Notes under the pieces: generated by a model
Seen by the model: the letters and a program-made list of their open reading frames with translations, nothing else
Databases searched by the model: none
What the model was told of the DNA's origin: nothing
Shown here: piece by piece, positions 1 through 64,000 of the stretch
Layout of the letters: every line of letters starts with the position of its first letter
Position numbering within the stretch: the first letter of the stretch is position 1
Source: an uncultured Christensenellaceae bacterium
GTDB taxonomy: Bacteria; Bacillota; Clostridia; Christensenellales; UMGS416
NCBI GenBank assembly: GCA_944376795.1
Contig: CALWDW010000008.1
Span: forward strand, 62,001-126,000
DNA: 64,000 nt
Direction of reading: 5' to 3'
Translations under genes and position numbers: made by a program

Positions 1-509
1 TGACCCAGGGAGTATCCAATGCCAGTGGCATCATGACCGGACACACCATGGGCCGTGGCGAGTACGATAAAGCGCAGAAGCAGGGCTATACTTTCCTGGG
101 CCTTGGATTTTTGGTGGGCTGCCTGGCGGCCCTGGTGATCCTACTGCTGCGGGGACCGATTATCAACTATTATCAGGTGACCGCCGAGGCGAAGGCCATC
201 GCCTGGGAACTTATGGACGCCATCAGCTTTATCGTCATTTTCCAGGCGATGAATTCCATCCTTACCAAGGGCGTGCTCCGGGCTGGAGGCGATACCAAGT
301 TCCTGATGATGGGGGATATTTTATTCCTATGGGTGGCTTCCATCCCGTTGGGGGCGCTGGCCGGCCTGGTGCTGCATTGGCCCTCCTTCTGGATCTATAC
401 CATGCTGAAGATCGACCAAATCATCAAGTGCGTTTGGTGTTACTTCCGGCTGCGGAGCCGGAAATGGATGAAGAAGATCTCCTCGACGGCAGATCTGGAA
501 GGCCGTTAA
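1..509 (+). CDS. MATE family efflux transporter, C-terminal part
   Basis: This is the last ~169 residues of a multidrug and toxin extrusion (MATE) carrier, an inner-membrane antiporter exporting drugs or metabolites in exchange for Na+ or H+. The reading frame is open at the left edge of the window. Seen: three to four hydrophobic spans and the family-typical stretch VLRAGGDTKF, followed by a basic tail (RLRSRKWMKK). The ASCH gene follows after 12 bases, so the two may be co-transcribed. Substrate cannot be told from this fragment. Confidence 0.85.
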   Translation, partial: TQGVSNASGIMTGHTMGRGEYDKAQKQGYTFLGLGFLVGCLAALVILLLRGPIINYYQVTAEAKAIAWELMDAISFIVIFQAMNSILTKGVLRAGGDTKFLMMGDILFLWVASIPLGALAGLVLHWPSFWIYTMLKIDQIIKCVWCYFRLRSRKWMKKISSTADLEGR

Positions 510-521
510 GGGGGGCGTATC

Positions 522-1019
522 ATGGATCGGGCACAGCTTCTGATACGGCTTATGGAACATGTCCAGTCGACGGGTCATCCCTATTGGAAAGGCCGGCTGG
601 CCGCTCTGCCTCCCGGCCGGATCCATGCGGCCATCCTGGTGGAGCCCTATTGTTCCAGGATCTTATCAGGGGAAAAGACCATGGAATCCCGGTTTTCTGT
701 GAAAAGGGTCTCTCCATGGCATCGTATTGTCCCGGGGGACGCGGTGTTTCTCAAGCGGTCGGGAGGGGAATTTGTGGGAATCTTTGAGGCGGGAGAAGTG
801 CGGTTCCGCCAGCTCCGCTCGGCGTCTGACTGGTTGGAGATCCAAGGCGCCTTTGGAGAGCAGCTCTGTGTGGAGGATGACTTCTGGGAGAGAAAAAGGG
901 ACAGCCGGTATGCCACGCTGATCGCTATCTCCCGGCTGCTGATCTTGGAACCTTTCTCGATACGCTTTGCCAACCGCCAGTCCTGGATTGACTTCGGGGC
1001 GCCGCCGGGGGAGCATTGA
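522..1019 (+). CDS. ASCH domain protein
   Basis: A 165-residue soluble protein. Residues ~35-75 carry the ASCH signature (ILSGEKTMESRF, with the G-x-K-x3-E-x-R pattern), a PUA-like fold thought to bind RNA or modified nucleosides; some family members hydrolyse acetylcytidine. It starts 12 bases after the MATE gene behind a GGGGGG-rich ribosome site and ends just ahead of a likely terminator. The precise role is unknown; a link to RNA is inferred only from the fold. Confidence 0.75.
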   Translation: MDRAQLLIRLMEHVQSTGHPYWKGRLAALPPGRIHAAILVEPYCSRILSGEKTMESRFSVKRVSPWHRIVPGDAVFLKRSGGEFVGIFEAGEVRFRQLRSASDWLEIQGAFGEQLCVEDDFWERKRDSRYATLIAISRLLILEPFSIRFANRQSWIDFGAPPGEH

Positions 1020-1077
1020 CAGGGGGAAGGGGACAAAAGACCGTGGAGAACCGGGCCGGGTTTTAATTCGCATAGGA

Positions 1078-1106
1078 AAAGGGGGGCGGAAGCCTCCCTT
1101 TCTTTC
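1078..1106 (+). terminator. Probable terminator after the ASCH gene
   Basis: Ten-base stem AAAGGGGGGC / GCCTCCCTTT (one G-T pair) with a GGAA loop, followed by a pyrimidine run CTTTCTCTC. It lies 58 bases after the ASCH stop. The rest of 1107-1243 shows nothing recognisable. Confidence 0.55.
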
Positions 1107-1243
1107 TCTCGCTATATTCCGCTCAAATTGTGCGGAACGCTCGGCTTGCATGAAAACCACTGGGGTTTCGGTGGGTTTCCCCAATGTGTGTTTCTTAAAG
1201 CCGTAGGAAATAGGCTTTTCTGCGGTTTCGGATAAGGTGGTTT

Positions 1244-2119
1244 TTACTTCAGTTCAACCGGAATCCATACTTCATAGTATCTTTTTTCTTTTCGCCTATC
1301 ACGGTCTGTCCATAGATGCAGCACTTCGATTGCAAGGTCATATTTGTGCCTATACTCTGATGCGGGAAGCCAGGAATCAAAAATCAACTCGAACAGCTTC
1401 GGGAACTCTTCCCAAGCAAGTCCGCCGCACGCGGTTTTGAATGCCGCGTAAGTACCGGCAGGAAGTTTGCGCATCTCAAGCTCATCCGTCTTGGTATCGG
1501 ATCGCCTGCGGGCAATCATATATTTGCCATCCTGCCATATTCCGTACCATACGCCATCATAGGATGTGCTCCCGGGCTGATTCCATCGGCCCTCACAGAG
1601 CTGACCGGGAACGTCATGGCAATTTTCGGCCCACATAGCGTGGCGTAGTTCCTCGCGGTTTTTGTAGTCCATGTCCTCGTACTGCTTTGATACACCGTAC
1701 ACATCGGTGCCTTCGAACTCGATGATTCTGAAATCCATTTCTTTTGCTCCTTTGATCATAATGTGAAAGGAAGCAGGTGGATATACCTTGAGAGAACCGC
1801 CGTTTTTTCGGTAGGCCGACGGTGTAACGCCATGCTGTTTCGCAAAGGCTCTTGAGAAAGCTGCCGCACTGCTATACGCGTATTTCGTAGCAATGTCCAC
1901 GATTGGTGCCTTGCTGTGCTGCAGATCCTGCGCTGCGAGAGTCAGGCGTCTGCGTCTTACATATTCGGTCAATGTCATACCGGTCATATAACTGAAAAAC
2001 CGAATGAAGCTGTCGGCATTCAGACAGGCAATACCGGCAGCCGTATCAAGATCAAACTCTGCGCACAAGTTCGCCTCGATATATTCAATGGCTGCGTTCA
2101 GCTGTTTCAGCATATTCAT
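1244..2119 (-). CDS. AraC family transcriptional regulator with effector-binding domain
   Basis: A 291-residue regulator. Residues ~5-105 form the AraC DNA-binding domain with two helix-turn-helix units (LDTAAGIACLNADSFIRFF and VDIATKYAYSSAAAFSRAF). The C-terminal half (~125-290) looks like the GyrI-like/AraC effector-binding domain that senses small ligands (FRIIEFEGTDVYGVSKQY near its start, YYEVWIPV at the end). Start chosen at ATG 2119 because GGGAGGTG lies 6 bases upstream; an in-frame ATG ten codons earlier lacks a site. It stands alone, so its targets are unknown. Confidence 0.85.
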   Translation of the reverse strand: MNMLKQLNAAIEYIEANLCAEFDLDTAAGIACLNADSFIRFFSYMTGMTLTEYVRRRRLTLAAQDLQHSKAPIVDIATKYAYSSAAAFSRAFAKQHGVTPSAYRKNGGSLKVYPPASFHIMIKGAKEMDFRIIEFEGTDVYGVSKQYEDMDYKNREELRHAMWAENCHDVPGQLCEGRWNQPGSTSYDGVWYGIWQDGKYMIARRRSDTKTDELEMRKLPAGTYAAFKTACGGLAWEEFPKLFELIFDSWLPASEYRHKYDLAIEVLHLWTDRDRRKEKRYYEVWIPVELK

Positions 2120-2217
2120 CTGCTTCACCTCCCGTAATAAGTGTATCAAAGGGGCGGCTTGGATGTCTGACTTTCCGTGGGCAAGATCCGTATAATTTAT
2201 CGCGTTGCGTCATTATA

Positions 2218-2255
2218 GAAAAAACGACAACTTTCCATGGAAAGTCGTCGTTTTT
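2218..2255 (-). terminator. Terminator of the tRNA-Ser transcript
   Basis: Long near-perfect hairpin ACGACGACTTTCC / GGAAAGTTGTCGT around ATGG, followed on the minus strand by TTTTTT. It sits directly after the CCA end of the second tRNA and before the AraC gene region. Confidence 0.8.
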
Positions 2256-2256
2256 G

Positions 2257-2349
2257 TGGCGGAGAAGGAGGGATTTGAACCCTCGCGCCGGTTTCCCGAC
2301 CTACACCCTTAGCAGGGGCGCCTCTTCGGCCGTACTTGAGTACTTCTCC
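2257..2349 (-). tRNA. tRNA-Ser(GCT)
   Basis: A 93-base tRNA reading AGC/AGU codons. Acceptor stem GGAGAAG/CTTCTCC, discriminator G, encoded CCA, anticodon stem CGCCC/GGGTG with loop CTGCTAA (anticodon GCT), the long variable arm of class II tRNAs, and T-loop GTTCAAATC. It is the second gene of a two-tRNA transcript. Confidence 0.95.
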
Positions 2350-2380
2350 AAGTGCCGATGTGTGCGGTTGTCTGCCAAAT

Positions 2381-2469
2381 TGGCGGAGAGAGTGGGATTC
2401 GAACCCACGGTGCCTTGCAGCATCACTGGTTTTCAAGACCAGCTCCTTCAACCCCTCGGACATCTCTCC
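2381..2469 (-). tRNA. tRNA-Ser(TGA)
   Basis: An 89-base tRNA for UCA-type serine codons. Acceptor GGAGAGA/TCTCTCC with encoded CCA, anticodon stem CTGGT/ACCAG with loop CTTGAAA (anticodon TGA), long variable arm, T-loop GTTCGAATC. First gene of the pair, 31 bases ahead of tRNA-Ser(GCT). Confidence 0.95.
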
Positions 2470-2496
2470 AAGACCGGTTGGTTGAAACGCAAGGAT

Positions 2497-2525
2497 ATTA
2501 TAGCAGGACGGCCTAAGTCTGTCAA
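2497..2525 (-). promoter_or_regulatory. Consensus sigma-A promoter of the tRNA-Ser pair
   Basis: On the minus strand TTGACA (2520-2525), exactly 17 bases, then TATAAT (2497-2502): a perfect match to the housekeeping consensus, 28 bases upstream of the first tRNA. Expected for strongly expressed stable RNA. Confidence 0.9.
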
Positions 2526-2565
2526 CTGCTATTTTCCCCGGAGAAGGCGGGAATATGTGTGGACG

Positions 2566-2606
2566 CAAGAAAAGCCCCCCTGTGATCGCATTGCGCAGGG
2601 GGGCTT
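2566..2606 (-). terminator. Terminator after the DUF362 gene
   Basis: AAGCCCCCCTG / CAGGGGGGCTT stem with a 13-base loop; on the minus strand it is followed by TTTTC. It separates the DUF362 gene from the tRNA promoter. Confidence 0.8.
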
Positions 2607-2681
2607 GTTTTCTTGTTGGGGATAGAGGCCGGGCGTCCCTCGGCAGGGCAGGATGCGGACATCCCCTATGCTGCAGGGGGA

Positions 2682-3809
2682 TTATTTCATCCGCACCAGC
2701 TCGTAGGCCCGGCTCCCTACGCCGATCTTTTCCGCGTGCTCCAGGCAGGATTCCCACTCGGACTCGGGGGTGGTATTGATGAAATGATCGTGATGGTCCA
2801 CAAAGCCGGGCTGGGCCATGTTGTCGGTGAGCACCGAATGGGGCAGGGGCGTCTGGGCCAGGCAGGCGTCGGCGCAGGCCTGATCCAGTGCCACCGGGTC
2901 GAAGGAGGCAAACATGCCAATGTCGGGCAGAATGGGGGTGTCGTTCTCCCCGTGGCAGTCGCAGTAGGGGGAGATATCCTGCACCAGGCTGATGTGGAAG
3001 TGGGGACGGCCCTGCACCACCGCCTTGGCATACTCGGCCATTTTTTTGTTCAGCAGGGAGTTGGCGGAGGAGTTTTCGGCCTCGATGGCGTCAAAGTTGC
3101 ACCCGCCGATGCAGCGGCCGCAGCCTACGCAGCGGTTATGATCGATGCGGGCCTTTCCATCCTCGCCAAAGGAAATGGCGTCATGGGCGCACTGACGGAG
3201 GCACTGCCGGCAGCCCCGGCAGACATCGGGGTCCACCACGGGCTTGGAGGAGGAATGCTGCTCCATCTTTCCGGCGCGGCTGCCGCAGCCCATGCCGATG
3301 TTTTTCAGCGCGCCGCCAAAGCCGGTGCACTCGTGGCCCTTGAAGTGGCTTAGGGAAATGAATACGTCGGCATCCATAATGGCGTGGCCAATTTTAGCCT
3401 CCTTGACGTACTCGCCGCCCTCCACGGGGACCAACACCTCGTCGGTCCCCTTGAGGCCGTCGCCGATGAGGATATGGCAACCCGTGGAGAAGGGGGAAAA
3501 GCCGTTGACGTAGGCCGATTCGATGTGCTCCAGGGCATTTTTGCGGCCGCCGACATACAGGGTGTTGCAGTCGGTGAGGAAGGGCTTGCCTCCCATTTCC
3601 TTCACCAAGTCGGCCACCACCTTGGCGTAGTTGGGACGAAGGAAGGCCAGGTTGCCGGGCTCTCCAAAGTGGATCTTGATGGCGACGAACTTGCCGTCCA
3701 GGTCCATGTTGGTCATGCCGGCCCTGCGCAGCAGCTTATCCAGCTTTTGCAGCATATTGATACCGCCGGTGGCGCGGAAATCTGTGAAGTATACCTTGGA
3801 CTTTTCCAT
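2682..3809 (-). CDS. DUF362 domain protein with two [4Fe-4S] ferredoxin motifs
   Basis: A 375-residue cytoplasmic iron-sulfur protein. The N-terminal ~190 residues are a DUF362 domain; residues ~195-245 hold two ferredoxin clusters, C197-x2-C-x2-C-x3-C207 and C227-x2-C-x2-C-x3-C237. Such proteins are common in anaerobes and probably transfer electrons to an unknown partner. Start taken at ATG 3809 (MEKSK), preceded by AAAGGAG at 7 bases; a second ATG six codons upstream also has a weaker site. The gene is monocistronic, flanked by terminators, so neighbours give no functional hint. Confidence 0.85.
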   Translation of the reverse strand: MEKSKVYFTDFRATGGINMLQKLDKLLRRAGMTNMDLDGKFVAIKIHFGEPGNLAFLRPNYAKVVADLVKEMGGKPFLTDCNTLYVGGRKNALEHIESAYVNGFSPFSTGCHILIGDGLKGTDEVLVPVEGGEYVKEAKIGHAIMDADVFISLSHFKGHECTGFGGALKNIGMGCGSRAGKMEQHSSSKPVVDPDVCRGCRQCLRQCAHDAISFGEDGKARIDHNRCVGCGRCIGGCNFDAIEAENSSANSLLNKKMAEYAKAVVQGRPHFHISLVQDISPYCDCHGENDTPILPDIGMFASFDPVALDQACADACLAQTPLPHSVLTDNMAQPGFVDHHDHFINTTPESEWESCLEHAEKIGVGSRAYELVRMK

Positions 3810-3890
3810 AGAGGTGCTCCTTTGCATGGTTTTTCTCCATGATTGTAGTGCATCTCCGCCGGATTGTAAAGCGGAGAGGGGAATATGACA

Positions 3891-3913
3891 GAAAAAGAGC
3901 CCGCCGCGGGCTC
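3891..3913 (-). terminator. Terminator of the dapA-fucO unit
   Basis: Stem GAGCCCG / CGGGCTC with a 3-base loop followed on the minus strand by TTTTTCTGTC, 48 bases after the fucO stop. Confidence 0.8.
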
Positions 3914-3960
3914 GGTGATTCCGCGGTGGGCTGAAGACTGCCTTGGGGGGCGAATAGAGG

Positions 3961-5112
3961 TTACATGAGGGACTTATACAGCTCCATGATCTCCTCTACG
4001 CTGGTGGGGCGGGGATTGCCGCCGGTGCATACGTCGTTAAAGGCGCTCTCCGAGAGGAAGGGAAGATCCTCGGCCTTGACGCCCACCTCGGTGAGCTTGG
4101 CGGGGATGCCCACGTCCTGGCCCAGCTTGGCCACGGCCTCCACGGCGGCGGCGCGGTAGGCCTCCTGGGTCATGGATTCGGTGCCCTCCACGCCCATGGC
4201 CTTGGCGATGTCCCGGTACTTCTCCCCGGTGTAGGGGGCGTTATAGGCCATGACGGTGGGCAGGATAATGGCGTTGGCCACGCCGTGGGGGGTGTCGTAC
4301 ACCGCGCCCAGGGGATGGGCCATGGAGTGGACGATGCCCAGGCCCACGTTGGAGAAGCCCATGCCGGCGATGTACTGGGCCTTGGCCATGCCGTCCCGAC
4401 CGGCGGGATCGCCTGCCACCGCAGCCCGCAGGTTCTGGGCAATGAGCTCAATGGCCTTCAGCTCAAACATGTCGCTCATCTCCCAGGCGCCGGGGGTGAT
4501 ATAGCCCTCGATGGCGTGGGTTAGGGCGTCCATGCCGGTGGAGGCGGTGAGGCCCTTGGGCATGGAGGACATCATATCCGGGTCGATGACGGCCACCACG
4601 GGGATGTCGTGGGGATCCACGCAGACAAACTTGCGGTTCTTCTCCACGTCGGTGATGACGTAGTTGATGGTGACCTCGGCGGCGGTGCCGGCGGTGGTGG
4701 GCACGGCGATGACCGGGACGCTCTTATTTTTGGTGGGAGCGGTGCCCTCCAGGCTGCGGACGTCGGCAAACTCCGGGTTGGCGGAAATGATGCCGATGGC
4801 CTTGGCGGTGTCCATGGCCGAGCCGCCGCCGATGGCTACAATGCCCTGGGCGCCGGCCTTGGCGAAGGCGGCGACGCCGGTCTGCACGTTTTCAATGGTG
4901 GGGTTGGCCTTGACATTGTCATAAACCTCGTAAGGGATCTGGGCCGCCTCCAGTACGGCGAAGACCTTACCGGCCACGCCGAACTTGATGAGGTCCTTGT
5001 CGGTGACGACGAAAAGCTTGGCAAAGCCCCGGGCCTTGGCCTCCTCTGCCACGTGGGTGATGGCGCCGGCGCCGAAATAGCTGGTCTCGTTGAGAATAAT
5101 GCGGTTTGCCAT
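3961..5112 (-). CDS. fucO: Lactaldehyde reductase, iron-dependent alcohol dehydrogenase
   Basis: A 383-residue group III (iron-containing) alcohol dehydrogenase, the same length as E. coli FucO and closely alike throughout (MANRIILNETSYFG at the N terminus; FVCVDPHDIP; FSNVGLG; DVCTGGNPR at the C terminus). FucO reduces lactaldehyde to 1,2-propanediol with NADH. Seen: cofactor motif GGGSAMD, TAGTAAEVT, and the metal-binding His regions HSMAHPLG and TPHGVANA. Start at ATG 5112 has AAGGAGG 7 bases before it. It lies 100 bases after dapA, with its own possible promoter. No fucose genes are nearby, so its real substrate could be another short aldehyde. Confidence 0.88.
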   Translation of the reverse strand: MANRIILNETSYFGAGAITHVAEEAKARGFAKLFVVTDKDLIKFGVAGKVFAVLEAAQIPYEVYDNVKANPTIENVQTGVAAFAKAGAQGIVAIGGGSAMDTAKAIGIISANPEFADVRSLEGTAPTKNKSVPVIAVPTTAGTAAEVTINYVITDVEKNRKFVCVDPHDIPVVAVIDPDMMSSMPKGLTASTGMDALTHAIEGYITPGAWEMSDMFELKAIELIAQNLRAAVAGDPAGRDGMAKAQYIAGMGFSNVGLGIVHSMAHPLGAVYDTPHGVANAIILPTVMAYNAPYTGEKYRDIAKAMGVEGTESMTQEAYRAAAVEAVAKLGQDVGIPAKLTEVGVKAEDLPFLSESAFNDVCTGGNPRPTSVEEIMELYKSLM

Positions 5113-5144
5113 GAAAGTGCCTCCTTGCGAAATGGATTGCTTAT

Positions 5145-5173
5145 AGTGTACCACCGCCATCCCCACGGGACAA
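5145..5173 (-). promoter_or_regulatory. Possible promoter of fucO
   Basis: Minus strand TTGTCC, 17 bases, TACACT, about 30 bases upstream of fucO and inside an inverted repeat (CCGCCATCC ... GGATGGCGG at 5154-5186) that could serve as a dapA terminator or a regulator site. Confidence 0.45.
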
Positions 5174-5212
5174 GCGAGGATGGCGGCGATTTTCATATTC
5201 TTTACAAATAGG

Positions 5213-6103
5213 CTAAGCTTTCAGCAGACCGTGGCGGGTCATGGCGGCGCGCAGTTGGGTCAGGCCGGCTGTGCTCATGCCGGTGAGAGGCCGGCGTAGG
5301 GGACCGGCGGCGCAGCCCATAAGGTTCAAGGCGGTCTTGACGGGGATGGGATTGACATCGCAGAAGAGGGCGGCAATCAGGTCGGCCAGCGCAATCTGCA
5401 GCGCAGCGCTTCCCGCCACGTCCCCCGCCGCAAAGCGCCGGCAGATTTCGTGGGTCTCCTGGGGCATGATGTTGGCCAGCACGGAGATCACCCCCAGGCC
5501 GCCCATGGCCATGATGGGGACGATCTGGTCATCATTGCCCGAGTAAATTCCCAGCTTGTCGCCGCAGAGGGCGCGGGTCTTCAGCAGGGCGGTCATGTCG
5601 CCGGAAGCTTCCTTGGTGGCGACGATGCGGGGATGCTCGGCCAGGGCTGCGTAGGTCTCCGGCGCAATGGAGACGCCGGTGCGGGAGGGGACGTTATACA
5701 GCACAATGGGCAGCTCCACCCGGTCGGCGATGTAGGTAAAGTGCTCGATCAGCCCGTGTTGGCTGGTCTTATTGTAGTAGGGGGTGACCAGAAGCAGGCC
5801 GTTGGCCCCGGCCTCCTGGGCGTAGAGGGAGAGCTGCAGGGCGTAGTCGGTGTCGTTGGAACCGGTGCCTGCGATGACAGGAACCCGGCCTGCAGTGTGC
5901 TCCACCGCGTAAGAAATGGCCTCCTTGTGCTCCTCATCGGTCATGGTGGAGGACTCGCCGGTGGTGCCCGCGATGATGATGGCATCCACGCCTCCCTTGA
6001 TGGTAAAGTCAATGAGCCGTCCCAGCTCCAGGAAATTCACGCCGGTTTCGGTAAAGGGGGTGACGATGGCGACCCCCGCGCCGGTGAATAGGACCTCTTT
6101 CAC
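5213..6103 (-). CDS. dapA: 4-hydroxy-tetrahydrodipicolinate synthase
   Basis: A 296-residue class I aldolase condensing pyruvate with aspartate semialdehyde, the first committed step to diaminopimelate and lysine. Seen: GTTGES (catalytic Thr47-Thr48), PYYNK, Tyr136 in LYNVPSRTG with Arg141, and Schiff-base Lys164 in TKEASGDM. All key residues of true DapA are present, which argues against a sialate or sugar-acid lyase. GTG start, with AAGGAGG 8 bases upstream. A good promoter lies 38 bases before it. First gene of a unit with fucO, an unusual pairing. Confidence 0.92.
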   Translation of the reverse strand: MKEVLFTGAGVAIVTPFTETGVNFLELGRLIDFTIKGGVDAIIIAGTTGESSTMTDEEHKEAISYAVEHTAGRVPVIAGTGSNDTDYALQLSLYAQEAGANGLLLVTPYYNKTSQHGLIEHFTYIADRVELPIVLYNVPSRTGVSIAPETYAALAEHPRIVATKEASGDMTALLKTRALCGDKLGIYSGNDDQIVPIMAMGGLGVISVLANIMPQETHEICRRFAAGDVAGSAALQIALADLIAALFCDVNPIPVKTALNLMGCAAGPLRRPLTGMSTAGLTQLRAAMTRHGLLKA

Positions 6104-6141
6104 AGTGGATGCCTCCTTAATCCGTATGGGAATGCGCTCCT

Positions 6142-6170
6142 ATTATACAAAAAACCGCCAGGTTTCGCAA
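6142..6170 (-). promoter_or_regulatory. Promoter of dapA
   Basis: Minus strand TTGCGA (6165-6170), 17-base spacer, TATAAT (6142-6147). It leaves a leader of only about 30 bases, too short for a lysine riboswitch. Confidence 0.7.
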
Positions 6171-6221
6171 TGGTTCCCGCGCCGCTTTCTCCAAGAGATA
6201 CGGAAGGGACGGTTTTCCCCC

Positions 6222-6250
6222 TTGACGAAGACGACAGCCTTTGCTATAGT
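6222..6250 (+). promoter_or_regulatory. Promoter of the pflB transcript
   Basis: TTGACG (6222-6227), 17-base spacer, TATAGT (6245-6250). Transcription would begin near 6257, just ahead of the ZTP aptamer. Confidence 0.8.
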
Positions 6251-6258
6251 AAGGACAT

Positions 6259-6336
6259 GAACAGGCTCCGCCGTAACTGACGGCTAGCGTGGGGGACCAC
6301 GGGGAAGCGGAGGAGCAATACGCCGACCGTCTGGGC
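6259..6336 (+). ncRNA. ZTP riboswitch (pfl motif) aptamer
   Basis: The leader holds the conserved parts of the ZTP/ZMP riboswitch, first known as the pfl RNA motif: a P1 stem with AACTGACGG, the GGGGGACCACGGGGAAGCGG core, and the 3' GCCGACCGTCTGGGCA segment that forms the pseudoknot. It senses ZMP/ZTP, which accumulate when 10-formyl-tetrahydrofolate is short. Its usual partners are one-carbon and purine genes; here it precedes pflB, which yields formate for that pool. Boundaries are approximate. Confidence 0.85.
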
Positions 6337-6380
6337 AGCATAGAAGGGCATGGGCCTTCTGGGCTGCCCTTGTGTTTTTG
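6333..6380 (+). terminator. Expression-platform terminator of the ZTP riboswitch
   Basis: Two-part stem GGGCAGC/GCTGCCC (6333-6339 with 6363-6369) and AGAAGG/CCTTCT (6342-6347 with 6355-6360), then TTGTGTTTTT. The left arm begins inside the conserved CTGGGCA of the aptamer, so ligand binding should block the hairpin and let transcription pass: an ON switch for pflB. The mechanism is inferred from this overlap. Confidence 0.8.
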
Positions 6381-6396
6381 TCAAAGGAGGATCGCC

Positions 6397-8628
6397 ATGG
6401 AGAGCAGCAGTTGGAAGGGATTCGTCTCCGGGAGATGGAAGCAGGAGATCGACGTACGGGACTTTATTCAGCGCAACTATACCCCCTATGAGGGGGACGA
6501 GAGCTTCCTGGAGGGTCCGACCCGCAGGACGGGACGCCTGCTGGCCAAGCTGGAGGCCCTCTTGGCCCAGGAGCGGGAGAAGGGCGGCGTACTGGACGTG
6601 GATACCGAGACCGTCAGCTCCCTGACCCACTACCGGCCGGGCTACCTGGATAAGCAGGATGAGATCATTGTGGGGATCCAGACCGACAGCCCCCTGAAGC
6701 GAGGGGTAAATCCCTTTGGCGGCATCAAGATGACCCGCAACGCCTGCCGTGCCTACGGCTACCAGCTCTCCCAGAAGGTGGAGGAGGAGTTCCAGTTCCG
6801 TACCACCCACAATGACGGCGTATTCCGCGTCTATACCGATGAGATGCGCCGCGCCCGCCACGCGGGGATCATCACCGGTCTGCCGGATGCCTATGGCCGG
6901 GGCCGGATCATTGGAGACTACCGGCGCGTGGCCCTCTATGGCGTGGACCGGCTCATTGAGGCAAAGCAGCAGGATAAGGCCCGGGTGGGCCAGGGGCCCA
7001 TGCTGGAGGATACCATCCGCCTCAGCGAGGAGCTCTACCAGCAGATCAACTTCCTAGGTAAGCTCAAGGAGATGGCCGAACTCTACGGTTATGATATCTC
7101 CCGCCCGGCGGAGAACGCCCGAGAGGCGGTACAGTGGCTGTATTTCGGCTACCTGGGGGCCATCAAGGAGCAGAACGGCGCGGCCATGAGTCTGGGCCGG
7201 ACCAGTACCTTCCTGGATATCTATCTCCAGCGGGATCTCGCCAGCGGCGCCATCACCGAGAGCGAGGCCCAGGAGCTGATGGACGACTTTGTGATGAAGC
7301 TGCGGATGGCCCGCCATCTGCGCACCCCCGAGTATAACGAGCTTTTCGGCGGGGATCCCATGTGGATCACCGAGGCGGTGGGCGGCATGGGGGAGGACGG
7401 ACGGACCTTGGTGACGCGGAATTCCTACCGAATCCTCCACACCCTCTATAACCTGAAGCCCTCCGCCGAACCCAACCTCACCGTCCTCTGGTCGGAGAAT
7501 CTCCCCGCGCCCTTCAAGCGCTTCTGCGCCAAGGTTTCCTGCGATACCGACGCCATTCAGTATGAGAACGATGACCTGATGCGTCCCCGCTATGGGGATG
7601 ATTATGCCATCGCCTGCTGTGTCTCGGCCATGAAGGTGGGCAAGCAGATGCAGTTCTTTGGCGCCCGGGCCAACCTGGCCAAGCTCCTGCTTATGAGCCT
7701 CAACGGGGGACGGGACGAGAAGAGCGGCGACCAGGTGGGACCGGTGGGTACACCCTACCAGGGGGATGTGCTGGAATATGACCGGGTGCTGGAAGCTATG
7801 GCCCCCTACCGGGAGTGGCTGTGCGGCCTCTATGTCAATACCATGAACGTCATCCATGCCATGCATGACAAGTATGCCTACGAGAAGACCCAGATGGCGC
7901 TGCACGACACCGACGTGCACCGGTTCATGGCCTTTGGCGCGGCAGGGATGAGCGTGCTGGCCGACTCTCTTTCGGCCATCCGCTACGCCACCGTGCGTCC
8001 CATCCGGGATGAGAGCGGGCTGATTATCGATTTCTCGGTGGAGGGAGAGTATCCCGCCTTTGGCAACGATGACGACCGGGTGGATTCTATTGCGGTGGAG
8101 CAGATCCGCGCCTTCTACGAGGGGCTGAAGAAGCATCCCACCTACCGGGGAGCCGAGCATACCCTCTCCATTCTCACCATCACCAGCAATGTGGTCTACG
8201 GGAAAAAGACCGGCTCTACGCCCGATGGGCGCAAGGCCGGCGAGCCCTTTGCCCCCGGCGCCAATCCCATGCACAACCGGGAGAAGAACGGCGCCCTGGC
8301 CTCTCTGAACTCGGTGGCCAAAATCCCCTACGACATCTGCCGGGATGGGATTTCCAATACCTTCTCCATCGTCCCTGACGCCCTGGGCAAGACCCCGGAG
8401 GAGCGCTATGCCAACCTGGTCAGCGTGCTGGACGGCTATTTCGGCCAGATGGCCCACCATATCAACGTCAACGTCCTCAACCGGGAGACGCTGCTGGCGG
8501 CCTATGAGCACCCCGAGGCCTATCCCAACCTGACCATCCGGGTTTCGGGCTATGCGGTGAACTTCCATAAGCTGAGCCGAGAGCAGCAGCGGGAAGTGAT
8601 CTCCCGCACCTTCCACCAGGCCATGTAG
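6397..8628 (+). CDS. pflB: Pyruvate formate-lyase
   Basis: A 743-residue glycyl-radical enzyme converting pyruvate and CoA to acetyl-CoA and formate. Seen: the adjacent active-site cysteines Cys407-Cys408 in ACCVSAMK, and the glycyl radical motif RVSGYAVNF with Gly718, 25 residues from the C terminus as in E. coli PflB. Start at ATG 6397 with AAAGGAGG 6 bases upstream; the frame extends further upstream only through the riboswitch. The double cysteine identifies true PFL rather than a diol dehydratase or choline lyase. Activated by the product of pflA, which follows after a 606-base repeat-filled spacer. Confidence 0.96.
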
Positions 8629-8642
8629 GCAGGGAAAAGGCG

Positions 8643-9179
8643 GCGCCCTTCCGCCCGAGGGGTACGAAGGGACCAACGCCCTTGACGGTCTGCGCTTGTC
8701 CTCTCCCCAAAAAGTTTTAGAAGGGTGGGGATTGAGTGAGGGAAGCCTTTCTTGAAGGCTTTCCGCGCTAGGAGAACCCTGCGCCCTTCCGCCCGAGGGG
8801 TACGAAGGGACCGACGCCCTTGACGGTCTGCGCTTGTCCTCTCCCCAAAAAGTTTTAGAAGGGTGGGGGCCAGGGGGAAAGCTTTCTCGACGGCTTTCCG
8901 CGCTAGGAGAACCCTGCGCCTTCTGCCCGAGGGGTGCGAAGGGACCAGCGCCCTTGATGGTCCACGCTTGTCCACTCCCAAAAAGTTTTAGAAGGGTGGG
9001 GATTGAGTGAGGGAAGCCTTTCTTGAAGGCTTTCCGCGCTAGAAGAACCCTGCGCCTTCCGTCCGAGGGGTGCGGAGGGACCAGCGCCCTTGATGGTCCA
9101 CGCTTGTCCCCTCCCAAAAAGTTTTAGAAGGGTGGGGGCTAGGGGGAGGGAAACCTTTTTCAAAAGGTTTCCCTCCCCC
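8643..9179 (+). repeat. Four tandem ~136-bp mosaic repeats between pflB and pflA
   Basis: Copies start at 8643, 8781, 8916 and 9052 (lengths 138, 135, 136, ~128). Each begins GCGCC(C)TTCC, contains CGAGGGGT(A/G)CG(A/G)AGGGACC and CGCCCTTGA(C/T)GGTC, then CTCCC(C)AAAAAGTTTTAGAAG, and ends with an inverted repeat such as GGAAGCCTTTC/GAAGGCTTTCC. The first halves group copies 1+2 and 3+4, while the second halves group 1+3 and 2+4. No CDS is credible here; long minus-strand frames through it are just the repeat read as protein. The whole gap 8629-9234 is filled by this block. Confidence 0.9.
9142..9179 (+). repeat. Perfect 18-bp inverted repeat ahead of pflA
   Basis: GGGGGAGGGAAACCTTTT (9142-9159), TC loop, and its exact complement (9162-9179), ending the repeat block 55 bases before pflA. 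On the plus strand it is followed by CAAAAAAG, not a T run, so it is not a standard terminator. It could be an mRNA-stability hairpin shielding the 5' side of pflA. Confidence 0.85.
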
Positions 9180-9234
9180 CAAAAAAGACCCCTCCGCGTC
9201 TTTTGCGTCAAGAAACGGGGAAGGAGGCCGTGAG

Positions 9235-9987
9235 ATGAAACATTATTGGGACGAGGATGCACCCAGCGCTGTAGGACGCATTCACTCCTTTCAATCTATG
9301 GGGGCGGTGGACGGTCCGGGGATGCGCTGTGTGCTCTTCCTCCAGGGCTGTCCGCTGCGCTGCGCCTATTGCCACAACCCGGATACCTGGGTGTATGAAG
9401 GGGGCGTGGCGACCACCGCCCAGGACGAAGCGCGGCGGATCCTGCGTTACCGACCGTATATCCGGCGGGGCGGGGTTACGGTCAGCGGGGGGGAGCCTTT
9501 GGGACAGCCGGAATTTGTGGCCGAGCTCTTTGGCCGGCTGCGGCAGGAGGGACTCCATACCGCCTTAGATACTTCGGGGGTAGGGGGGCGGGATGCCGCC
9601 GCCCAGGTGCTGGAGGAAACCGACCTGGTGCTGTGCGATATCAAGTTTCCCACCGAGGAGGGCTACCAGGCCCACACCGGCGGGTCCCTGGCCGCGGTGC
9701 TGGGCTTCCTGGAACAGGTGCGGGAACGGAGGATCCCGCTGTGGATACGCCACGTAGTGGTTCCCGGCCTCACTGACGGTGAGGCTTCCCTCCGGCAGGT
9801 GGGACGCCTGGCCCAGGCCTATCCCACCCTGGAGAAGCTGGAGCTTTTGCCCTTCCGCAAACTGTGCGTCTCCAAGTATGATGCGCTGGGGATTCCCTTT
9901 CCTTTGGAGGGGGCCCCTGAGATGGATGCAGCGGGCTTGGCCCATGCCCGAGAGCTCCTTCAGAAGGAAGGACTGCCTGTGGGATAG
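9235..9987 (+). CDS. pflA: Pyruvate formate-lyase-activating enzyme
   Basis: A 250-residue radical SAM enzyme that uses S-adenosylmethionine and a [4Fe-4S] cluster to place the glycyl radical on PflB. Seen: cluster motif C39-x3-C43-x2-C46 in GCPLRCAYCHN, the SAM-contacting VSGGEPL, and a length matching E. coli PflA (246). There is no inserted ferredoxin domain, which separates it from activases of other glycyl-radical enzymes. ATG start with GGAGG 7 bases upstream. It belongs functionally with pflB despite the long repeat spacer. Confidence 0.95.
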   Translation: MKHYWDEDAPSAVGRIHSFQSMGAVDGPGMRCVLFLQGCPLRCAYCHNPDTWVYEGGVATTAQDEARRILRYRPYIRRGGVTVSGGEPLGQPEFVAELFGRLRQEGLHTALDTSGVGGRDAAAQVLEETDLVLCDIKFPTEEGYQAHTGGSLAAVLGFLEQVRERRIPLWIRHVVVPGLTDGEASLRQVGRLAQAYPTLEKLELLPFRKLCVSKYDALGIPFPLEGAPEMDAAGLAHARELLQKEGLPVG

Positions 9988-10054
9988 CCCCACTTGCGAA
10001 GCTTCGGAATTTGTGGGATAATGGGGCGAAACCTGGAAGGGAGGCGGATGCGCG

Positions 10055-10417
10055 GTGAGCTGTTTGGGTAATTTTCTTTGGTTTATTTTTGGAGGCCTGT
10101 GGATGGGCCTGGGCTGGATTGGCGCTGGGCTGGTCTGGTGTATTACCATCGTGGGGATTCCCGTGGGGGTACAGTGCTTTAAGTTTGCCAAGCTGGCCTT
10201 TTTCCCCTTTGGCAAGGACGTGGTCTACGGGGGCGGCGTGGGTTCGGCTTTGGTGAATATCCTGTGGCTCTTTTTCGGAGGGCTTGCACTGGCGGCCCAG
10301 GCCGCACTTACCGGGCTCTTTTTCTGCATCACCATCATAGGCATTCCCTTTGGGCTGCAGTGCTTCAAGCTGGCTAAGCTGGCTCTCATGCCGGTAGGCG
10401 CCTCTGTGGTGGGATAG
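10055..10417 (+). CDS. YccF domain membrane protein
   Basis: A 120-residue inner-membrane protein made of two YccF (DUF307) repeats: residues ~1-50 (FLWFIFGGLWMGLGW then GIPVGVQCFKFAKLAFFPFG) and ~63-115 (NILWLFFGGLALA then GIPFGLQCFKLAKLALMP). Three to four transmembrane helices are expected. Function is unknown. Start is a GTG with GGGAGG about 10 bases upstream. A strong terminator follows ~95 bases after the stop. Confidence 0.85.
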   Translation: MSCLGNFLWFIFGGLWMGLGWIGAGLVWCITIVGIPVGVQCFKFAKLAFFPFGKDVVYGGGVGSALVNILWLFFGGLALAAQAALTGLFFCITIIGIPFGLQCFKLAKLALMPVGASVVG

Positions 10418-10512
10418 GCCTTCCGGAGAGAGAACGAAGGGCTGGAGACAGGTGGAAAGCGATGTCCGTTTTGGAGCCGCCGTCCTTGGCGGCATGAGGA
10501 TTTGTTTTTGCT

Positions 10513-10553
10513 AAAAAGGGTTGCACCGCATTTTGCGGTGCAACCCTTTTTTT
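10513..10553. terminator. Bidirectional terminator between yccF and tspO
   Basis: AAAAAGGGTTGCACCGCA / TGCGGTGCAACCCTTTTT with a 3-base loop. The A and T flanks let it work for both convergent genes. Confidence 0.9.
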
Positions 10554-10559
10554 GCACAG

Positions 10560-11042
10560 CTATCGATTCAGCATCCATACGGCGAGATTCAGGTATGCGG
10601 CAAAGGTTACCCATAAAAAGTAGGGAATCTGCAGCCACGCTGCCGGCGGATCCACCTGCCGGAAAGACAGGATCATCCACAGGATCAGCCCCCAAAGCGC
10701 CAGGATCCACAGGAAGGCAAACCCAAAGGCCTGAAGATTGAAGAAGATGATGCTCCAGAAGAAATTGAAGCCCAACTGTACCAGGTAGAGGATCAAGCTC
10801 CGGGTCCGGGCCTCCGAGGCTGGGGCCAGGTAGATCCGCGCGGCGCCTATACCCATCAGGGCGTAGAGGACGCCCCAAACGATGGGGAAAACGATGCCCG
10901 GCGGGGACAGCGGCGGCTTCGCAACGGCAGCGTTATAGACGGCGGAACCCTCCCGGGTCAGCCATCCGGCCAGAAAGCCCACCGCTTCGGTGGCGAGGAT
11001 CCAGAGCGTATAGATTTTCCATGCCGTTTTTTTCGTACACAA
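10560..11042 (-). CDS. tspO: TspO/MBR family membrane protein
   Basis: A 160-residue protein with five hydrophobic spans, matching the TspO/peripheral benzodiazepine receptor family, which binds porphyrins and other ligands; its role in bacteria is unsettled. Seen: KPPLSPPGIVFPIVWGVLYALMG (shortened here to its core KPPLSPPGIVFPIVW), the family hallmark, and FFWSIIFFNLQAFG. The start is uncertain: an in-frame TGA immediately precedes TTG 11042, and no other start would keep the first helix, so a TTG start with a poorly spaced GGGG site is the likeliest reading. Confidence 0.82.
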   Translation of the reverse strand: MCTKKTAWKIYTLWILATEAVGFLAGWLTREGSAVYNAAVAKPPLSPPGIVFPIVWGVLYALMGIGAARIYLAPASEARTRSLILYLVQLGFNFFWSIIFFNLQAFGFAFLWILALWGLILWMILSFRQVDPPAAWLQIPYFLWVTFAAYLNLAVWMLNR

Positions 11043-11101
11043 TCACCCCAGGCTAGGATATGAAGGCAGCGGGCGATTTATGCAAAAAGGTAGAACAGAA
11101 T

Positions 11102-11131
11102 CGCGCCGCGGCCACACGTGGCCGCGGCGCG
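11102..11131. repeat. GC-rich perfect inverted repeat
   Basis: CGCGCCGCGGCCA, CACG loop, TGGCCGCGGCGCG: a 13-bp perfect stem in the gap after the zinc alcohol dehydrogenase. It has no T run on either side, so it may be a Rho-type or RNA-processing site or simply the 3' end hairpin of that mRNA. Confidence 0.7.
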
Positions 11132-11158
11132 CGAAAGTTGCTTTTAGGGGAAAACTTC

Positions 11159-12178
11159 TCAGGGGGCGATGATGTACTTGCCCTTGGCGCGGAGGGCAGG
11201 GTCGGCCAATACGCCGGCTAGCCCCTCCAGGGGGAGTACACCGGCCACCATACTGGAGACGTCCAGACGTCCGCTGCCGATGAGGGCCAGGGCCCGGGCC
11301 TGGGTATAGGGGTTGATGAAGGAGGCTTTCAGGGTTACCTCTTTCTGGAAGATCGTGAAAGGCTTCAGCGGAATGGTGTCGTCAGGCTTGGTGAGTCCGA
11401 ACATCATGACCACCGACCTTTTGCCCGCCAGGTCAATGGCCTGCTCCACCGTGGAGGGGAGCCCGGCGCACTCGATCACCGTGGCGATACGCTCTACTCC
11501 CGCTGCAGCCAGGACGGCCTTGACATCCTCCCGCAGGGGATCGATGGCCATGTCGGCGCCCAGCTGCAGGCCCAGGGCCCGTTTGCTCTCCACCGGTTCC
11601 AGGAGGACGACCCGTCCCGCGCCTGACAGACGGCTGAGCTGCACCATAATCAGCCCAATCATGCCGCCGCCGATGACGCAGACCGTCTCTCCGGGACGGA
11701 TCTCACACATGTCGATGCCATGAAGGCAGCAGGCCACCGGCTCGGTCATGGCGCCTTGGGCGAAGGTGACCCCTTCCGGAAGGAGATGGACCTGCTTTTC
11801 GGGCACCGCGCAGTACTGGGCGAAGCCGCCGTCCCGGGTAGTGCCGATGCCTACCATGCTTTCACAGAAGTGGCCCATGCCTCCAAGACAGTAGGCGCAT
11901 GCGCCGCAAAGCTGGTTGGGATCCACGCAGATCCGATCCCCGGGCCGGATGCGCCGCACCTGCGGGCCGACGGCTTCCACCACCCCGGCAAATTCGTGGC
12001 CTAGGATGACGGGAGGATGGACCGCCGCCGCGCCCTTATCTCCTTCGTAAATGTGTACGTCCGTGCCGCATACGCCGCAGGCCATGACGCGAATTAGTAC
12101 GTCCTCCGCGCCGGGAACAGGCCGGGGCGTCTCCTCCACTCGTATGTCGTGGAGACCGTGGAATACCGCGCTTTTCAT
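11159..12178 (-). CDS. Zinc-dependent medium-chain alcohol/polyol dehydrogenase
   Basis: A 339-residue MDR-family dehydrogenase oxidising an alcohol or polyol with NAD(P). Seen: catalytic zinc region CGVCGTDVH and GHEFAG, structural zinc cysteines in CGACAYCLGGMGHFC, and the Rossmann motif VIGGGMIGL. Its closest known relatives by motif are sorbitol, threonine or 2,3-butanediol dehydrogenases; which one cannot be told. Start at ATG 12178 with AGGAGGG 6 bases upstream. No operon partner is visible. Confidence 0.88.
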   Translation of the reverse strand: MKSAVFHGLHDIRVEETPRPVPGAEDVLIRVMACGVCGTDVHIYEGDKGAAAVHPPVILGHEFAGVVEAVGPQVRRIRPGDRICVDPNQLCGACAYCLGGMGHFCESMVGIGTTRDGGFAQYCAVPEKQVHLLPEGVTFAQGAMTEPVACCLHGIDMCEIRPGETVCVIGGGMIGLIMVQLSRLSGAGRVVLLEPVESKRALGLQLGADMAIDPLREDVKAVLAAAGVERIATVIECAGLPSTVEQAIDLAGKRSVVMMFGLTKPDDTIPLKPFTIFQKEVTLKASFINPYTQARALALIGSGRLDVSSMVAGVLPLEGLAGVLADPALRAKGKYIIAP

Positions 12179-12285
12179 GGATATCCCTCCTGGCTTTTTT
12201 CCCATCCTATCCTGGAAAACGGCGGACGTCCATAGGGGATTTGCACGGATCCCATAGCGGCGTTTGACGCGATCGCCGTCAGGGG

Positions 12286-13506
12286 TCAGCCCGCGGCCAG
12301 CTCCAGGATTTGGCCCGGACGGATACGGTTGGGATCGGGCAGGTCATTGAAGCGGGCCAGAAACCACGCCGTGGTGCCAAATCTCCGGGCGATGGATACC
12401 AGGGTATCGCCGCTGCGGACGGTGTAGGTAAAGTCCTGGGCGGCGCCGCTGTCGGGGCGGATGCGCAGGATTTCTCCTGTGAAGATGCGATTGGGGTCCC
12501 GGATGCCGTTCAAGCACAGGATGCTCCCTACCGTGGTGCCGTAGCGTTGGGCAATGCCGCTGAGAGTATCTCCCTGCCGGACCGTATAGGTGATGACTGA
12601 CGGGTCCGGCGCAGGATCATAGGCGGCGGGGATCCGCAGCGTCTGCCCCGGGTAGATGCGGTTGGGATCGGAGAGGGAGTTCGTCTGTACCAAGGCCTGG
12701 ACGGTAACGCCAAACTTCCGGGCGATGCTGCTCAAGGTATCCCCGGACTGCACCGTGTAGTAGGTGGCCTGGACAGGGGAATTCTCCTGGGAAGGGAGGG
12801 GAGAGGCGGATTCGCCCAGCATGGCTTCGGTGAAAATGTCTCGGTCCACATTGCCGCGGATGCCTGCCACCCGGCCGGTATTGGTGTACTGGAACCCCGC
12901 CCAGGTGTCCCAGTTGCCGTTCTCCCGGGGGGCGTCCACGTCGTATTCGGCAACCCAGAGAGGGTATTGCTGGGCGATTTTCCGGGTGAACCGGTCCCGG
13001 GCGGCCGAGGCGCTGGTGTAGATGGCGGCCTTTTTCCCGGTGAGCGCCTCCACCTGGGAGAGGAAGGCCGCCGCCACCTGGTTAAAGGCCTGGTTGGTCA
13101 TACCGTCATAGTACTCGAAGTCCCCCACCAGGAGGCATTCGGTGATGCGGCCCGCAATGATGGAGGCGAAGTGTGCCGCCTCCTGCCGGGCCTGGCTGGG
13201 GGTCTGGGCGGTCACGTAGTAGTAAAAGCCTACCTTGAGCCCGGCGGCCCGTGCCTTGGTGTAGTTGTCCTGAAAATAGGGATCCACATAGTCGGTCCCT
13301 TGTCCGGCGCGCATGTACACGATTTGGATGCCGGCGTCTGCCACGGCCTGGAAATCAATGGTTCCCTGCCACTTGCTGACGTCGATGCCCTGGTACTGGG
13401 TTCCGGGGAAGGGTTCAAAGGCCGCTAAGGCGGCCTGCCCCGTGCCCAGAAGCAGGCAGAGTACCAGAAGCGCCGCGCCAAAGAATACTTTTCGATTTCT
13501 TCGCAT
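12286..13506 (-). CDS. Secreted GH25 muramidase with three LysM domains
   Basis: A 406-residue exported cell-wall hydrolase. Residues 1-29 are a signal peptide (RRNRK, then a hydrophobic core ending AALAAF). Residues ~38-230 are a glycoside hydrolase family 25 lysozyme domain with Asp42 (GIDVSKWQG) and the catalytic pair Asp129/Glu131 (VGDFEYYDG). Three LysM repeats follow (~250-293, ~302-346, ~358-403; each with YTV(Q/R)(S/Q)GDTL), which bind peptidoglycan. It probably trims the producer's own wall; GGAGGT lies upstream of the ATG. Confidence 0.92.
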   Translation of the reverse strand: MRRNRKVFFGAALLVLCLLLGTGQAALAAFEPFPGTQYQGIDVSKWQGTIDFQAVADAGIQIVYMRAGQGTDYVDPYFQDNYTKARAAGLKVGFYYYVTAQTPSQARQEAAHFASIIAGRITECLLVGDFEYYDGMTNQAFNQVAAAFLSQVEALTGKKAAIYTSASAARDRFTRKIAQQYPLWVAEYDVDAPRENGNWDTWAGFQYTNTGRVAGIRGNVDRDIFTEAMLGESASPLPSQENSPVQATYYTVQSGDTLSSIARKFGVTVQALVQTNSLSDPNRIYPGQTLRIPAAYDPAPDPSVITYTVRQGDTLSGIAQRYGTTVGSILCLNGIRDPNRIFTGEILRIRPDSGAAQDFTYTVRSGDTLVSIARRFGTTAWFLARFNDLPDPNRIRPGQILELAAG

Positions 13507-13588
13507 GGTATACCTCCATGGATTTGGTTTGGGGCCCCTATCACCTTATGCGGAAGGGAGGCATACCGTGCGCCGGCATGGCACAGCA

Positions 13589-13634
13589 CAACGCCGCCAT
13601 GCGGAGGAACGGTGTCCCGTGCATGGCGGCGTTG
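13589..13634. repeat. 14-bp inverted repeat downstream of the GH172 gene
   Basis: CAACGCCGCCATGC and GCATGGCGGCGTTG separated by 18 bases, just after the stop of the GH172 gene. It lacks a T run; it probably marks the 3' end of the rhamnosidase operon mRNA. Confidence 0.6.
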
Positions 13635-13684
13635 AAAGATGGATGGAAAGCCAAGGAGATTTCCTTGGACGGCGCTTTCGCTAT

Positions 13685-14734
13685 TTATGGCGTTTGGCTG
13701 TAATAATAGGCGGCGGCGGTGAAGGCATCCCAGGAATAGTAGTTGACCCAGTCGCCTTCGGGCACCGCGTCCAGCCCCAGGCCGTCCTCCAGGAGACGCA
13801 TCTGGGTGGAAGAGGTCACGGGAATGATCCCGGCGCCTGCCGTCAGGGCGCGAAGCACCAGTGCCTTGTCGCCTCCGCCGATGCGCTGGATTACCGCCCG
13901 GATGCCATGGTCGAAGTAGATGGGATCGGGTACATGGAAACGGTAGAAGGAGGCGCAGCCCTCCTGCATGTAGAGGCTGCCGGTGTATCGGCCGATGAAC
14001 TCCCCCTGCCCCCAGGCGGTGCCGATGTAGTCCTCGGTTCCCGTGCCCACCAGGGTGGGAAAGTCTTCCTCTCCCAGGTAGATCTTGACCTCCCCCTCGC
14101 CGAACCAGAGGCCGCGGGTATCCTCGCTCTGGAGGACCGAGATGCATACCCCCAGCAGCCGTCCTTTGCCAGAGGCCGAGAGCCATACAAAGTCTATCCC
14201 GGCCGGCTCGCCGTGGGTCTGGCTGTACTGGCAGTGGAAGTACATGGCCTGGGGCTCTACCGGCTCCAGGGTGAGGTCCACGTCGTAGAAGAGATTCTCC
14301 ACCGGGGCGTCGGCGCCGTTGTAAAGCTCCACACAGGCCTCCTGGCGGAAGGGCATGGGAATGGCGCAGACCAGCGACCGTCCCTCCGGGGAGGCAAAGA
14401 ACGCGTTTTCCATGGGCCGCATGCCCCAGCGGCCCTGGCAGAAGAATTCACCCAGGGGCGCGTCCACCGCATAGGAGGGCGCACCGTCCCAGCGCATGCG
14501 AATGCGGACGTCCTCCAACATTTCGGGAGTACGGTTGGCAAAGGTCATCCAAATGCGCCGGAGGATCCCTTCGCCCTGGGCGTGGCAGAGCACCAAGGTT
14601 TCCCCGGCAGGGACGGAACCGCTGGGCGAGCCCTTAGCGCCGAGGTTGGTCTGACCGCCCATGCCCGGCGCGCCTTCCCGGTTTTCAAAGCTGAACCAAC
14701 GGGGCTTGGATTCCTGAAAGTCGTAAATGGCCAT
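13685..14734 (-). CDS. DUF2961 (GH172-like) glycoside hydrolase
   Basis: A 349-residue protein of the DUF2961 family, now counted as GH172, whose characterised members act on arabinofuranosides and fructofuranosides. Seen: LRRIWMTF in the first jelly-roll, the conserved GTGTEDYIG, and a FYRFHVPDPI strand. There is no signal peptide, so it acts in the cytoplasm on imported oligosaccharides. It starts 24 bases after the rhamnosidase stop behind GGGAGG, so the two enzymes are translated from one mRNA and probably work on the same plant or microbial glycan. Confidence 0.85.
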   Translation of the reverse strand: MAIYDFQESKPRWFSFENREGAPGMGGQTNLGAKGSPSGSVPAGETLVLCHAQGEGILRRIWMTFANRTPEMLEDVRIRMRWDGAPSYAVDAPLGEFFCQGRWGMRPMENAFFASPEGRSLVCAIPMPFRQEACVELYNGADAPVENLFYDVDLTLEPVEPQAMYFHCQYSQTHGEPAGIDFVWLSASGKGRLLGVCISVLQSEDTRGLWFGEGEVKIYLGEEDFPTLVGTGTEDYIGTAWGQGEFIGRYTGSLYMQEGCASFYRFHVPDPIYFDHGIRAVIQRIGGGDKALVLRALTAGAGIIPVTSSTQMRLLEDGLGLDAVPEGDWVNYYSWDAFTAAAYYYSQTP

Positions 14735-14758
14735 GTGGTTTTCCTCCCACTGTGCGAA

Positions 14759-16969
14759 CTAAAGGATGCCTTTGACTGTGATGGTTTGGGGTCCCTCGGG
14801 GCTGGGGGCAATCATGCGGGCGTCGAAGGGCATAATGATCTTGGCGCCCATGCCCTTGGGCAGGGTGACGGTGATCTGCACCCGGTCGTCCAGCTTGTCC
14901 CAGCGGAAGGGGATGGCTTCCCCGTCGATGCGGACCTGCCCCTCCACCCAGTCCACTTCCTCGGGGAAGGCGGGAGACAGGGTCAGGGGATACTCCTGGG
15001 CCATGTCGATGTAGGCGCCGGCCAGGTAGTGGTAAAACCACTCCTCCGCGCCGCCCAGCATGAAGTGGTTCTGGGAACTCCAGGGATGCTCCGGATTGGC
15101 GCCGTCCCAGTCCTCACAGAGGGTGGTGGCCCCGCAGCGGATCATATTGCCATAGCTGGGGAAGTCGGTGCGGTCCATGACCTTGGCTACGATATCCTCC
15201 CGGCCGCAGACCGACAGCGCCCGGAGAATGAAGGGATGCCCGATGTCCCCGCCGGTGAGGTGGTAATCCCGCCGCTGGATGTCCTCCACCAGGTTGGCAA
15301 GCACCCGGGGCTGCTCGGTCTCGCTGGGCAGCTCCAGGTAGAGGGGGAGGGCGTTGCTGGCCTGGCTGCCGGTGCCATAGTTCCCGGATAGGGGATAATA
15401 GAAGACGCGATTGAAGGCCTCCCGGGCCTTGAGGGCATGCTCCCGGTAGAGCTGGAGGTCTTCATAGCGGCCCAAGGCCCTAGCGGTACGCTCCATGATC
15501 TTCAGATCATAGCAGAGCATGGCGCTGGCGGTGAGGGGGATCGGCGTATGGGCGGGGTGGGCCGGGTAGTGGCCTACGTCCAGCCAGTCTCCCAGGCCGT
15601 AGTTGAGGATGTAGTTCTCCGCGCGGGAGAGGAGGTAGTCCACATACCGCCGGGACATGTCGTAGTGGGCGGCCAGCAGTTCCAGGTCGCCGTAGCGTTC
15701 GTAGAGGTACCAGGGAAGAAGCACACAGGAGGATCCCCACTCAGGAGAATCCCGGAAGCCCAGTTCGAACTCCACATATTCGGGGCAGATATCGGGCACA
15801 AGCCCCTCTTCGGTCTGAGAGTCCTCCATATCCTGCAGCACCTTGGCCATGAGGGCCTTGGCGTCATAATTGTACAGCACCCCGGGACCGATGAGATGCA
15901 GCTGTTCCAGCCAGCCCAGCTTCTCCCGATGGGGACAGTCGGTGAAGACGCTCTGCATATTGCTGCGGATGGCGCCCAGGATCATCTGGTGGATTTGGTT
16001 GTACAGCTCGTTAGAGCAGCGGAAGGAGCCGCCCTCCAGGCAGTCGGCATAGCTTTCGACCCCGGTGGCCGAGAGCAGCTCCGCCTCGGTCTCGATGACA
16101 GCATAACGCAGCCCGTAGTAAGTAAAATAGGGAAGGTACGCCTCCTCACCGTCCCCGGCCAGGGTGTAGGTGTAGAAGTGGGGGCTACCGGAGAATTCCT
16201 GGTTGATTTCGCCATGGGAATCCAGCAACTCTCCCGGGGTGACGCGAACGGTCTGCCCCGCTGCGCCGCGGACCCGGATTGCCACCCGGCCCGCGAAGTT
16301 TCGGCCAAAATCTACCCGAATCCGACCGGGAGCCAGCTGGATCTGCTCCACCGGATCCAGTTGGGACTGGATGGCTACCTGGGGCTGGCGGCCCTCTTCC
16401 AGCACACCGCCGGGGCCCTCCCACGGCTCCGCAGGCTGCCAGGCATCGGGCTGGGCGGCCATGGGCGCCCGCCACGCACTGATGCGGGCGTCATAATCCT
16501 CGCCGCCGTAGATGCAGGAGTGAGTGATGGGGCTTGGGGCATAGTACCAATCCTTATCGGTGACCAGCACCTCCCGGCTGCCGTCGGCGTAGGACAGCTC
16601 GATGACCGCAATCAGGGTGGGCGGGCCGAAGGATCCGGTGAATTTGACGTACCGTTCTCCCGAAACGTGGTACATTCCATTGCCGATCAGTACGGAAAGG
16701 ATATTTTCTCCTTGGTCGAGGTAGGCGGTCAGGTCATAGGTGGAATAGAGGCAGCGCTTAGTGTAGCGGGTCCATCCGGGCTCCAGCACCCCGTGGTTGA
16801 GGGGCGTGTTTCCCAGGAAGAGCGCAAACTGTCCCAGGCCGCAGAGGGATATCTGGGCCGAAGCCAGGGGCCGGTCCACCCAAAACTCCCGGCGGAATAC
16901 CGGGGTGGCACAGCCTTGCCGGGGGGCACAGATCCACTGGGCGTGATGCTCTTGAAAAACTGTAGACAT
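14759..16969 (-). CDS. GH78-like alpha-L-rhamnosidase
   Basis: A 736-residue enzyme of the bacterial rhamnosidase group, removing terminal alpha-L-rhamnose from glycosides. Order: N-terminal beta domain with the GWTRYTKRCLYSTYDLTAYL region (~70-90), further beta domains, a six-hairpin (alpha/alpha)6 catalytic barrel (~310-680) with FTDCPHREKLGW and YGLGDWLDVG, the conserved WSSQNHFMLGGAEEWFY, and a C-terminal beta domain. No signal peptide, so it is intracellular. ATG preceded by GGAGG. First gene of a two-gene operon with the GH172 enzyme. Some relatives act on other sugars, so rhamnose specificity is inferred. Confidence 0.88.
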   Translation of the reverse strand: MSTVFQEHHAQWICAPRQGCATPVFRREFWVDRPLASAQISLCGLGQFALFLGNTPLNHGVLEPGWTRYTKRCLYSTYDLTAYLDQGENILSVLIGNGMYHVSGERYVKFTGSFGPPTLIAVIELSYADGSREVLVTDKDWYYAPSPITHSCIYGGEDYDARISAWRAPMAAQPDAWQPAEPWEGPGGVLEEGRQPQVAIQSQLDPVEQIQLAPGRIRVDFGRNFAGRVAIRVRGAAGQTVRVTPGELLDSHGEINQEFSGSPHFYTYTLAGDGEEAYLPYFTYYGLRYAVIETEAELLSATGVESYADCLEGGSFRCSNELYNQIHQMILGAIRSNMQSVFTDCPHREKLGWLEQLHLIGPGVLYNYDAKALMAKVLQDMEDSQTEEGLVPDICPEYVEFELGFRDSPEWGSSCVLLPWYLYERYGDLELLAAHYDMSRRYVDYLLSRAENYILNYGLGDWLDVGHYPAHPAHTPIPLTASAMLCYDLKIMERTARALGRYEDLQLYREHALKAREAFNRVFYYPLSGNYGTGSQASNALPLYLELPSETEQPRVLANLVEDIQRRDYHLTGGDIGHPFILRALSVCGREDIVAKVMDRTDFPSYGNMIRCGATTLCEDWDGANPEHPWSSQNHFMLGGAEEWFYHYLAGAYIDMAQEYPLTLSPAFPEEVDWVEGQVRIDGEAIPFRWDKLDDRVQITVTLPKGMGAKIIMPFDARMIAPSPEGPQTITVKGIL

Positions 16970-17013
16970 GGTGCATTTCCTCCGATAGGGGCCTTGGCCC
17001 CGACTCCGTTCTT

Positions 17014-17042
17014 ATTATAGCATTCCTGCGCCGTGCAGAAAA
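17014..17042 (-). promoter_or_regulatory. Possible promoter of the rhamnosidase operon
   Basis: A perfect TATAAT (17014-17019, minus strand) with only a weak TTTTCT 17 bases upstream, suggesting an activator-dependent promoter. Confidence 0.5.
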
Positions 17043-17084
17043 GACGGAGTCCGGCGGCGCAGGCTTTTTTATACGCCCGCCGGT

Positions 17085-17113
17085 TTGACAAGACGGCGGG
17101 ATGCGGGTATGAT
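17085..17113 (+). promoter_or_regulatory. Promoter of hydE-tcdA
   Basis: TTGACA (17085-17090), 17-base spacer, TATGAT (17108-17113); 47 bases before hydE. Confidence 0.8.
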
Positions 17114-17160
17114 GCCATTGGATGGGCGCGTTCTGTCTATATCAGGGGAGGAGGGAAAGC

Positions 17161-18198
17161 ATGGAGCAACGCATAGAGAGGTTGGCACGGGAGCACACCC
17201 TGCCCCCTGAGGACTTCCGGGCGCTGCTGGCGGGGATGACGCCAGCGGTGCGGGAAAACCTGCGCCGCCGGGCCCGGGAGGCGGCGCGGGCCCGCTTTGG
17301 GAACCGGATCTATACCCGGGGACTGATTGAATTCACCAATTACTGCCGCAACGACTGCTATTACTGCGGCATCCGCCGGAGCAATGCCGCCGCCCAGCGC
17401 TACCGGCTTACCAAGGAGGAGATCCTGGACTGCTGCCGGGAGGGCTACGCCCTGGGCTTCCGCACCTTTGTGCTCCAGGGGGGAGAGGACGGGTATTTCA
17501 CCGACGACCGGCTGGCGGAAATCGTCGCCGCCATCCGCGCCGGGTATCCGGACTGCGCCATTACCCTGTCGGTGGGGGAGAGGAGCCGGGAAAGCTACCA
17601 GCGGCTCTTTGACGCCGGGGCCAACCGGTATCTCCTGCGTCACGAGACCGCCGACTGCGCCCACTATGCCAGTCTGCATCCCCGGGAACTCTCCCTGGCC
17701 CACCGTATGGAGTGTCTCTATACCCTCAAGGAGATCGGCTACCAGGTGGGGGCCGGATTCATGGTGGGTTCGCCGGGACAGACGGTGGATACCTTGGTGA
17801 AGGATCTCTGCTTCCTCCAGGAACTTCATCCCCAGATGGTGGGGATCGGTCCCTTTATCCCCCAGAAGGACACCCCCCTGGGCGGGGAGAAGGCGGGAAC
17901 CCTGGAGGATACCCTGGGGCTCTTGGCCATCATTCGCCTGATGCTTCCGGACGTGCTGCTGCCGGCTACCACGGCCCTGGGCACCATCCATCCTCGGGGC
18001 AGGGAGGAGGGCATCCTTTCCGGGGCCAACGTGGTGATGCCCAATCTTTCCCCTGCCGCCGTGCGGCGCAAGTACGCCCTCTATGACAACAAGGTCTCCT
18101 TTGGCGAGGAGGCCGCCCAGGGCTGGCGGCTGCTGGAACAGCGCATGGAGGCCATTGGCTACACCCTGGCGGTGGAACGGGGGGATTACGGTGATTGA
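17161..18198 (+). CDS. hydE: [FeFe]-hydrogenase maturation radical SAM protein HydE
   Basis: A 345-residue radical SAM enzyme that helps build the diiron part of the H-cluster of [FeFe] hydrogenase. Seen: C62-x3-C66-x2-C69 in YCRNDCYYCGIRR, with the HydE-typical TRGLIEFTNYCRN lead-in, and the C-terminal PTTALGTIHPRGREEG-like core (seen as ATTALGTIHPRGREEG). Start at ATG 17161 with GGAGG upstream; the frame can be read 13 codons earlier but without a site. It overlaps tcdA by 8 bases. HydF, HydG and a hydrogenase are not in this window. Confidence 0.9.
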   Translation: MEQRIERLAREHTLPPEDFRALLAGMTPAVRENLRRRAREAARARFGNRIYTRGLIEFTNYCRNDCYYCGIRRSNAAAQRYRLTKEEILDCCREGYALGFRTFVLQGGEDGYFTDDRLAEIVAAIRAGYPDCAITLSVGERSRESYQRLFDAGANRYLLRHETADCAHYASLHPRELSLAHRMECLYTLKEIGYQVGAGFMVGSPGQTVDTLVKDLCFLQELHPQMVGIGPFIPQKDTPLGGEKAGTLEDTLGLLAIIRLMLPDVLLPATTALGTIHPRGREEGILSGANVVMPNLSPAAVRRKYALYDNKVSFGEEAAQGWRLLEQRMEAIGYTLAVERGDYGD

Positions 18199-18904
18199 TG
18201 AGACGCGGCTGCGTACTGCCTGGCTCCTGGGCGAGAACGGCATGGAGCGCTTGGCGAAGGCCCATGTGGCGGTATTCGGCCTGGGAGGCGTGGGCGGCGC
18301 GGCAGTGGAGGCGCTGGCCCGGGCAGGCGTGGGGCGTCTCACCCTATTCGACCATGACAGGGTGTCCGAGAGCAACCTCAACCGCCAGATCATTGCCACC
18401 CGGGATACGGTGGGCATGGCCAAGGTGCAGGCGGCGCGCCTCCGGGTGGAGACGGTGAGCCGGGTGACCCAGGTGACGGAGATGCCGGTATTCTACACCC
18501 CCGAAAACGCGGGAGTGTATCCTTTGGAGGACTATGATTATATTTTGGACGCCATTGATACCGTCAGCAGCAAGCTGGAACTGATCTGCCGAGCCCAAGC
18601 GGCCGGGGTGCCCATCGTCAGCTCCATGGGGACGGGGAACAAGCTGGATCCCAGCCGCCTGGAGGTGGCGGACATCTACGAGACCAGCGTCTGCCCGCTG
18701 GCGCGGGTGATGCGCCGGGAGCTCCGCCGCCGGGGCGTGGAGCGCCTGCAGGTTGTCTATTCCCGGGAGGAGCCCCGCGCGCCCCAGGCCCCTTCTCCGG
18801 TTTCCGGCGGGAAGATGCCTCCGGGAAGCGTGTCCTTCGTCCCCCCTGTGGCGGGGATGATCATGGCCGGGGTGGCGGTGCGGCATCTGGCCGGGGTGGA
18901 GTGA
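18191..18904 (+). CDS. tcdA: tRNA threonylcarbamoyladenosine dehydratase (ThiF/E1-like)
   Basis: A 237-residue E1-like ATP-dependent enzyme. TcdA cyclises t6A37 in ANN-decoding tRNAs to ct6A. Seen: nucleotide motif GLGGVGGAAVEALAR, DHDRVSESNLNRQ, and LDAIDT, all typical of the TcdA/ThiF fold; the family length (~240-270) fits. GTG start inside the hydE stop region, with GGGGGA 5 bases upstream. A strong bidirectional terminator follows. ThiF or HesA functions are less likely, because no ThiS or thiamine synthesis genes adjoin it. Confidence 0.85.
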   Translation: MIDETRLRTAWLLGENGMERLAKAHVAVFGLGGVGGAAVEALARAGVGRLTLFDHDRVSESNLNRQIIATRDTVGMAKVQAARLRVETVSRVTQVTEMPVFYTPENAGVYPLEDYDYILDAIDTVSSKLELICRAQAAGVPIVSSMGTGNKLDPSRLEVADIYETSVCPLARVMRRELRRRGVERLQVVYSREEPRAPQAPSPVSGGKMPPGSVSFVPPVAGMIMAGVAVRHLAGVE

Positions 18905-19099
18905 GCTCTTTTTTGGTATATCCATTGGAGCGATGCAAAGTGACCCTGCGAAATGCGGCTTGGGGCGCTTTTCCTGGTTATAAGGGGCCTGCTTTTTTGT
19001 CGCTAAAAAGGGGTTTCGCAACGCAGAGCAGGCCGCCAGGCGCTTTTGCCATATTTGCCGCAGATGTACTATGGGGACAATTTGCCCCAAATGACTTGC

Positions 19100-19151
19100 A
19101 AAAAAGGCAGACAGGACAACCCCTTGCAGGGCTGTCCCGCCTGCCTTTTTT
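19100..19151. terminator. Bidirectional terminator between tcdA and rsgA
   Basis: AAAAAAGGCAG ... CTGCCTTTTTT (19100-19110 with 19141-19151) enclosing a second stem GGACA/TGTCC. It serves both convergent genes. The rest of 18905-19198 shows no gene. Confidence 0.85.
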
Positions 19152-19198
19152 GGAGTTGGCTCTCCCCGGAAACGCGCCGCAGGAGACGAATCTTTAGG

Positions 19199-20245
19199 TT
19201 ATGACGGAGATTCTAGGTCCTCCTTTCGAATCTTTTTGCGGGGGCCTTCCTGGGGCCTGAGGCCCCGACTTTGCTTGGCGTGGTTTCTTTCGGTTCCGCG
19301 GCGGGACTCCTGGCGCAGGCCTTGGTAGCTTTGCAGCCGTTGGGGCGACAGGAGACCCGCTTGTACCGCCTCCCGCAGGGCGCATCCGGGTTCGTGGCTG
19401 TGGGTACAGTCCCGATAACGGCATTGGGCAGCCAGCGCTTCTATGTCTTGGAAGGTTTCGCGGAGTCCCTCCTGGGCATCCCACAGGCCGAGTTCCCGCA
19501 TACCCGGGGTGTCGATAATGGCCGCGCCGCCGGGCAGAGACAGCAGCTGCCGATGGGTGGTGGTGTGGCGGCCTTTGGCGTCGTCCTCCCGGATGGCGCG
19601 CACCGTCATAATATCCTGGCCCATGAGGGCGTTGACCAAGCTGGACTTCCCTACCCCCGAGGATCCGAGAAGCACCAAAAGCTTATCGGGGGTCAGGTAG
19701 CGGGACAGGGATTCCAATCCTTTGCCGGTTTGGGCGCTTATCGCGTAGACGGAGACGCCCATGGAAATGGACTGGGCCGCCTCCACCAGGGGCGCAGGAT
19801 CGGGAACCAGGTCGGCTTTGGTCAGAAGGATCACCGGCTCCCCGCCGCTGGAAAAGGCTTGCGAGAGGTATCGCTCCAGCCGGGGGAGATTGAAGTCCTG
19901 GTTGCAGCTGGCCAGGAGCAGCACATAGTCAAAGTTGGCGGCTACGGCCTGCTGCATGGACACGGGCCCCGCTGCCCGGCGGACGAAGTAGCTTTTCCGT
20001 GGAAGGGTGGCGTGAATGAGGCTATCCCCATCGGGACGGTATTCCAGCGCTACCAGGTCTCCCACGGTAGGGCAATCCCAGGGGGAAGCTTTGCGATAGG
20101 CCGCCCGTTTGCACTGGGCATAGACCGTTCCTTGGGCGGATATAGCCTCATAGCGGTCTTTGTGCTGGGCAGTGATCCGGGCAGGTATGCAGCCCTCTGG
20201 AAGGTTAGGAATAGGGGGGATCATAGGATTTTTCGTTGTGGGCAT
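19199..20245 (-). CDS. rsgA: Ribosome small-subunit-dependent GTPase A
   Basis: A 348-residue circularly permuted GTPase that checks maturation of the 30S subunit. Order: N-terminal OB fold (~1-75), GTPase domain with G4 LLTKAD before the P-loop GSSGVGKSS, then DTPGMRE, and a C-terminal zinc site with CRYRDCTHSHEPGC. A basic extension of ~35 residues rich in R and K (KKIRKED) ends the protein and could touch rRNA. ATG with GGAGG upstream. Its mRNA seems to start far upstream at ~20480 and must pass a terminator-like hairpin at 20316-20344. Confidence 0.93.
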   Translation of the reverse strand: MPTTKNPMIPPIPNLPEGCIPARITAQHKDRYEAISAQGTVYAQCKRAAYRKASPWDCPTVGDLVALEYRPDGDSLIHATLPRKSYFVRRAAGPVSMQQAVAANFDYVLLLASCNQDFNLPRLERYLSQAFSSGGEPVILLTKADLVPDPAPLVEAAQSISMGVSVYAISAQTGKGLESLSRYLTPDKLLVLLGSSGVGKSSLVNALMGQDIMTVRAIREDDAKGRHTTTHRQLLSLPGGAAIIDTPGMRELGLWDAQEGLRETFQDIEALAAQCRYRDCTHSHEPGCALREAVQAGLLSPQRLQSYQGLRQESRRGTERNHAKQSRGLRPQEGPRKKIRKEDLESPS

Positions 20246-20315
20246 TCAGTTCCTCCATAGGTCGTGACAGGGCGGGCGCTAAAATGCCGCGGACGGAAGC
20301 CCCTGTTCGCGGCAC

Positions 20316-20344
20316 AAAAAGGGACACACCCATCGGTGTGTCCC
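20316..20344 (-). terminator. Terminator/attenuator in the rsgA leader
   Basis: GGGACACACC, GATG loop, GGTGTGTCCC followed on the minus strand by TTTTT. It lies between a clear minus-strand promoter (20488-20516) and rsgA (start 20245), so it either ends a ~160-nt separate RNA or attenuates rsgA. Confidence 0.8.
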
Positions 20345-20418
20345 GGTTATTCGGTTTCACGAAAGGTTCTTGCGGCGGCATTGCCGGCTTGCTGCGCCGA
20401 GCGCCCGAATGTGCGGTT

Positions 20419-20454
20419 TTAGCTGGGAATTTCCCTCATGGCTCTGTACAGCAT
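20419..20454 (-). CDS. Possible 11-residue leader peptide upstream of rsgA
   Basis: ATG 20454 with GGGAGG 8 bases upstream opens an 11-codon frame (MLYRAMREIPS). It lies early in the short transcript between the minus-strand promoter and the terminator. Alternatively the RNA is non-coding, or a 34-codon frame from ATG 20461 is used, though its ribosome site is too close. No known leader peptide is recognised. Confidence 0.35.
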   Translation of the reverse strand: MLYRAMREIPS

Positions 20455-20487
20455 TACACATTCCTCCCTTCCGGTATGGATGAAATC

Positions 20488-20516
20488 AGTGTAGCAGAAA
20501 ACCCTACGCCCGTCAA
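20488..20516 (-). promoter_or_regulatory. Promoter of the rsgA leader RNA
   Basis: Minus strand TTGACG (20511-20516), 17 bases, TACACT (20488-20493). It points away from the fba promoter. Expected start of RNA ~20480. Confidence 0.75.
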
Positions 20517-20550
20517 GGGAACGATTCAAACAGAAACGTTTCGCCAGCGC

Positions 20551-20578
20551 TTGACCTTCGGCGGCGAGGCTGTATAAT
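20551..20578 (+). promoter_or_regulatory. Promoter of the class II aldolase gene
   Basis: TTGACC (20551-20556), 16-base spacer, TATAAT (20573-20578), 48 bases ahead of the aldolase. Confidence 0.75.
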
Positions 20579-20625
20579 AGAGTGGAAGAGATGAAAGCCG
20601 GAGGTTTCCGGGGAAAGAGGTCGCT

Positions 20626-21477
20626 ATGCCCTTTGTCAGTACCACTGAAATGCTTCGTAAGGCCCAGCGCGGAGGCTACGCGGTGGGCGCCTTCAATTGT
20701 GAGAATATGGAGATGGCCCAGGCCATTGTGGAGGCGGCGGTGCGGCTCCACGCGCCGGTGATCCTGCAGACCACCCCCTCCACCGTGCGCTATGCCTCGC
20801 TGGCGATGTACCGCGCCATGGTGGCGACTTTGGCCCAGGACGCGCTGGTGCCGGTGGCGATGCACCTGGATCACGGCGACAGCCCGGAGCTGGCCCGGCA
20901 GGCCATGGAGGCCGGGTACACCAGCGTGATGATTGACGGCTCCCATCACGTGCTGGAGGAGAACATTGCCATCACCCGAAGCGTGGTGGAGATGGCCCAG
21001 GCCCGGGGCGGCATCCCGGTGGAGGCCGAGCTGGGCCGCGTGGGCGGCAAGGAGGACGATCTGGAGGCCGGGGAAGGCGGCTATACCGATCCGTCGGAGG
21101 CCGAGACCTTTGCCCGGGAGACCGGCGCCGCATCGCTGGCGGTGGGGATCGGCACGGCCCATGGCTTCTATGCCGGCACGCCGGTGCTGGATGTGCCCCG
21201 GCTGGCCCGGATCCGGGCCAAGGTGGAGATCCCCTTGGTGCTCCATGGTGCATCGGGGCTCTCCGACGAGGACGTCCGCGCCTGCATCCGGGAGGGCATC
21301 TGCAAGGTCAACTTTGCCACCGAACTCCGGGCGGCCTACAGCCAGGGGGTTAAGGACTGCCTGGCCGAGAATCCCAAGGTCTATGATCCCAAGGTTTACG
21401 GCAAGGTGGCGCGCGCCCGGGTGACGGACCTGGTGATGGAGAGAATGCAGGTCTGCGGCTGCGCGGAGAAGGCATAG
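20626..21477 (+). CDS. Class II ketose-bisphosphate aldolase
   Basis: A 283-residue zinc aldolase of the FbaA/GatY/KbaY family, splitting fructose- or tagatose-1,6-bisphosphate into dihydroxyacetone phosphate and glyceraldehyde 3-phosphate. Seen: GAFNCENME near the N terminus, the catalytic Asp and zinc His in HLDHGDS, EAELGRVGG, zinc His in GTAHGFY and in LHGASGL, and KVNFATELR. The length matches the GatY/KbaY branch (284); fructose versus tagatose specificity cannot be settled. Ribosome site AAAGAGG. Monocistronic with its own promoter and terminator. Confidence 0.88.
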   Translation: MPFVSTTEMLRKAQRGGYAVGAFNCENMEMAQAIVEAAVRLHAPVILQTTPSTVRYASLAMYRAMVATLAQDALVPVAMHLDHGDSPELARQAMEAGYTSVMIDGSHHVLEENIAITRSVVEMAQARGGIPVEAELGRVGGKEDDLEAGEGGYTDPSEAETFARETGAASLAVGIGTAHGFYAGTPVLDVPRLARIRAKVEIPLVLHGASGLSDEDVRACIREGICKVNFATELRAAYSQGVKDCLAENPKVYDPKVYGKVARARVTDLVMERMQVCGCAEKA

Positions 21478-21584
21478 CCTGCCGCGGACGCTTTCCGGGT
21501 TCCGGGCGGCGGAGGGGGCACGCGAGACGCTTTTTGGCTTTACACGCTGCCGAAACCTCGGATGGACCGGTATCAATGGCATAG

Positions 21585-21620
21585 AACGGGGGACGAGCCT
21601 GCAAGGCTCGTCCCCCGTTT
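21585..21620. terminator. Terminator between the aldolase gene and thiT
   Basis: AACGGGGGACGAGCC, TGCAA loop, GGCTCGTCCCCCGTTT: a 12-bp GC-rich core with A/T flanks usable by both convergent genes. Confidence 0.8.
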
Positions 21621-21661
21621 GTGGAAAAGTGGAATGAACGTATCCGAAGGCTTTCTGGCGT

Positions 21662-22519
21662 TTAGGCCGCTGCCAGAGAGCGATTCCGCAGCTTGATTAG
21701 GGCGCTGCGCAGCTGGGGAATCATGATGATCACCAGGCAGATGGCGATTTCGGGGACCATGTACGAGGCGTTATAGCCCACCGAGTAGACGAAGGGCCCT
21801 TGCTCGGCGGGCGCATAGCTGGCGAAGAACACGTAGCCGGAAAGGAAATGCACGATGAAGCGCGCTACGCCGGCCACCAGGATTCCCAGCCACATCTGGT
21901 TATCCTTGCGGAAGAGGCCGGCCAGGCCCAGGGCCGCAAAGGGGAAGATGTAGTCCAGCAGCAGCTGCACCGGGTGAACAACGTAGACACCCTGCACCAG
22001 CTGCAGGATGCCGTGTACCAAGCCGGCGCAGATTCCGGCCACCGGCCCGTACATCCAGGCAAAGAGCATGATGGGAAGCATGGAGGCCGCGGTGACGGAA
22101 CCGCCCTGGGGCAGCCGGTAGAGGACGATGCAGCTGAGCACGAAGGAGAGGGCCACGCACAGCGCGCCGGAGACCAGCATTTGGGTGGTCCAGTGCTGGC
22201 GGCGGACCAGAAGCACCAGAACCATTAGGCCGATCAGGCAGAGCACGCCGATCCAGAAGGCCGGGCTGTAAAACCAGCTCATCTGGGCGCCGTCCAGCTC
22301 CAGCATGCCGTTATCGGCGGTAGGGAAGTTGATGGCCAATACGGCGGCCAAGGCGGCGATCATCACTACGGCCACCGAGAAGATGGCGGGCTTGGGCGCC
22401 TTCTTGACCACCAGGATGATCAAGGCGATGGCGGCCAGGGCCACCACGATATAGGGGAGCACGCTGCTCCAGGTGAGTTCGGTGAACTTCTCCACCAGGT
22501 TTTGCAACCATTCCTGCAT
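21662..22519 (-). CDS. thiT: Thiamine ECF transporter substrate-binding subunit ThiT-like
   Basis: A 285-residue membrane protein. Residues ~15-110 give three extra hydrophobic helices; the C-terminal ~180 residues match ThiT, the S component that captures thiamine for the energy-coupling-factor transporter. Seen: LPQGGSVTAASMLPI and the YVVHPVQLLLDY region, both hallmarks. Start at ATG 22519, with GGGAGG upstream; upstream frame belongs to the leader. A TPP riboswitch with terminator precedes it, which independently supports thiamine uptake. The N-terminal extension is unusual for ThiT (~180-200 residues). Confidence 0.88.
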   Translation of the reverse strand: MQEWLQNLVEKFTELTWSSVLPYIVVALAAIALIILVVKKAPKPAIFSVAVVMIAALAAVLAINFPTADNGMLELDGAQMSWFYSPAFWIGVLCLIGLMVLVLLVRRQHWTTQMLVSGALCVALSFVLSCIVLYRLPQGGSVTAASMLPIMLFAWMYGPVAGICAGLVHGILQLVQGVYVVHPVQLLLDYIFPFAALGLAGLFRKDNQMWLGILVAGVARFIVHFLSGYVFFASYAPAEQGPFVYSVGYNASYMVPEIAICLVIIMIPQLRSALIKLRNRSLAAA

Positions 22520-22564
22520 AAATAAATCCTCCCTTGCACTACCGCCGGGAGGAGCTTCCGCCTC

Positions 22565-22599
22565 GAAAAAAAGCCCCATGCACTCCAAGAATGCACGGG
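22565..22599 (-). terminator. Expression-platform terminator of the TPP riboswitch
   Basis: CCCGTGCATTC, short loop, GAGTGCATGGGG followed on the minus strand by CTTTTTTTC, between the aptamer and thiT. TPP binding would favour termination (OFF). Confidence 0.8.
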
Positions 22600-22611
22600 A
22601 AGGAACGCTTA

Positions 22612-22702
22612 CGCGCCAAACGCTTCCCTACGCGAGGATCATCTCACAGGTTCAAAGGGTCGATGCCTTACCATCTTCTCAGCCTTCCGGCTCCCCCAGC
22701 GG
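22612..22702 (-). ncRNA. TPP riboswitch (THI element)
   Basis: The minus-strand leader of thiT has the conserved THI-element parts in order: GGGGGAGCC, GGCTGAGA, ACCCTTTGAACCTG, GATGATCCT, and GCGTAGGGAAGCG. It binds thiamine pyrophosphate and shuts off thiT. Boundaries are approximate to ~5 bases. Confidence 0.96.
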
Positions 22703-22725
22703 TCATATGAAGTTGTAACGATGGT

Positions 22726-22754
22726 AGTATACGTCCGCCCTTGCGGTTTGTCAA
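22726..22754 (-). promoter_or_regulatory. Promoter of the thiT transcript
   Basis: Minus strand TTGACA (22749-22754), 17 bases, TATACT (22726-22731), about 15 bases before the aptamer. Confidence 0.88.
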
Positions 22755-22766
22755 GCCCGTATGGCA

Positions 22767-22795
22767 TTGACTTTCCGGACTTTTTGCACTAAAAT
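22767..22795 (+). promoter_or_regulatory. Promoter of prfC-typA
   Basis: TTGACT (22767-22772), 17 bases, TAAAAT (22790-22795), 35 bases upstream of prfC and divergent from the thiT promoter. Confidence 0.7.
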
Positions 22796-22829
22796 ACATA
22801 GGTTAGATGAATGAAAGGATGCTGACCGA

Positions 22830-24461
22830 ATGCCGCAACCCAACACCACCGCCCAGGAGCTCCGCGAGGAGCTGGCCCGCCGCCGCACCTTTGCCATTAT
22901 CTCCCACCCGGACGCGGGGAAGACGACCTTAACGGAGAAGCTCCTTCTCTACGGAGGCGCCATCCACCTGGCCGGCTCGGTAAAGGCCCGCAAGACCAAC
23001 CGCCACGCCGTCTCCGACTGGATGGAGATCGAGAAGCAGCGCGGCATTTCCGTAACCAGTTCGGCCATGCAGTTCCACTATAACGGCTACCATATTAATA
23101 TTTTGGATACCCCAGGGCACCAGGATTTTTCCGAGGATACCTACCGCACCTTGGTGGCTGCCGACAGCGCCGTGATGCTTATCGACGGGGCCCGCGGCGT
23201 GGAGCCCCAGACCATCAAGCTCTTTGAGGTCTGCCGGATGCGGGGGATTCCGATTTTTACCTTTGTCAACAAGATGGACCGCGCGGCGAAAAATCCCTTC
23301 GACCTGATGAGCGAGCTGGAGGAGGTGCTGGGGATCCATAGCTGCCCCCTGCATTGGCCTATCGGCGTGGACGGCGACTTTAAGGGGATCTATCACCGGG
23401 ATACCGGGATGGTCGAGGCCTACCTTCCCGACGAGAGCCACGGCATGAGCCGGGCGAACGCGGTCATTGCCCCGCCGGACGATCCGCAGATCCGCGCGCT
23501 GATTGGCGGCTATCTCTACGACCAGCTGATGGAGGATCTGGAGCTCCTGGATGGAGCGGGGGACGAGCTGGATATCCAGCGGGTGCGCAGCGGGGAACTG
23601 ACCCCCATGTTCTTCGGCTCGGCCATGAACAGCTTCGGGGTGGAGAGTTTCCTGCACCATTTCCTGGAGCTGACGCCGCCGCCCACCGGCCGCAATTCCA
23701 CCGCAGGGGTCATTGCGCCGGACAATCCGGAGTTTTCCGCCTTCGTGTTCAAGATCCAGGCCAATATGAATCCCGCGCACCGGGACCGGCTGGCCTTCAT
23801 CCGCATCTGCTCGGGCAAGTTTGAGAAGGGCATGGATGCCTTCCATGTTCAGGGGAACAAGGAAGTCCGCCTGACCCAGCCGCAGCAGTTTATGGCCCAG
23901 GACCGGGAGAGCGTGGACGTGGCCTGGCCAGGGGATATCATTGGCCTGTTTGATCCGGGCATCTATCACCTGGGGGATACCCTCCTCACCGGAAGCCAGC
24001 ACTTTGCCTTTGAGGGGATCCCGGTGTTTGCCCCGGAGCACTTTGCGCGGGTGGCGCCCATCGATACCATGAAGCGCAAGCAGTTCAACAGCGGCATTAG
24101 CCAGCTCAGCGAGGAGGGCGCCATCCAGACCTTCCACCGGGTGGACGTCTCCACCGGGGAGCAGATCGTCGGCGTGGTGGGCGTGCTGCAGTTTGAGGTG
24201 CTGGAATACCGGCTGAAGAGCGAATACGGTGTGGATGTCAAGCTGGAGCGTCTGGGCTTCCGCTTTGTCCGCTGGGTGAAGGGAGGCGCGGATCCTTCCG
24301 GTCTGAGCCTGACATCCACCACCCGCGTCGCCAAGGATGACGAGGGCCGGTTTGTATTGCTGTTTGAAAACGAGTGGTCCATTCGTTGGGCCCTTGAAAA
24401 TAATTCGGGACTGGAGCTGGCAGACATTTCGCCCCGTTCCGCAGAGGGAGAGACCCTATGA
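22830..24461 (+). CDS. prfC: Peptide chain release factor 3
   Basis: A 543-residue translational GTPase that removes RF1/RF2 from the ribosome after peptide release. Seen: P-loop [20 protein letters not shown] (switch region), [22 protein letters not shown], then beta-barrel and RF3 C-terminal domains; typical lengths are 525-535. ATG with AAGGA ~10 bases upstream. Its stop overlaps the typA start as ATGA, giving coupled translation of two ribosome GTPases. Confidence 0.95.
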
Positions 24462-26281
24462 TTCGGGAAGACATTCGCAATATTGCCATCATCGCCCACG
24501 TAGACCATGGCAAGACCACCTTGGTGGACGCTATGCTGCGCCAGAGCGGCACCTTCCGGGAGAACCAGACCGTCGCTGAGCGGGTGATGGATTCCGGAGA
24601 CCTGGAGCGGGAGCGTGGCATCACCATCCTGGCCAAAAACACCGCCATCCATTGGCGGAATACCAAAATCAACATCATCGACACCCCTGGGCACGCCGAC
24701 TTCGGCGGCGAGGTGGAGCGGGTGCTGCAGATGGTCTCCGGCGTGCTCCTGGTGGTGGACGCCTACGAAGGGCCCATGCCCCAGACCCGCTTCGTACTGA
24801 CCAAGGCCCTGGCCCTGGGCCTGTCGGTGATGATCGTCATCAACAAGGTGGACCGGCCGGAAGCCCGGCCCCTGGAGGTGCTGGACGAGACGCTGCTGCT
24901 CCTGATGGAGCTGGGCGCTTCCGATGAACAGCTGGACAGCCCGGTGATCTATGTCTCGGCCCGGGACGGCGTCTCCGGCGAGGATCCGGCGCATCTGTCC
25001 GGGGACCTGGTGCCTTTGCTGGATTCCATCCTGGAGCATATTCCCTGCCCCGAGGGGGACGAGGAAGGCCCTCTGCAGATGCTGATCTCTACCATCGATT
25101 ATAACGATTACCTGGGCCGCATCGGCATTGGACGGATTGTCCGCGGGAAGATCGCCGTGGGCGATGCGGTGGTCATGGTCAATCACCACAGCGGCAAGAC
25201 CTCCTCGCCCAGCCGCGTTACCGCCCTGTATCAGTTTGAGGGGCTGAACCGCGTGCCCTGCCAGGATGCCATGATGGGGGATGTGGTGGCCATTTCGGGC
25301 ATTGAGAATCTGGAAATCGGCGACACCCTTTGCCCGCCCGCCAATCCGGAAGCGCTGCCCTTTGTGAAGATCAGCGAGCCCACGGTGGTCATGACCTTCC
25401 AGGTCAACGACAGCCCGCTGGCCGGTCAGGAGGGTAAGTACGTGACCTCCCGACACCTGGGAGCGCGCCTTTTCCGGGAAACCGAGACCGACGTCTCTCT
25501 CCGGGTGGAGAACACCGACCGTACCGACGCCTTCAAGGTCTATGGCCGTGGGGAGCTGCACTTGTCCATTCTCATTGAGACCATGCGCCGTCAGGGCTAT
25601 GAGTTTGCCGTCAGCAAGCCGGACGTGTTGCTCCAGCGGGACGAGGAGGGCCGGCTCACCGAGCCCTATGAGTACCTGCACCTGGATGTGCCTGATGAAA
25701 ACGTGGGCTCGGTGATGGATAAGCTCAGCCGCCGCAAGGGGGAGCTGCAGCAGATGGTCAGTAAGGACGGCCGCACCAAGCTGGAGTTCATCATCCCGGC
25801 CCGGGGTCTTTTTGGATACCGCAGCGAGCTGATGACCGATACCCGAGGCGAAGGTATCATGCACTCGGTTTTCCATGGCTACGGCCCCTATAAGGGCGCC
25901 TTCCCCCGCCGCAGTCTGGGCTCCTTGATTGCCACCCAGGAAGGGACCGCCACCCCTTATGCCCTCTTTGGCGTCCAGGATCGGGGTACCATGTTCATCG
26001 AGCCGGGAACCCAGTGCTATCCCGGCATGGTGGTGGGGGCGGGGAACCGTTCCGATGACATTGAGGTCAATGTCTGCAAGCGGAAACAGCAGACCAATAT
26101 GCGGGCCGCTGGCAAGGATGACAACGTCATCCTGAACCAGCCCCGTATCCTCACCCTGGAGGAGGCCCTAGAATATATCGGGGATGATGAGTTGGTGGAG
26201 GTTACGCCCCGGAGCATTCGTATCCGCAAGCGTATCCTCAATTCTCTGGAAAGGATGCGCGCCGGCAGGAAGAATCCGTAA
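24458..26281 (+). CDS. typA: Ribosome-binding GTPase TypA/BipA
   Basis: A 607-residue translational GTPase involved in 50S assembly and stress growth. Seen: [50 protein letters not shown], and the TypA-specific C-terminal domain ([17 protein letters not shown], ~475-490; [12 protein letters not shown] near the end). Length matches the family (~605-615). Starts on the ATGA that ends prfC. A terminator follows 60 bases after the stop. Confidence 0.96.
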
Positions 26282-26342
26282 GCGGGGCTGGGGGCGCCAG
26301 GATTCGGCGGGAGCGTTCCTCATCGTGGATCATTGGTTGGAC

Positions 26343-26375
26343 GGACGGAGCTGTGCGGCTTCGTCCGCCTTTTTT
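26343..26375 (+). terminator. Terminator of prfC-typA
   Basis: CGGACG/CGTCCG and AGC/GCT stem with a 5-base loop, followed by CCTTTTTTC. Confidence 0.8.
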
Positions 26376-26395
26376 CTGCCGGTGGAAGCAAGATA

Positions 26396-26465
26396 TTGAA
26401 AAAACCTCTGGACAAATGACGGCATGTACAAATGCGGCAAGTTTATGCGGTGCTGCCGCACGAAA
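26396..26465 (+). repeat. Dispersed intergenic repeat, copy 1
   Basis: Begins AAAAAACCTCTGGACAAATGAC and continues with CATGTACA ... AAGTTTATGCGGTG; matched by a second copy at 43860-43925. The surrounding gap 26376-26703 has no credible gene; a weak promoter candidate (TTGAAA 26616, 17 bases, TATATG 26639) may drive the MFS gene. Confidence 0.7.
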
Positions 26466-26703
26466 TTTCCATGGCATGGCTTTTGGACAGACAGGAAAGG
26501 TATCCATTGCTTGAGAGCCGACGCGAGGATGGGAGAGGGCCTGGGGAAGCAGGGCAGCTATGAAGAATTTTTTCTGGCTCGTGGGAAATTTTGCCCAAGG
26601 TTTATGTGTCTAATATTGAAAGTGTGGGATGGATTCTCTATATGGCGCCGGCGGACTGTGTGCTACAATACCTCCACCAACCGCACCGAGAGGGTCACCG
26701 CCC

Positions 26704-28110
26704 ATGAGAAAGCTCGAACTCAGCGTATTCCATACCGTACTTCGGGACATCTATACCCCCAAGACCAGCCATGGGAAGGGCCGCCTCATCAGCCTAGGCA
26801 GCGGGCTGATGACTGCCATTTACAACGTCTTTATTACGGGAATCTTCTATACCGGCTTTTTGACGATGTATGGCATCTCCATCACCGGCGCGGGCATTGT
26901 GGCCTATATTCCCGCCATCGCCAGCTGTTTCAGCGTATTTTCCTCTATGATTCTGGAACGGATCAAGAGGCGCAAGCCTATCCTTCTGGCTGCCAAGGTA
27001 TTCTTCTATGCCCTCTATATCCTGGCAACCACGCTGATGCCCCAGTTTGTGTTGGATCCGGATGCCCGGCTGGGATGGTTTGTGGTGATCCTCTTCGTAG
27101 CCCATGCGGTGTATGCTCTGTTCAGCCCCGGCTTCACGCCGTGGTTCTACCGCTTCTATCCCCAGGACAATACCCGGCGGACCCGGTATATTGTCCTCAA
27201 CCAGATCTTTACCTCCATCATGTCCAGCGCCATACTGCTGCTCAGCGGGTTCCTGGCTGATGCGGTGTCCGGCTCGCCCGTCCAGGAGCAGCTGATCCTG
27301 GGTCTGCGCTACTTTGCCTTTGTCCTGGTGCTGGTGGATGTCTGGATGCAGGGCTGCGCTAAGGAGTATCCCTATCCCGATGCGCCCCGGGTCCGGTTCC
27401 GGGAGATCTTCACTTTGCCCTTCCGGTATCGTAAGTTTTTGATGTGCATACTGTTCATGTTCAGTTGGAGCTACATTTCCAATCTCAACAGCAGCGTGTG
27501 GAGCTACCACCTGCTCAACCACATGCATTTCTCCTATACGCTCATCAACACTATGTCCGTGGCCTATACGGTGATTCTCATCCTGACCACCCGTTTCTGG
27601 CAGAGGGCGCTGCGGCGGTTCTCCTGGATCAAGACCTTCGGCATCGCCATGCTGCTGTGGATGCCTACCGAAATCTTGTTTTTCTTCATGACGCAGCACA
27701 CCACCTACCTGTATGTGCCCCTTTGCATTTGGCAGAATGTCATCTTGGTGGGCCTGAATATTTCCTATGCCAATGTATTGTATATGAACCTGCCGGAAGA
27801 AAACTCTACGGCCCACATTGCCTTTTATTCCATTGGGACCAATCTCTTTACCTTCCTAGGGATGCTGACAGGCACCTATGTCAGCGGCATTACGGGGGAC
27901 ACGCCCATGCTGCTGCTGGGCATGGAGGTGTACTCAGTGCAGTTCACGACACTGATGCGGGCGGCGGCCTTCTTGGGCGTTGGGCTCTTCCTGGTGAAGA
28001 AGTGGCGGCTCTTCACCCGGGAGCAGGACATTGCCGAGGTGGAGGCCCAGGATGCATTGGCTGCCCAGCGTCGGGCCGCCGGACGCCGCTGGAGGCTGGG
28101 CCGCAGGTAG
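26704..28110 (+). CDS. MFS transporter, function unknown
   Basis: A 468-residue inner-membrane protein with about 12 hydrophobic spans and MFS layout: two six-helix halves and the cytoplasmic basic loop LERIKRRKPILL after helix 2. The long basic C-terminal tail (RRAAGRRWRLGRR) is cytoplasmic. Substrate is unknown; the beta-helix protein 56 bases downstream suggests uptake of an oligosaccharide or plant-wall fragment (inference). Start at ATG 26704; earlier in-frame ATG lacks a ribosome site. Confidence 0.8.
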   Translation: MRKLELSVFHTVLRDIYTPKTSHGKGRLISLGSGLMTAIYNVFITGIFYTGFLTMYGISITGAGIVAYIPAIASCFSVFSSMILERIKRRKPILLAAKVFFYALYILATTLMPQFVLDPDARLGWFVVILFVAHAVYALFSPGFTPWFYRFYPQDNTRRTRYIVLNQIFTSIMSSAILLLSGFLADAVSGSPVQEQLILGLRYFAFVLVLVDVWMQGCAKEYPYPDAPRVRFREIFTLPFRYRKFLMCILFMFSWSYISNLNSSVWSYHLLNHMHFSYTLINTMSVAYTVILILTTRFWQRALRRFSWIKTFGIAMLLWMPTEILFFFMTQHTTYLYVPLCIWQNVILVGLNISYANVLYMNLPEENSTAHIAFYSIGTNLFTFLGMLTGTYVSGITGDTPMLLLGMEVYSVQFTTLMRAAAFLGVGLFLVKKWRLFTREQDIAEVEAQDALAAQRRAAGRRWRLGRR

Positions 28111-28166
28111 CGCCCGACAGTGACCTTCCGGAGCGGAAGGGATTCCATATCGCAAGGAGGACTTCC

Positions 28167-29258
28167 ATGCAAAGCTCTATGATTGATATCCGTGACTTTG
28201 GCGCCGTGGATGACGGCGTAACCGACTGCTCCGCAGCCATCCAGGCCGCCCTGGACCGGGCGGGGGAGTGCGGGGGATGCGTCTATGTGCCGACAGGCAC
28301 CTTCCTCTGCCACGACCTGACCATGCGGCACCACACCTCTCTCTACGGCCATGCGTCCTGGAGCTTCCGCCACTTTGGCGGCTCGATCCTGAAGCTCAAT
28401 GACGCGAAGGCCCGATGCATCCTGGACATTACGGGGGCCTTCGGCGTTTCGATCACCGGCCTGTCTTTGGACGGCGGGCAGCTGGGCGACGATGTCCATG
28501 GCATCCTGCTGGACAAAGAGGTTCCCAACCTGGAGGAGGAGGACTCCCCGCGGATCGACACCTGCCGGGTGGGGCATTTTTCCGGGGACGCGGTGCATTT
28601 GGAGAAGGCCTGGTGCTTTTCCATCCGCCACAGCATGCTCTGCCACTCCCGCCATGGTCTCTATTTGAAGGGCTGGGACGGCTTTATCCTGGACAACTGG
28701 TTCTCGGGCAACCGGGGCTGGGGAATTTATGCTTGCGACGGCCCTCACAACGCGGCGGTGACCTGCACCGGCAACCGGGTGGAGTGGAACCACGCGGGGG
28801 GCTTTGCCATGCGCAACGCCGTGCACTGGAATATCACGGGCAACTATTTTGATCGTAGCGGCGGCCCGTCGGTGGCCATTCTGGAGGCAAACAATCCCGA
28901 CAACCCCCATAATTACAACCTCACCGTAACGGGGAACATCTTTAACCGCAGCGGCGCCGGCTTTGGCCAGGAGCTGGAGGAGAAATACCTCTGCCATATG
29001 CTGGTCGAGGATACCTACAACCTGACCTGCATGGGTAATACCATGCTCATCGGGGTGGACGACTTTGGCGGCGGAAACCTTTCGCCCTTGTACGGCTACG
29101 TGCTGGACCGGCTGGCCCGCAGCGAGATCCGCGGCACTGTTGGGGACCGGGGCTGCGTCAAGCAGCCTGTCTGGGACAAGGGAGGCCATGGCCAGGGCTT
29201 TGTCCTGGAGTCCGGCAACATCACCGTGACGGACAGCCGGAAAAAGACCGACTGGTAG
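28167..29258 (+). CDS. Right-handed beta-helix (pectate-lyase-like fold) protein
   Basis: A 363-residue protein opening with the DIRDFGAVDDGVTDCSAAIQ motif of the pectate lyase 3/GH28-like superfamily, in which an N-terminal segment caps a parallel beta-helix. Repeated GN-x-(F/V) turns (NNW, GNRVEW, GNYFDRS, GNIFNRS) mark the coils at ~190-300. No signal peptide is present, so it acts in the cytoplasm on an imported sugar. Catalytic residues cannot be assigned with confidence. AAGGAGG lies 6 bases before the ATG; co-transcribed with the MFS gene. Confidence 0.8.
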   Translation: MQSSMIDIRDFGAVDDGVTDCSAAIQAALDRAGECGGCVYVPTGTFLCHDLTMRHHTSLYGHASWSFRHFGGSILKLNDAKARCILDITGAFGVSITGLSLDGGQLGDDVHGILLDKEVPNLEEEDSPRIDTCRVGHFSGDAVHLEKAWCFSIRHSMLCHSRHGLYLKGWDGFILDNWFSGNRGWGIYACDGPHNAAVTCTGNRVEWNHAGGFAMRNAVHWNITGNYFDRSGGPSVAILEANNPDNPHNYNLTVTGNIFNRSGAGFGQELEEKYLCHMLVEDTYNLTCMGNTMLIGVDDFGGGNLSPLYGYVLDRLARSEIRGTVGDRGCVKQPVWDKGGHGQGFVLESGNITVTDSRKKTDW

Positions 29259-29460
29259 GCTCCGGCGGAGGGCGGTTTCCCCCTCCGAATTCCCGATTGC
29301 GGAAACTTGGGGAGGAAGCCGGGAAGCCATCCGCTGCTTTGCACCGCTTGCGCGGGAGGACGGCCTTCTCGGAACGGGGGAAGCCGGTTCTCCCAAGGCT
29401 TTGCCAACTTCCAAGCCTTGGGAGCAGGTTTCTCCGCGGTGCGCCTATTTTGACAGCTTT

Positions 29461-29491
29461 AAGGCGGAGGCTCTCGGGAGCCTCCGCCTTT
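29461..29491. terminator. Terminator between the beta-helix gene and the CDF gene
   Basis: AAGGCGGAGGCTC, TCGG loop, GAGCCTCCGCCTTT. A further inverted repeat, CCCAAGGCTT/AAGCCTTGGG at 29392-29422, lies just upstream. No gene is seen in 29259-29527. Confidence 0.75.
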
Positions 29492-29527
29492 GGCATAGGG
29501 GAAAAGTTTGGTTTGCCCAACCGCAGC

Positions 29528-30718
29528 CTAAGGCGCGGCGTCCTCCAGCTGCTGTGGACTGACTTTATCGATGCGGACCACGGCATAATTGCGCTCATCC
29601 AGGGTACGGACGGCCAGCCGGATGGACGCAATGAGCTCCTGGTCGGTGAGACGGAAGCCATAGGGGGCCTGCACGTCGAAGATAAGGTTGCGATGGGTGG
29701 GGCCATCGGTCATGCGGAAATCGTGGATGGTCAGGCGCGGATCGATCACCTTTACCAGGCTGGCCACCTTCCGGCGCATGGTATTGGTGGCTTCGTCATC
29801 GGTGACGATGGGGTCCATATGAATGACCGCGTCGCAGTTGAATTTCTCCTTAAGCCCCATCTCCGCCAGGTCCACCACGTCGTGGATCTCCTGGATATCC
29901 TCCCGGTTAGAGACCTCAGCGTGGAGGGAGATCATGGTGCGGCCGGGACCATAATTGTGGACCACCAGGTCATGAATGCCCACGATTTGGGGATAGGCCA
30001 ACACGGCCTTCTCGATTTCCCGAACCAAGGATGCCTCCGGCGGCTGGCCCAGCAGGGGCTGCAGCGTGTCCCGGGCGGCCATAAAGCCGCTGTAAAGTAT
30101 GAAGAGCGCCACCGCGCAGCCAACGTAGCCATCCACCATCCAGTCGGAAAAATGGCCGACAAGAATGCCGACAATGACCGTGCTGGTAGCCGTGGCGTCG
30201 CTGATGCTGTCAATGCTGGTGGCCTTCATGGAGACCGAACCAATGTAGCGCCCCAACGCCCGATTGAAGTAGCCCATCCAGAGCTTTACCGCTACGGATG
30301 CGGCGAGAATGGCCACCGAGAGCCAGCTGAAATCCACCTCTTCGGGGTGCAGGATTTTTTCGAAGGAGGAGCTCAGCAGCTCCACCCCCATAACCAGGAT
30401 GGCCAGGGAGACCAAGAGTCCCGCGATATACTCGATTCGGCCATGGCCGAAGGGGTGCTCGCCATCGGCGGGTTTTCCTGCCATACGGAAGCCCACCAGG
30501 GTTACGATGGAAGAGCCGGCGTCTCCCAGGTTATTAAAGGCGTCGGCCGTGACGGAGATGGCTCCGGTAAGGACCCCGGCCAGAAGCTTCCCTACAAAGA
30601 GCAGCAAATTGAGAAGGATCCCCGTCATGCCGCTGAGAACGCCATAGCGCTGGCGGACGGCAGGATTCTTAACGTCTTGGTAGTTTTTGATAAAAATCTT
30701 AGCGATTGATTCGATCAT
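29528..30718 (-). CDS. Cation diffusion facilitator (metal exporter)
   Basis: A 396-residue CDF transporter, exporting Zn2+, Mn2+, Fe2+ or similar in exchange for H+. Six helices lie within ~25-215, with metal-site residues in ADAFNNLGD (helix 2) and DSISDATAT (helix 5), plus the HPFGHGRIEYIAGL loop. The cytoplasmic domain is long (~220-396) and appears to hold two ferredoxin-like units rather than one. The DxxxD rather than HxxxD in helix 2 points away from strict Zn specificity, toward Mn or Fe (inference). The promoter and a structured leader lie upstream. Confidence 0.88.
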   Translation of the reverse strand: MIESIAKIFIKNYQDVKNPAVRQRYGVLSGMTGILLNLLLFVGKLLAGVLTGAISVTADAFNNLGDAGSSIVTLVGFRMAGKPADGEHPFGHGRIEYIAGLLVSLAILVMGVELLSSSFEKILHPEEVDFSWLSVAILAASVAVKLWMGYFNRALGRYIGSVSMKATSIDSISDATATSTVIVGILVGHFSDWMVDGYVGCAVALFILYSGFMAARDTLQPLLGQPPEASLVREIEKAVLAYPQIVGIHDLVVHNYGPGRTMISLHAEVSNREDIQEIHDVVDLAEMGLKEKFNCDAVIHMDPIVTDDEATNTMRRKVASLVKVIDPRLTIHDFRMTDGPTHRNLIFDVQAPYGFRLTDQELIASIRLAVRTLDERNYAVVRIDKVSPQQLEDAAP

Positions 30719-30738
30719 GCTTTACCTCGTCCCGTGGC

Positions 30739-30794
30739 GTGCCGGTGCAGGTTTCTCCATAGGGAGCCATATTCGGTGGGAAAAGTTCCGGCAC
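30739..30794 (-). promoter_or_regulatory. Structured 5' leader of the CDF gene
   Basis: On the minus strand the leader is closed by a perfect GTGCCGG / CCGGCAC stem (30788-30794 with 30739-30745) enclosing ~42 bases that include a CTCC-CTAT-GGAG hairpin. It fills most of the ~80-base leader. It does not match the czcA/NiCo or yybP-ykoY consensus as I know them. Confidence 0.45.
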
Positions 30795-30806
30795 AGTCAT
30801 ATATGT

Positions 30807-30835
30807 AGTATTCCACAGCCTAGTTTCCCTGTCAA
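30807..30835 (-). promoter_or_regulatory. Promoter of the CDF gene
   Basis: Minus strand TTGACA (30830-30835), 17 bases, AATACT (30807-30812). Confidence 0.7.
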
Positions 30836-30876
30836 GGGATGCTGCCAAAGATTAGCGGGGCCTTACCAAATGACGA

Positions 30877-30905
30877 TTGAAAATAAAAGGGGGAAATGCT
30901 ATACT
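30877..30905 (+). promoter_or_regulatory. Promoter of the lipoprotein gene
   Basis: TTGAAA (30877-30882), 17 bases, TATACT (30900-30905), 24 bases before the ATG. Confidence 0.8.
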
Positions 30906-30928
30906 GCTACGGTAAAGGAGGTGCTACC

Positions 30929-31855
30929 ATGCGTCATGAACACCGTACGCTTTGGATATTGCCCGTTTTTCTATCGTTAGCTTTCGTTTTGGTCGGCTGC
31001 GCGCCAACTGCCATTTCCCCAACCCAGCCCCCTGCTTCCAGTCCTGTCACAACGGACGGAACTCCCGCGCCGGAGGCGACCCTGGCAGAGACGGCGACCC
31101 CGGCTCCGGAGGAGACGCTGGCTTCGGAGGCGACCCCGGCGGCGGAGACCACCCCGGCGCCCGAGGAAACGACGGAAGCCGCAGAGACGGCCCCGTCGGA
31201 GGTGACTCCCACCCCGGAAGAGCCTGAGGCGACCCCGGCGGCGGAGACCGACCCCACTCCAGCCCCGGCGGAGACCGCAGTTCCTGTGCCCTCCATGGAA
31301 CCGGAGAACGCCGCAGCCAACTTTAACCGGGATCAGGCGCAGAAGCTCCTGGATATTGCGGCGGAAACCGTGGCCAGTTCGGGGGTGCAGGGGTTCGCGG
31401 GAGACGTCTCCCCGTCGTTCTATTACTGCTTCATCTACCAGGTGCTCAACGAAATGTACTATGATGATTCCGAGATTGATGTCACCGAGGCCGGTGGGGG
31501 CAAGAGCTTCATTGCCCAGGATGCCATGGATTCGCTGTTTACTTGGTTCTTTGCCGAAGGGAATCCGCCGGCGCTGGCCGAGCAAAGCTATTTTACCCCC
31601 AGTACGGAAGGGGATGGCTATGATTTCCACTATTCTGACCGGGGGGATGTGACCCATCGCTTTGACATTGTGACCGTGGAGATGGCCGAGGGCAGCGCGA
31701 ACACCTATCTGCTGACTGCCGACCTGGTCAAGGTGTACTACGGCGAGGAGGGAGAGGCCGCGGCTGACGTCATAGGCCGCTATGCCATTGCGCTGGTGGA
31801 GAGCAAGACCGCGTCCATGGGCTATCTGCTGGATCGTGTGGAGGCAATTAACTAA
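30929..31855 (+). CDS. Predicted lipoprotein with Thr/Pro/Glu-rich linker
   Basis: A 308-residue exported lipoprotein of unknown function. Residues ~1-25 are a lipoprotein signal with lipobox LVGC. Residues ~27-130 are a low-complexity linker of ATPAPEET-type repeats that would span the wall. Residues ~135-308 are a compact domain (FYYCFIYQVLNEMYYDD, then VTHRFDIVTVEM) with no family I recognise. AAAGGAGG at 7 bases from the ATG, own promoter and terminator, so a single-gene unit. Confidence 0.8.
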   Translation: MRHEHRTLWILPVFLSLAFVLVGCAPTAISPTQPPASSPVTTDGTPAPEATLAETATPAPEETLASEATPAAETTPAPEETTEAAETAPSEVTPTPEEPEATPAAETDPTPAPAETAVPVPSMEPENAAANFNRDQAQKLLDIAAETVASSGVQGFAGDVSPSFYYCFIYQVLNEMYYDDSEIDVTEAGGGKSFIAQDAMDSLFTWFFAEGNPPALAEQSYFTPSTEGDGYDFHYSDRGDVTHRFDIVTVEMAEGSANTYLLTADLVKVYYGEEGEAAADVIGRYAIALVESKTASMGYLLDRVEAIN

Positions 31856-31877
31856 CGATTTGGTCCTAAGGGACTTG

Positions 31878-31916
31878 GGGCGGGAATAGGAAGATCCTAT
31901 TCCCCCCTTTGCTTTT
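31878..31916 (+). terminator. Terminator of the lipoprotein gene
   Basis: GGGGCGGGAATAGGA / TCCTATTCCCCCC hairpin followed by TTTGCTTTT. Confidence 0.75.
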
Positions 31917-31942
31917 GGGGCGCACACCGGATGAAAAAAGCC

Positions 31943-31972
31943 TTGCGCTGCGGCGGACGCCTCCCTTATAAT
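31943..31972 (+). promoter_or_regulatory. Promoter of the dehydrogenase pair
   Basis: TTGCGC (31943-31948), 18 bases, TATAAT (31967-31972), 71 bases before the first dehydrogenase. Confidence 0.65.
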
Positions 31973-32043
31973 AAATACATCGTGACAAACGTATAGGGAA
32001 GGGCTGCGGGCCCTTGGATTCTGTATAGCAAAGGAGATGTATC

Positions 32044-32766
32044 ATGCGTACCGCACTGATCACAGGCGCTGACCGCGGGCTGGGGCTGTCTCTGACCCTG
32101 GGCCTGCTGGAGCAGGGCTGGCAGGTGTTTGCCGGCCGGTTTCTTCCGGACTACCGTCTGCTGGATGAGGCCTGCGCCAGGTATCCGCTGCTTCGTCCGG
32201 TGCCGTTGGACGTGTCCTCCCGGCAGTCCATTCTCGACGCCTGCGCCATGGTTCGCCAGGAAACCGAGTATCTGGATATGATCATCAGCAACGCCGCCTA
32301 TATGGGCGGGCCCAACTCCAGCGGCTTCCGGGGAGAGCTCCCCATCGATTATTCGCTGCTGGAATACTCCTTCCGGGTCAATTCCCTGGGGGCGCTGCAG
32401 GTAATGGAAATCTTCCTGCCGCTGGTAGAAGCGGGGGAGATGAAACGCCTCTGCTTTGTCTCCAGCGAGGTTTCCAGCGTTACCATGATGCACCGGGACG
32501 CGGGCTTCCGCTACACCATGACCAAAACGGCGCTGAATGTGGCGGCCCGCATCATGTATAACCAGCTCTTTGAGAAAGGGTACACGTTCCGGCTCTATCA
32601 GCCGGGCTGGATGAAGCGGGTGAACCCCGATGGCAGCCGGGCCGAGGGCGCGGATATCGACCCGGATCTGTCGGCCGGGGAGGCGCTGCGTCAGTTCTTA
32701 GAAGATCGGGAAGACGAGCAGCGCCTGGTGCTGACCGATTACCTGGGCCACGAGTGGGCCTATTGA
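32044..32766 (+). CDS. Short-chain dehydrogenase/reductase
   Basis: A 240-residue SDR oxidoreductase. Seen: nucleotide motif TGADRGLG (residues 7-14), NAA in ISNAAYMGG in place of NNAG, the catalytic Ser region FVSSEVSS, and Tyr-x3-Lys in YTMTK. The C-terminal YLGHEWAY is shared with the next gene. Substrate unknown. AAAGGAG lies 7 bases upstream. Eight bases separate it from the second, related gene. Confidence 0.85.
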   Translation: MRTALITGADRGLGLSLTLGLLEQGWQVFAGRFLPDYRLLDEACARYPLLRPVPLDVSSRQSILDACAMVRQETEYLDMIISNAAYMGGPNSSGFRGELPIDYSLLEYSFRVNSLGALQVMEIFLPLVEAGEMKRLCFVSSEVSSVTMMHRDAGFRYTMTKTALNVAARIMYNQLFEKGYTFRLYQPGWMKRVNPDGSRAEGADIDPDLSAGEALRQFLEDREDEQRLVLTDYLGHEWAY

Positions 32767-32773
32767 GGAGGGT

Positions 32774-33466
32774 ATGATGGATAAGGTTGTCTTTATGACG
32801 GGAATTGCCACCTCCTTTGACGCGGAGCTGGCGCTGGCCTTCCTGCGGGCGGGAGACCGGGTGATCGCCGCCGGGCCCCACTGCCCTGCCGTGCCCCAGG
32901 CCGTCTATGTGCCGTTTGCCCCGCTGTGTGAGGGCGCGGGGGAGGCTCTGTACCAGGCGGTAGCCGGGAAGACACGGAGCCTGGATTATTTTATCGATAC
33001 CAGCAGCGCCCATTTTGCGGGAGAGGATCGCAGGATTACCGACGGGCTCTGTCCGGAGGAGATTATCCAAAGCTTCCGGGCCAATACGCTGGCGCCCATC
33101 CAGGCGCTGGAGGCGCTGCTGCCGCTGCTGGACGCCGGCACGGGCAAACGGCTGGCCTTTATCTCGACCCATGATGCCAGCGTCAACTGGTGCGGAAATA
33201 CCGCGGGATACGGGCCCAGTATGGCCAAGGCGGCTTTGCATAACATCTTGCAGGTGATCAAGAACAAACTCTTTCCTGACGGCTATACTTTCCGGGTGTA
33301 CGATCCGCTGCCGGGGGAGAGCCGTGTCAATCCAGTCACTTCGGCGGCGGGGGCCTATACCTACATTACCCGGGATCGGGCGATTGACGGCCACCAGATC
33401 GAGCGCCGCAATGACGAAAAGCGCCTGGTGATGCGGGATGCATTGGGACGCGAGTGGCCGTGGTAG
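32774..33466 (+). CDS. Degenerate SDR-like paralogue
   Basis: A 230-residue protein related to the preceding dehydrogenase: same strand order, FRANTLAPIQALEALLPLL against FRVNSLGALQVMEIFLPLV, and the same ending (ALGREWPW against YLGHEWAY). The glycine-rich cofactor loop has become TGIATSFD, and the Tyr-x3-Lys pair is now Tyr-x5-Lys (YGPSMAK). It may therefore not bind NAD(P) normally and could be a regulatory or structural partner (inference). Start ATG 32774 or 32777; GGAGGG fits the second better. Confidence 0.8.
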   Translation: MMDKVVFMTGIATSFDAELALAFLRAGDRVIAAGPHCPAVPQAVYVPFAPLCEGAGEALYQAVAGKTRSLDYFIDTSSAHFAGEDRRITDGLCPEEIIQSFRANTLAPIQALEALLPLLDAGTGKRLAFISTHDASVNWCGNTAGYGPSMAKAALHNILQVIKNKLFPDGYTFRVYDPLPGESRVNPVTSAAGAYTYITRDRAIDGHQIERRNDEKRLVMRDALGREWPW

Positions 33467-33502
33467 ACTAGGGAAGGATGGCTCCATACGGGGCAGGGGA
33501 TC

Positions 33503-33531
33503 TTGATTTTTTCCCCGTTGTCGACTACAAT
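33503..33531 (+). promoter_or_regulatory. Promoter of degV
   Basis: TTGATT (33503-33508), 17 bases, TACAAT (33526-33531). Confidence 0.7.
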
Positions 33532-33564
33532 AAGTATTAGGATTCTGTGATAGCGAGGAACGCC

Positions 33565-34431
33565 ATGGCATATGTACTTTGCACCGATAACTGTGCGGAT
33601 CTGCCGATTTCCCTGTATGAGAGCCTGGAGATCCCTACCATTTCTCTGATTTTTACCATCGACGGCGTTGACTACTTTGACAACGGGCGGGATATGGACG
33701 CCCATGCCTTCTACGAGCGGGTGCGGGCCGGGGCTGTTTCCACCACCACGCTGGTCAATACCAACCGGTACATGGAATTCTTCAGCCGCTTCCTTCAGCA
33801 GGGGCAGGATATCCTCTATATGGCTTTTTCTTCGGCACTGAGCGGGTCGTACCAAAGCGCGGTGGCAGCGGCCGAGGCGCTCCGGCCCCGGTTTCCGGAG
33901 AGAACGCTCCGGGTGGTGGATACCAAGGCGGCCTCCATGGGCCAGGGGCTGATGGTCTATACCGCCGCCCAGAAGAAGGCCCAGGGCATGGAGCTGGACG
34001 AACTGGCCGATTGGGTGGAGGCAAACCGTCTCCACTTTGCCCATTGGTTTACCGTGGATGACTTGCATCATCTCCGCCGAGGCGGACGGGTGTCGGGGGC
34101 TGCGGCCTTCTTCGGGTCGATCCTGTCCATCAAGCCGGTGCTGCATGTGGACGACGAGGGACGGCTGATTCCCATGGAGAAGCAGAAGGGACGGAGGCGG
34201 TCCTTGAAAGCCCTGGTGGATCATATGAAGCGCACGGTGATCGACAGCGCCAGCCAGACCGTTATGATCAGCCATGGGGATGTGCTGGAGGATGCGGAGT
34301 ATGTGGCGTCGCTGATTCGCGCCCAGATGCCGGTCAAGGAAATTATCATTAACCACGTGGGTCCGGTGATTGGCGCCCATTCCGGCCCCGGAACCATTGC
34401 GCTGTTTTTCTATGCCACTAGCCGGGATTAG
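33565..34431 (+). CDS. DegV family fatty-acid-binding protein
   Basis: A 288-residue cytosolic DegV protein. The family binds fatty acids and in many Firmicutes presents exogenous fatty acids to the FakA kinase (FakB role). Seen: CTDNCADLP at the N terminus, STTTLVNTNRYMEFF, the FSSALSGSYQSA loop typical of lipid-binding sites, RRGGRVSG, and ISHGD. No fakA lies near. Start moved to ATG 33565 (GAGGA 5 bases upstream); a GTG six codons earlier has no site. A small membrane-protein gene follows after 25 bases. Confidence 0.88.
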   Translation: MAYVLCTDNCADLPISLYESLEIPTISLIFTIDGVDYFDNGRDMDAHAFYERVRAGAVSTTTLVNTNRYMEFFSRFLQQGQDILYMAFSSALSGSYQSAVAAAEALRPRFPERTLRVVDTKAASMGQGLMVYTAAQKKAQGMELDELADWVEANRLHFAHWFTVDDLHHLRRGGRVSGAAAFFGSILSIKPVLHVDDEGRLIPMEKQKGRRRSLKALVDHMKRTVIDSASQTVMISHGDVLEDAEYVASLIRAQMPVKEIIINHVGPVIGAHSGPGTIALFFYATSRD

Positions 34432-34456
34432 GCCGGCGGGGGAAAAGGAGGCTGCC

Positions 34457-34813
34457 ATGCGGCGGTATCCAGGAGAGGGCTTGGCCCTCTGCTTCGGCGT
34501 GAATCTGCTGCTCCACGGGGAGTGGGGCATTCTGGCGGCGGTTTTGTGGCTGCCACAGCTGTGGATTTCGTTCCCGCTTTGGCCCAGCCAGACGGCGTTG
34601 GGGCTGTGGCTGCTGGTGTCCGTGGCGGCTACGGCGCTGGTCCGGTGGAGTGCGGGCTGTGCCAGCCCAGAGGAGGCGCCCCGACCCAATCGGAACCCGT
34701 ATTCCGCCAGCAATGCGCAGATGTTCCCTTCCCTGGTTCCGAAGGCCGCGACGGCCGGCGGGGAACCATCGTTGACGACAGACAGAGAGGAGTGCGACCA
34801 TGGGGCTGATTAA
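34457..34813 (+). CDS. Small membrane protein preceding the SPFH gene
   Basis: A 118-residue protein with two hydrophobic spans at ~10-35 and ~38-65 (LWLPQLWISFPLW; LGLWLLVSVAATALVRW) and a hydrophilic cytoplasmic tail. AAAGGAGG lies 5 bases before the ATG. Its 3' end overlaps the SPFH gene by 14 bases, which suggests translational coupling and a shared role at the membrane. I recognise no family. Confidence 0.65.
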   Translation: MRRYPGEGLALCFGVNLLLHGEWGILAAVLWLPQLWISFPLWPSQTALGLWLLVSVAATALVRWSAGCASPEEAPRPNRNPYSASNAQMFPSLVPKAATAGGEPSLTTDREECDHGAD

Positions 34814-36188
34814 GGCGGCGCTGGGCGCTGTAGGCGGCGTGTTGGCCGACCAGTGGAAGGAATTCTTTTACTGTGATTCCCTGCCGGAGACGGTGCTGGC
34901 GGCAAAGGGGCAGAAACGGGTCTCCGGACGCTCCAGCAATACCAAGGGAAGCGACAACATCATCTCCAGCGGCTCGGTGATCGCGGTGGCCGACGGCCAG
35001 TGCATGATCATTGTGGAGCAGGGCCGGGTGGTGGAGGTCTGCGCGGAGCCCGGGGAGTTTACCTACGATGCCTCCACGGAGCCTTCGGTTTTTGCGGGGA
35101 ACCTGGGGGAGAGCATCGGCCGGGTGTTCCGTACCGTTGGCAAACGGTTCACCTTCGGCGGGGAGCCGCCCAAGGACCAGCGGGTGTATTACTTCAACAC
35201 CAAGGAGCTTCTCGGGAACAAGTACGGCACGCCTTCGCCGGTGCCCTTCCGGGTGGTGGATGCCCGGGCGGGGATCGATATGGATATCGCCATCCGCTGC
35301 TTTGGCGAGTACAGCTATCGCATCAGCAATCCGCTGCTGTTCTATACCAACGTGTGCGGCAATACGGAGACGGCGTACCTGCGCAGCGCGCTGGAGGGCC
35401 AGCTGAAGACCGAACTTCTCACGGCCCTGCAGCCGGCGTTTGCGCGGATCAGCGCCATGGGGATTCGGTACTCGGCCCTGCCGGGCCACACCACGGAAAT
35501 GGCGGAGGCGTTGAATGAGGAGCTTTCCGCTAAGTGGCGAGATTTGCGGGGGCTGGAAATCGTATCCTTTGGCGTCTCTTCGGTGAAGGCCGATGAGGCG
35601 GACGAGCAGATGATCAAGGAACTGCAGCGCAACGCGGCCTTCATAGATCCCACGCGGGCAGCGGCCCATATGGTGGCGGCCCAGGCGTCTGCAATGCAGG
35701 CGGCGGCCTCCAACCAGGGAGCGGGGCCGGCCATGGCCTTCATGGGAATGAACATGGCCCAAGGGGCCGGCGGCGCCACCGTGCAGGAGCTCTACCAGAT
35801 GGGCCGGCAGGCGCCGGAGCAGGCTCCGGGGGGCTGGGTTTGTGCCTGTGGGCAGACGGGGAACAAAGGCAATTTCTGCACGGCCTGCGGCAAGCCCAAA
35901 CCTGTGCAGAAGGAGCGCTGGACCTGTGCCTGCGGCGCGGTAAACCGGGGGAATTTCTGCACCCAGTGCGGTAAGCCTAAGCCGACGGGGGAGACCGTGG
36001 GCTGGACCTGTGCCTGCGGGGCCGTAAACAAGGGCAAGTTCTGCTCCGAATGCGGGGCCAAAAAGCCTGCGGGTGTGCCGCAGTACCGGTGCGACAAGTG
36101 CGGCTGGGAGCCTGCGGATCCGACCCATCCGCCGAAGTTCTGCCCGGAGTGTGGGGATCCTTTTGACGATGGAGACCTGCAGGGCTAG
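34800..36188 (+). CDS. SPFH domain protein with four C-terminal zinc ribbons
   Basis: A 462-residue protein. Residues ~20-270 resemble the bacterial SPFH/virion-core group (like B. subtilis YdjI), which gathers at membranes during envelope stress. Residues ~270-335 are Ala/Met/Gln-rich. The tail holds four zinc ribbons: three near-identical CxC-x9-CxxC units (WVCACGQ, WTCACGAVNR, WTCACGAVNK) and one CxxC-x13-CxxC unit (YRCDKCGW ... FCPECGD). The W-C-x-C-G-x-x-N pattern recalls RanBP2-type fingers. No signal peptide or clear helix; membrane contact may come through the overlapping small protein. Confidence 0.82.
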   Translation: MGLIKAALGAVGGVLADQWKEFFYCDSLPETVLAAKGQKRVSGRSSNTKGSDNIISSGSVIAVADGQCMIIVEQGRVVEVCAEPGEFTYDASTEPSVFAGNLGESIGRVFRTVGKRFTFGGEPPKDQRVYYFNTKELLGNKYGTPSPVPFRVVDARAGIDMDIAIRCFGEYSYRISNPLLFYTNVCGNTETAYLRSALEGQLKTELLTALQPAFARISAMGIRYSALPGHTTEMAEALNEELSAKWRDLRGLEIVSFGVSSVKADEADEQMIKELQRNAAFIDPTRAAAHMVAAQASAMQAAASNQGAGPAMAFMGMNMAQGAGGATVQELYQMGRQAPEQAPGGWVCACGQTGNKGNFCTACGKPKPVQKERWTCACGAVNRGNFCTQCGKPKPTGETVGWTCACGAVNKGKFCSECGAKKPAGVPQYRCDKCGWEPADPTHPPKFCPECGDPFDDGDLQG

Positions 36189-36254
36189 CAATGGTGTGCC
36201 AAGCCTTAGAATGGGGAACGGCAGGAAGGACGCGGTGTCTTCTCCAAAGCTATG

Positions 36255-36296
36255 AGCAAAGCCTCGTGCATCCTGAATGGGCACGGGGCTTTTGCT
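36255..36296 (+). terminator. Probable terminator after the SPFH gene
   Basis: AGCAAAGCCTCGTGC and GCACGGGGCTTTTGCT pair around an 11-base loop, followed by ATGCGCTTTT. It may also end the convergent amidase mRNA. Confidence 0.6.
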
Positions 36297-36340
36297 ATGC
36301 GCTTTTGGGGCGAATACACGGAGGTAGCGGCCTTGTGAGG

Positions 36341-37681
36341 CTATGCCAGCCGGGGCGGTGTGACCCCGGGGCAGTACTGCTGGATGGTATGCGCGGCCGC
36401 AAGCAGACGCGCTTCGTCTTTTCCGTAGAGGATGAGGCCGCGAGGGGTTCCATCGGGCGCCATTTCCATGGGCAGCGCCAAGGATGGCAGGCCCGTAAAG
36501 TGCATGATATTGGTGGGCCCCGTCATGAGGCAGGCATCCCACTCCTCCTGCGGCGCATCCAGCGCGGCCCTCTGCTTGGCCCGCTCTGCCAGAGCTTGGC
36601 GGTACGCGGCCGACTGGATGCCCTCCGGCGCGTCCTCCAGCGCGGACCGCAGGTACGATGCGCCATAGGGCATCCGTTGCTGTGGGGCCGCCTCATAGTA
36701 GTCTAGAATGGCCTGCAGCGTCTTCCTAGCAGCCGGCGTTCCGGCCAAATAGGCTTCCAGGTCATGCCGAAAGGCATACCGCATGATGACCTGCTGCAGC
36801 GGCATGTACGGATGCTCCACGCGGGAGACGGCTGCTCCGGCCTTTTCCAGGGCCTCCACCAGGGCGGCGTACCGTCCGCGCTGCGCCGCCGAGATCGCCT
36901 CCAGCTGGTAGGTGTTGACGGCCAAACGCAGCCGACAGGCCGGTATGGGCTCTGTTTCCGGAAGCGGGCTTCCCCGCATGGCGCCGTAAACGAGAAGAGC
37001 GTCTTCCAGTGTGCGGGTCATGGGCCCGGCGCTGTCCAGGATCCTAGCAATGGGGATGATCCCTTCGCCGGAGAGGACGCCGTGGGGCGGCTTGTAGCCC
37101 ACAATGCCGTTTTCTGTGGCGCAGCCCACGATGGAAAAGGAGGTATCGGTACCCACTGCAGCGGCGCACAGCCCTGCAGAGACCGCCACAGCCGAACCGG
37201 AGCTGGAGCCGCTGGGATCCTTGGCCCGGTCATAGGCGTGGAGCACTTGCCCTCCCTGGGAGCTGTATCCCGAAGGCATGCCGTCGGCCACATAGTTGGC
37301 AAACTCGGTCATATGGGTCTTCCCCAGGATCAGCGCGCCGCTGCGGCGGAGGTTTGCGACAACCGGCGCGTCCTTTTGGGCCAGGTTGTCGGTGAGAGCC
37401 AAGCTTCCCGCCGTTGTATGCATTCCGGCGGCGTCCAGGTTATCCTTCAGCAGCACCGGGAGGCCATACAGCGCCCCTTCCCGGTTTGCTCCGGCGGCGT
37501 CCATTTTCCGTGCCGTCTCCAGGGCGTCGTCTGCCAGTTCGCCCACGGCATTGAGACCATTGGGCCCATCCAGGCGCTGGATCCGGTCCAAATAGGCACG
37601 GGTGAGTTCTTCTACGCCCAGCTTTTTCTGCCGAATTGCCTGGGCCAGTTGGACGGCTGTCATCCTTTCTAGTTCTTGCAT
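36341..37681 (-). CDS. Amidase signature family enzyme
   Basis: A 446-residue amidase with the Ser-cisSer-Lys triad: Lys in LLKDN (~79), cis-Ser in DPSGSSSGSA (~158), and nucleophile Ser in GTDTSFSIVG (~180). The loop normally reads GTDTGGSIR; here Ser-Phe replace Gly-Gly and Val replaces Arg, which changes the oxyanion hole. The absence of gatB/gatC and this change argue against GatA. Substrate unknown; could be an amide or peptide-amide hydrolase. AAAGGAG 6 bases before the ATG. Confidence 0.85.
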   Translation of the reverse strand: MQELERMTAVQLAQAIRQKKLGVEELTRAYLDRIQRLDGPNGLNAVGELADDALETARKMDAAGANREGALYGLPVLLKDNLDAAGMHTTAGSLALTDNLAQKDAPVVANLRRSGALILGKTHMTEFANYVADGMPSGYSSQGGQVLHAYDRAKDPSGSSSGSAVAVSAGLCAAAVGTDTSFSIVGCATENGIVGYKPPHGVLSGEGIIPIARILDSAGPMTRTLEDALLVYGAMRGSPLPETEPIPACRLRLAVNTYQLEAISAAQRGRYAALVEALEKAGAAVSRVEHPYMPLQQVIMRYAFRHDLEAYLAGTPAARKTLQAILDYYEAAPQQRMPYGASYLRSALEDAPEGIQSAAYRQALAERAKQRAALDAPQEEWDACLMTGPTNIMHFTGLPSLALPMEMAPDGTPRGLILYGKDEARLLAAAHTIQQYCPGVTPPRLA

Positions 37682-37718
37682 GTTTGCTCCTTTCCCTACG
37701 GACGCTTTACGCCACTAA

Positions 37719-37753
37719 GAAAGCCTGGACGCGGCTTGTGCTGCATCCAGGCT
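37719..37753 (-). terminator. Terminator after the flavodoxin-like gene
   Basis: AGCCTGGATG / CGTCCAGGCT hairpin followed on the minus strand by TTCTT, between the flavodoxin-like gene and the amidase. Confidence 0.65.
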
Positions 37754-37771
37754 CGCATTTTGGCTGGGGTC

Positions 37772-38212
37772 TTACCCCATTTTCTTTTCCACCTCGGCCA
37801 TGGCGCGCTGGGCAAAGGCCGCCGCAGCCTGGGCGTCTGCTTCGGTAGGCAGGGAGCCGCCGGAGAAGAGCCCTCCCTTGCCCGAGCAGACGAATACATC
37901 GGGAAGCACCGTCACGCCGTGCTCGGTCAGGGCCTTGCGCAGCACCTCCAGATGGGCGGTGCTCTTCTTGGGACTGGTCCCGTACAGGGCGGCGTAGTTG
38001 ACGCGCTCCTTATTCAGGGAGGAGACGAATTCCAGCGCCAGCTTGTCCGGCTTACCGCCATGGTCATCGCTGCCCAGGAAGAGCAGCGCCACACGCTCCG
38101 GCATATAGGCGGGCAGGAGCTTCTCCATTACCTGGCCGGCCTGCTGGGAAATCGCAGCGGCAATGGTCTCAATGCCGCTCTTACTCTCTGTATAATGGAC
38201 GCGCGTTCTCAT
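37772..38212 (-). CDS. Flavodoxin-like protein, uncertain
   Basis: A 146-residue protein with an alternating alpha/beta pattern like flavodoxin (strand VHYTESKSGIE followed by a helix; ALLFLGSDDHGG; YAALYGTSPKKS; VCSGKGGLF). The first loop reads TESKSGIE, so the classic T-x-T-G-x-T FMN loop is weak. It may be a flavin or redox carrier, or only share the fold. GGGAGG lies upstream of the ATG and a good promoter precedes it. Confidence 0.6.
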   Translation of the reverse strand: MRTRVHYTESKSGIETIAAAISQQAGQVMEKLLPAYMPERVALLFLGSDDHGGKPDKLALEFVSSLNKERVNYAALYGTSPKKSTAHLEVLRKALTEHGVTVLPDVFVCSGKGGLFSGGSLPTEADAQAAAAFAQRAMAEVEKKMG

Positions 38213-38243
38213 AGTTCATTCCTCCCAAATTTTTCTTAATCCC

Positions 38244-38272
38244 ATGATAACACGCGGTACAAACTGATTCAA
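38244..38272 (-). promoter_or_regulatory. Promoter of the flavodoxin-like gene
   Basis: Minus strand TTGAAT (38267-38272), 17 bases, TATCAT (38244-38249). Confidence 0.65.
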
Positions 38273-38314
38273 TCATTGAACTTTGAATGTCATATAATGT
38301 TTACATTTGAGGGT

Positions 38315-39151
38315 TCAGCGATTTCTTCGAAAAAACCACGTAACAGCAAAGGAACCCGCCAGCAGCAGAGCGATGGTGGCGCCCGCCGCGGTATCCATGA
38401 GGTAAGACAGGATCAGCCCCGCCACTCCGCAGGCCATGGACAGCCCCACAGTCACCGCCTGGTATGACCGGGTGCTGCGGGTAACATTGCGGGCGGAAGC
38501 CGCCGGGAGAATCAAAAGCGAATTGATAAGAAGGATCCCCACCGCACGGATGGCAAGCACCACCACCACCGCGACCATTACCACAAAGACATTTTCCACC
38601 AGGCGCACGCGGACGCCGCGGCTGGCCGCCAGGGGGGCGTTGATACTGACCATGAGGAGGGGATTGTAGATGGCGCACCACAGGGCTATGACCACCACCA
38701 GGGTTATGGCCATCAGTCCCAGCTGCTCCGGCGCGATGCTCAGCAGATCCCCCACCAGATAGGCGTTGTACTGCTGAAAGTTGCCGCCCTGGGTCAGAAT
38801 CACCAGCCCCAAGGCCATGGCAGCCGAGGCAAAGACGCTGATGATGGTATCACTGGAAGAGGTCTGGGAGCGCCGCACCCGGGTAATCAGCAGGGCCAGC
38901 AGCACACCGAAGGCCACCATGCATACCAGGGGATCCGGGATGCCCAGCAATACGCCCAGGGCAACGCCGGTCAGCGCCGAATGTCCCAGGGCATCGGAGA
39001 AGAAGGCCATCCGGTTATTGACAGCCATGGTACCCAGCACCCCCAGCAGGGGGGTGATGAGAAGTACGGCCAGCAGGGCATTCTTCATAAACTGGAAGGA
39101 AAACATTTCCCACGGAAGCAGCGCATCCAGCACCGTGTAGACTGTGTTCAT
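38315..39151 (-). CDS. znuB: Metal ABC transporter permease (ZnuB/MntB type)
   Basis: A 278-residue integral membrane permease of the ABC-3 family moving Zn2+ or Mn2+ inward. About eight hydrophobic helices; conserved FFSDALGHSALTGVALG near residue 55 and ILLINSLLILPAASARN near 210 are family marks. It overlaps the ATPase gene by 4 bases (ATGA) and is last in the operon. Confidence 0.9.
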   Translation of the reverse strand: MNTVYTVLDALLPWEMFSFQFMKNALLAVLLITPLLGVLGTMAVNNRMAFFSDALGHSALTGVALGVLLGIPDPLVCMVAFGVLLALLITRVRRSQTSSSDTIISVFASAAMALGLVILTQGGNFQQYNAYLVGDLLSIAPEQLGLMAITLVVVIALWCAIYNPLLMVSINAPLAASRGVRVRLVENVFVVMVAVVVVLAIRAVGILLINSLLILPAASARNVTRSTRSYQAVTVGLSMACGVAGLILSYLMDTAAGATIALLLAGSFAVTWFFRRNR

Positions 39152-39930
39152 GCCTGTGCCCCCTCCTCGCTCCTTTGGGTAAAAATGGCCTGGACGTTTG
39201 GATCGGAGAGCACCTCGCCGGGGGTGCCGTCGGCCAGAATGCGCCGCTCCAGTACCACCACCCGGTCGGCGTAGCGGCGAACCACCTTCAGATCATGGCT
39301 GACCAAAAGAATGGCCATGTGCCTTCCTCTGCGCAGCTGGGAGACCCGCTCATAAAACATCTCCAACCCCTTTTGATCCACACCGGAAACCGGTTCGTCC
39401 AGCACCAGGACATCGGGCATGGGGTCCAGGGCCACCGCCAGCATAACCCGCTGCAGCTCCCCCCCCGAGAGCTCCCCCAGCCGCCGGTCCAGCAGCGCGG
39501 CGCAGTCCACTTCGGCCAGCGCCGCGGCGACTCGTTCTCTCTGGACTCGCCGAGGGGGAAGCCACACCGGACGGCCGCCTTGGGCGGCGGCTATGAAGTC
39601 CAGCACACTCACCGGTGCGCTGCGGTCAAACTCCAGGTGCTGGGGAATGTAGCCAATGATGGGGCGCTGGGCGGCCCGGCCATCCTCCTGGGTGTAGGCT
39701 ACGCCGCCGGTGTGCTTTATCTCTCCCAGCAGCGCTCGGATTAGGGTGGTTTTTCCCGCCCCGTTGCGGCCCACCAATGCGGTGAGTTCCCCGCAGTGAA
39801 TGGAGAGGTTGATATCCTCTAGAATCTGCTGCCGTCCCTGCCGCACCGAGATATGTTCCAACTTAACGTGGCAGAGCCCGCAGCCCGGCCCCTGGCCCTT
39901 CGGATCCAGACGATGCACGCGGTACTTCAT
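39148..39930 (-). CDS. znuC: Metal ABC transporter ATP-binding protein
   Basis: A 260-residue ATPase energising the uptake of Zn2+ or Mn2+. Seen: Walker A GRNGAGKTT, signature LSGGELQRV, Walker B VLVLDEP, and the switch His in LVSHD. A ~22-residue N-terminal extension (RVHRLDPKGQGPGCGLC) precedes the domain. Overlaps the genes on both sides by 4 bases, showing tight translational coupling. Confidence 0.93.
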   Translation of the reverse strand: MKYRVHRLDPKGQGPGCGLCHVKLEHISVRQGRQQILEDINLSIHCGELTALVGRNGAGKTTLIRALLGEIKHTGGVAYTQEDGRAAQRPIIGYIPQHLEFDRSAPVSVLDFIAAAQGGRPVWLPPRRVQRERVAAALAEVDCAALLDRRLGELSGGELQRVMLAVALDPMPDVLVLDEPVSGVDQKGLEMFYERVSQLRRGRHMAILLVSHDLKVVRRYADRVVVLERRILADGTPGEVLSDPNVQAIFTQRSEEGAQA

Positions 39931-40871
39931 GAGAGAGCCTCCACCAGGGTTTGGGCATTCTCCTTCATGGCGGTAAAGTATGCCTCCGGATCCTCTTCGC
40001 CCCGGGTCAGAGGATCCAGCACGATGATGGGGCAGCCTGTCTCCCGCTCGACCATGCTTGCTACGGCAGGCGGCTCCTGGGTATAGGGTTCTACTAACAG
40101 AGCGGCCACATCCTCGGCCTGGATCCGCTCCACCAGTTCGGTGATTTGCCGGGTGCTGGGTTCCTCTTCGTGAAGGCTCAGCGTTTGCACGATATTCAGG
40201 CCATAGGTCATATGATACCAGTCAAAGGCATCGTGGAAGCTGACCACGGCCGTATCCGCCAGGGGCGCCAGCTGGGCTTCCAGGTCTTCATGCAGCGCCT
40301 GCATACGCTCCAATGCGCGCTGGGTATTGTCCTGATAGGCTTGGGCATGCACTGGGTCCCCGGCGCACAGGGCATCGCAAATGGCCTGCACCTGCTGCAT
40401 GGCATAGGGTACCGACAGCCAGACGTGTCCATTGACCTGGTGGGTATGGCCGGCATGCTCGCTGCTGGCTTCCGCATCCAGCTCTGCCGCGAAACCCGCA
40501 CTGGTATCTGTGACCGCCAAGTCAGGCAGCTGGTCGAGAAGCTGCTGGATAAAGGACTCCATTCCCAGACCGTTGATGATGAACAGATCGGCCTCCTGCA
40601 GGTTCCGAAGGTCTCCCGGAAGCAGCTGGTAGTCATGCAGGCAGCCTGTATTGGCTTCAGCCATGCACTGCACTTCCACGCCCTCTACCCCGTCGGTAAC
40701 CATGCGAGTTAGCAGGAGCATGGGATGGAAGGAGGCCATAACGAGGAATGGATCCTCCGTCTCCTGCGACGAAACCGGCGTGCCGCTTGCCCGTGGTTCC
40801 GCGGCGGCGCAGCCCGCCAAAAGCAGCGTACAGAGAGCCCCCGATAGAATTGCTTTGAGAAGTCGCTTCAT
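39927..40871 (-). CDS. znuA: Metal ABC transporter substrate-binding lipoprotein
   Basis: A 314-residue cluster A-I solute-binding lipoprotein. Lipobox LLAGC at ~20 follows a short signal. Metal ligands likely include His49 (ASFHPM), a His in the acidic/His loop SSEHAGHTHQ and NGHVWLS (~150), and His in VSFHDAF (~215). The His-rich loop favours Zn2+ over Mn2+, though this one is short. First gene of znuACB, with AAGGAGG before its ATG. An operator-like palindrome sits over the transcription start. Confidence 0.88.
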   Translation of the reverse strand: MKRLLKAILSGALCTLLLAGCAAAEPRASGTPVSSQETEDPFLVMASFHPMLLLTRMVTDGVEGVEVQCMAEANTGCLHDYQLLPGDLRNLQEADLFIINGLGMESFIQQLLDQLPDLAVTDTSAGFAAELDAEASSEHAGHTHQVNGHVWLSVPYAMQQVQAICDALCAGDPVHAQAYQDNTQRALERMQALHEDLEAQLAPLADTAVVSFHDAFDWYHMTYGLNIVQTLSLHEEEPSTRQITELVERIQAEDVAALLVEPYTQEPPAVASMVERETGCPIIVLDPLTRGEEDPEAYFTAMKENAQTLVEALS

Positions 40872-40880
40872 AGAACCTCC

Positions 40881-40903
40881 TTATTGCAAGTCAGTTGCAT
40901 TAA
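40881..40903 (-). promoter_or_regulatory. Operator-like palindrome at the znu promoter
   Basis: TTATTGCAA, GTCAG, TTGCATTAA: a 9-5-9 inverted repeat with two mismatched pairs. It abuts the -10 box and covers the expected RNA start, where a Fur/Zur- or MntR-type repressor would act. It is not a classic Bacillus Zur or AdcR box. Confidence 0.6.
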
Positions 40904-40931
40904 GAATACTCTACCGCGAACCCTATGTCAA
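40903..40931 (-). promoter_or_regulatory. Promoter of znuACB
   Basis: Minus strand TTGACA (40926-40931), 17 bases, TATTCT (40903-40908). Confidence 0.8.
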
Positions 40932-40980
40932 GAGAACACTGCGGCGTGTTTGGCAAGTTCCTCTCTATGGCAACATGCTT

Positions 40981-41154
40981 CTATCGGCCCATGCCATCCA
41001 TCCAGAGAAGGACTTCCTCGGTAGTCATAAATCCTGAACGGTTCAGACGGCCCAGTTGATAAAGACTTTCCGGAGAACGCAATAGGCAATTAATATGTTC
41101 TTCACTTGTCATCGTTACCAAAGTTCCTTGCTGACGCAGAATACTTTCTGCCAT
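40981..41154 (-). CDS. Small hypothetical protein
   Basis: A 57-codon frame (from ATG 41154; TTG 41163 is an alternative) rich in charged residues, with helix-like SPESLYQLGRLNR and TTEEVLLWMDGM. The ribosome site is poor and no promoter is clear, so it may be a remnant. It sits between the hisF terminator and the znu promoter. No family recognised. Confidence 0.35.
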   Translation of the reverse strand: MAESILRQQGTLVTMTSEEHINCLLRSPESLYQLGRLNRSGFMTTEEVLLWMDGMGR

Positions 41155-41221
41155 TGGATCCAAGCTTCCGTATCCTGGGGCATATGTATCTGAGGTTCCG
41201 GGTTCTGGTACGGAGATACAG

Positions 41222-41251
41222 AAGGCGGCTGGGCTTGTGCCCAGCCGCCTT
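41222..41251 (-). terminator. Terminator of hisHF
   Basis: GGCGGCTGGGC / GCCCAGCCGCC stem with a 4-base loop and TTCTGT on the minus strand, 105 bases after the hisF stop. Confidence 0.65.
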
Positions 41252-41356
41252 TGGCTGTAGAGAAAGTCATGTCATAGAAAACCCCGTCCCAAAGGTTTTT
41301 GCCCGCCTTTTGCGGAAGTGGGTGGGAGTAAAGGGGCTAAACTCCTGTCGGCCTAC

Positions 41357-42145
41357 CTACATGGACTGACTACCAAACGGCCGCGTGATCCGCACGGGGA
41401 TGCCTTCTGCCGCCAGGTATGCCTTCAAATCAGGAATCTTCAGCTCGCCAAAGTGGAAAAGGGACGCCGCCAGCAGGCCGTCCGCGCCTCCCTCCCGCAC
41501 GGCGTCGCGGAAGTGCTCCTTGCAGCCCGCCCCACCTGAGGCGATGACTGGAACCTGCACCCGGCTGGTGATTTCCCGCATCAGCTGGTTGTCGAAGCCT
41601 GTACGGGCGCCATCCCGATCCATGCTGGTCACCAAAAGCTCTCCGGCGCCCAGCTCCACCATTCGGCAAGCCCAATCCACCGCGTCGATGCCGGTGGGGA
41701 TCCGCCCTCCGTTGAGATAGATTTCCCAGCCGGCTCCTTGGGTCCGGCGCTTGGCATCGATGGCGACCACGATGCACTGGCTGCCGAAGCGCTGGGCGGC
41801 TTCTTTGACAAAGGAGGGGTTGCGCACTGCCGGGGAGTTGATGGAGACCTTATCCGCGCCCAGCCGCAGCAGCTCTCGGATCTGCTCCATGGAAGCGATG
41901 CCGCCGCCCACCGTAAAGGGGATAAATACCCGCTCCGCCACCTTGGCCACCACGTCCCGCGCCGTTCCCCGGCCTTCGTGGGAGGCATTGATGTCCAGCA
42001 GCACCAGTTCGTCCGCTCCGCAAGCGTTGTAGGCAACCGCGGCCTCCACCGGATCCCCCGCATCCCGCAGGGAGAGAAAGTTGATTCCCTTGACGACCCG
42101 GCCGTCCCGGATATCCAGGCAGGGAATGATGCGCTTGGCTAGCAT
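41357..42145 (-). CDS. hisF: Imidazole glycerol phosphate synthase, cyclase subunit
   Basis: A 262-residue TIM barrel that uses ammonia from HisH to form imidazole glycerol phosphate and AICAR from PRFAR. Seen: catalytic Asp11 ([13 protein letters not shown]) and Asp130 (VVAIDAKR), TVGGGI and IASGGAG phosphate sites. Length is near normal (~253). It overlaps hisH by 7 bases. The product AICAR (ZMP) is the ligand of the ZTP riboswitch found before pflB. Confidence 0.95.
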
Positions 42146-42753
42146 TGCGTGTCCTCCTTCCAGGCGATGAAATTCCGTAGGATCGCCAGCCCCACGTCGC
42201 CGCTCTTTTCTGGGTGGAACTGGGTCGCCATGATATTGCCGCGCTCGGCCGCGGCTGTAAAGGGCCCGTCATAGTCGGTGACGCCAGCGGTATCCGGACC
42301 GATTTCCGCTACCCGGTAGGAGTGGACGAAGTAAACATAGGCCGGCTGGGGGAGCCCGGCCAGCAGCCGGCTTCCAGGCTGGGGCAGGAGGGTATTCCAT
42401 CCCATCTGCGGCACCTTTTCCGGTCCGGAGAACCGGGTGACCTCTCCCGAGAGAAGGCCCAAGCCACGCTGCCGGCCGCCTTCTTCGGAAGCCTCGTAAA
42501 GAAGCTGCATACCCAGGCAGATTCCCAGCAGGGGCTTTCCCGCGGCGGCGGCGTCCCGCACCGCCCGATCCATGCCCGATGCTTGCAGCGAGCGCATGGC
42601 GTCGCCAAAGGCCCCGACCCCAGGCAGTATCACCCGCTGGGCACGCATCACGGTATCATAGTCGTCGGTTACTAAGGCTGCTTCTCCCAAAAATTCACAG
42701 GCCTTCAGCACCGAGTGAAGGTTTCCCATGCCATAGTCTACGATTGCAATCAT
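42139..42753 (-). CDS. hisH: Imidazole glycerol phosphate synthase, glutamine amidotransferase subunit
   Basis: A 204-residue class I glutaminase feeding ammonia to HisF. Seen: Cys79 in [11 protein letters not shown], and the His-x-Glu pair in TQFHPEKSG near residue 185; oxyanion region PGVGAFG. Start at ATG 42753 with GGAGG upstream; an ATG ten codons earlier lacks a site. The pair stands alone, apart from the rest of the histidine pathway. Confidence 0.94.
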
Positions 42754-42789
42754 GCCGACCTCCGCTTTATCGTGATAAATCACTGAATC

Positions 42790-42818
42790 AGTTTAGCACA
42801 TCCCGAAAGGGATGTCAA
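42790..42818 (-). promoter_or_regulatory. Promoter of hisHF
   Basis: Minus strand TTGACA (42813-42818), 17 bases, TAAACT (42790-42795). Confidence 0.75.
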
Positions 42819-42936
42819 GAAGGGATCCATCCAATTCCGGCGAATATATTCCCCAAGCATTATAGCAGATTCCCGGGAATATGTGGTATACTAGACTTAC
42901 AACCACGCGTGTGGCGCGCAGCAAGGAGGTACCCCC

Positions 42937-43587
42937 ATGGAAAAAGCAATGCTTGCATACCTGGAGAACTATCTCATCCAACACAACGGCGACCGCAGTG
43001 CGCGGGAAAGCCAGCCCTTCCGGTCCCGTATTGGGCACACCCGTCGGGTTTTGGCCTGGATCTACCGTCTGCTGGATGCGCTGGACGATCCGGAGGAGGT
43101 AGATGTTGACGTGCTGGTGGCGGCGGCCATTTTCCACGATATTGGCTACCAACACGTCATTGACAACACAGGGCACGCCGCCCGCAGTGCGGAGATTTTT
43201 CAGGCCTATGCCCTGGAAAACGCTTTGGATCCTGCTTTTGCTGCGGATGTGCTGCAGCTCATCAGCTTCCACTCCCGCAAGGAACTGCTGCGGGAGGAGG
43301 ATACTCCCCTGGAGCTCATCCTTCTGATGGAGGCCGACCTTCTGGATGAGGAAGGCGCCATGGGCGTTGCTCGCAGCCTGATGGCGCTGGGTTTTGAACT
43401 TCCCGACGATTACCAGGCGGCTCTGACCCGCCTCCAGGAGCGGGATGGACATATCTTGGGAGACAATCCCATGGTAACCCCGGCGGCCCGCGCCTTCTGG
43501 GAGGAAAAACAGTCTTTGGTGGACGACTTCCTCTCCCAGCTGGATCGTGATTTGGACACCGCTCCGGCCGAGGATTTGCTGTTGTAG
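42937..43587 (+). CDS. HD domain phosphohydrolase
   Basis: A 216-residue cytosolic metal-dependent phosphohydrolase. Seen: His34 (GHTRRV), His67-Asp68 (IFHDIGY), the following GHAARSAEIF His, and Asp in MEADLLDEEG: the full H...HD...D set. This is the small stand-alone HD type, acting perhaps on nucleotides; substrate unknown. AAGGAGG lies 7 bases before the ATG. A TATACT box at ~42885 may be its -10, with a poor -35. Confidence 0.82.
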   Translation: MEKAMLAYLENYLIQHNGDRSARESQPFRSRIGHTRRVLAWIYRLLDALDDPEEVDVDVLVAAAIFHDIGYQHVIDNTGHAARSAEIFQAYALENALDPAFAADVLQLISFHSRKELLREEDTPLELILLMEADLLDEEGAMGVARSLMALGFELPDDYQAALTRLQERDGHILGDNPMVTPAARAFWEEKQSLVDDFLSQLDRDLDTAPAEDLLL

Positions 43588-43707
43588 CGCCGCCGGCATC
43601 CGTTTGCCTGATGTCCCAAGCCAGGCATGCCGCGATGCCACTCCAAAGCGACGATTCTCCGGGTCAAGCCTATCTCGAGCCCAAGGGCCTGTCAGGTATA
43701 TGAAGTG

Positions 43708-43754
43708 AAAGAGGACGCTTGCGGAAGGAATCCTTCCCTGGCGTCCTCTTTTAC
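43708..43754 (+). terminator. Terminator after the HD gene
   Basis: AAAGAGGACGC / GCGTCCTCTTT enclosing a GGAAGGA/TCCTTCC stem, followed by TACATT. Confidence 0.75.
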
Positions 43755-44129
43755 ATTATGGAGAGACGGAGAAGGCCGGTTTGGTTCCGTCTGTGCTCTG
43801 TTTCCCCGATAGACTACAAAGCTCCGCCCGGCATACTGCCAGACGGGGCTTATAGACTGGCGAAAAACCTCTGGACAAATGACCACATGCACAGTAAAGA
43901 AAAGCTTATGTGGTGCGATGGCAGCGAGAGACTCCTGGCGAGAGTTCCCCGCTGTCCAACGCCCCTCGGGGACGGTGGACGCCTCTCCTGTACTCTTGGA
44001 AGGGAAGGATTTCGTCCTCTGTGGAGGACGGCGGGGAGCCTATGCTCCGCCATCTCACCGTCTTTTGAAAAGGGCGGGTGAAAGCTTTTGGCGGCGGGTT
44101 TCTTTGAAATATGACTTCTTTGACACGCG
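43755..44129. other. Gene-free stretch with hairpins and a dispersed repeat
   Basis: No frame here has a ribosome site and family likeness. It holds a hairpin AAGCTCCGCCCGGCA/TGCCAGACGGGGCTT (43818-43851), the second dispersed repeat (43860-43925), and GC-rich inverted segments such as CCCCTCGGGGACGG. It looks like decayed or repeat-derived DNA. Confidence 0.5.
43860..43925 (+). repeat. Dispersed intergenic repeat, copy 2
   Basis: AAAAACCTCTGGACAAATGAC then CATGCACA ... AAGCTTATGTGGTGCG, matching the copy at 26396. In this copy CCACAT (43882) and ATGTGG form a perfect inverted pair. Confidence 0.7.
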
Positions 44130-44161
44130 AAAGCCCCGGCCGGCTCGCTGCCGGACGGGGC
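44130..44161 (-). terminator. Terminator after the vanW pair
   Basis: GCCCCGTCCGGC / GCCGGCCGGGGC stem (one mismatch) with a 5-base loop, then CTTTCG on the minus strand, 23 bases past the stop. Confidence 0.65.
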
Positions 44162-44183
44162 GTAGATGGATGCGCCAGGACGT

Positions 44184-45857
44184 TTAGTCCGAGGAGACAT
44201 ACTGGCTGTAGTCGGCGGGATTGACCCGAATCTCTTTGGCGATGGCGGGATAGTTGTCCTCGTGGAGGAACTCGGTGAGCTCCTCCTGGATCTCCCCCTC
44301 GGCGTTACGGTAGATCCGGTAGACCTTCACGTTGCAGCCGCGATGGGCCGAGGAAACCACCGGGGAACCTGCGGGTACAGAGGAATCCTTGACGATGATG
44401 GGATCGCCGGGAGAGGGACGGCTCAGTACCTCCGTGCTGATATCCGGGGTGAGACCGTCTTCCCGGGGAGTGCCATACATCTCTACCGTAATATTCAGAC
44501 CGTCTACCCAGGCCCGGATATAAATAGGAGTGTCCTTCGTATTGGTAAAGAGCAGATCCAGTGTGCCGTAATTGACGGTGGCATCGGTGCCCGCGTCGAT
44601 GTAGCCCAGTACATAGGAGTGACGGTTCCGCTCGACGATGGTCAGATCGCTCTTCACCGCCGCCACATAGACCATGCTGGAGACCTGGCAGATGCCGCCG
44701 CCCATGCCCGTATCCGAGCGGCCGTTGGTAATGACGCCGGCCTCCTTATACCCTGTCTCGGCGGTGCGGGGTCCCAGGCACTCGTTGTAGGAAAAGGTCT
44801 CGCCGGGCTGCAGAATGACGCCGTTGACCGCTTGGCAGGCCAGCTTGATGTTGTGAATGCGGTTGGCCACATTGGTCATGGTGGTCTCCACCGTAGCCAG
44901 CAGCTGGATGTCGGCGGTTACCTCTTCCTGGGTTACCGAAGGCTCCAGCAGGTAATAGGTCATCTCCACGTTGCCGTAGGTTTCGTTTTCGAATTCCTCC
45001 AGCACGGCTTCCCAGAGCTCATCACCCTCTACGATGCGTCCGGCTTCCTCGGGCTGGACGGTGAAAACTTCCTCCCCGGCGGCGGTATCGGCCTCGGGAT
45101 GGAAGCCGGTAACGGCGGCGTCCACGGGCTCGCGGCTTAGGTACTCTGCAACGCCGCGAACCCCTTCCTCCAGCGGGGAAGGATCCACCGTAAAGGTAAC
45201 GGTGAGATCCACCGGGTTTTGCGGAAGATCCAGGACATATTCATAGCGGCTGTAGCGGCTGCCGGTGCGGCCCACCGCCATGGCCTCCTCCAGCACCTCG
45301 TCCAGGTCAGAGGTAATGGCTACCCGGTCCCGATCAAAGGAAATCAGCTCCTCCCCATCCAAAGACAGGGTGACGCCGATGCGGTCCAATTCCGGATCGT
45401 GCAGGGCTGTCAAGGCTTCCCTTGCCTCATCGGGGGTCATGCCGCCCAAATCCATCCCATCCACCCGGACACCGTAATAGAAAGTATCCACATCCAGTAC
45501 CTGGCTGACCTGGTCGGCAAACAGGCTGTATTGGTGATAGAGATGGGCGCCGCTGGCCAGGATGCCCAGCATGAGCACCAGACCAATCCAGAACATAGGC
45601 CGGCGGTACACCGGGGGCCGGGGCTGGGGTGGGGGAAGCGGCGGAGAGGGCGGGGACTTGGGCCCGGCGATCCCAGGCGGCGGCACAGAAGGCGCAGGGG
45701 CCTTCCCAGGGCCTTCCGCAGATTTCTGCGGCCGGGATGACTGCGCGGCGGATGGCTGAGATGGCTGCGCGGCCGTTGCTTCCTCTTTCTTTTCGGAAAG
45801 GGGAAGGGCGCGGGCACCCTTCCCCTTCCGTAGGTGTTTCTTTTTCTTGGAACTCAT
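44184..45857 (-). CDS. Membrane-anchored VanW family protein (second copy)
   Basis: A 557-residue cell-envelope protein. Cytoplasmic Lys-rich and Ala/Pro/Ser-rich N terminus (~1-85, including PPSPPLPPPQPRPP), one membrane helix (FWIGLVLMLGILASGAHLY, ~88-108), two extracellular peptidoglycan-binding-4-like domains, and a VanW domain (~320-460) with LQPGETFSYN, GYKEAGVI and MGGGICQVSS. VanW proteins accompany some vancomycin-resistance clusters, but their biochemical role is unknown; no other van genes are here. Start at ATG 45857 has GGAGG upstream. Confidence 0.87.
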   Translation of the reverse strand: MSSKKKKHLRKGKGARALPLSEKKEEATAAQPSQPSAAQSSRPQKSAEGPGKAPAPSVPPPGIAGPKSPPSPPLPPPQPRPPVYRRPMFWIGLVLMLGILASGAHLYHQYSLFADQVSQVLDVDTFYYGVRVDGMDLGGMTPDEAREALTALHDPELDRIGVTLSLDGEELISFDRDRVAITSDLDEVLEEAMAVGRTGSRYSRYEYVLDLPQNPVDLTVTFTVDPSPLEEGVRGVAEYLSREPVDAAVTGFHPEADTAAGEEVFTVQPEEAGRIVEGDELWEAVLEEFENETYGNVEMTYYLLEPSVTQEEVTADIQLLATVETTMTNVANRIHNIKLACQAVNGVILQPGETFSYNECLGPRTAETGYKEAGVITNGRSDTGMGGGICQVSSMVYVAAVKSDLTIVERNRHSYVLGYIDAGTDATVNYGTLDLLFTNTKDTPIYIRAWVDGLNITVEMYGTPREDGLTPDISTEVLSRPSPGDPIIVKDSSVPAGSPVVSSAHRGCNVKVYRIYRNAEGEIQEELTEFLHEDNYPAIAKEIRVNPADYSQYVSSD

Positions 45858-45920
45858 TGATATCCTCCGTGGGAGCGGTGGGGCTATGTTTCCCAGAAAC
45901 ACATGGGTATTCGGCTGAGC

Positions 45921-47612
45921 TTAATCGGTACCGCCGTCCTCCTCAGGCGCAGGGGTGGATACAGGCGGCGGCGTTTCCACGGGCGCCGGGGTTTCCACGG
46001 GCTTGGGGGTCGGAGTCTCCACGGGCTTGGGGGTGGCGGTCTCTACGGGCTTAGGCGTGGGTGTCGGGGTCTCCACCGGCTTGGGAGTAGCGGTTTCCAC
46101 CGGCTTAGGTGTAGCGGTGGGCGTCGGAGCAGGTGTGGGTGTCTCGCTGGGGTTGCCATCCTTGGGATTATAGTATACCTTGGCCTGGATCTCCGGATAA
46201 TAGTCGCTGAAGAGCTTAATCCGGTCGATCTCGTTGCCGTCGGCGTCATAGATCACCTTATATGTGGTGCACTTAATCCCGTTACGGGCGTTGACCTTCT
46301 TGGTAGTGCCCCGCGGGACCGAACTGTCGGCTACATAGAGCACGCCGCTTTTGGGCTTTATGGTGGAGTTGGTGATGACATCCATGCCAATGGTCTGCCC
46401 ATTGGGAAGGGCCTTGCCATAGATCTCGGCGTAGACCTCCTGGCCGCTGGTGTACATGACGATTACAATGGGGGCGTCGCTGGAATTCTTGAACTTGAAG
46501 TCCTTATTGCCATAGTCCACGGTGGCATCGCGCCCGCGCTTGAGGTAGCTGAGCTCGTAAGAGTGGCGGTAGCGCTCGGTGACTTCCAGATCGGCGCGCA
46601 CCACAGCGTTGAACAGGGTGCCCGAGACCTGGCAGATGCCGCCGCCCAATCCCTGCTCCAGACGGTCGCCGCCTACGATGACGCCGGCTTCTTTATAGCC
46701 GGCGGCGGCAGTGCGCTCGCCCACCACGCCGTTGAAGGAGAATTCCTCCCCGGGCTGGAGCACCGTGCCCGTGATGGAGGCGCAGGCCAGCTTGATGTTA
46801 TGGGTGCGGTTGGAATCCTTGGTGAAGGTGGTGCTGAACTTGCTCACGCGCTCCAGCTGGGTTGCGCGGAGAGATTCGGCGGTGACAGTGGGCTGGGTCT
46901 CAACGAAAGGAACCGTAATGGGGGTTTCCAGGCTCATGGTATTCAGCGCGGAGGAGACCGCCGTCCACAGGGCGTCAGTATTCACGGCCTTTCCCACCAC
47001 TTCGGGGGTGATGGTAAACCACTCTTCCACGGGCTTGCTGGTATCGATCTCGTCGACGCTGGTCATGGTGGCATCCTGTGCCTCTACCGTAAAGGAGGCG
47101 GCCATGGTCTCCAGGTCGGACTTCAGTCCCATCAGATTCTCCAGGGTAACGGTCTGGTGAATTTCGGCAGTGTCCCCCTCCGGAGCGTCCAAGGCCTGCT
47201 GCATGGCAGACTCCACGTCGAATTTCGGGGTATAGTTGGCCAGGTTTACGGTGCGAATTTCATCCCCGAAGGAGAGCGTGAGCTTCATTGTCTGGATAGC
47301 GGCATTATTGGCCTCATCCAAAGCGGTGCGGGCCTCCTCCACCGTCTTACCGGAAAGATCCACGCCGTCGATGACGGTGCCCTCCCGGAAGATGCCTGCT
47401 TCGGGCTCCAGTGTGGGCTCCGGGGTCAGCTCCGCCCCCAGCGTGGGAGAGGGAGAGGGGAAAGCGCTGGGGCCGGTCAGGGATTGACGCAGGAAAATGG
47501 CGCCCCCCACGGCCACCAGGGCCAGTACAACGGCCATGCTCAGGAAAATCCCCGGCTTCATGCCCAGGATGGTGTTGCTTCTGCGTGCGTGGCGATTGTT
47601 CTTCTTTGCCAT
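45921..47612 (-). CDS. Membrane-anchored VanW family protein (first copy)
   Basis: A 563-residue relative of the next gene. One N-terminal helix (~20-42), a Pro/Thr-rich spacer, peptidoglycan-binding-4-like region, VanW domain (~270-400; LQPGEEFSFN, GLGGGICQVSG), a G5-like beta segment (VPRGTTKKVNARNG), and a ~75-residue C-terminal tail of T-P-K-P-V-E-T repeats. It lies 21 bases after rex, so transcription is likely shared. The tail is probably disordered and wall-spanning. Confidence 0.87.
   Translation of the reverse strand: MAKKNNRHARRSNTILGMKPGIFLSMAVVLALVAVGGAIFLRQSLTGPSAFPSPSPTLGAELTPEPTLEPEAGIFREGTVIDGVDLSGKTVEEARTALDEANNAAIQTMKLTLSFGDEIRTVNLANYTPKFDVESAMQQALDAPEGDTAEIHQTVTLENLMGLKSDLETMAASFTVEAQDATMTSVDEIDTSKPVEEWFTITPEVVGKAVNTDALWTAVSSALNTMSLETPITVPFVETQPTVTAESLRATQLERVSKFSTTFTKDSNRTHNIKLACASITGTVLQPGEEFSFNGVVGERTAAAGYKEAGVIVGGDRLEQGLGGGICQVSGTLFNAVVRADLEVTERYRHSYELSYLKRGRDATVDYGNKDFKFKNSSDAPIVIVMYTSGQEVYAEIYGKALPNGQTIGMDVITNSTIKPKSGVLYVADSSVPRGTTKKVNARNGIKCTTYKVIYDADGNEIDRIKLFSDYYPEIQAKVYYNPKDGNPSETPTPAPTPTATPKPVETATPKPVETPTPTPKPVETATPKPVETPTPKPVETPAPVETPPPVSTPAPEEDGGTD
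45955..46135 (-). repeat. In-frame minisatellite coding the TPKPVET tail
   Basis: About nine imperfect copies of a 21- to 33-base unit (minus-strand coding of ACCCCCAAGCCCGT-like sequence) at the end of the first vanW gene. Such arrays change length by slippage, so the tail is probably variable between strains. Confidence 0.8.
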
Positions 47613-47633
47613 GGCGATTCCTCACAGTATATC

Positions 47634-48317
47634 TTATGATTTCTTATTCACGGGACGCGGGGCGCCGGGCTCCGCATCGCCGGTTTCTTCCGATTGCTGG
47701 CGCAGGCGGTAGGTCAGCGTCATGAGGCTGTCGGTGAGATGGATGCTCTCTACCGTAATGGTTTCGGGCACCACCAGGTCCACGGGGGCGAAGTTCCAAA
47801 TCCCTCGGATCCCCGTCTGGGCCAGGGTGTCGGCCACCTTCTGCGCGGCGGCCGCCGGGACCGTCAAGACGGCAATATCAATATCGTTTTGACGAACGAA
47901 TTCGACCAATTGTTCCATAGGCATGACGGGAACGCCCTCAATATTTTGCCCAATCCGCTCCGGGGTATTATCAAAAACCCCCATGAGCTGATACCCTTCT
48001 TGAGAGAAGGGACTGTAGCGGCCCAGAGCGCGGCCCATATTGCCTGCGCCAATGATTACGAAGCGATAGCAGAGACCCTCGCCAACCCCCAGAATCCCGG
48101 CCAGCTCCGCTCGGAGCTCGCTGACCTTGTAGCCGAAGCCCTGCTGGCCAAAGCCGCCGAAGTTATTAAAATCCTGCCGAATTTGGGAGGCGGTCAGCCC
48201 CATCCTCTTTCCCAGGGCCAGGGAGGAGGTGCGCTGGATACCTTCCCGCTCCATTTCCTTGAGCTGTCGATAGTACCGGGGAAGCCGCCGGATCACGGCG
48301 CCGGATATCCTCTTCAT
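47634..48317 (-). CDS. rex: Redox-sensing transcriptional repressor Rex
   Basis: A 227-residue repressor that leaves DNA when NADH/NAD+ rises and so controls fermentation genes. Seen: N-terminal winged helix (IRRLPRYYRQLKEM; LTASQIRQDFNNFG), Rossmann motif IIGAGNMGRALG, and the C-terminal domain-swapped helix. Typical length ~210-215; the extra ~15 residues are a charged tail. ATG with GGGGAGGG upstream. Leads a rex-vanW-vanW unit. Candidate targets pflB, fucO and the zinc ADH are in this window, though no clear Rex box was found. Confidence 0.94.
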   Translation of the reverse strand: MKRISGAVIRRLPRYYRQLKEMEREGIQRTSSLALGKRMGLTASQIRQDFNNFGGFGQQGFGYKVSELRAELAGILGVGEGLCYRFVIIGAGNMGRALGRYSPFSQEGYQLMGVFDNTPERIGQNIEGVPVMPMEQLVEFVRQNDIDIAVLTVPAAAAQKVADTLAQTGIRGIWNFAPVDLVVPETITVESIHLTDSLMTLTYRLRQQSEETGDAEPGAPRPVNKKS

Positions 48318-48353
48318 GCTTCCCTCCCCTTCGTCAAAAACTAGTCAAATTAA

Positions 48354-48382
48354 AATATACCATTCCTCATTGCTTTGGGCAA
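48354..48382 (-). promoter_or_regulatory. Promoter of rex
   Basis: Minus strand TTGCCC (48377-48382), 17 bases, TATATT (48354-48359). The divergent ABC-F gene has a TATACT box at 48466-48471 but only a weak -35. Confidence 0.6.
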
Positions 48383-48521
48383 GCAAATTTTCAGGAGAAA
48401 CCTCTGAAATAGCGACAGTCGGCAATCTTTGGCAGGGGGCGGTGGATTTTGGAGGGAAAATCGTTTATACTAAAATGGATGCGTCTTTCAAGGCGCGTAG
48501 TTTACCGCAAGGAGCAAGCCC

Positions 48522-50450
48522 ATGGTAGTACTTTCCGCCCAAGATATCACCAAAGCCTATGGTGAGAATACGATACTGGAGAACGTCTCCTTCGCTATTG
48601 AAGAAGGGGAGCGGGTGGGCCTTGTGGGGCCCAACGGCGCGGGAAAGACTACCCTGCTGCGCATCCTCTGCGGCGAGCTGGAAAGCGACGCGGGCTCGGT
48701 GTCTCTCCGGGGCGGATGTTCTCTTGGCTACCTGGAGCAAAGCGCCAGCCTGGACACCCAGCGCACGGTGTACGAAGAGATGCTGACGGTTTTTGCCCCG
48801 GCCTTTGCCATGGAGGCGCGGATGCGGGAACTGGAAGCCCGGATGGGGGAGGTGCACGATGCCGATCCTATGGCCTACCGGCAGGCTGCCAACGAGTACG
48901 ATTCTCTGCTCTCCCGCTTTGAGGAGGCGGGCGGCTATGGGTATAAGAGCGCGATTGCCGGCGTGTTAACCGGGCTGGGCTTGCCTCCGGAGACCCACCA
49001 GCAGCCCATTTGGCAGCTTTCCGGCGGCCAGCGTTCCCGGGTGGCCCTGGGCAAAATGCTTCTCACCAAGCCCAGCCTCCTGCTGCTGGATGAGCCTACC
49101 AACCATTTGGACCTGGAGGCGGCCGCCTGGCTGGAGGGCTACCTGCGCTCCTTCCCCGGGGCGGTGCTGGTGGTTAGCCATGACCGGTGGTTCCTGGACG
49201 GCGTCTGCCAGCGGATGCTGGAGCTGTCCTTCTCCCACATTACCTCCTATGACGGGAACTTTTCCAGCTACCTGGAGCAGCGGGAGGAGCGTTACCAGCA
49301 GCAGCTCAAGGCCTACCAGCTCAACCAGAAGGAGATCGCCCGCAAGGAGGCCATCATTGCCCGCTACCGCTCCTTCAACCGGGAAAAGAGCATCCGGGCC
49401 GCCCGGTCCTGGGAGAAAAAGCTGGAGAAGACCGAGCGCCTGGAGAAGCCCCAGACCACGGAGAGCATGTTCTTCCGCCTGGATACCGGGCGGCAGAGCG
49501 GCAATGACGTGCTGCTTACCGAGAACCTGTCCATGGCCTTCGGCGAAAAGCCTCTCTTCTCCGGGCTGGACCTGCACCTGCGGGCCGGCGACCGGGCGGC
49601 CCTGATCGGGCCCAACGGCGTGGGAAAAACCACCCTGCTGCGGATCCTGGACGGGCAGCTGCGGCCGACGGCGGGGACCTTCCTGTTGGGCGCAGGGGTG
49701 CAGGTGGGGTATTACGACCAGCAGCAGGCGCTTCTGGATCCCCGCAATACCGTGCTGGATGAGATCTGGAATGACCATACCCAAATGACCCATACCCAGG
49801 TGCGCAATGCCCTGGCGGCCTTCCTCTTCCGGGGGGAGGATGTGGAAAAGCGGGTGGCTGAACTCTCCGGAGGCGAGAAGGGCCGCCTGTCCTTGCTCAA
49901 GCTGATGCTCAATCGGGGCAATCTCCTGCTGCTGGACGAACCTACCAACCATCTGGATATCGACAGCCGCCAGGTGCTGGAAGAGGCGCTGGTGGACTTC
50001 CCGGGGACGGTGATCCTGGTCAGCCACGACCGATACTTCATTAACCGGGTAGCCAACCGCATCGTGGAGATGAACCCCGACGGCTTCACCCAGTATCCGG
50101 GGAATTGGGAGGATTACCTTTACCACCAGTCCTTGGCCAAGAATCCGCAGCCCGAGGGCCAAGGCGAGGTGACTCGGACCGCCCTGGCCAAGGAGCGCCG
50201 CCGCAGCCGCGAGCAGCAGGAAAGGCGCCGCCAGCTTCGGGCCCAGTGCAGTGAGGCCGAAAAACAGGTGACCGAGTCCGAGGCCCGCCTGTCCGCGCTG
50301 GAGGAAAAGCTTTGGGACAATACCCTGTCCGCCCAAGAACTGGAGGAGGCCAGCCGGGACTATGCCAAGGAGCAGGCGCTGCTGGAGAAGCTCATGGCCC
50401 GGTGGGAGGAGATCTCCCTGCAGGCCGAGGCGGAGGATGCGGACGAATAG
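48522..50450 (+). CDS. ABC-F family ATPase
   Basis: A 642-residue soluble protein with two ABC ATPase domains and no membrane part; ABC-F proteins act on the ribosome, some protecting it from antibiotics. First domain: GPNGAGKTT, LSGGQRSRVALG, LLLDEPTNHLD. Linker (~245-320) rich in K/R/E (the P-site tRNA interaction motif region). Second: GPNGVGKTT, LSGGEKGRLSL, LLLDEPTNHLDI. A C-terminal coiled coil (~535-640) follows. It resembles housekeeping members (YdiF/Uup-like) more than resistance types, but this is not certain. Confidence 0.9.
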   Translation: MVVLSAQDITKAYGENTILENVSFAIEEGERVGLVGPNGAGKTTLLRILCGELESDAGSVSLRGGCSLGYLEQSASLDTQRTVYEEMLTVFAPAFAMEARMRELEARMGEVHDADPMAYRQAANEYDSLLSRFEEAGGYGYKSAIAGVLTGLGLPPETHQQPIWQLSGGQRSRVALGKMLLTKPSLLLLDEPTNHLDLEAAAWLEGYLRSFPGAVLVVSHDRWFLDGVCQRMLELSFSHITSYDGNFSSYLEQREERYQQQLKAYQLNQKEIARKEAIIARYRSFNREKSIRAARSWEKKLEKTERLEKPQTTESMFFRLDTGRQSGNDVLLTENLSMAFGEKPLFSGLDLHLRAGDRAALIGPNGVGKTTLLRILDGQLRPTAGTFLLGAGVQVGYYDQQQALLDPRNTVLDEIWNDHTQMTHTQVRNALAAFLFRGEDVEKRVAELSGGEKGRLSLLKLMLNRGNLLLLDEPTNHLDIDSRQVLEEALVDFPGTVILVSHDRYFINRVANRIVEMNPDGFTQYPGNWEDYLYHQSLAKNPQPEGQGEVTRTALAKERRRSREQQERRRQLRAQCSEAEKQVTESEARLSALEEKLWDNTLSAQELEEASRDYAKEQALLEKLMARWEEISLQAEAEDADE

Positions 50451-50462
50451 GCGCCGCCGGGC

Positions 50463-51008
50463 CTAAGACGCATTGGCGTCTTCCTGCCGGGGACGGTATG
50501 CGTCCAGCAGGGCGTTGACCCAGAGCCGGTGCGGGCCCTCCACCAGGGAGAGCGGCTGGTCGCTGGTGCTGGAGGAGAGGGGGAAGAGCAGCAGCGTGGG
50601 GCCCTGCCGGGTCTGGCTCTCCCAGACCTGGACGTGGAAGATTGCCCCGTCGAGATACCCTTCCTTGTAGGAGAGCAGCGTAATTTCCCCCCAAGGCCGT
50701 TCCAGGGAATAGCGGGACAGGGTATCCTGCATAATAGGCACGAGGATGGGATCTACGGTGCCGTCATCCCCGGTGACCACGGTGAGATCCATTTCGGGGA
50801 TGACGATGGTGACACCGGGAAGCGGGGCGCCGGTGATTCCGTCCTCCGCCGAAAGGATCAGGGTGCCGGCGGCCTCGCCGGCGGCTGGCGCCCCGGTGCT
50901 GACCGCGCCGTCAGCGCGGCCAAAGTACCAGAGGCTCAGGGCGCCTGCGCACAGGACCCAGGCCAGGATATTGCTCAGCAGGCTGCAGAGCTTGGCTGTC
51001 TTTTTCAT
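50463..51008 (-). CDS. Membrane-anchored protein with a carboxypeptidase-regulatory-like beta domain
   Basis: A 181-residue protein: one N-terminal hydrophobic anchor (~7-28, LCSLLSNILAWVLCAGALSL), a linker, then a beta-sandwich-like domain (GTLILSAEDGITGAPLPGVT) of the carboxypeptidase-regulatory/prealbumin-like type, and a conserved-looking C-terminal half (YKEGYLDGAIFHV). It probably faces outward. Function unknown. AAGGAG lies 7 bases before ATG 51008. Convergent with the ABC-F gene, divergent from pgi. Confidence 0.7.
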   Translation of the reverse strand: MKKTAKLCSLLSNILAWVLCAGALSLWYFGRADGAVSTGAPAAGEAAGTLILSAEDGITGAPLPGVTIVIPEMDLTVVTGDDGTVDPILVPIMQDTLSRYSLERPWGEITLLSYKEGYLDGAIFHVQVWESQTRQGPTLLLFPLSSSTSDQPLSLVEGPHRLWVNALLDAYRPRQEDANAS

Positions 51009-51137
51009 GGGCGTCTCCTTGATGCTGATGAAAGAATCTATGCGGCGGCTTCTTGACGCAGAACCGGGCGCAGCGGCGGTTTGGGGGCTTTTTCGCCCTG
51101 GAAAGGTAGAAAATTGGCCCGTACGGCAAGGTTTTTC

Positions 51138-51166
51138 TTCCATTTTGGCGGAAAAATGATTATAAT
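51138..51166 (+). promoter_or_regulatory. Possible promoter of pgi
   Basis: A perfect TATAAT (51161-51166) with a weak TTCCAT 17 bases upstream; 36 bases before the pgi start. Confidence 0.5.
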
Positions 51167-51201
51167 GTTGAATTGTTGCAGATAGACTCTGGAAGGGAGA
51201 T

Positions 51202-52686
51202 ATGACTACAATGAAAAGGTATGAAGATCCCCAGTGGAAGGCCTCGATGCGCATTCGCATGGACCTGAATAACCTTATGGATTCGGCCATCGATGCCTCT
51301 GCCCAGGATCCCAAGTTTGCGAAGAAGGTGGGCGCCATCTCCATGGAAGATGTCCAGGCTCTCATGCCCAAGGCGCAGAAGGCCAAGGCCAGCCTGGGCC
51401 GCAAGTGGGGGAAGGCCTCCAAGATGATGGCATGGACCAAGCTGCCCACCGGCCAGGCCGCCGTGGTGGCCGATATTAAGAAGACCGCCGACCGGGTAAA
51501 GAACGGCTTTGACACCTTTGTGGTGCTGGGAATCGGCGGGTCGGCGCTGGGCCCCATTGCCGTGCAGCAGGCGCTGAACCATCTCCACTATAACGAGCTT
51601 TCCGCTGGCGCCCGGGGCGGTTGCCCCCGCTTCTATGTGGAGGACAACGTGGATCCCGAGCGGATGGCGGCTCTGCTGGACGTGGTGGATTTGGAGCGTA
51701 CCTGCTTTAACGTGATCACCAAGTCCGGCTCCACCAGCGAGACCATGAGCCAGTACATGATCGTCAGCTCCATGCTGCGGGAGAAGCTGGGCGCCAAGTG
51801 GGCGAAGCATATCATTGCCACCACCGACAAGCGCAACGGCAACCTGATCAAAATCGCCAAGGAAAACGGCATCAAGACCTTTGTGGTGCCCGACGGCGTG
51901 GGCGGCCGCTTCTCGGAGCTCTGCCCGGTGGGCCTGCTTCCCGCCGCCGTCTGTGGCATTGATATCGAGGAGATGCTGGCCGGCGCGGCTTACATGGATG
52001 AGCTCTGCCGTGAGGACGACCTGATGAAGAACCCCGGCTATCTTTCCGGCCTGCTGATGTTCATCGCCATGCAGCAGAAGGGGAAGAATATCCAGGTCAT
52101 GATGCCCTACGCCGACTCCCTGAAGTATATGGCCGACTGGTATGCGCAGCTCTGGGCCGAGAGCCTGGGCAAGAAGTTCTCCACCCGCGGCAAGGTGGTA
52201 CATGTGGGCCAGACCCCGGTGAAGTCCCTGGGCGTTACCGACCAGCACAGCCAGGTGCAGCTCTATACCGAGGGCCCCTTTGACAAGGTGATTACCTTCC
52301 TGGGGGTGGACCGCTACCGCAGCGAGGTGACCATTGGCGGCGGCTGCGAGGCCTATCCCAATGTGTCCTTCCTCACCGGCCATACCCTTAATGAGCTGAT
52401 CTCCATGGAGCAGGTGGCCACCGAGTACGCCCTGACCCGTGCTGGCAAGCTGAACCAGACCATCACCCTGCCGGAGGTCAATCCCTTCACCGTGGGCGAG
52501 CTGCTCTACCTGTTCATGGTGCAGACCGCCGTGGCCGGCGAGCTGCTGGGTATCGACGCCTTTGACCAGCCCGGCGTGGAGGAGGGCAAGAACGCCACCT
52601 ACGCCCTGTTTGGCCGTCCCGGTTATGAGGAGAAGAAGGCCGAGCTGGACGCCCGTCCCGCTAAGAATCCTTCGCTGATCCTGTAA
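51202..52686 (+). CDS. pgi: Glucose-6-phosphate isomerase
   Basis: A 494-residue cytosolic enzyme interconverting glucose 6-phosphate and fructose 6-phosphate. Seen: VLGIGGSALGP, the sugar-phosphate loop TKSGSTSETM, DGVGGRFSE, the catalytic Glu in WAESLGKK, and the His in DQHSQVQLY. This is the shorter bacterial form. ATG with GGAAGGGAG directly upstream (slightly close). Single-gene unit with a strong terminator. Confidence 0.95.
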   Translation: MTTMKRYEDPQWKASMRIRMDLNNLMDSAIDASAQDPKFAKKVGAISMEDVQALMPKAQKAKASLGRKWGKASKMMAWTKLPTGQAAVVADIKKTADRVKNGFDTFVVLGIGGSALGPIAVQQALNHLHYNELSAGARGGCPRFYVEDNVDPERMAALLDVVDLERTCFNVITKSGSTSETMSQYMIVSSMLREKLGAKWAKHIIATTDKRNGNLIKIAKENGIKTFVVPDGVGGRFSELCPVGLLPAAVCGIDIEEMLAGAAYMDELCREDDLMKNPGYLSGLLMFIAMQQKGKNIQVMMPYADSLKYMADWYAQLWAESLGKKFSTRGKVVHVGQTPVKSLGVTDQHSQVQLYTEGPFDKVITFLGVDRYRSEVTIGGGCEAYPNVSFLTGHTLNELISMEQVATEYALTRAGKLNQTITLPEVNPFTVGELLYLFMVQTAVAGELLGIDAFDQPGVEEGKNATYALFGRPGYEEKKAELDARPAKNPSLIL

Positions 52687-52706
52687 GGCGCGGCTTTGGC
52701 CGTATG

Positions 52707-52740
52707 AAAGAGAGGCTCCCCGGCCGGGGGGCCTCTTTTA
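52707..52740 (+). terminator. Terminator of pgi
   Basis: AAAGAGAGGC / GCCTCTTTT arms around a GC-rich inner stem (CCCCGGCCGGGG). Confidence 0.85.
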
Positions 52741-52755
52741 TCTGCGTAAAATCTC

Positions 52756-52784
52756 TTGACAGCGGGGAAATCCATAGGTACAAT
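52756..52784 (+). promoter_or_regulatory. Promoter of the GNAT-GNAT-UroD operon
   Basis: TTGACA (52756-52761), 17 bases, TACAAT (52779-52784). Confidence 0.85.
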
Positions 52785-52879
52785 ACACCAAAATTCCAAA
52801 TTCCTGCGGCTGCGGCAAGGGGGGCGCAAAGGGACTCCGAGGGAAGCCGTATCCGGAAGGGAGAAAGGTGGGATGCCTT

Positions 52880-53479
52880 ATGCTGCTCCATCAAGGGACC
52901 CAAACCCTCCGCACACCGCGGCTGGTGCTGCGGCGGTTTACCGTGGAGGATGCCCAGGCCATGTTTGATACCTGGGCCAACGATCCGCAGGTGACCCGAT
53001 ACCTGACCTGGCGGCCCCACGGGTTGCCGGAACTGACCCGGCAGCTGCTGGAAACGTGGTGCGCTGCCTATGAGAGGCCCAACTTCTATAACTGGGCGCT
53101 GGAGCGGGACGGCAAGGTGGCGGGGAATATTTCCGTGGTGCGCCTCAGCGAGAGAAGCGAATACGCCGAGCTGGGATACTGTATGGGGCGCGCCTACTGG
53201 AACCAAGGCCTGATGACCGAGGCGGCGCAGGCGGTCATCGACTATCTCTTTGCCCGGGTGGGCGTGCACCGGGTGGGGATTTCGCATGCGGTGAAGAACC
53301 CTGCCTCCGGTAAGGTGGCCCGCAAGTGCGGCCTGCAGGCAGAGGGCGTAAAGCGAGAGTTTTTCAAGACGCCGGAGGGGGAGTACCTGGACATTGCCGA
53401 TTACGGCGTCCTGCGCAGCGAATGGGAAGCTTTGCAGGCCGGGAGAAGGAAGGAGGAAGAGGCATGCCGATCACATTGA
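52880..53479 (+). CDS. GNAT acetyltransferase, RimJ/RimL type
   Basis: A 199-residue acetyltransferase. It matches the RimJ/RimL N-acetyltransferase group: LRTPRLVLRRFTVEDA at the start, ELGYCMGRAYWNQGLMTEA (acetyl-CoA loop), and NPASGKVARKCGLQAEG. It acetylates an N-terminal or small-molecule amine not identifiable here. ATG 52880 chosen; a GTG four codons earlier also has a usable site. It overlaps the next gene by 16 bases. Confidence 0.85.
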   Translation: MLLHQGTQTLRTPRLVLRRFTVEDAQAMFDTWANDPQVTRYLTWRPHGLPELTRQLLETWCAAYERPNFYNWALERDGKVAGNISVVRLSERSEYAELGYCMGRAYWNQGLMTEAAQAVIDYLFARVGVHRVGISHAVKNPASGKVARKCGLQAEGVKREFFKTPEGEYLDIADYGVLRSEWEALQAGRRKEEEACRSH

Positions 53480-53967
53480 CCAAAGCGGTCTGGGAGGACT
53501 GCCCTGGGATCCACGCCATGCAGATCCAAGCCTTTCGTTCCCTGCTGGACAAATATCAGGACTATGACTTCAGTCCCGGCGCCGAAAAACTGGAAAGGAC
53601 CCAGCGGCGCTTTCGGGAACCCATCACTGATTTTTGGTTGATCCAGCTGGATGGACAGCGCATTGGGGCCATTCGAGTCTGCAGCTTCGGAGAGCTCTGC
53701 AAGCTCAAACAGATCTTTATTCTCCCGGAATACCAAGGGAAGGGCTATGGGCAGGAGGCCATCCGCCAGGTGGAGGCGCTGTATCCCCAGGCGGCCCGAT
53801 GGGAACTGGATACCATTCTGCAGGAGGCGAAGCTCCGCCATCTGTATGAGAAAATGGGTTACCGCAGCACTGGAAGGACCCAGCGCATCCAGGAGGGCAT
53901 GGATCTTTTGTTCTATGCCAAGCAGGTGCGGCAGCCGGCTCCCGGCCAGGCCGGGCAGCGCCAGTGA
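53464..53967 (+). CDS. GNAT acetyltransferase
   Basis: A 167-residue acetyltransferase of the Acetyltransf_1 type: ITDFWLIQLDGQRIGAIRV strands, the acetyl-CoA loop IFILPEYQGKGYGQEAI, and LRHLYEKMGY. It is not closely alike to the preceding GNAT. The start at ATG 53464 has GGAGG upstream and lies within the end of the first GNAT gene. Substrate unknown. Confidence 0.83.
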   Translation: MPITLTKAVWEDCPGIHAMQIQAFRSLLDKYQDYDFSPGAEKLERTQRRFREPITDFWLIQLDGQRIGAIRVCSFGELCKLKQIFILPEYQGKGYGQEAIRQVEALYPQAARWELDTILQEAKLRHLYEKMGYRSTGRTQRIQEGMDLLFYAKQVRQPAPGQAGQRQ

Positions 53968-53991
53968 AGCGAAGCCCCAGGAGGTAAGCAC

Positions 53992-55038
53992 ATGCAGCCG
54001 AATTGGATCAAGGCCATCCGCTTTGAGAAGCCGGATGCCATCCCCATGCTTTTCCATATCAACGACGCCTGCTGGCAGGCGTATCCCCAGGAAGCGCTGC
54101 TGGAACTCATGGAGGGGCACCCTGATCTGTTTCCGGACTTCCGGCGGCCGGCGCTGCCCTACGTCCCGCAGTATGCGGCGGTGGCACGCCGGGACGTCCC
54201 CTATACCGATGACTTTGGCTGCGTCTGGAAGACCACGATGGACGGCATCGTGGGCACCGTGGTGGAGCATCCCCTGGCCGACTGGGCCAACTGGGAGAGC
54301 TACCGGGGGCCGGATCCCAGCCGGGTGATGGGCATCGGCCCGATAGACTGGGAGGCGGAGGCGCAGGCGGTGCGCCGCGCCAGGGAGAGGGACGGCTTCT
54401 GCCAAGGGGGGCTGCGCCATGGGCACACCTTCCTGCAGCTCTGTGATATCCGCGGCTATCAGAACCTTCTCTATGACATGGCCGACGGCGAGGAGCGGCT
54501 GTGGGAGCTTATTGAGCTGGTGGAGCAGTTCAACCTGGAGATCGTGCGCCGGTATGTGGCCATGGGCGTGGACATGATGGGCTATCCGGAGGACCTGGGA
54601 AGCCAGCGCGGCCCCATGCTGTCGCCGGCCATGTTCCGCACCTATATCCAGCCCAGCTACCGGCGGCTGATGCGCCCGGCATTGGAAGCGGGCATCGGGA
54701 TCCATATGCATTCGGACGGGGATATCCGCGCCCTGTGCGATGACTTGATCGACAGCGGCGTGCAGGTGATCAATCTCCAGGATCTGGTCAATGGCATCGA
54801 TTGGATTGCGTCGCGGTTCCGGGGGAAAATCTGCGTTGACCTGGATATCGACCGGCAGAAGATCACGCCTCTGGGTACGCCCCGTCAGATTGACGCGCTG
54901 ATCCGCCGGGAGGTGGAGGCGATTTCTACGCCCCAGGGAGGGCTCTGCATGACCTATGGCCTGTATCCCGGCGTGCCGCTGGAGAATGTCCGGGCGCTGA
55001 TGGACGCTATGGAACGCTATATGTGTTATTGGAGCTAA
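53992..55038 (+). CDS. Uroporphyrinogen decarboxylase-family (MtaA/MtbA-like) protein
   Basis: A 348-residue TIM-barrel protein of the URO-D superfamily. It lacks the substrate arginines expected near the N terminus of HemE and has the IHMHSDGDI region typical of the corrinoid methyltransferase and related anaerobe branch. No corrinoid protein or other methyltransferase lies beside it, so its reaction is unknown. AGGAGG lies upstream of the ATG, 24 bases after the second GNAT; the three genes form one operon. Confidence 0.8.
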   Translation: MQPNWIKAIRFEKPDAIPMLFHINDACWQAYPQEALLELMEGHPDLFPDFRRPALPYVPQYAAVARRDVPYTDDFGCVWKTTMDGIVGTVVEHPLADWANWESYRGPDPSRVMGIGPIDWEAEAQAVRRARERDGFCQGGLRHGHTFLQLCDIRGYQNLLYDMADGEERLWELIELVEQFNLEIVRRYVAMGVDMMGYPEDLGSQRGPMLSPAMFRTYIQPSYRRLMRPALEAGIGIHMHSDGDIRALCDDLIDSGVQVINLQDLVNGIDWIASRFRGKICVDLDIDRQKITPLGTPRQIDALIRREVEAISTPQGGLCMTYGLYPGVPLENVRALMDAMERYMCYWS

Positions 55039-55086
55039 GGTGTATCCGGCTCTTGGCAGGGCGGGAAAAGGAAATTGTGAAAAACA

Positions 55087-55123
55087 AGGGGAACGGCTGC
55101 AAAAGGAAGGCAGCCGTTCCCCT
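55087..55123 (+). terminator. Hairpin after the UroD-family gene
   Basis: AGGGGAACGGCTGC / GCAGCCGTTCCCCT with a 9-base loop, 49 bases past the stop; followed by GATATTGCC, so it lacks a T run. Likely 3' end of the operon. Confidence 0.55.
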
Positions 55124-55211
55124 GATATTGCCATTGCTGCAAAATGCGGCGGCGTGTCCCCTCCGCCTTTCCTTTTCCCGAAGGAACCTGCGGCCATTTC
55201 CCGCGTTCCGG

Positions 55212-55300
55212 CCTCTCCCCAAAAAGTTTTCGAAGAGAGGGGATCGAGAAGGGAAAACTTGCGCAAACATTTTCCTCCCCACGCGTGCCTCTTTCCCGTG
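55212..55300 (+). repeat. Single diverged copy of the pfl-spacer repeat
   Basis: CCTCTCCCCAAAAAGTTTT then CGAAGAGAGGGG (55212-55242) matches the CTCTCCCCAAAAAGTTTT core of the repeats at 8643-9179, followed by an imperfect hairpin (GGGAAAAC ... TTTTCCTCCCC). No gene is seen in 55039-55332. Confidence 0.65.
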
Positions 55301-55332
55301 GATAAGGGCCAAAGAGGACGCGAATGCGGCGG

Positions 55333-55935
55333 CTAGAATCCAATGTCCTGGTCAATCAAGTGGATGTAGACCTTGCGTCCCATCACCGGGCCCTCCAGGA
55401 GGGTGGTGACCCGGCACATGGTCTGGGAGGAGTGGCAGTTGTGGCACTGTCCGGTCTTGGCGCAGGGGGTGGACAGCCCCAGGCGCCGGGCGTTGCGGGG
55501 ACAGGCCACTTCACGCACACGGCGCAGGCCCGCGGGAATGTCGGCGGCTACCTTGTTGCGGCCGACCAGGAAGTGGACGGTCTGGGGGCCATAGAATTGC
55601 CCCACCACCCGGTTGCCGTTTCCGTCGGTGTTGATCAGGATGCCGTCCTCGGTGATGGCGTTGGTGCCGGTGAGGTAGACGTCGGCGGCCAGCGCCTGGG
55701 CCCGGGTGGCTTCGGAGGTTTCCGGCGTCTTCCAGTGCCAATAGACCGGGTGGCCGGCCTCCAAAAGGGCCGGATAAAGCCCGGATTCCTCCACCGACAT
55801 GGAGCCGCCGATTCCCACCGACGCCCCCTGGGGGATGGCGCGCAGGATCGCCTCGGCTGCCTCCTGGAGGCTGGCGTGAATCACCGGGAGAAAGCCCCGG
55901 CGCTGCAAGTGGCTGGCAAGGTTTGTAAAGTCCAT
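55333..55935 (-). CDS. LUD domain protein (LutC/DUF162-like)
   Basis: A 200-residue protein of the LUD (lactate utilisation) domain family. Seen: GIGGSMSVEESGL near residue 50, GTNAITEDG (~100), and VGRNKVAADIPAGLRRV (~140). A Cys pattern C-x2-C in GQCHNCHSSQTMC near 175 may bind metal. Stand-alone short LUD proteins are common in anaerobes, and their role is unknown; lutA and lutB are absent. Start at ATG 55935 with AAAGGAG upstream. Confidence 0.83.
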   Translation of the reverse strand: MDFTNLASHLQRRGFLPVIHASLQEAAEAILRAIPQGASVGIGGSMSVEESGLYPALLEAGHPVYWHWKTPETSEATRAQALAADVYLTGTNAITEDGILINTDGNGNRVVGQFYGPQTVHFLVGRNKVAADIPAGLRRVREVACPRNARRLGLSTPCAKTGQCHNCHSSQTMCRVTTLLEGPVMGRKVYIHLIDQDIGF

Positions 55936-56049
55936 GGCTATGCTCCTTTCGATGCGGCTTGGGACAGAGGCATCCTCCCAAACCTTCTGCCTGCATTGTA
56001 CCACACCCGGGAAGCGGGCGCACGACTTTTGCGGGCTGCCGGGGTGGGC

Positions 56050-56078
56050 TTGTAATTTCTTTTTCCACCGTCTATACT
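56050..56078 (+). promoter_or_regulatory. Promoter of lepA
   Basis: TTGTAA (56050-56055), 17 bases, TATACT (56073-56078). Confidence 0.65.
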
Positions 56079-56171
56079 AATATAGAGTTGCGCAAACCGC
56101 TTTGGGCAGAGCGGCCGTTTCCTGCGTTTCCAACGCCCTATTGATATCACACGGAAGGAGCCTACGCCTTT

Positions 56172-57980
56172 ATGGCCAACACACGGCAGCAGCATATCCG
56201 CAATTTCTGCATCATCGCGCATATTGACCACGGTAAATCCACCTTGGCCGACCGTATCCTGGAGAAGACGGGCGTCTTCTCTTCCCGGGAGATGGAGGAG
56301 CAGATCCTGGACTCCATGGATTTGGAGCGTGAGCGGGGGATTACCATCAAGAGCCACGCGGTGCGGATGGTGTATACCGCCCAGGACGGGGAGGAGTATA
56401 TCTTTCACCTCATCGACACCCCGGGACATGTGGACTTCACCTATGAGGTGTCCCGTTCTCTGGCGGCCTGCGAAGGCGCCATCCTGGTGGTGGATGCTAC
56501 CCAGGGGATTGAGGCCCAGACCCTGGCCAATGCCTACCTGGCCATTGACAACGACCTGGAGATCCTTCCGGTGATCAATAAAATCGATCTGCCCTCGGCG
56601 GACATTGCGGGCTGCCGCCGGGAGATTGAGGATATTATCGGCCTGGACGCCAGCGACGTCCCCGCCGTCTCCGCCAAGGACGGCACCAACATTGGGGAAA
56701 TGCTGGAGCAGGTGGTGGCCGTGCTGCCGCCTCCTGAGGGGGATGAGGACGCCCCCTTGAAGGCCCTGATCTTTGACAGCCTCTATGACAGCTATAAGGG
56801 CGCGGTCTGCTATGTTCGCATTATGGAGGGCACCGTCCGGGCCGGGGAAAGGATCCGCATGATGGCCACCGGCAAGGAGTTTGACGCCACCGAGGTCGGG
56901 GTCTTCCGTCCGGGCATGGCCCCCTGCGACTGCCTGCGCGCCGGGGAGGTGGGCTATGTCCTGGGCTCCATCAAGAACGTGTCCGATACCCGGGTGGGGG
57001 ATACCATTACCCACGCCGACCGTCCGGCCGATGCGCCGCTGCCTGGCTATAAGGACGTTCAGCCCATGGTGTTCTGCGGCATCTATCCTGCCGACGGGGC
57101 CCACTATGAGGATCTCCGGGACGCGCTGGAGAAGCTGAAACTCAATGACGCCTCCCTGGTCTACGAGCCGGAGACCTCGGTGGCTCTGGGGTTTGGCTTC
57201 CGGTGCGGCTTCCTGGGCCTGCTGCATATGGAGATCATCTCCGAGCGGCTGGAGCGGGAGTTTGACCTGGACCTGGTGACCACCGCACCCAGCGTGGTGT
57301 ACCGGCTGCACATGCTGAATGGGGAGGAGAGGACCTGCGACAATCCCAGCAACCTGCCCAATCCGGCGGAAATCGACTTCATGGAGGAGCCCATGGTGGA
57401 GGCCCACGTCATCACCCCCACCGATTACACCGGTACCGTGATGGAACTCTGCCAGGAGAAGCGGGGGACTTTCATTGATATGAAGTACCTGGAGGAGACC
57501 CGGGTGCAGATCACGTATCGCATTCCCCTGAACGAGATCATTTACGACTTCTTTGACTCCATCAAGAGCCGCACCAAGGGGTATGCGTCCCTGGACTACC
57601 AGCTGATCGGCTACGAGAAGAGCGACCTGGTGAAGCTGGATATCCTCCTCAACGGCGAGCTCTGCGACGCCCTGTCCACCATCGTCCATCGGGACCGGGC
57701 CTATGCCCGGGGGCGGAGGCTGGCCGAGAAGCTGGTGGAGGTGATTCCGCGGCAGATGTTCGAGATCCCCATCCAGGCGGCCATTGGCGGCAAGATCATC
57801 GCCCGGGAAACCGTCCGCGCCTACCGCAAGGACGTGCTGGCCAAGTGCTACGGCGGCGACATCACCCGGAAGAAAAAGCTGCTGAACAAGCAGAAGGAGG
57901 GCAAGAAGCGCATGCGCCAGGTGGGTTCGGTTTCGGTTCCCAGCGAAGCCTTCATGTCCGTGCTGCGTATTGACGACTAG
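56172..57980 (+). CDS. lepA: Elongation factor 4 (LepA)
   Basis: A 602-residue ribosomal GTPase that can move tRNAs backward and affects initiation and 30S biogenesis. Seen: [54 protein letters not shown], and the LepA-specific C-terminal domain ([38 protein letters not shown]). Length is normal (~600). AAGGAG is 11 bases before the ATG, a slightly long spacing. It leads into hemW and hrcA, a gene order conserved in Clostridia and Bacilli. Confidence 0.97.
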
Positions 57981-58063
57981 CAGCCGGGGCGGGCTTCCCC
58001 CTTTGGCAGCCGGAGACTGACGCGGGAAAATTTTATAGGATGCATCGCTTTTTTGACAATCGG

Positions 58064-58097
58064 AGGATTCCCCGGACAGGAATGGGGAATCCTTTGC
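58064..58097 (+). terminator. Terminator-like hairpin between lepA and hemW
   Basis: AGGATTCCCC / GGGGAATCCT with a 10-base loop, then TTGC. The weak T run may permit read-through to hemW, whose ATG is 14 bases on. Confidence 0.55.
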
Positions 58098-58110
58098 TAT
58101 AGGAGGAACC

Positions 58111-59262
58111 ATGGAGCGCGGGCTGTATATTCATATTCCTTTCTGCGTGCACAAGTGCGCCTACTGCGACTTTGCTTCCTTTGCCGCCGGAGAGGAGGCC
58201 ATGGAGGCCTATGTCTCCTCTCTGCTGCGCGAGATGGCTGCCCGGAGAAGTATGGCGGAGGGTGAGGCCTTTTCTACGGTCTTCTTTGGCGGAGGCACGC
58301 CCAGCCTGCTGCCGCTTCCTCTGCTGGAGAGGGTAGCGACAGCCCTGCGGGATACTTTTGCCATCGATCCCCGTGCCGAATGGACGCTGGAGGCCAACCC
58401 AGGCACCCTGTCTCGGGCCTCTTTGTCGGCTTACCGGGACATGGGATGGAACCGGCTCTCTGTGGGACTGCAGGCCGCCCAACCCCGACTGCTGGCCATG
58501 CTGGGCCGTATTCATACTCTGGAGGAATTCCGGGAGGCCACGGCATGGGCGGGGGAAGCAGGCTTTTCCAACGTCAACGCCGATGTGATGGCATCCCTTC
58601 CCGGGCAAACAGTCGAGGATCTGCTGGAGACCCTGGAAGAGGCCCGGGCTGCCGGGGTTCAGCACATTTCCCTCTATAGCCTCCAGGTGGAGGAAGGGAC
58701 GCCGCTGGCGCGGCAGATCGAGTCTGGGGCGCTGGCGCTGCCCGGAGAGGACGAGGCCGCCGACGCCCTGGCGGCCGCCCGGGCCGCGCTGGAGGACTGG
58801 GGCTATCACCGCTATGAGGTGTCCAATTTTGCGCAGGAAGGCTACGCATGCCGGCACAATCTGTTGTATTGGCATTACGGCGCATGGTTGGGGCTGGGCT
58901 GCTCTGCGGCATCCCAGTGGGAGGGCGCCCGGTGGAGCAACCCGGACACCTTGGATGCATATGCTACATGGGTGCAGGGCGGTTGTGTGCCGGACCGAGA
59001 GGCTTTGGCGCCCTGGGAACAGGCCTTTGAGGCCGCTATGGTGGGGCTGCGGCTGACCCGTGGGATCAGCCGGGTGGACTATTGCCGACGCTTTGGACTG
59101 GAGTTGGTCCGGGCTTACCCCCGCCTGTGGGAGAAGTTCCGTGGAAGCGGGATGGCGGACTGGGATGCAGAGAGACTATGGCTTACCCCGGCAGGGCTGG
59201 ACGTGATGAATGGTATTTTGGTAACGCTGCTGGAGACTATGGAGCCTTCCAAGCATTCATAA
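58111..59262 (+). CDS. hemW: Radical SAM heme chaperone HemW
   Basis: A 383-residue radical SAM protein related to HemN. HemW binds heme and delivers it to respiratory proteins rather than acting as coproporphyrinogen oxidase. Seen: C12-x3-C16-x2-C19 in FCVHKCAYCDF, FFGGGTPSLLP, LEANPGT, and the HemW-typical YEVSNFAQEGYACRHNLLYW. The extra Cys of HemN (CxxxCxxC-x-C) is replaced by Phe (CDF), as in HemW. AGGAGG precedes the ATG. Confidence 0.92.
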   Translation: MERGLYIHIPFCVHKCAYCDFASFAAGEEAMEAYVSSLLREMAARRSMAEGEAFSTVFFGGGTPSLLPLPLLERVATALRDTFAIDPRAEWTLEANPGTLSRASLSAYRDMGWNRLSVGLQAAQPRLLAMLGRIHTLEEFREATAWAGEAGFSNVNADVMASLPGQTVEDLLETLEEARAAGVQHISLYSLQVEEGTPLARQIESGALALPGEDEAADALAAARAALEDWGYHRYEVSNFAQEGYACRHNLLYWHYGAWLGLGCSAASQWEGARWSNPDTLDAYATWVQGGCVPDREALAPWEQAFEAAMVGLRLTRGISRVDYCRRFGLELVRAYPRLWEKFRGSGMADWDAERLWLTPAGLDVMNGILVTLLETMEPSKHS

Positions 59263-59291
59263 CTTTTTTACAAAGCAATAGGGAATACCTG

Positions 59292-59320
59292 TTGACAAAG
59301 TGGGAAGGTGGTTGTATCCT
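59292..59320 (+). promoter_or_regulatory. Promoter of the heat-shock operon
   Basis: TTGACA (59292-59297), 17 bases, TATCCT (59315-59320), placing the RNA start at the CIRCE element. Confidence 0.85.
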
Positions 59321-59327
59321 ATAGTTG

Positions 59328-59354
59328 TTAGCACTCGAGAGCATAGAGTGCTAA
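59328..59354 (+). promoter_or_regulatory. CIRCE operator
   Basis: TTAGCACTC, 9 bases, GAGTGCTAA: an exact match to the consensus HrcA operator, sited over the start of transcription. HrcA bound here represses hrcA-grpE-dnaK until heat or unfolded protein titrates GroEL. Confidence 0.97.
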
Positions 59355-59377
59355 CAAGAACAGAGGAGGTGGGTCGC

Positions 59378-60430
59378 GTGGATATGAGTCAGCGGAAGCT
59401 GGAGATCCTCAAGGCGGTGATCGACGACTACATTGTCTCGGCCGTCCCGGTGGGTTCGCGCACCATTTCCCGGAAGTATATGCCCAACTTCAGTTCGGCG
59501 ACCATCCGCAACGAAATGGCCGACCTGGAGGAGATGGGCCTGTTGACCCAGCCGCATACCTCGGCAGGGAGGATTCCTTCCGACCGAGCCTACCGGCTCT
59601 ATGTGGACCAGCTGATGGGCGGCGAGGCTATGCTGACCAAGGAAGACGTAGCGGCCATCCGCCAGGCAGTGAATCGTCGCACAGACGAGATGGAGGAGGT
59701 TATCCGGCGCACGGCCAGCGTGGTCAGCGAGCTGACCCACTACACGGCCCTGGTGCTGGCGCCCCAGCTGCGGCGCATGACGCTGCGTCGGATCCAACTG
59801 GTGGGCCTGACCCGGGGAACGGCGCTGGTGGTCATTGTGACCGACGCCGCCGTGGCCAAGGATTCTATCATCCGGGTGCCGGAGTCGCTGGACGACGATG
59901 ACCTGGCGGAGATTTCCCGCCGCCTGACCCAGCGCTTCGCCGGCCATGCCCTCACCGACGTGGACGTCAACATGGTCCCCGGCATGAGCGACGAGCTTCG
60001 CCGGAACCGTGATTTCTTCCACAGCCTGATGACCGTGCTGGAGGATACGGTGGTGCAGAACGACGGCGGGGAAGTGGTGATGGACGGAGCGGTCAATATA
60101 TTCAATTACCCGGAGTATCAGGACGCTGAGCGGGCCAAAGCCTTCCTCCAGTTCCTGCACACCCGAGACCGTCTGTACCGGATGCTGGCCGGCCGCACCA
60201 AGCGGGAATACAGCATCACCATTGGCGAAGAGAACGCCGAGCCGGACCTGCAGGACTGCTCCTTGGTGACCGCCACCTACCGGGTGGGGAACCGTCCTGT
60301 GGGCTCTATCGGGGTCATAGGCCCCACGAGAATGAATTATCCTCGGGTCATGCAGGTGCTGCGGCTGATGGGCCGCAGCTTGGGCGAGACCTTTGCCCAG
60401 GTCCTGCATGAGGACCGTGAAGATCAATGA
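59378..60430 (+). CDS. hrcA: Heat-inducible transcription repressor HrcA
   Basis: A 350-residue repressor of the CIRCE regulon. Seen: N-terminal winged helix (QRKLEILKAVIDDYI; PVGSRTISRKY; SSATIRNEMADLEEMG; TSAGRIPSDRAYR) and the GAF-like domain (ALVVIVTD ... GSIGVIGPTRMNYPRVM). GTG 59378 is favoured as start because AGAGGAGG lies 7-8 bases upstream; ATG 59384 two codons on is possible. First gene of hrcA-grpE-dnaK. Confidence 0.95.
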   Translation: MDMSQRKLEILKAVIDDYIVSAVPVGSRTISRKYMPNFSSATIRNEMADLEEMGLLTQPHTSAGRIPSDRAYRLYVDQLMGGEAMLTKEDVAAIRQAVNRRTDEMEEVIRRTASVVSELTHYTALVLAPQLRRMTLRRIQLVGLTRGTALVVIVTDAAVAKDSIIRVPESLDDDDLAEISRRLTQRFAGHALTDVDVNMVPGMSDELRRNRDFFHSLMTVLEDTVVQNDGGEVVMDGAVNIFNYPEYQDAERAKAFLQFLHTRDRLYRMLAGRTKREYSITIGEENAEPDLQDCSLVTATYRVGNRPVGSIGVIGPTRMNYPRVMQVLRLMGRSLGETFAQVLHEDREDQ

Positions 60431-60446
60431 GAAAGAAGGTGCCGCC

Positions 60447-61055
60447 ATGAAGCAGCCGAAAAAATCCCAGGATCCCCAGCAGCCGCTGGAGGAGGTGCAG
60501 CAGCCCGCTGATGTGGAGGCGGGCGCCCAGGATTCCCAGCCATCCCAGGAGCCAGAGGAGGGCCAGACGGAGTTCGAGCAGGTAGAGGAGGATTTGGTCA
60601 ATTCCCTGCAGGAACAGATTGGCGAGCTCTCCAAGGCCCGGGATGAGTATCTGAACCTGGCGCAGCGAGTACAGGCGGATTTTGATAACTTCCGCAAGCG
60701 TAACGCCTCGGTGCGGACCGACGCCTTGGAAGAAGGGAACCGCAAGGCGGTGACCGCGCTCCTGCCCGTGCTGGACAATATGGAGCGCACTTTGCAGGCC
60801 ATGGCCGCCATGGAGGAAAGCTACCGGGCTGGGGCCGAAATGGTTCTCCGGCAGATGGTGGAGGTGCTCCGGGGACTGGGCCTGGAGGAAATTCCCGCAG
60901 AGGGCCAGGCCTTCGATCCGCAGATGCATGAGGCGGTGATGCAGGGCCCCGCGGATGCGGAGCATCCCGCCGGAACCGTCCTCGCCGTGATGCGGAAGGG
61001 ATATACCGTCAAGGGACGGGTTGTTCGTGCAAGCATGGTGCAGGTTGCCCAGTAG
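60447..61055 (+). CDS. grpE: Nucleotide exchange factor GrpE
   Basis: A 202-residue co-chaperone that speeds ADP release from DnaK. Order: acidic Gln/Glu/Pro-rich N terminus (~1-50), a long coiled coil (~50-105, with YLNLAQRVQADFDNFRKRN), a four-helix region, and the beta-wing (AVMQGPADAEHPAGTV; MRKGYTVKGRVVRASMVQV). The glutamine-rich N-terminal 45 residues look disordered. It lies 16 bases after hrcA with AAGAAGG before the ATG. Confidence 0.95.
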   Translation: MKQPKKSQDPQQPLEEVQQPADVEAGAQDSQPSQEPEEGQTEFEQVEEDLVNSLQEQIGELSKARDEYLNLAQRVQADFDNFRKRNASVRTDALEEGNRKAVTALLPVLDNMERTLQAMAAMEESYRAGAEMVLRQMVEVLRGLGLEEIPAEGQAFDPQMHEAVMQGPADAEHPAGTVLAVMRKGYTVKGRVVRASMVQVAQ

Positions 61056-61120
61056 CGGCCGCACTTGGTATAGATTGGGCCGCAAGGCCGCATAGATTGG
61101 AAAAGAAAAAGTTTTTCTAG

Positions 61121-62980
<1,860 letters not shown>

Positions 62981-63043
62981 GGCGGGTGGGGGAAACCCCC
63001 TCCGCGGATAAAGGAGGCTTTGACCCGGCAGGGCTGAGCCCGC

Positions 63044-63090
63044 AAGATATTCTGGGGGGGCGGATGCCCTCTCAGAATATCTTACTTTAC
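63044..63090 (+). terminator. Terminator-like hairpin after dnaK
   Basis: AAGATATTCTG / CAGAATATCTT with an 18-base loop followed by ACTTTACGG. It probably reduces transcription into dnaJ. Confidence 0.65.
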
Positions 63091-63103
63091 GGAATCCCAT
63101 GGA

Positions 63104-63132
63104 TTGCGGAAAAAAGCATTTTATGGTATGAT
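63104..63132 (+). promoter_or_regulatory. Internal promoter of dnaJ
   Basis: TTGCGG (63104-63109), 17 bases, TATGAT (63127-63132), without a CIRCE element. Confidence 0.6.
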
Positions 63133-63176
63133 CCACGGGGCTTTCCTGCGCGAGGTTTTTGAGAGGTGACGAGGAC

Positions 63177-64000
63177 GTGGCGGAAAAACGAGATTATTAT
63201 GAGGTGCTGGGGGTCAATAAGGATGCCTCCGACGCCGAGATCAAGGCGGCTTACCGCAAGCTAGCCAAGAAATACCATCCGGATCTCCACCCGGATGACA
63301 AACAGGCCGAGGCGGCCTTTAAGGAGGTCAACGAGGCCTACGAGGTGCTCTCCGACAGCACCAAGCGCAGCAATTATGATCAGTTCGGCACGGCCGATCC
63401 CAGCCAGGGCGGCTTTGGCGGCGGGTATGGCGGCGCGGGCTTTGGCGGAGACGGTTTTGGCTTCGGCGATATCTTCGAGAGCTTTTTTGGCGGGGATATC
63501 TTTGGCGGGGGCCGCAGCCGGAACGCACCCCGTCAGGGACGCAGCCTGGAGGTGGATCTGACCATCACCTTTGAGGAGGCGGCCTTTGGCACCAAAAAGA
63601 CCATCACCGTCCCTCGTGAGGAGAACTGCCCCGACTGTAAGGGAACCGGGGCCAAGGACGGCACCGCCAAGGAGACCTGTCCCGATTGTAAGGGTTCGGG
63701 GACGGTCTATCGGGTGCAGAATACGCCCCTGGGCCGGATGCAGACCCAGAGTGCCTGTCCCAAGTGCCGGGGCACCGGCACCATCATCAAGGAGACCTGT
63801 CCCAAGTGCGCCGGCCGCGGCCGGGTGCGCCGTGCGGCCCGGATCAGCATCAATGTCCCGGCCGGCATCGACAATGGGCAGAAGATTTCCCTGCGGGGCG
63901 AGGGTGAGCCCGGGGTCAACGGAGGGCCGGCGGGAGATCTGTATGTGCGGATAGTGGTGCGGCCCCATAAGCTCTTCCGGCGGGAAGGGTACAATGTCCA
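63177..64000 (+). CDS. dnaJ: Chaperone protein DnaJ, 5' part
   Basis: The first 274 residues of the Hsp40 partner of DnaK; the gene runs off the right edge. Order: J domain with the HPD motif ([10 protein letters not shown], ~28-37), Gly/Phe region (~75-120), then the zinc-binding domain with four CxxCxGxG-type repeats ([32 protein letters not shown]), then the start of the substrate-binding beta domain. GTG start 63177, with GAGAGGTGA 7 bases upstream. Confidence 0.95.

Follow-up and report, generated by a model that had tools for sequence, protein, structure and literature searches.

A tandem array in the pflB-pflA spacer of an uncultured Christensenellaceae bacterium carries modules of a dispersed palindromic repeat family

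The spacer between pflB and pflA in the 64,000-nucleotide stretch of DNA analysed here (the window) holds four copies of a repeat from a dispersed family that conserves its palindrome and lies mostly at the 3' ends of genes, and the variants of the four copies are distributed in a pattern that implies exchange between them. The array might have arisen by local amplification of a lineage-specific REP/BIME-like repeat and might serve as the 3' part of the pflB mRNA, either as a barrier to decay or as a substrate of RNase III, thereby keeping PflB above PflA. We favor this reading tentatively, at slightly under an even chance, and what we infer in it is the transcription of the array, its processing, and its stoichiometric effect. 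A neutral repeat is a close rival, which we regard as nearly as likely. The sequence family is new, but the kind of element, an intergenic hairpin repeat resembling REP/BIME, is already known and does not constitute a new mechanism.

The spacer is 606 nt long (8629-9234) and is mostly occupied by four direct tandem units of 138, 134, 136, and about 131 bp (Table 1). TRF reported them as a single array (8647-9137, period 136, 3.6 copies) with a score of 770, the highest in the window, and this result together with the unit alignment bears out a preliminary description of the sequence, in which four copies of about 136 bp had been seen between the two genes. All units follow one plan: a first half of about 58 bp termed P, then 25-26 bp of core sequence that is invariant across all four, and a hairpin-bearing tail. 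The start of pflB is a choice made by codon score. A coding repeat can be rejected, since not every unit length (138/134/136) is divisible by three. A known RNA family was likewise rejected for the array, as an Rfam scan of the spacer gave nothing above the gathering score and sub-threshold matches only, mostly to miRNA precursors. The window also contains short-period tandem repeats at 31067-31166 and 45964-46118 (18/36 bp and 24/30/54 bp) and an 84-bp tandem repeat with 2.3 copies at 35862-36055, which by eye resembles a Cys-rich coding repeat.

Table 1. Features of the pfl locus and of the repeat family, in window coordinates
Feature	Position	Strand	Evidence
ZMP/ZTP riboswitch (pfl motif), upstream of pflB	6263..6343	+	Rfam RF01750, 60.4 bits vs gathering 39
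pflB, formate C-acetyltransferase	6397..8628	+	NCBIfam TIGR01255 equivalog, 1160 bits vs cut-off 994
Unit 1: module P (about 8647-8704) and module B core with derived tail (about 8705-8784)	8647..8784	+	
Unit 2: module P and module B core, intermediate tail	8785..8918	+	
Unit 3: module P and module B core, derived tail as in unit 1 (52/53 positions)	8919..9054	+	
Unit 4: module P and full family-type module B	9055..9185	+	B match C8:71109-71178 = window 9109-9178, E 6.4e-16
Main hairpin of the family at the end of unit 4: perfect 17-bp stem, 4-nt loop	9142..9179	+	Covariation across 93 copies
pflA, pyruvate formate-lyase-activating enzyme	9235..9987	+	NCBIfam TIGR02493 equivalog, 259.9 bits vs 231.75
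Lone, diverged copy of module B in a convergent intergenic gap, with a gene for a LUD-domain protein on one side	55213..55282	+	

The variants cross between the two halves of the unit, as the preliminary description had stated, and all the variants that it quoted were found. The first half carries GGGGTACG and TTGACGGTC in units 1 and 2 and GGGGTGCG and TTGATGGTC in units 3 and 4; in the second half, ATTGAGTGAGGGAAGCC is common to units 1 and 3, and GGGGGC[CT]AGGGGG to units 2 and 4. Among the ten gap-free columns that divide the units two against two, five group 1 with 2 and 3 with 4 (columns 18-46), five group 1 with 3 and 2 with 4 (columns 85-108), and none groups 1 with 4 and 2 with 3. The grouping therefore switches a single time along the unit, across the invariant core (permutation p = 0.008). 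The P halves are identical at 57/58 positions between units 1 and 2 and at 54/58 between units 3 and 4. The tails of units 1 and 3 agree at 52/53 positions, those of 1 and 2 at 41/50, and those of 2 and 4 at only 27/44 over the whole tail, the last pair resembling each other only in a stretch of about 12 bp and at two further sites. All four pairings of the two first-half types with the two tail types occur. Unless the sites are homoplastic, such a four-gamete pattern implies that units have exchanged sequence. When two related units of a second array on contig C21 were aligned as an outgroup, units 3 and 4 agreed with it at those P sites that could be aligned best, and in units 2 and 4 the start of the tail resembled it; therefore, only copy 1 need be recombinant. 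A single exchange that produced copy 1, joined within the invariant core of about 25 bp, would be enough. Of the earlier proposal of a duplicated dimer followed by gene conversion, recombination among the units stands, whereas the specific dimer history becomes one possible history among others and is not required.

The preliminary description had also proposed a search for other genomic copies, and dozens of dispersed copies were found for the second half of the unit. A query with one unit gave 48 matches in the 2.68-Mb genome and a larger query 59, with some palindromes counted on both strands, and the 20-mer AAGTTTTAGAANGGTGGGGG has 80 exact occurrences genome-wide, compared with 0 for its reversed control. 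Profile searches over 421,716 bases, comprising the stretches around the matches and contig C8, which holds the window, counted 103 B, 49 C, 38 D, 27 A, and 4 P modules. Elsewhere in the genome the modules form ordered composites, C-A-B or C-D-A-B, of about 210-350 bp, frequently as tandem repeats of about 240 bp. Modules C and B flank a third palindrome and are in part inverted versions of one another: at the same places, B matches one strand and C the opposite one. Many contigs of this genome begin or end in composites (for example C10, C37, C43, C44, and C45); hence the assembly was probably interrupted by the family, whose real copy number may be higher. This coincidence with contig ends makes the repeats relevant to assembling the genome.

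Module P was restricted to the pfl array in the profile search and matched no other genomic site strongly, in a search that was not exhaustive and left pfl copies 1 and 2 themselves unlisted. By BLAST, unit 4 with its P half included matches the tandem array on C21 (L129, G000 C21, 2747-3140; 82% over 118 bp), in which a B'/B dimer occurs twice upstream of an uxuA-like gene; among the sequences found, this array is the one closest to the pfl array. The first half of the unit thus appears essentially unique to the pfl array, with a distant relative in the C21 array. The scarcity of strong P matches in that non-exhaustive search could be taken to favor a chance local duplication without any family, yet we discard this explanation altogether in view of the dozens of dispersed second-half copies and the related C21 array: the pfl array is not an isolated duplication because its second half belongs to the dispersed family.

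The family seems narrowly distributed. AAGTTTTAGAANGGTGGGGG is present in one of eight genomes of the taxonomic family and in one of 396 of the order, in each case the genome of the window itself, and none of the 395 further genomes sampled in the order yielded the palindromic repeats of the second half. Searches of relatives gave no match in seven other genomes of the same taxonomic family and one weak 44-bp match in one of 23 genomes of the same order. A phage origin was considered and rejected: the two viral-contig matches of the 20-mer were the sole indication, and they are taken as chance because they fall within coding sequence on two phage contigs that are related to each other, with no match to modules A, B, C, D, or P. 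In the literature, within the partial coverage available to us, the core sequence was found in no paper, and no report was found of REPINs in Firmicutes or of REP-like repeats in Clostridiales.

The palindrome of module B appears to have been maintained. Of the 103 copies, 96 are near-complete; pairs were counted in the 93 distinct ones among these, and 96.5% of the cells of the 17-pair hairpin are paired, compared with 95.3 (sd 0.1) in shuffles; sliding the strands against each other lowers the pairing to 82.1% or less. Changes on both sides of a pair are found in 17 cells versus 3.7 (sd 1.6) in shuffles, none of 500 of which reaches 17, and in 5 pairs versus 1.6. This excess of two-sided substitutions supports a maintained palindrome, compatible with either RNA or DNA. 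At the level of DNA, the palindromes might be putative duplex or cruciform sites for gyrase or a nucleoid protein, as the BIMEs of E. coli have been described. The conserved palindrome and the placement between convergent genes would both suit such a role, but covariation does not distinguish a palindrome in RNA from one in DNA, and we consider a DNA-level element very improbable.

Folded as RNA, the whole spacer has a z-score of -3.37, with 0 of 20 shuffles as good, and units 1 to 4 have z-scores of -1.84, +0.68, -1.74, and -4.44, respectively. The earlier suggestion that each unit can fold thus holds strongly for unit 4 and modestly for units 1 and 3, but not for unit 2, which folds no better than its shuffles. 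The scan for intrinsic terminators (GC stem plus T-tract) found none on either strand of the spacer, a count that is not unusual when compared with shuffled versions of the region (mean 1.6, sd 1.4), and a simple scan of the spacer revealed no promoter-like site. Directly 3' of the stem of unit 4, the plus strand reads CAAAAAAG, without a T-tract.

The placement of the family was tabulated for 65 sites against genes called by a codon-usage script, which are predictions. Twenty-nine sites lie at the edge of a stretch or contig, 21 between convergent genes, 11 between co-directional genes, three between divergent genes, and one inside a low-scoring ORF, so that 64 of the 65 are outside called genes. 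With the edge sites and the in-ORF site excluded, 21 of 35 sites are convergent, compared with 22 of 165 neighboring gene pairs on C8 (p 3e-8) and 16 of 76 C8 gaps longer than 150 nt (p 9e-5), and 32 of 35 border the 3' end of a gene, compared with 54 of 76 C8 gaps (p 0.026); this C8 background itself holds five tabulated sites, and the other stretches were chosen for holding the element. At the edges, where a site has a single called neighbor, 23 of 29 sites lie on the 3' side of that gene. Terminator-like sites face the adjacent gene end in many composites (38 of 77 gene ends). The pfl array belongs to the minority co-directional class and, like the C21 array, is without detected C, D, and A modules or a terminator-like site. 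Pfam assignments of 20 flanking proteins were functionally mixed, including permeases, a histidine kinase, IspD, an aminotransferase, and a lactate/malate dehydrogenase, and do not sustain the earlier idea that the repeat always lies 3' of highly expressed genes.

Such mixed neighbors are also what a selfish or neutral repeat would have, one that inserted into a tolerant gap, was amplified by unequal exchange, and persists because it does little harm; its bias toward 3' ends would then reflect selection against insertion into genes and promoters. This explanation, the close rival named above, accounts for the array by tandem amplification and exchange, and agrees with the presence of the family in one of 396 genomes of the order and with the many copies at contig ends and in tandems of about 240 bp. 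It explains less readily the terminator-like sites facing so many gene ends and the pairing kept by two-sided changes, although transposition intermediates could also select for pairing.

Among relatives, the gap between pflB and pflA has a median of 13 nt in the 42 measured, most being a few nucleotides. These 42 spacers came from 80 PflA loci; the other 38 lacked either an identified upstream pflB or a resolved start codon and were left out, and in at least six of them (L042, L045, L062, L067, L072, and L106) the pflB match ends within 195 nt upstream of, or slightly overlaps, the pflA match. A long, repeat-filled spacer occurs only in the present genome among the measured loci, and the long spacers of relatives gave no significant match to the pfl array (best E 0.035, 14 bp). 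Of the 14 spacers of 60-650 nt in relatives, 12 fold with z < -2, a figure for pflB-pflA gaps alone, and predicted structure in this particular gap recurs among relatives. Some of these spacers resemble terminators or other repeats. Locus L041 (Candidatus Agathobaculum) has an unrelated structured spacer of 602 nt with inverted repeats of its own (z -8.3).

Hairpins followed by T-runs can be seen by eye in other pflB-pflA spacers (for example L064, L080, L082, and L110), and together with the 17-bp stem at 9142-9179 they could point to a transcriptional attenuator, in which one or more strong hairpins end a fraction of the transcripts and lower pflA transcription. No stem of the present spacer is followed by a T-tract on either strand, the main stem running into CAAAAAAG, and attenuation here is improbable in our view.

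In the mRNA-processing reading that we favor, pflB and pflA would be co-transcribed from upstream of the ZTP riboswitch, and the REP/BIME-like repeat, amplified locally in tandem 3' of pflB, would become the 3' part of the pflB mRNA. The array has no T-tract terminator and would therefore allow read-through into pflA. Its hairpins, of which that at 9142-9179 is the strongest, might stall 3'-5' exonucleases, be cut by RNase III, or both; the pflB message would then outlive and separate from the pflA message, and PflB would exceed PflA. REP sequences of E. coli reportedly stabilize upstream messages such as malE. Against this reading, the sites of the family adjoin many kinds of genes and not specially those needing unequal levels, unit 2 folds no better than its shuffles, and the long spacer filled with repeats is peculiar to this genome among the loci measured. 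An unlikely extension is that the array is a tunable stoichiometry device: a composite 3'-end repeat, evolved in a lineage in which no RAYT was found, would have been amplified in the pfl operon, and unequal exchange through the invariant core would alter the copy number and thereby the PflB:PflA ratio, in convergence with the RNase III-processed junction of E. coli. If copy number sets this ratio, the array would offer a simple and evolvable tuning of a fermentation switch; if it does not, the array documents the spread and recombination of such repeats. The locus is a natural case of a REP/BIME-like element between an enzyme and its activator, and the family is a clear example, from a genome of clostridial type, of such repeats without a detectable RAYT.

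Bacterial interspersed mosaic elements (BIME/REP) of enterobacteria are dispersed, extragenic, and palindromic; they are ordered mosaics of motifs, form tandem arrays, and lie 3' of genes and inside operons. The present family is likewise dispersed, extragenic, palindromic, and mosaic, with modules A/B/C/D in a repeated order, a resemblance of class and not homology; it differs in its C-(D)-A-B composites of about 210-350 bp and in a pfl array that has only P and B. The Y1 transposase profile PF01797 had no match in this 95%-complete genome, whereas five of 14 control genomes were positive, and on this result mobilization by a RAYT was rejected; since no RAYT was found, the family should not be called REPIN. 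REPINs are described as paired inverted REPs tied to RAYTs, with tandem clusters of near-identical units (PMC3116915). The C and B modules, partly inverted copies around a third palindrome, and the tandem clusters recall that description, but the pfl array, without C and A, is not an inverted pair. Repeats of the ERIC, NEMIS, Efa, Ype, and Bor type are intergenic, lie near the 3' ends of coding sequences, have stem-loops favoring convergent gaps, and have been proposed to stabilize mRNA or to be cleaved by RNase (PMC1590033, PMC10969869). They belong to other hosts, and the likeness concerns placement and proposed role.

A further comparison is the same gene junction in E. coli. That junction has a terminator and a pflA promoter, neither of which appeared in our spacer on a simple scan, and no repeat family is described there (PMC5371410). 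In E. coli, RNase III cuts between pflB and pflA, the half-life of pflB mRNA is about 5.5 min with RNase III versus about 3.5 min in the rnc mutant, and the authors propose that cleavage leaves stabilizing hairpins 3' of pflB (PMC5371410). Both junctions share a structured spacer, and cleavage at that of E. coli stabilizes the pflB mRNA; by analogy with this precedent, a role of the pfl array in mRNA processing is plausible.
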